A model generated the notes under the pieces. The model was given only the letters and a program-made list of their open reading frames with translations, did no database searches and was not told where the DNA came from. A stretch of DNA of 14,235 nt from a bacterium HR27 (GTDB taxonomy: Bacteria; Chloroflexota; Chloroflexia; Thermomicrobiales; Thermomicrobiaceae), in the NCBI GenBank assembly GCA_002898975.1, contig BEID01000005.1:1-14235 (forward strand), read 5' to 3'. Positions 1 through 14,235 of this stretch are shown piece by piece (position 1 is the stretch's first letter; the number at the start of each line of letters is the position of its first letter). Position numbers and translations under genes: made by a program.

Positions 1-1005
1 ATCCGGCAACGGACTCTGCTCCGCGAAGGCAATCGCGCGGGCGACCTCCTCTTCCGCCTCGCGGCGCAGTCGCTCGAGCGTTGCGTCATCGGCCCACCCG
101 AGCTTCTTCAGTCGCTCGCCGAGGCGCGGGATCGGATCGAGCTGGCGCCAGCGCTCGACCTCCTCGCGCGTCCGGTATTCTTCGGCGTCCCCCTCGAAAT
201 GACCCCGGTAGCGATAGCAGACAGCCTCGATCAAGCTCGGACCGTATCCAGCGCGAGCCCGCTCGATCGCGTCCTTCGCGGCACGCCACACGTCGATTAC
301 GTCCATCCCGTCCACCAGATAGGACGGCACGTTGAAGCCGAGGGCTCGCTGGAACTGGTGCGGCTGGGCGAGCGCCTGCCACTTGGGCGTCGAGTCGGCG
401 TACATGTTGTCCTCGATCACAATCACCAGGGGCAGGCGCCAGAGTACTGCGGCGTTCAGCGTTTCGGCGAGTGTCCCGTGGTTGGCAGCACCCTCGCCAG
501 CGAATGCGACCGCGACGTGCGGCTCGCCACGGTGGCGGAAGGCGAACGCTGCACCGGCCGCTTGCGGGAACGACGCACCGACGATACCGCTGCAGGAGAA
601 GCGGTGCTCCGCATCGAACAGATGCATGTGCCCACCCTTCCCGCGGCAGAGGCCGGTCACCTTGCCGAAGATCTCAGCGGCCAGTTTGTCCGCCGGTACG
701 CCCTTCGCGAGCGCATGGTGATGCGGCCGGTGCGTACTGACGACAGCATCCGGATCGCGGAGGTGCATCCCCACGCCGACCGCGACCGCCTCCTGGCCGA
801 CCGCAAGGTGCATCTCGCCGCGGATCGGGCCGGCTGCCATGTTGAACTGCGGGGTCTTGCCGATGTAGTAGCGGTCGGCGATCGTCTCCTCGAACGACCG
901 GATCAGACACATCTGCCGGTACGCCGCGAGCAGGATGTCCGGCGTCAAGCCAGCCTTCTCGACGGTGTACCGCAGGTCAGCGAGACTCGGCTCGGGCTTC
1001 CACAT
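1..1005 (-). CDS. TPP-dependent 2-oxoacid/acetoin dehydrogenase E1 component, alpha subunit (3' end beyond window)
   Basis: This is the alpha subunit of a thiamine-diphosphate E1 enzyme that decarboxylates a 2-oxoacid (or acetoin) and passes the acyl group to an E2 lipoyl protein. Reading the minus strand from ATG at 1005 gives 335 codons without a stop, running off the left edge at ...EQSPLPD. Since the family is usually about 320-345 residues, only a short tail should be missing. Family signatures include GQEAVAVGVG (about residues 70-79), STHRPHHHALAKG (about 90-102), GKGGHMH (about 122-128), the TPP/Mg motif GEGAANHG (170-177) continuing to EDN (198-200), and the YRGH...EYRTREE loop (about 265-282). 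The motif has GEG where most relatives have GDG. The start is fixed by a GGGAGGTG Shine-Dalgarno just upstream. The beta subunit would be expected beyond the window. The sequence resembles AcoA and PdhA types alike, so the substrate is not settled. Confidence 0.92.
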   Translation of the reverse strand, partial: MWKPEPSLADLRYTVEKAGLTPDILLAAYRQMCLIRSFEETIADRYYIGKTPQFNMAAGPIRGEMHLAVGQEAVAVGVGMHLRDPDAVVSTHRPHHHALAKGVPADKLAAEIFGKVTGLCRGKGGHMHLFDAEHRFSCSGIVGASFPQAAGAAFAFRHRGEPHVAVAFAGEGAANHGTLAETLNAAVLWRLPLVIVIEDNMYADSTPKWQALAQPHQFQRALGFNVPSYLVDGMDVIDVWRAAKDAIERARAGYGPSLIEAVCYRYRGHFEGDAEEYRTREEVERWRQLDPIPRLGERLKKLGWADDATLERLRREAEEEVARAIAFAEQSPLPD

Positions 1006-1058
1006 GCCGCACCTCCCTCACTGCACCGCGGCTCGTTCGACTCGTCCCTCTGCTCCCC

Positions 1059-1087
1059 AGCGTAGAGGTCATCCGGTGAGCTGTCAA
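1059..1087 (-). promoter_or_regulatory. Sigma70-like promoter of the E1 alpha gene
   Basis: On the minus strand TTGACA (1082-1087) is followed after exactly 17 bases by TACGCT (1059-1064). The -35 matches consensus fully and the -10 keeps TA...T. Transcription would start near 1052, giving a leader of about 47 bases before ATG 1005. The E1 gene can therefore be transcribed independently of the flavoprotein gene that ends at 1265. I recognise nothing else in 1088-1264, and no clear terminator after the upstream gene. Confidence 0.65.
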
Positions 1088-1264
1088 GAGGATGAAGCGA
1101 CAGCGTGCGCCGGTGCAGTGAAATCAGGCGATCGACCCGTGGGCTACATGGGCACCGAGACAACCGTCGCGAGCGACGATCATTCCCCAGCGGTCGTCAC
1201 CGACCTCCTGGCCTGGCTGCACGTCGAGGTGCGACCAGTGCCACGCTTCCCGGTTCCTTGTCCT

Positions 1265-2944
1265 TCATTGGCGGGCGAGCGACTCGGCCAGGGAACGCAC
1301 GGCGTGCAGCATGCCGATATAGGCGAAGGTGCAAGCCGGTCCGATCGTCGAACCCGGTCCGGGATAGGTGCGACCCATCACCGACGCCGTCGTGTTCCCG
1401 GCCGCGTACAGCCCAGGGATCGGTTGCCCGTCCTCGCGGAGGACGCGGGCCCACTCGTCAGTCAGGAGCCCACCTTTGGTGCCGAGATCACCCGGATAGA
1501 TGGCCGTCGCGTAGAACGGCGGGCGATCGAGCGGCCCGAGGTTCGGATTCGGCCGCACTCTGGGGTCCCCGTAGAACCGGTCATAGGCACTGTCGCCGCG
1601 ATGGAAGTCTTCGTCCTTGCCAGCCGCCGCCATGCGATTAAAGCGTTCCACCGTGCGCTCGAGCCCATCCGGGTCGATACCGCAGCGGAGCGCGAGTTCG
1701 CGCAGCGTCTGCGCCCGGACGAGGAATCGATCGCTCGTCATCGAACGCGGTGTGAGCAGCGGCGGGACGAAACCGAATGGATAGAAGCGACGGTGCTTGG
1801 AATCGATGATCAACCACGCTGGGATCGCTGGAACTTCGCGATGCCGCTCGTACTGGGCATGGCCGCAATCGACGTAGGATGCCGACTCGTTCATGAAGCG
1901 CTGGCCACTCGAGTCGACGATGATCCCGAAGGGGAAGGAGCGTTCCCAGAGGACGAAGAGCGGTCGGCCGTTCGGCATGATCGCCGTCGGGCCCCACCAG
2001 GCATCGTCCATGAGCGCGAGAGCCGCACCGATGGCCTGGGCAGCGCGAATCGCGTCACCGGTGTCGCTGGGGGCAGCGCTCGTCCATTCCGTGGTGATCG
2101 GGTGGGGGTGGTAGCGCTCGCGCATCTCCCGGTTGTGCGCGAATCCGCCAGCCGCCAGCAACACACCGCCCCGCGCACGGATCCGGACCGGGCGACCCTG
2201 GTGCTGCACCACTGCACCGACGACGGCTCCGTCCTCCGTGAGCAGCTCGACCAGCGGACTCTCCAGCCAGATCGGAATGCTCCGCTGGAGACAAAGCGAC
2301 AGCAGTTGACCGATGAGCGAGGCACCCAGCGTGAGCGGCACACGGCCGCGCAGGCGATAGGACAGGAGTCGCCAGACGACACGAGCTGCCGTCAGGGCTC
2401 CGTTCGGTGTCCGGAGGACGAGGGCGAACTGACTCGCTTCGTTCGTATGGAGTGGCACGCTCGGCAAATTGGGATACCGGTGCAAGCGAGCCAGCCAGAC
2501 CCCCAGTTGCCTCCCGTCGAAGAGCGCTCCCTCGATCGACCGGCCGAAGGTCGAACCACCCGGCTTCTCAGGATAATAATCCGGATAGCCGAGCGACGGT
2601 CGCCAGCGGAAACCCAGTCGCTCCAGGAACTCGACCATTTGTGGCCCGTACTCGAGGAAAGCGCGCCGGCGTTCTGGCGAGGAGGCTGGTCCGACCTCCC
2701 CGATCACCTCGTTCATGTACCGGAGCGCTTCTTCGAACGAATCGCGCAAGCCAGCTCGCCGGCTGACCGGGTTGTTGGGGATCCAGAGCCCCCCACCTGA
2801 CCAGGCAGTCGTCCCACCCACGGAGGCGGTCTTCTCCACCACGAGCGGCTCGAAGCCGTGTTCTTTGACGACCAGTGCACCGACGAGCGCTGCGCCTCCG
2901 CTGCCGACGATAAGGACATCCGTCTGATAATCGAAATCCGGCAT
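1265..2944 (-). CDS. FAD-dependent dehydrogenase of the 3-ketosteroid delta-1-dehydrogenase (KstD)/fumarate reductase flavoprotein family
   Basis: The product is a 559-residue flavoprotein likely to introduce a C-C double bond into a keto-substrate. The N-terminus carries a dinucleotide fold (VLIVGSGGAA, 10-19) and the next FAD contacts EKTASVGGTTAWSGGG (37-52). KstD-like positions are visible: Y-D-Y-Y before PEKPGG (120-130), NESASY (352-357) and TYPGPGSTIGPA (526-537). The last holds the Y-x-x-x-G pair that, in Rhodococcus KstD, contacts the steroid A ring (Y487/G491). AAGN (514-517) closes the FAD site. ATG 2944 is chosen because GGGGAGGG lies just upstream; an in-frame start at 3049 would add 35 unconserved residues. 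The gene lies upstream of the E1 alpha gene on the same strand, separated by 259 bases. The family includes enzymes for non-steroid substrates, and no steroid catabolism genes are nearby, so the true substrate is unknown. Confidence 0.85.
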   Translation of the reverse strand: MPDFDYQTDVLIVGSGGAALVGALVVKEHGFEPLVVEKTASVGGTTAWSGGGLWIPNNPVSRRAGLRDSFEEALRYMNEVIGEVGPASSPERRRAFLEYGPQMVEFLERLGFRWRPSLGYPDYYPEKPGGSTFGRSIEGALFDGRQLGVWLARLHRYPNLPSVPLHTNEASQFALVLRTPNGALTAARVVWRLLSYRLRGRVPLTLGASLIGQLLSLCLQRSIPIWLESPLVELLTEDGAVVGAVVQHQGRPVRIRARGGVLLAAGGFAHNREMRERYHPHPITTEWTSAAPSDTGDAIRAAQAIGAALALMDDAWWGPTAIMPNGRPLFVLWERSFPFGIIVDSSGQRFMNESASYVDCGHAQYERHREVPAIPAWLIIDSKHRRFYPFGFVPPLLTPRSMTSDRFLVRAQTLRELALRCGIDPDGLERTVERFNRMAAAGKDEDFHRGDSAYDRFYGDPRVRPNPNLGPLDRPPFYATAIYPGDLGTKGGLLTDEWARVLREDGQPIPGLYAAGNTTASVMGRTYPGPGSTIGPACTFAYIGMLHAVRSLAESLARQ

Positions 2945-2990
2945 GGTACCCTCCCCTGCTTCACGACGCGTGCGCGACTGCGTGTTCCGT

Positions 2991-3019
2991 ACTCTGCCAG
3001 CGATCGACCGATTCGTCAA
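2991..3019 (-). promoter_or_regulatory. Possible promoter of the KstD-like gene
   Basis: On the minus strand TTGACG (3014-3019) is followed by a 17-base spacer and CAGAGT (2991-2996). The -35 is good but the -10 matches only 3 of 6. It would start transcription about 40 bases before ATG 2944. The 2945-3198 interval is the shared control region of this gene and the divergent serA transcript. Confidence 0.35.
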
Positions 3020-3108
3020 CCGAGGCGACTGCGAGCTCCCGATCCGCACGGTCGGACCGAGCCTTTCTCTCGACCTGCGCCATGGAAAAAAGGAGTATCG
3101 TCTGACTC

Positions 3109-3136
3109 TTGCTCACGTCGCATTTTCCCGTATACT
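3109..3136 (+). promoter_or_regulatory. Promoter of the leader ORF-serA transcript
   Basis: A TATACT -10 (3131-3136, 5 of 6 to consensus) is preceded at 16 bases by TTGCTC (3109-3114), which matches only TTG of the -35. The start site would be near 3143, giving about 56 bases before the small ORF and about 255 bases before serA. This unusually long leader fits post-initiation control of serA. Confidence 0.5.
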
Positions 3137-3198
3137 ACAGTGAGCGCCTCATGGCGCGACCGCACTCGATGCCGAACCGTAAGGAGGGAAAGGGTACG

Positions 3199-3432
3199 AT
3201 GAACCAGTACACCGCCTCACGAGTCGACCAGCGTGTCGTCTTCTACACCGCGGCGGTGGGCTTCGGTTCCGGTTCGGGTTGCGGTCGCGGCTCCAGTAGT
3301 CCCTCCGGTTCCGGTCGCAGCGGCTCCGGTCGCCACGGAGACGCTGTGACGATCCGTTCGCTCACTGTCACCGTAAGACGTGAACCGGAGGGGATCCATG
3401 GAACGGCAGATTCGACTCGCACTCGATCTTGA
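3199..3432 (+). CDS. Gly/Ser/Cys-rich leader peptide upstream of and overlapping serA
   Basis: This is a 77-codon ORF I do not recognise as a known protein. ATG 3199 is preceded by AAGGAGG (3181-3187, spacing 11) and AAAGGG immediately after it. In-frame starts further upstream exist (for example ATG 3151) but lack such a site. From residue 21 to 47 the peptide has 11 Gly, 9 Ser and 1 Cys out of 27. These are the amino acids produced from the SerA pathway. The rest of the peptide is ordinary (Thr/Val/Arg-rich). The ORF ends at TGA 3430-3432, 35 bases past the serA start in another frame, so ribosomes translating it pass over the serA ribosome binding site. The most attractive reading is a regulatory leader peptide. 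Alternatives are a genuine small protein or a chance ORF over a low-complexity stretch. It is longer than classical leader peptides. Confidence 0.55.
   Translation: MNQYTASRVDQRVVFYTAAVGFGSGSGCGRGSSSPSGSGRSGSGRHGDAVTIRSLTVTVRREPEGIHGTADSTRTRS
3301..3392 (+). promoter_or_regulatory. Anti-Shine-Dalgarno pairing that could sequester the serA ribosome binding site
   Basis: CCCTCCGGTTC at 3301-3311, inside the Ser/Gly codons of the leader ORF, is perfectly complementary to GAACCGGAGGG at 3382-3392. A U-G pair (3300/3393) extends the helix to 12 bp. The downstream arm contains the whole serA Shine-Dalgarno (GGAGGGG, 3387-3393), five to eleven bases before ATG 3398. A second copy of the anti-SD core, TCCGGTTC at 3268-3275, could pair with 3382-3389 instead. 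Two smaller stems lie in the loop: CTCCG/CGGAG (3324-3328/3336-3340) and GTGAC/GTCAC (3346-3350/3367-3371). There is no U-tract after any stem, so translational control fits better than transcription termination. Confidence 0.55.
3306..3335 (+). repeat. Two-copy 15-base tandem repeat encoding SGSGR-SGSGR in the leader ORF
   Basis: Bases 3306-3320 and 3321-3335 agree at 12 of 15 positions and are in register with the reading frame, so the peptide reads SGSGRSGSGR. Related GGTTCCGGT units occur just upstream (3265-3273). This may have arisen by slippage; it multiplies both Ser/Gly codons and copies of the anti-SD core. Confidence 0.7.
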
Positions 3433-5611
3433 CGGTGTTCTGACGGAGCACCCGGCGCCGCTGGCCCAGGCGGCCAACCGAGCGCTGGGTATGCAGCTAC
3501 CCGATCACGCATTCGTCGATTCCCATGGCTGCAACGTCCCGGAGGCCGTCCGCCTCTGGGTCTACGGCCCCGGCGGGCCAGCGACGCTGCTCGATCCGGC
3601 ACCGAACGCACCGCAGCTTCTGCGCGACGTGCTGCGCGTCCTCGGGAGCGATCGCGTGGTCATTATCACCGCGCGGCCGGAACGCTCGCGCGCGACGACC
3701 GAGGAGTGGCTGCAGCGACACGGCTTCCCACGCTGCCGGATCGTCTTCACCGACGACAAGGTGGTGGCCGCCCGTGAACTCGGCGTGACCCATGCCATCG
3801 AGGACAGTCTGCGGCACGCGACACGGTACGCCGAAGCTGGTATCACCTGCTTCCTGTTGACGAACGAGCCCGCACCTCCCGGCGAGTCGCCGTTCGTCGT
3901 CCGCGTGCCGGACCTGACCGCTGCTGTCCAATCGGTGCTGCGCCTCGCTGGGGCACCGCTCCCGACCACCAGCAGCGACGGGGTCCTGCCGCGTCGCCGG
4001 CGGATCGTCGTGAGCGACGTGATCGACCAGCGCGCCCTCGAGCGGCTGGCCGCTGAGGCCGAGGTGATCGAGGTCGATGGTCGCGACAAGGAAGCGCTCT
4101 ACGCAGCACTGCGCGACGCGGATGCCCTGATCGTCCGCAGCGAGACGCAGGTCACCCGCGAACTCCTCTCCCACGCACCGCGTCTCCGCGTGGTGGCACG
4201 TGCCGGTACCGGTGTCGACAACATCGACCTCCAGGCAGCGACCGAGGCGGGTATCCTGGTCCTCAACGCACCGGGTGCCAACGCGGTCTCAGCGGGCGAA
4301 CACACGATCGCCCTCATGCTCGCCATCTCGCGCTGCCTCATCGAGGCGAACGCGACGACGCACGCCGGACGCTGGGAACGCAAGCGCTTCCGCCCGTTCG
4401 ACCTCAAAGGGAAGACCGTCGGCATCGTCGGACTCGGTCGTGTCGGTTCGGTCGTTGCCCAGCGGCTCCGTGCCTTCGAGGTCCGCTTGCTCGGGTATGA
4501 CCCGTACATCACGCGCGAGCGCTTCGCTCAGCTGGGCGTCGAACCGGTCGACTACGAGACGCTGCTCGAGCACAGCGACATCGTCACCTTCCACGTGCCG
4601 GCGACACCGGAGACCCGCCATATGCTCGATGCCCGCGCGATCGCTCGGATGAAGCGCGGTGCGATCGTCATCAACTGTGCGCGCGGCGAGATCGTCGACG
4701 TACACGCGCTCGCGGAAGCGCTGAAGAGCGGGCATATCGCGGCAGCCGGTGTCGACGTGTTCCCGGAGGAGCCAGCCTACGAGAGCCCGCTGTTCGGTCT
4801 CCCGAACGTCGTGCTCACGCCCCACATCGGTGGCTCGAGCCGAGAAGCGCTCGAGGCGGTGGGCGAGATCATCGCCACGACCACGCTGGCGGCCTTGCGG
4901 GGTGAGGTCGTCCCCAACGCGGTCAACCTTCCGGCCGCATCGCTCCACGCACCGGAACTGCTGCGACTGACGCAGGTGGCCGAGGCAGCTGGCCACCTCA
5001 TCGCGGTGCTCCAGCCAGCCCGGCCATCGAGCTTCCTGGTAACCGTGCACGGCCAGGTTGCACCGGATATCGCCGAGCATGTGACCGCCGTGGCACTCGC
5101 TGCCGCGCTCCGGCGCTGGACAGTGCGACGGGTGACACCCGTCAACGCGCGGCTGGTCGCGCAGGAACTGCAGCTCTTCGTCGACGTGCGTTTCGATACC
5201 GGCGCCTCGACGGTACCCGAGTTCAACTTCGAGGTCGATGGCGACCCGCCACATCACGTCATGGTGCGCTGGGACCACCGCCACGCCGGCATCATGGAAG
5301 TCGACCGCTTCTCGCTCGAGCGGCCGCTGGCCGGCCACATGCTCATCACGCATCACCGCGATCGACCCGGCATCATCGGCCGCATCGGGACGATTCTCGG
5401 CCGCTACGATGTGAATATCGCGGGCATGCAGGTCGGGCGCCGGGAGCGCGGCGGCGAAGCGATCATGGTGCTGAATGTCGACGACCCGATTCCGGAAGCA
5501 GCCTTGAACGAGATCCTGCAGGTGCCGGACGTGTGGACAGCCTACGTCGTCTCGCTCCCGGAGCCTGTCGACGCACCGGCACCCTTCGCACCGGCCCTGG
5601 CCGACGACTGA
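3398..5611 (+). CDS. serA: D-3-phosphoglycerate dehydrogenase with N-terminal HAD phosphatase-like domain (fusion)
   Basis: SerA oxidises 3-phosphoglycerate to 3-phosphohydroxypyruvate with NAD, the first committed step of serine synthesis. The 737-residue product has two parts. Residues 1-185 form a HAD-type domain: DLDGV (10-14, nucleophile D10 and D12), T91 in IITARP, K121 after FTDD, and acidic E135/D136 in AIEDS. From about 201 a full SerA follows: GLGRVG NAD motif (345-350), D368, ARG with catalytic R429, DVFPEEP (453-459, E458) and PHIGG with H476. An intervening ASB-like domain (about 515-640) and an ACT domain (about 647-718, RDRPGIIG) complete it. The SerA part alone has the usual length (about 530). 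ATG 3398 is chosen for GGAGGGG spaced 4 bases away; a GTG at 3380 lacks such a site. Expression is probably controlled by the overlapping leader ORF. The HAD domain resembles 5'(3')-deoxyribonucleotidases and could be a phosphoserine phosphatase, which is untested inference. It ends 10 bases from the convergent glycosyltransferase gene. Confidence 0.95.
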   Translation: MERQIRLALDLDGVLTEHPAPLAQAANRALGMQLPDHAFVDSHGCNVPEAVRLWVYGPGGPATLLDPAPNAPQLLRDVLRVLGSDRVVIITARPERSRATTEEWLQRHGFPRCRIVFTDDKVVAARELGVTHAIEDSLRHATRYAEAGITCFLLTNEPAPPGESPFVVRVPDLTAAVQSVLRLAGAPLPTTSSDGVLPRRRRIVVSDVIDQRALERLAAEAEVIEVDGRDKEALYAALRDADALIVRSETQVTRELLSHAPRLRVVARAGTGVDNIDLQAATEAGILVLNAPGANAVSAGEHTIALMLAISRCLIEANATTHAGRWERKRFRPFDLKGKTVGIVGLGRVGSVVAQRLRAFEVRLLGYDPYITRERFAQLGVEPVDYETLLEHSDIVTFHVPATPETRHMLDARAIARMKRGAIVINCARGEIVDVHALAEALKSGHIAAAGVDVFPEEPAYESPLFGLPNVVLTPHIGGSSREALEAVGEIIATTTLAALRGEVVPNAVNLPAASLHAPELLRLTQVAEAAGHLIAVLQPARPSSFLVTVHGQVAPDIAEHVTAVALAAALRRWTVRRVTPVNARLVAQELQLFVDVRFDTGASTVPEFNFEVDGDPPHHVMVRWDHRHAGIMEVDRFSLERPLAGHMLITHHRDRPGIIGRIGTILGRYDVNIAGMQVGRRERGGEAIMVLNVDDPIPEAALNEILQVPDVWTAYVVSLPEPVDAPAPFAPALADD

Positions 5612-5621
5612 GCGGCGCTAC

Positions 5622-6833
5622 TCACACCAGACGGCGATAGAGGTCCAGCGTGCGCTGGGCGACGGCACGCCAGCTGAAGTGCTGTTCGACCCGCGCACGT
5701 CCGTTCCGGCCTAACCGCTCGCGCAGGGACGGATTGTCGACGATCCGCTGGATGGCCGCTGCCAGGTCGCGAGCGAATCCCTGCGGGTCGATCGGCTCAC
5801 CGCGTTCCGGGTCGACCTCCACGTGGACGAGGATCCCGGTCTCCCCGTCGACGACGACTTCCGGTATGCCGCCGACGTCGGAAGCGACGACCGGACACTC
5901 GCAAGCCATCGCCTCCAGATTGATGAGGCCGAACGGCTCGTACACCGACGGGCAGCAGAAGACCGTCGCGTGCGAGTAGAACTGGATCACGTCCGAGCGC
6001 GGCAGCATCTCCGGAATCCAGACGATACCGCTTCGCTGGGCACGGAGCTCAGCCACTCGCGTCTCGACCGCCTGCGCGAGTTCCGGGGTATCGGGCTGGC
6101 CGGCGAGGAGAACGACCTGAACGTCCGGGCGGAGGAACCGTACCGCATCGAGCAGATGCACGATCCCTTTCTGCCGGGTGATCCGACCGACGAAGAGGAC
6201 GTACGGCCGGTCGAGGTCGACACCGGCACGCTCCAGAGCGCTCGTCTCGCTCGTCTTCCGGTAGAGGTCGATGTCGATCCCATTGTGAATGACGTGGACG
6301 CGCTCCGGCGGTATCGCGAAGAGGCGGAGGACATCCTGGCGCGTCGCACCGGACACCGCGATCACAGCATCGGCCGCCTCGATCGCCGTCCGCTCCATCC
6401 AGGAGCTGAGCCGGTAGGCTGTCCCGAGTTGCTCGGCTTTCCACGGTCGAAGCGGTTCGAGCGAGTGGATTGTCAACACGTACGGACGCTCCCAGAGGAG
6501 ACGCCCCCAGAGGGCCGCCAGGTCGGTGTACCAGGTGTGCGCGTGGATGACGTCGGCATCGATCGGATCGCGTACCATCAGCAGGTTCCGCGACAAGGCA
6601 TCGAGCGCGGACCAATGGCGGCGATCTCCACTGCGCCGGATCTCGTCCCATCCCCGATAGCCGCGGACGCGCAGGTTGGGCTGTTCGATGTCCTGATCGC
6701 CGAAGCAACGCACCTCGACAGCGACGAGTGCAGCGAGTTCGCGTGTCAGGTACTCGACATGCACGCCAGCGCCGCCGTAGACGTGCGGCGGATACTCGTT
6801 CGTCAGCACCAGCACTTTGCGGACATCAGCCAT
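5622..6833 (-). CDS. GT4 glycosyltransferase, Corynebacterium-type glycogen synthase / alpha-maltose-1-phosphate synthase
   Basis: This 403-residue GT-B enzyme is of the type annotated as Corynebacterium-family glycogen synthase (GlgA/GlgM), which transfers glucose from ADP-glucose to an alpha-glucan or to glucose-1-phosphate. Evidence: an N-terminal VLTNEYPP...YGGAGVHVEYL (9-29), HAHTWYT (97-103), TIHSLEPLRPWK (121-132), the donor phosphate site GRITRQKG with R217 and K222, and the E-x7-E retaining motif with E299 and E307 in YEPFGLINLEAM. ATG 6833 is preferred because AGGGGG lies 7 bases upstream. An in-frame GTG at 6863 overlapping the stop of the ATPase gene is possible and would add 10 residues. 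The start lies 26 bases after the ATPase stop, so the two are probably co-transcribed, although their functions are not obviously linked. No other glg genes are in the window. Another GT4 sugar specificity remains possible. Confidence 0.87.
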   Translation of the reverse strand: MADVRKVLVLTNEYPPHVYGGAGVHVEYLTRELAALVAVEVRCFGDQDIEQPNLRVRGYRGWDEIRRSGDRRHWSALDALSRNLLMVRDPIDADVIHAHTWYTDLAALWGRLLWERPYVLTIHSLEPLRPWKAEQLGTAYRLSSWMERTAIEAADAVIAVSGATRQDVLRLFAIPPERVHVIHNGIDIDLYRKTSETSALERAGVDLDRPYVLFVGRITRQKGIVHLLDAVRFLRPDVQVVLLAGQPDTPELAQAVETRVAELRAQRSGIVWIPEMLPRSDVIQFYSHATVFCCPSVYEPFGLINLEAMACECPVVASDVGGIPEVVVDGETGILVHVEVDPERGEPIDPQGFARDLAAAIQRIVDNPSLRERLGRNGRARVEQHFSWRAVAQRTLDLYRRLV

Positions 6834-6859
6834 TGCATCGCCCCCTGCAGCCGATCGTA

Positions 6860-9124
6860 TCACGCGGCGGGGACAGCGTCGCCGATCCGGGAGGAGAAGA
6901 GACGCGAGCGAAATGCCAGGAGGCGCAGGCCGTTCAGGACGACGACGATCGTGCTCCCCTCGTGACCGACGACGGCGAGGGTGAGCGGTACGCCGCGCAG
7001 GAGAATGCTGGCGACCAGCAGCACGATCACACCGAGTGCGATCGCCAGGTTCTGCACGATGATCCGCCGGGCAGCGCGTGACAACTCGATCGAGTAGGGC
7101 AACTTGGTCAGATCATCGCTCATCAGAACGACATCAGCCGTCTCCAGCGCGACGTCCGTTCCCGCCGCACCCATCGCAACGCCGACGTCGGCAGCAGCGA
7201 GCGCCGGTGCATCGTTGACCCCGTCACCCACCATCGCGACACGGAAGCCGGCAGCCTGGAGCTCCCGGACGACCGCGACTTTCTCCTCTGGCAAGAGATC
7301 GGCGCGCCACTCGTCCAGGCCGACTTCGCGGGCGATGGCTCGCGCAGCGCGCTCGTTGTCGCCGGTCAACATTACTAGCCGGCGGACACCGAGCTCCCGC
7401 AGACGCTGGACGACCTCGCGGGCGACCGGCCGAACGACGTCAGCGATGCCGATGACACCGAGCACACGTCCAGCGACCGCAGCGTACACCGCCGTACGGG
7501 CTCGCTCGCGGAGATCGGTCGCAGCGGCGCGTAGTGCCGGCGGAATCTCAACGCCATGCTCCTCGAGCAGCGCTTCGTTCCCGACGAGAACCGTCGTCCC
7601 GTCGAGGTCGGCTCGGACACCTCGCCCTGGCAGCGAGGTGAGCGCTGTCACACGGTCGACGAGCGACCGATCGAACGCACCTAACACTTCGGCATGAGCC
7701 ACGATCGCCAGCCCCAAGGGATGCTCGGAGCGATACTCGACGGGCGCGATCGGGCGAAGCACGTCAGCCGGGTCGATACCGGCGGCCGGAACGACATCCG
7801 TCACGCGTGGCTTGCCGACTGTCAGCGTCCCGGTCTTGTCGAAGACGACCGCATCGACGACACCGATCGTCTCGAGTTGCAACGCTCCCTTGAACAGCAC
7901 ACCGTTGCGCGCGGCATTGGCGAGCGCGGAGAGAATCGACGCGGGTGTCGAGATGACGAGTGCGCAAGGAGAGGCAGCAACCAGCAGGGTCATCGCCCGG
8001 TAGAAGCTCGTCGCGGGATCGGCGCCCAGTCCGACCGGTACGGCGAAGGCGAGCAGCGAAACCACGATCACGGCCATCGCGTATTTGCCCTGAAACGCTT
8101 CGGCGAACCGCTGGGCTCGGGACTTCTGCTCTCGCGCTTCTTCGACGATCTGGATGATGCGTGCCAGTGTGCTCTCATGGACCGGCCGATCGACGCGTAC
8201 CCGGAGCAGACCAGTCGTATTCAGCGTCCCGCTGAAAACCTGATCGCCCGGTCGCTTGTGTACCGGGAGCGACTCACCGGTGATCGCCGATTGATCGACA
8301 CTCGAATCCCCGGCGACGACGGTGCCGTCGATCGGGATGCGTTCGCCAGGCCGAACGATGACCTCATCACCTGGGAGGAGCTCCTCGACCGGAAGAACGA
8401 CTTCGGCGTCGTCGCGGATGACGAGCGCGGTGTCCGGTCGCAGCGCGATGAGCGAACGGATGGCCCGATGCGTCCGACCGAGCGCGTAGTGTTCGAGCGC
8501 GTTCCCGAGAGAGAAGAGGAACAGCAGGATCCCACCTTCCGGCCAGGCACCGAGGACGGCAGCGCCGATTGCCGCCAGGATCATCAGGAGATCGATGTCG
8601 ACTGTCTTTTGGAGAAGCGACGCCACGGCACGGTAGGTCGCATAGGCACCGCCAGCCACGTAAGCAGCCAGGTACAGCGCGAGCGAGAGCCAGGGCGAGA
8701 GTGCCGCTCGCTCGGCCGACCAAGCTGAGAGCAGGAAGACACCGGTCGCGGCAGTCGTGAGGAGGAGTCCATGCTGCTGCCACCAGAGGACGCGTTCCTC
8801 GCGGTTCGTTCCTTCCTGCCGTCGAATGGGGACCACGAGCGTGCGGAGCTCCTCGCCGCGAGCCAGACCGTTCCCGATGACGAGCGGGTCGCTCCCGCTC
8901 GAACAGCGCGGGCAGCTTCCGCCGTTTCCACTGCGATGATCGGCGAGACGTGTGGCAACGGCACGGGCGCGAGCACGTACCCGGTCTGCAGCGGCATCGT
9001 GCCGGTAGCGCACGACCAGCTGGTGCTCCGTCGGGTGGAAGGTTACTGCGACGATCTCATCGTCGCGGGTGAGCTCCTCCAGGAGCGTTTCGCATTCACT
9101 GCGTGTCGTCGCGGACGTTGACAT
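6860..9124 (-). CDS. P1B-4-type metal-exporting ATPase (Co2+/Fe2+ type, SPC/HEGST motifs)
   Basis: This 754-residue membrane ATPase uses ATP to export divalent metal. Catalytic motifs are complete: TGES (282-285), transmembrane SPC (385-387), DKTGTLT with phosphorylated D429, HP (468-469), TGDN (587-590) and GDGVND (633-638). SPC in the metal-site helix together with HEGST (721-725) in the C-terminal helix is the signature of subgroup P1B-4 (CoaT, CtpD, PfeT and FrvA types). This argues against Zn/Cd (CPC) or Cu. Membrane segments lie at about 118-138, 144-165, 178-195, 197-213, 348-367, 376-400, 688-710 and 713-735. The first 60 residues resemble a metal-binding HMA fold but lack its CxxC; a CPRC pair sits at 71-74 instead. 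ATG 9124 is chosen because an in-frame start at 9205 would lie inside the promoter -35. GAGG is about 10 bases upstream. The metal actually moved (Co, Fe, possibly Ni) cannot be read from sequence alone. Confidence 0.93.
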
Positions 9125-9138
9125 ATGACCGAACCTCG

Positions 9139-9169
9139 TTTCGAAATTGAGAATCAGTCCTATTTGCAA
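9139..9169 (-). promoter_or_regulatory. Candidate operator(s) at the ATPase transcription start
   Basis: Just downstream of the -10 lies an imperfect 23-base inverted repeat, TTGnnAAT-7-ATTnnCAA (9147-9169), AT-rich against its surroundings. One half on the plus strand (TTGAGAATC) resembles a Fur-box half. Next to it is a perfect 8-base palindrome, TTTCGAAA (9139-9146). The position over the start site suits a metal-responsive repressor such as a Fur- or ArsR-family protein. The regulator is not identified and the symmetry is only partial. Confidence 0.35.
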
Positions 9170-9176
9170 CGGCCGT

Positions 9177-9205
9177 AGTGTACCGCCACACGTCTGGGGC
9201 GTCAA
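9177..9205 (-). promoter_or_regulatory. Sigma70-like promoter of the metal ATPase gene
   Basis: On the minus strand TTGACG (9200-9205) and TACACT (9177-9182) are separated by exactly 17 bases. Transcription would start near 9170, about 46 bases before ATG 9124. The interval 9206-9252 up to the next gene holds nothing else I recognise. Confidence 0.65.
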
Positions 9206-9252
9206 GGACCACCACCCCGCACCCGACTGTGAGTGGCTGTGTCGGCGAGCGA

Positions 9253-9771
9253 TCAGTGGCGCAGCCCTTCGCTGCGCTTCCCGGTCAGGATCTCGATCGT
9301 CATTTCATAGAGCACGATGCGGTCGAGGTACGGGTAGCCGGATTCGAACAGCGAGGGATCGCTGTACTTCTCCAGTAGCCGGTCGAAGAACCACGTTTTG
9401 GTCTCGTCGTCCTCGACGATGCGCACGTGCCCGAAGGCGACGACACTGGTGTAGACGAGTGCCGAATTGCAGGCGTACGGTTTCCCAGGATGGAGCGGCC
9501 CCATCTCGGCAGCCTCGACGCAGACACGGGGATCGCGGCGAATATTGGAAAGGAAATGACCCTCCTGCGCGCCAGTGTGGAAGTACAGCGTCTCGCCACC
9601 TGGGTAATAGAACACGAGGGGTATCACATACGGCCAGCCGTCGGGACCCGCTGTCGCGACGTGGAGAACCTGGCGCTGTTGCAGCCATCGACGCGCCTCG
9701 GCATCAGCCATCAAGCGCTTGACGCGCCGCACACGGCCCCGGTAGTCGACCGTCCGTTCACGCTCTTCCAT
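9253..9771 (-). CDS. Pyridoxamine 5'-phosphate oxidase-family FMN-binding protein
   Basis: This 172-residue cytoplasmic protein has the FMN-binding split-barrel fold of the PPOX/NimA-like superfamily. Visible marks are the first strands [20 protein letters not shown] (37-56), the FMN-phosphate region [16 protein letters not shown] (62-77), DPRVCVEA (80-87) and a late strand [13 protein letters not shown] (109-121). Such proteins typically reduce small molecules or bind F420/FMN, and this one has no assigned substrate. It is not a PdxH proper: the length is short and PdxH C-terminal motifs are absent. ATG 9771 is chosen because GAGGGG sits just upstream; an in-frame start at 9894 would add 41 Arg-rich residues through the promoter region. 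It is the first gene left of the DnaA-box gap and is transcribed away from it. Confidence 0.82.
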
Positions 9772-9820
9772 GACTCGCCCCTCGATTCCGTCGAGCGCGT
9801 CCTGCCGGCTACGTCGGACC

Positions 9821-9843
9821 AGTATAGATCGTCGGATACCGAC
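9821..9843 (-). promoter_or_regulatory. Probable -10 of the PPOX-family gene with an adjacent inverted repeat
   Basis: The minus strand reads TATACT at 9821-9826 (5 of 6 to the -10 consensus), about 50 bases before ATG 9771. No good -35 stands 16-18 bases upstream. A perfect 5-3-5 inverted repeat, GTCGG-ATA-CCGAC (9831-9843), occupies the spacer. This could be a regulator site, with an activator compensating for the weak -35. Confidence 0.4.
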
Positions 9844-9920
9844 ATACCGTTCCCACCGGGCATTCCACGCTCGGATACGCTGACACGTTGGCACACGGCG
9901 GAGCGCGCGAGGAGCGATGC

Positions 9921-10201
9921 TGTGGATGATCGCTCCGGTCGCTGTGGATAACCGGCTCGCTCATCCACATCCAGTGCGTCTGGCTGTGGGTAGCGACATC
10001 TCCCCGTGCGGACAGGCAGTGGACGGAGACGCACGCAGTGCCAAATGGGCTGGCTCTTTTCCCACAGGACGTCGGCTCTGACCAGGCACTATCCACAGGG
10101 ACGCGCCACGACATTCGGCGCTGTGATCGCGGTTTCGTCGGTATCCCCACGATCCACGACCCCGACTACGGTGACGAGTTCTCTCCATCGAGTTATCGAC
10201 A
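9921..10201. other. DnaA-box cluster, candidate replication origin (oriC-like)
   Basis: The gap 9772-10285 carries no credible gene. It holds seven 9-mers close to the DnaA box TTATCCACA. Minus strand: TCATCCACA (9921-9929), the perfect TTATCCACA (9943-9951) and CTACCCACA (9985-9993). Plus strand: TCATCCACA (9961-9969), TTTCCCACA (10058-10066), CTATCCACA (10089-10097) and TTATCGACA (10193-10201). Five are within one mismatch; chance alone would give roughly 0.06 in 281 bases on both strands at even composition. A weaker GTATCCCCA lies at 10141-10149. The first three are spaced 22 and 18 bases. Plus-strand base composition switches from C-rich to G-rich across this gap, as expected at an origin. 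No clear AT-rich unwinding element, parS site, dnaA or dnaN is seen, so a DnaA-titration site is an alternative. Confidence 0.7.
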
Positions 10202-10206
10202 CGGGA

Positions 10207-10232
10207 CTCCCACCACGGCTGGGACGTGGGAG
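10207..10232. repeat. Inverted repeat between the DnaA boxes and the sarcosine oxidase-like gene
   Basis: CTCCCAC (10207-10213) and GTGGGAG (10226-10232) form a perfect 7-bp stem with a 12-base loop. It begins six bases after the last DnaA-like box and ends 53 bases before ATG 10286. It could be an operator for that gene, an element of the origin, or a transcript hairpin. There is no U-tract, so it is not a standard terminator. Confidence 0.5.
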
Positions 10233-10285
10233 AATCAGGAACGTGAGTGGACGCGGGGAGCGAACAGCGAAAGGGTTACCGGCAG

Positions 10286-11422
10286 ATGCACAGTGCTGAC
10301 GTCGTGATCGTTGGGCTCGGAATCATGGGCACGGCCGCTGCAGCGGCATTGGCCCGGCGTGGTCATCGTGTACTGGGCCTGGAACAGTATCCGCCGTTCC
10401 ATACCCGTGGGTCATCGCATGGGAAAACGCGGATCATCCGCGAGGCCTATTTCGAATCACCGGAGTATGTCCCACTCGTGCAGCGAGCGTACGTGCTGTG
10501 GGAAGAACTCGCCGAGCGGACGGGGCGGACGCTCTTGCGAGTGACCGGCGGCATCAGCCTGGGGCGCCCGGAGAGCCCGTTCATCACCGGGGCACGCGAG
10601 AGCGCGCTCCGGCACGGACTCGCGCACGAACTCCTGGATGCAGCCGAAGCGAGGAAGCGTTTCCCAGCACTCCGTGTTCCCGATGATTTCGTCGCGCTCC
10701 TCGAGGGCAGGGCCGGGATCCTGTTCGCTGAGGAGTGCTGGCGGGCGTTCATCGACGATGCGGTGGCGCACGGTGCCCGACTGCACTTCGGAGTTCGAGT
10801 GACCGGTTTCGCGCTGGAAGGGAGCGGCGTCGCGATCGAGACGAGCGAGGGGGCGATTCGGGCGGAACGCCTTGTCGTGACGGCTGGTCCGTGGACACCT
10901 GAGGTACTCGCGTCGCTGGGACTGCCGCTGACGGTTCGGCGCGTCCTGGTGGTGCACGTCGAGCCACGGCGACGCGAGCTGTTCGAGTTGGGGCAGTTGC
11001 CCATCTTCTTGCTCGACGTGCCGGAGGGCGAGTACTATGGCTTCCCGTGGCTCCCGGAACAAGGGGTCAAGTTCGGTCGGCATGATGATGGCGAAGCGTG
11101 CACGGCCGAGACGGCACGGCGGGAGGTGCGCGATGACGAGATCGCCCACATGCTGGCGGTGCTGGGCCGGTATCTTCCCGAGGCCGCTGGGTCGGTGCTG
11201 ATGCCGGTGACGTGTCTCTACACGATGACGCCCGACGGGCATTTCGTCCTCGATCGGCATCCGGAGTGGCCACACGTCGCCTTCGCTGGCGGCTTTTCCG
11301 GTCACGGATTCAAGTTCGCGCCGGTGATCGGCGAGGCGCTGGCGGATCTGGCGATCGAGGGGCGTTCCGAACTGCCGATCGGTTTCCTCGGAGCAGGCCG
11401 GTTCGGGACACGGCATCAGTAA
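10286..11422 (+). CDS. Monomeric sarcosine oxidase / N-methyl-L-tryptophan oxidase family flavoenzyme
   Basis: This 378-residue enzyme oxidises a secondary amine such as sarcosine or an N-methyl amino acid with O2, releasing formaldehyde, the demethylated amino acid and H2O2. The N-terminal FAD fold is [10 protein letters not shown] (6-15). Further family residues are R49 and R52 in [11 protein letters not shown]262 in VKFGRH (the equivalent of the oxygen-activating Lys of MSOX), C310 in TCLYTMTPD (the covalent FAD attachment Cys), and H340/K343 in FSGHGFKF. Length matches the family (370-390). ATG 10286 is placed directly before the FAD fold; only a weak AAAGGG about 10 bases upstream supports it, and an in-frame start at 10247 would add 13 residues. 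The choice between sarcosine and N-methyltryptophan cannot be made by eye. The 3' end overlaps the convergent Qng1 gene by 7 bases. Confidence 0.9.
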
Positions 11423-12399
11423 AAGCGTGTCCGGGTACGGTGGTACGGCGGTGCATCGGGCGGCAGCGACTGGCCGAGTTGCCAGAGGGCCCAGTCGACC
11501 TGCCAGGCGGCCGCTGGTTGGCCACGGGCGTGCAAGCGAGCGACGAGTTCGTCGACCGTACAGACGGTCGCCGCCCGGATTTCGACTTCCTCGGGAGAAC
11601 CGGCCAGGATCTCCTCGCGTGCGTCGATGCGGCGTGCCAGGGTTTCCTCGTAACGGAGCGCACCGTAGAAGCGGAGTACCTGCGGCAGCTTGTAATCGGC
11701 GAAGGCGGTGAGTGCATCGAGGTCGTGGAAGGAGCCGAGTTCGCGACCGTGAAAGGCGCCGGCGAGGTCGGTGCAGAGGAGTTGCGCACGCTTGTAGAAC
11801 GGTACGACGAGACCGTCGTACGACGCGACGTCGCGAAACGAGGGGAAGACCTCAGTGACCAGACGCACCAGCGTGGCGGCGCTCCCGTCTGCACGGCGGA
11901 CGAGGTGTGCGAATTGGCCGTCGCACGTGGTGAGAAGTCCGCGTGCGACTTCGCGGACGTGCTCGATACGCCAGGTGAGCAAGGGGATCGTTCCCTCGCC
12001 CGTGAACAGGTCGGCGATCTGGTCGTCGGTGAGCTGGGCGAGGTACCCGGCATCGTAGAGCGGGTGCCCGCGTTCCAGTGCGCGTCGCAGGGCAGCTGCG
12101 AGGGCAAAGTAGCCATCGTAGAGCTGGTCGCGATAGCGGATACGCCAGCGCGGTTCCCCCCAGAAGCAGAAGTTGAGCGCGTCGAGGAGGAGTACATAAT
12201 TGGCGGTCTGCTCGGGCGTCCCACGCCAGTGGAGCGGGTGATCCCAGTCCGGGAGATCGGGGAGCGGGCTGGGAAGAACGGAGAGGATGCGCTCGATTCC
12301 AGCCGGATCGAGCTGCACCCAGCGGGCACGCTGGAGGACCATGCGCGTCGCAGCGCGGATGCCGAGAGGGTCGGGCACGGTAGGGTATGCAGACCGCAT
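11416..12399 (-). CDS. qng1: Queuosine 5'-phosphate N-glycosylase/hydrolase, queuosine salvage protein (DUF2419)
   Basis: Qng1 releases the base queuine from queuosine 5'-monophosphate so that it can be put back into tRNA by a transglycosylase. The 327-residue product matches this family along its whole length: [13 protein letters not shown] (10-22), [16 protein letters not shown] (65-80), FPSFRD (185-190), [12 protein letters not shown] (201-212), [14 protein letters not shown] (230-243) and EVEIRA (271-276). As I recall, the Sphaerobacter thermophilus homologue has a crystal structure, which fits the proposed lineage. The start at 12399 lacks a clear Shine-Dalgarno. It is kept because homology begins within ten residues; a GTG seven codons in is an alternative. 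It is transcribed divergently from the TPR gene and convergently with the sarcosine oxidase-like gene. No tgt or queuosine synthesis genes are in the window. Confidence 0.93.
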
Positions 12400-12474
12400 C
12401 GAGACGCTCGCATTCCGTGGCGCGACGACGCCGAAAATGGGAGGATCCGGCTACGTGGGCGCCGAACCCGCTCG

Positions 12475-12482
12475 AGTATACT
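12475..12482. promoter_or_regulatory. Palindromic -10 shared by the divergent Qng1 and TPR genes
   Basis: AGTATACT (12475-12482) reads the same on both strands, so each strand has a TATACT -10 (plus 12477-12482, minus 12475-12480). Transcription would start near 12489 rightward and near 12468 leftward, giving leaders of about 35 and 69 bases. Neither side has a recognisable -35 at 16-18 bases. This is the only promoter-like element in the 124-base interval. Confidence 0.45.
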
Positions 12483-12523
12483 GTCGGTACGATGCCGCTC
12501 GCTGCCGTTCATGGGGGATGAGG

Positions 12524-14155
12524 ATGAGCGCCATTCCGCTGGCCGAAGCTGTGGAGAAGGCTCGCCGCGCGATCGACGAGGCGAGATGGAGCGAGGCGAA
12601 AGCGATCGTCGAGGCGGTCCGGTCGGCTGCACCCGAGGCAGCGACGACGCAGCTTCTCTGGGGCCGGATCCTGCTCGAGGAGGATGCCGAGGCGGCCGAG
12701 CGTGTCTTGCTGCGGGCGATCGAGATCGATCCGGAGGATGCTGAGGCGTGGGCGTTGCTGGCAGAGGCACGGCGACGCCGAGGGGAACGCGAGACGGCGC
12801 GGACGCTGCTGCAGGTGGCTTGGGAGTGCGCTCCCTGGCAGCGGGAGTATGCGGAGCGGCTGGCCGCCTGGTATCGCGAGGACGGCCAAGACGGACAGTT
12901 GTGGCTGTCCAGAGCGGCGCTCGCCGCCCTGTACGTGAGCCAGGGGTGGTGGACACGAGCAGGCGAGGAATGCCGTACGCTGCTCGAAGAGGGAGGCGAG
13001 CGGTGGGATCTCCGCCAACGCCTCTGTCTCGCCCTCTGGTGGCTCGGCGCGCGCGACGAAGCAGCGGCGCAGGCGGAAGGGATGCTGGCCGAGCGGCCGG
13101 AGGCGGTCGGCGCGCTGATCGTCGCGGCACTGGCCGCACGCGAGCGCGGCGATGAGGCGACCGCCCGTCAGCATTGCGAACTGCTCTGGGCGCTCGATCC
13201 TTTGGGGGAAGCGGTCACCCGGTACGTACCGGAGGAGCGGTGGGAAGAGCGCGCGTGGCTCGGGGTAGCCGAACCGGTGCTGGTAGAGGAACGGTGGACA
13301 GTGCCGTCAGTGGGAGAGACAGCGCTTCTGTGGGAGCTGCCGACGGACGAGGAACTCGCGGCTGCGCGGCCTCCGGATGCGGAGCTGGAGGAGGCGTTGG
13401 CGTTCGAGATCGGTCTTGCGGCTGAGGAGGCTGCGACCGGTGCTGTCGGCGCGGCCGAAGCGGAGAGCGAGCCGGTGGAGGCGGGAGTACTGGAGCAGTG
13501 GGAACTGCCGAGCGAGGAGGAGATCGAGGCAGCACGGCCGCCCGCTGAAGTCGAGCGTGGGTGGACGAGCATGCTCGAAGAGTTGGTATCGAGCGGAATC
13601 GAGCCACTGGCGATCGAAGGCCTGGAATCCGCCGAAGAAGCGCCGGCCGGTGCAGCGCCGCCGGGAGCCGAGGTCGTTGCCGAGACCGTGCTTCCCGGGA
13701 TGACGGCGGAAGCGGCGACGCCGGAGGCAGTAGCCGGAAACGAAGAGGCGGTGGCCGAAGCCGGGGAGATGGCGACGGAAGCTGCGGAAGCTGCGGCCAC
13801 TTCCGTGGAGCGCACGGCTGTCGAGGAGCCGGTTGTCTCAGTCAGTGCTGCTGCAGCGGAGGAGAGCCAAACTCGTGACCGTGGTGAGGAGCTGATCACG
13901 TCGGCAGAAGGGGAATTCGAGCGGCTTCTGGCGACGGGTGCGGTGGAGGAAGCAGTGCGGCTGGCGCAGCGCGTGGTGCATCGCGGTGGGGAGGAAGCGG
14001 AGGCGCTGATTCCGCACCTGGAGCGGTTGGTCGCCGAAGGGGGGCGAGGAGCACGGCAGGCGGCGATGGCAGTGGGTGCCTTCTACCGGCGGCGCGGAGA
14101 GACGGGGCGGGCATCGCGATACTACGAGTTGGCGTTGCGGCTGCGCAGCGAGTAG
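12524..14155 (+). CDS. Tetratricopeptide-repeat protein with an acidic Ala/Glu-rich central region
   Basis: This is a 543-residue scaffold-type protein without a catalytic motif. Residues about 5-235 form TPR-like helical pairs, for example AERVLLRAIEIDPEDAEAWA (58-77) and ARQHCELLWALDP (214-226). Residues about 240-455 are low-complexity, rich in Ala, Glu, Pro and Val. A motif occurs there twice, W-E-L-P-(T/S)-(D/E)-E-E-(L/I)-x-A-A-R-P-P at 270-284 and 326-340. The end (about 460-543) returns to TPR-like helices (FYRRRGETGRASRYYELAL, 520-538). There is no signal peptide or membrane segment. ATG 12524 has GGGGGA about 6 bases upstream; an in-frame ATG two codons earlier is possible. TPR proteins usually assemble complexes, but the partner is unknown. 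A terminator hairpin follows at 14183. Confidence 0.8.
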   Translation: MSAIPLAEAVEKARRAIDEARWSEAKAIVEAVRSAAPEAATTQLLWGRILLEEDAEAAERVLLRAIEIDPEDAEAWALLAEARRRRGERETARTLLQVAWECAPWQREYAERLAAWYREDGQDGQLWLSRAALAALYVSQGWWTRAGEECRTLLEEGGERWDLRQRLCLALWWLGARDEAAAQAEGMLAERPEAVGALIVAALAARERGDEATARQHCELLWALDPLGEAVTRYVPEERWEERAWLGVAEPVLVEERWTVPSVGETALLWELPTDEELAAARPPDAELEEALAFEIGLAAEEAATGAVGAAEAESEPVEAGVLEQWELPSEEEIEAARPPAEVERGWTSMLEELVSSGIEPLAIEGLESAEEAPAGAAPPGAEVVAETVLPGMTAEAATPEAVAGNEEAVAEAGEMATEAAEAAATSVERTAVEEPVVSVSAAAAEESQTRDRGEELITSAEGEFERLLATGAVEEAVRLAQRVVHRGGEEAEALIPHLERLVAEGGRGARQAAMAVGAFYRRRGETGRASRYYELALRLRSE

Positions 14156-14182
14156 GCTGGAGAACAGGTGAGCGGTTTGGGT

Positions 14183-14202
14183 GCGGGCGCGTGGGCGCCC
14201 GC
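14183..14202 (+). terminator. GC-rich hairpin, probable terminator of the TPR gene
   Basis: GCGGGCGC (14183-14190) and GCGCCCGC (14195-14202) pair perfectly over 8 bp with a GTGG loop, and two wobble pairs can extend the stem. It lies 27 bases after the TAG of the TPR gene and is followed by the weakly T-rich GTTCGTTG. The poor U-tract is common in GC-rich genomes. Confidence 0.6.
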
Positions 14203-14225
14203 GTTCGTTGCCGGAGGGTAGGAGC

Positions 14226-14235
14226 GTGGAGCGGT
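14226..14235 (+). CDS. Possible start of a further gene at the window edge
   Basis: GTG at 14226 is preceded by GGAGGG (14213-14218) at 7 bases, an ideal Shine-Dalgarno arrangement downstream of the terminator. Only three codons (V/M-E-R) are visible, so nothing can be said about the product. Confidence 0.3.

Follow-up and report, generated by a model that had tools for sequence, protein, structure and literature searches.

The classical leader-peptide attenuators (trp, his, leu, and ilv) possess a leader ORF rich in codons for the product of the pathway and operate by switching a terminator. In translational attenuation of the ermC type, a ribosome stalled on the leader ORF frees a sequestered Shine-Dalgarno (SD) sequence. 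The portion of one account that deals with ermC describes it as being without amino acid specificity (PMC2965389). According to the sections on the LEU element of actinobacterial leuA in Seliverstov et al. (2005, PMC1262725), the leucine-codon run of an upstream ORF pairs with the leuA SD; the same sections report that mutations of the leucine codons were without influence on regulation, for which reason the authors favoured a protein-binding site. Serine biosynthesis has an element of its own in the alpha-proteobacteria, the serC element (RF00517) of the serC-serA genes, for which the lines given to it in PMC1273637 mention two stems and suggest that a hairpin sequesters the ribosome-binding site (RBS). 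As far as the relevant passages of their descriptions go, the rare-codon leader ORF rbfL of Staphylococcus aureus affects how translation of the following gene is initiated (PMC13009471), and in sinR of Bacillus subtilis pausing at serine codons inside the gene is the starvation sensor, a property of TCN and not of AGC/AGT codons (PMC3862929). We found no earlier leader-peptide attenuator for serine in searches of an open-access library, in agreement with the preliminary description of the DNA studied here, which knew of no serA attenuator of such design; subscription papers could hold an earlier prediction. The word serine is absent from the main texts of the leader-peptide papers PMC1262725, PMC2965389, PMC8079986, and PMC4833913.

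In the present study, we analysed a stretch of 14,235 nucleotides (the window), in which a serine-rich leader ORF runs into serA (Table 1), and we consider it probable, from the comparison of sequences and from RNA modelling, that this leader is a serine-responsive translational attenuator of serA in Thermomicrobium-type bacteria. Like the classical attenuators and the Mycobacterium Cys leaders (as far as the latter are treated in the cited part of PMC1262725), the locus carries a leader ORF rich in codons for the product; the classical systems switch a terminator, whereas the window's sequence holds no terminator-like site at the serA leader. With the ermC type, in so far as that account extends, it would share a stall that frees the SD, the difference being that the stall would fall on serine codons, which also form the predicted anti-SD. 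The rbfL leader, as portrayed in the passages at hand, differs in concerning arginine and a biofilm regulator, with no biosynthetic feedback. As in the LEU element, within the limits of its description, a run of product codons is predicted to pair with the SD that serves the biosynthetic gene; the LEU element, however, concerns leucine and leuA in Actinobacteria and includes a conserved pseudoknot, whereas the present locus concerns serine, stands ahead of serA in Thermomicrobium-type bacteria, and has an ORF overlapping the gene. The serA leader would be a system that works like the LEU element without being a member of it. By analogy, the reportedly ineffective leucine-codon mutations of the LEU element may be taken as a warning for the serine attenuator reading.

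Table 1. Positions, within the window, of the features discussed in the text.
Feature	Positions	Strand	Basis
-10-like box TATACT, presumed promoter	3131..3136	+	kept across orthologs
Leader ORF SD TAAGGAGGGA	3180..3189	+	sequence; strong SD
Serine-rich leader ORF	3199..3432	+	ATG 3199, stop 3430-3432, 77 codons
Gly/Ser-rich stretch, leader residues 21-47	3259..3339	+	residue count
24-nt block GGCTCCAGTAGTCCCTCCGGTTCC (G-SSS-P-S-G-S)	3289..3312	+	congeneric alignment
Anti-SD strand, made of Ser/Pro/Gly codons themselves	3300..3311	+	predicted pairing
serA SD arm GAACCGGAGGGG	3382..3393	+	predicted pairing
serA, phosphoglycerate dehydrogenase with a fused N-terminal segment, HAD-like by motif	3398..5611	+	TIGR01327, Pfam

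The preliminary description had noticed an ORF with its own SD ahead of serA and overlapping it, and this is borne out: the 77 codons overlap serA (ATG 3398) by 35 nt, out of frame, and the serA SD, GGAGGGG, is located at 3387-3393, inside the leader. Equally correct was its count of 21 Gly, Ser, or Cys among residues 21-47, GFGSGSGCGRGSSSPSGSGRSGSGRHG (Gly 11, Ser 9, Cys 1), and a content of at least 21 such residues is unique among the 20,253 stop-free 27-codon stretches of the window in six frames. The 24-nt block of Table 1, with the core Ser codons 32-34, 36, and 38 and the motif CCAGTAGTCCCTCC at 3293-3306, is identical in all six congeneric sequences. The window's leader has matches in eight database proteins, all of them keeping SSSPSG, and one is entered by its source as an "Uncharacterized protein" of Thermomicrobium roseum; four leaders from a protein database that add to the 19 of the family described below (P0004, P0005, P0007, and P0008) keep SSSPSGS. 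A plasmid search with 3100-3450 gave no match. An additional exact CCAGTAGTCCCTCC in a related genome (G004, C1:714037) was considered as a second use of the motif and rejected, there being no Ser-run leader at that place.

Upstream of the leader, 67-102 nt 5' of its ATG, a promoter-like box recurs as TATACT in 14 of the 19 orthologs found in the family and as TATCAT in the remaining 5; a weak -35 candidate, TTGCTC, can be seen by eye at 3109-3114, and a consensus scan reported no promoter-like site. Since the box stands 5' of the leader in all 19 sequences, a serA transcript that starts downstream of 3330 looks unlikely.

Full serA orthologs were found in five of the six other genomes of the genus, and the family search of 21 genomes yielded 19 orthologs, which come from six genera (g1-g6, g1 being the genus of the window); the two genomes without a full ortholog (G003, 54% complete, and G010, 87% complete) gave weaker paralogs only. 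The comparable ORF in relatives that the preliminary description called for is present throughout: all 19 orthologs have an out-of-frame Ser-rich ORF, in the same relative frame, over the serA start, beginning 151-205 nt 5' of that start, ending 26-41 nt inside serA, and preceded by an SD-like site of the GGAGG, GGAG, or GGGGA type (judged by eye). The overlap with serA, previously regarded as an awkward feature, turns out to be a kept one. It would also agree with a leader that is simply a fixed translational damper or coupler, acting by occlusion or by backward reinitiation of leader ribosomes and sensing no serine; this explanation appears very improbable, as it leaves the conservation of Ser and the switches between TCN and AGY codons described below unexplained.

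The maximum Ser content per 20 codons is 8-14 in all 19 family leaders versus 0-9 in the orthologs scored from the rest of the order (28 orthologs, 23 of them scored; two lacked the anchor motif and three contigs ended too early). The value of 9 came from two loci, G037, where the sequence overlaps serA, and G047. Among 69 more distant serA loci the maximum was 6, and among 20 further loci (18 from other families of the class and 2 from another family of the order) it reached 8 once, in G109, against 4 and 1 in the two congeners of that genome; an SD-like motif was required in the 69-locus and 20-locus scans and not in the order-level scan. The locus L138 of G047 has, 5' of serA, a serA-overlapping ORF with 9 Ser per 20 codons (SIPSSSNRTSSVSRS), which is either a chance occurrence or a remote case.

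Within the 19-leader alignment, only Met1 and one Ser column are invariant, two further Ser columns and one Gly column are nearly so, and most other residues drift. Ser occupies columns 46, 30, 50, and 48 in 19, 18, 18, and 15 of the 19 sequences, respectively, in surroundings that vary from genus to genus: the cores read SSSPSGSG in g1, SSSSGRGASSPSGSS in g5, SSPSSRGSGSS in g6, SSSSSRGSSSPSSSSSGS and SSSSCRSSSSSSSSC in g4, SSSSSRWSHSSSSTSSSS in g2, and SSSMSRSRTSSKSSSSSSSRSS in g3. At the level of sequence, this documents both a conserved leader and its serine content, and a serine-sensing leader for serA appears well supported. In the 27 Ser-richest residues, Ser numbers 8-16 across the 19 leaders, Gly falls from 6-10 in g1 to 4-5 in g5 and g6 and to 1-3 in g2, g3, and g4, and no leader has more than one Cys there. 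The preliminary description had proposed joint sensing of seryl-, glycyl-, and perhaps cysteinyl-tRNA, with the alignment of relatives as its check. Such a proposal is understandable from the 11 Gly and 1 Cys of the window's stretch, from the Gly that persists in g5 and g6, and from the general knowledge that SerA feeds all three amino acids; the seryl part of it is well supported, while the fall of Gly in g2, g3, and g4 and the scarcity of Cys, against a Ser content that stays high, leave joint sensing with very little probability, and on the family alignment and the counts we rejected the sensing of Gly and Cys alongside Ser.

The codons point to the amino acid itself. Column 30 is encoded by TCG (6), TCC (4), AGT (4), TCT (2), and TCA (2), column 46 by AGT (14), AGC (1), TCC (3), and TCT (1), column 48 by TCC (12) and AGT (3), and column 50 by TCC (11), TCA (4), TCT (2), and AGC (1). 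A switch between TCN and AGY takes two base changes, and therefore the amino acid Ser is what seems to be kept, as read from a single protein alignment of low-complexity sequence. The leaders prefer Ser codons that serA seldom uses: in five genera, AGT makes up 20-40% of the Ser codons of the leader versus 0-6% of those of serA; g3 uses TCA for 54% in the leader versus 9% in serA, and its AGT share of 2% versus 16% runs in the opposite direction and counts against the attenuator reading. Values of dN/dS for the leader are mixed, ranging from 0.13 to 1.34 (g3: 0.17-0.43), so that the peptide as a whole seems to be under no clear constraint, which fits, and does not prove, a role of the Ser codons and the RNA.

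If the RNA alone mattered, the ORF would be incidental to an element read by a small molecule, as in a riboswitch, or by a protein, as suggested for the serC element. The latter resembles the present locus in its serine biosynthesis genes and in the presumed hiding of the RBS, and the lines on it in PMC1273637 note no leader peptide; the 24-nt block, invariant within the genus, would agree with such a reading. The serC element nevertheless differs in its two stems, and Rfam models searched at the gathering score on both strands of the window, including RF00517, T-box, and known riboswitches, gave no match. Moreover, the leader RNA differs between genera, whereas the frame, the SD, and the Ser codons stay, and among congeneric sequences the indels inside the ORF measure 3, 6, or 12 nt, single-base indels being noted upstream of it. 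We therefore regard an RNA element of this kind as the least probable of the explanations considered.

Base pairing offers a possible means of action, which the preliminary description had not noticed. The strand 3300-3311 (UCCCUCCGGUUC), within the codons of Ser34-Pro-Ser-Gly-Ser38, is predicted to form 12 consecutive pairs, one of them G.U, with 3393-3382, which holds the serA SD and its flank. Complementarity between leader and serA SD is likewise documented in all 19 sequences, with calculated duplex energies of -17.5 to -34.3 kcal/mol, and RNAalifold, without being told of the stem, recovers it both in a set of 11 well-aligning sequences and, with 7 pairs, in the full set of 19. Across these 11 sequences, 99.2% of the cells pair, versus 35-71% when the pairing is slid by 1-3 columns. 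Covariation is weak on its own: 7 of the 11 pairs never vary, the 2 pairs that change on both sides are matched by 80 of 500 shuffles, and the covariation score is matched by 43 of 500. An alignment-free test across genera combined the Ser half of each leader (nt 61-130) with the SD regions of all six genera in turn; leaders assigned to their own SD gave the lowest summed energy of all 720 assignments, the own SD being the single best partner only in two of the six genera (g4 and g6). One foreign SD was slightly better for each of the g1, g2, and g5 leaders, and all five foreign SDs were better for g3. Shuffles of single sequences were not convincing either. With codon-shuffled leaders as a control, only 8 of the 19 leaders came to 3/60 or less; leaders shuffled synonymously often pair equally well, since TCC and similar Ser codons look like an anti-SD in any case.

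In the free RNA, the serA SD is predicted to be hidden (unpaired probability below 0.25) at 37 C in 17 of the 19 sequences, the exceptions being g4_G014 (0.60) and g2_G007 (0.40). Recalculation of 12 sequences at 68 C (g1, g5, and g6) or 55 C (g2, g3, and g4) left ten below 0.25, and the same two stood at 0.29 and 0.43, respectively. We then simulated a stall by placing a 29-nt ribosome footprint codon by codon and counting a gain of at least 0.15 in unpaired SD as opening. With the A site in the core Ser run the SD is predicted to open partly, and it mostly closes again after the ribosome has passed. Opening with the A site on some Ser codon occurred in 18 of the 19 sequences, with highest values of 0.25-0.90; it is partial, the best value being only 0.25-0.34 in five of those 18. 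No codon opened the SD in g4_G014, and g5_G017 and g5_G016 responded weakly at Ser, which accounted for just 1 of the 6 and 1 of the 7 codons that opened the SD, respectively. Ser represents 46% of the opening codons versus 21% of the rest, neighbouring codons not being independent, and the mean opening was higher at Ser codons than at others in 16 of the 19 sequences, with 2 showing the reverse and 1 a tie. Some of this enrichment is inherent, since TCC and similar Ser codons belong to the pairing strand.

Taken as a working scheme, the serA attenuator would function as follows. In the free mRNA, the Ser-codon run would pair with the serA SD and hide it. As long as seryl-tRNA is plentiful, ribosomes would traverse the run, the stem would re-form behind them, and the unstalled leader ribosomes would continue across the serA start, all of which would keep serA initiation low. 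Once seryl-tRNA becomes scarce, a ribosome would wait on the Ser run with its footprint over the anti-SD strand, the serA SD would become free, and SerA would be made. We infer that the leader responds to a shortage of seryl-tRNA through the translation of serA, the same Ser codons doubling as sensor and sequestering strand.

The same leader could instead act on transcription, e.g., if Rho terminated transcripts within the leader or early in serA whenever serA goes untranslated. The classical leaders of this kind do act on transcription, and the Mycobacterium cys leaders, in the sections devoted to them, lack conserved terminator hairpins, Rho having been suggested (PMC1262725). We nevertheless judge control of transcription unlikely and prefer control of translation, because a scan of the window's sequence in 2900-3600 found no terminator-like site; furthermore, the leader crosses the serA SD into serA in all 19 orthologs, so that no untranslated stretch remains in which a terminator could lie, and the SD pairing offers a direct alternative.

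With some reserve, we lean towards regarding the serA leader as the first ribosome-mediated attenuator specific for serine, built to a minimal design in which the sensing codons would themselves be the lock, the unstalled ribosome over the serA start would supply a second lock, and the LEU element would be a convergent relative. The sensing codons could be the lock because Ser runs such as AGT-CCC-TCC and TCC-TCC are near-complements of the Shine-Dalgarno sequence. If this is true, a serine case, in Thermomicrobium-type bacteria, joins the leader-peptide control of amino-acid synthesis, suggesting that amino acids with anti-SD-like codons (Ser and Leu) favour a one-strand design. Since the sensor codons would be the SD-blocking strand, the design is simple enough for reporters, and it raises a general point that can be tested, namely which amino acids can employ their own codons as an anti-SD.

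Other genes of the genus were searched for comparable leaders. Five serS and six glyA loci showed no serA-like leader, their best 20-codon Ser counts being 7 and 6, respectively, and the serS counts resemble, by eye, the out-of-frame reading of a neighbouring gene. A Trp-run leader was absent from five trpE loci. Upstream of leuA, all five loci (L148-L152) have a conserved short ORF with Leu codons (MIHGISSLLQLSLSRPRRGA... or MFYRVSSLLRLSLSRPRGGA...), starting 164-176 nt 5' of the leuA match, which is perhaps a leucine leader.

The controlled gene itself is a phosphoglycerate dehydrogenase, matching TIGR01327 over residues 202-720 of 737 with 528.8 bits (cut-off 454) and carrying the Pfam domains 2-Hacid_dh, 2-Hacid_dh_C, and ACT. 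Its N-terminal segment of about 200 residues (3398-3991) matched no Pfam model at 0.001, and its PDB matches were not significant (a CBS-domain protein, E 0.36, and a 5'(3')-deoxyribonucleotidase, E 0.64); the motifs DLDGVLTE and TARPE give it what we take to be a HAD-like look. In 25 of the 28 orthologs outside the family, within the order, the alignment starts at serA residue 1-6, and the segment might contribute a phosphatase step.

Further along the window, 11416-12399 on the reverse strand encodes a Queuosine salvage protein, which matches PF10343 with E 3e-83 and, at a threshold of 0.001, none of the NCBIfam families. The forward-strand gene at 10247-11422 is an FAD-dependent oxidase, for which the N-methyl-L-tryptophan oxidase model of NCBIfam scores 412 bits against a cut-off of 257, and the open frame at 12287-14155, also on the forward strand, encodes a TPR-motif protein (PF14559) whose later half is, by eye, rich in Ala and Glu.
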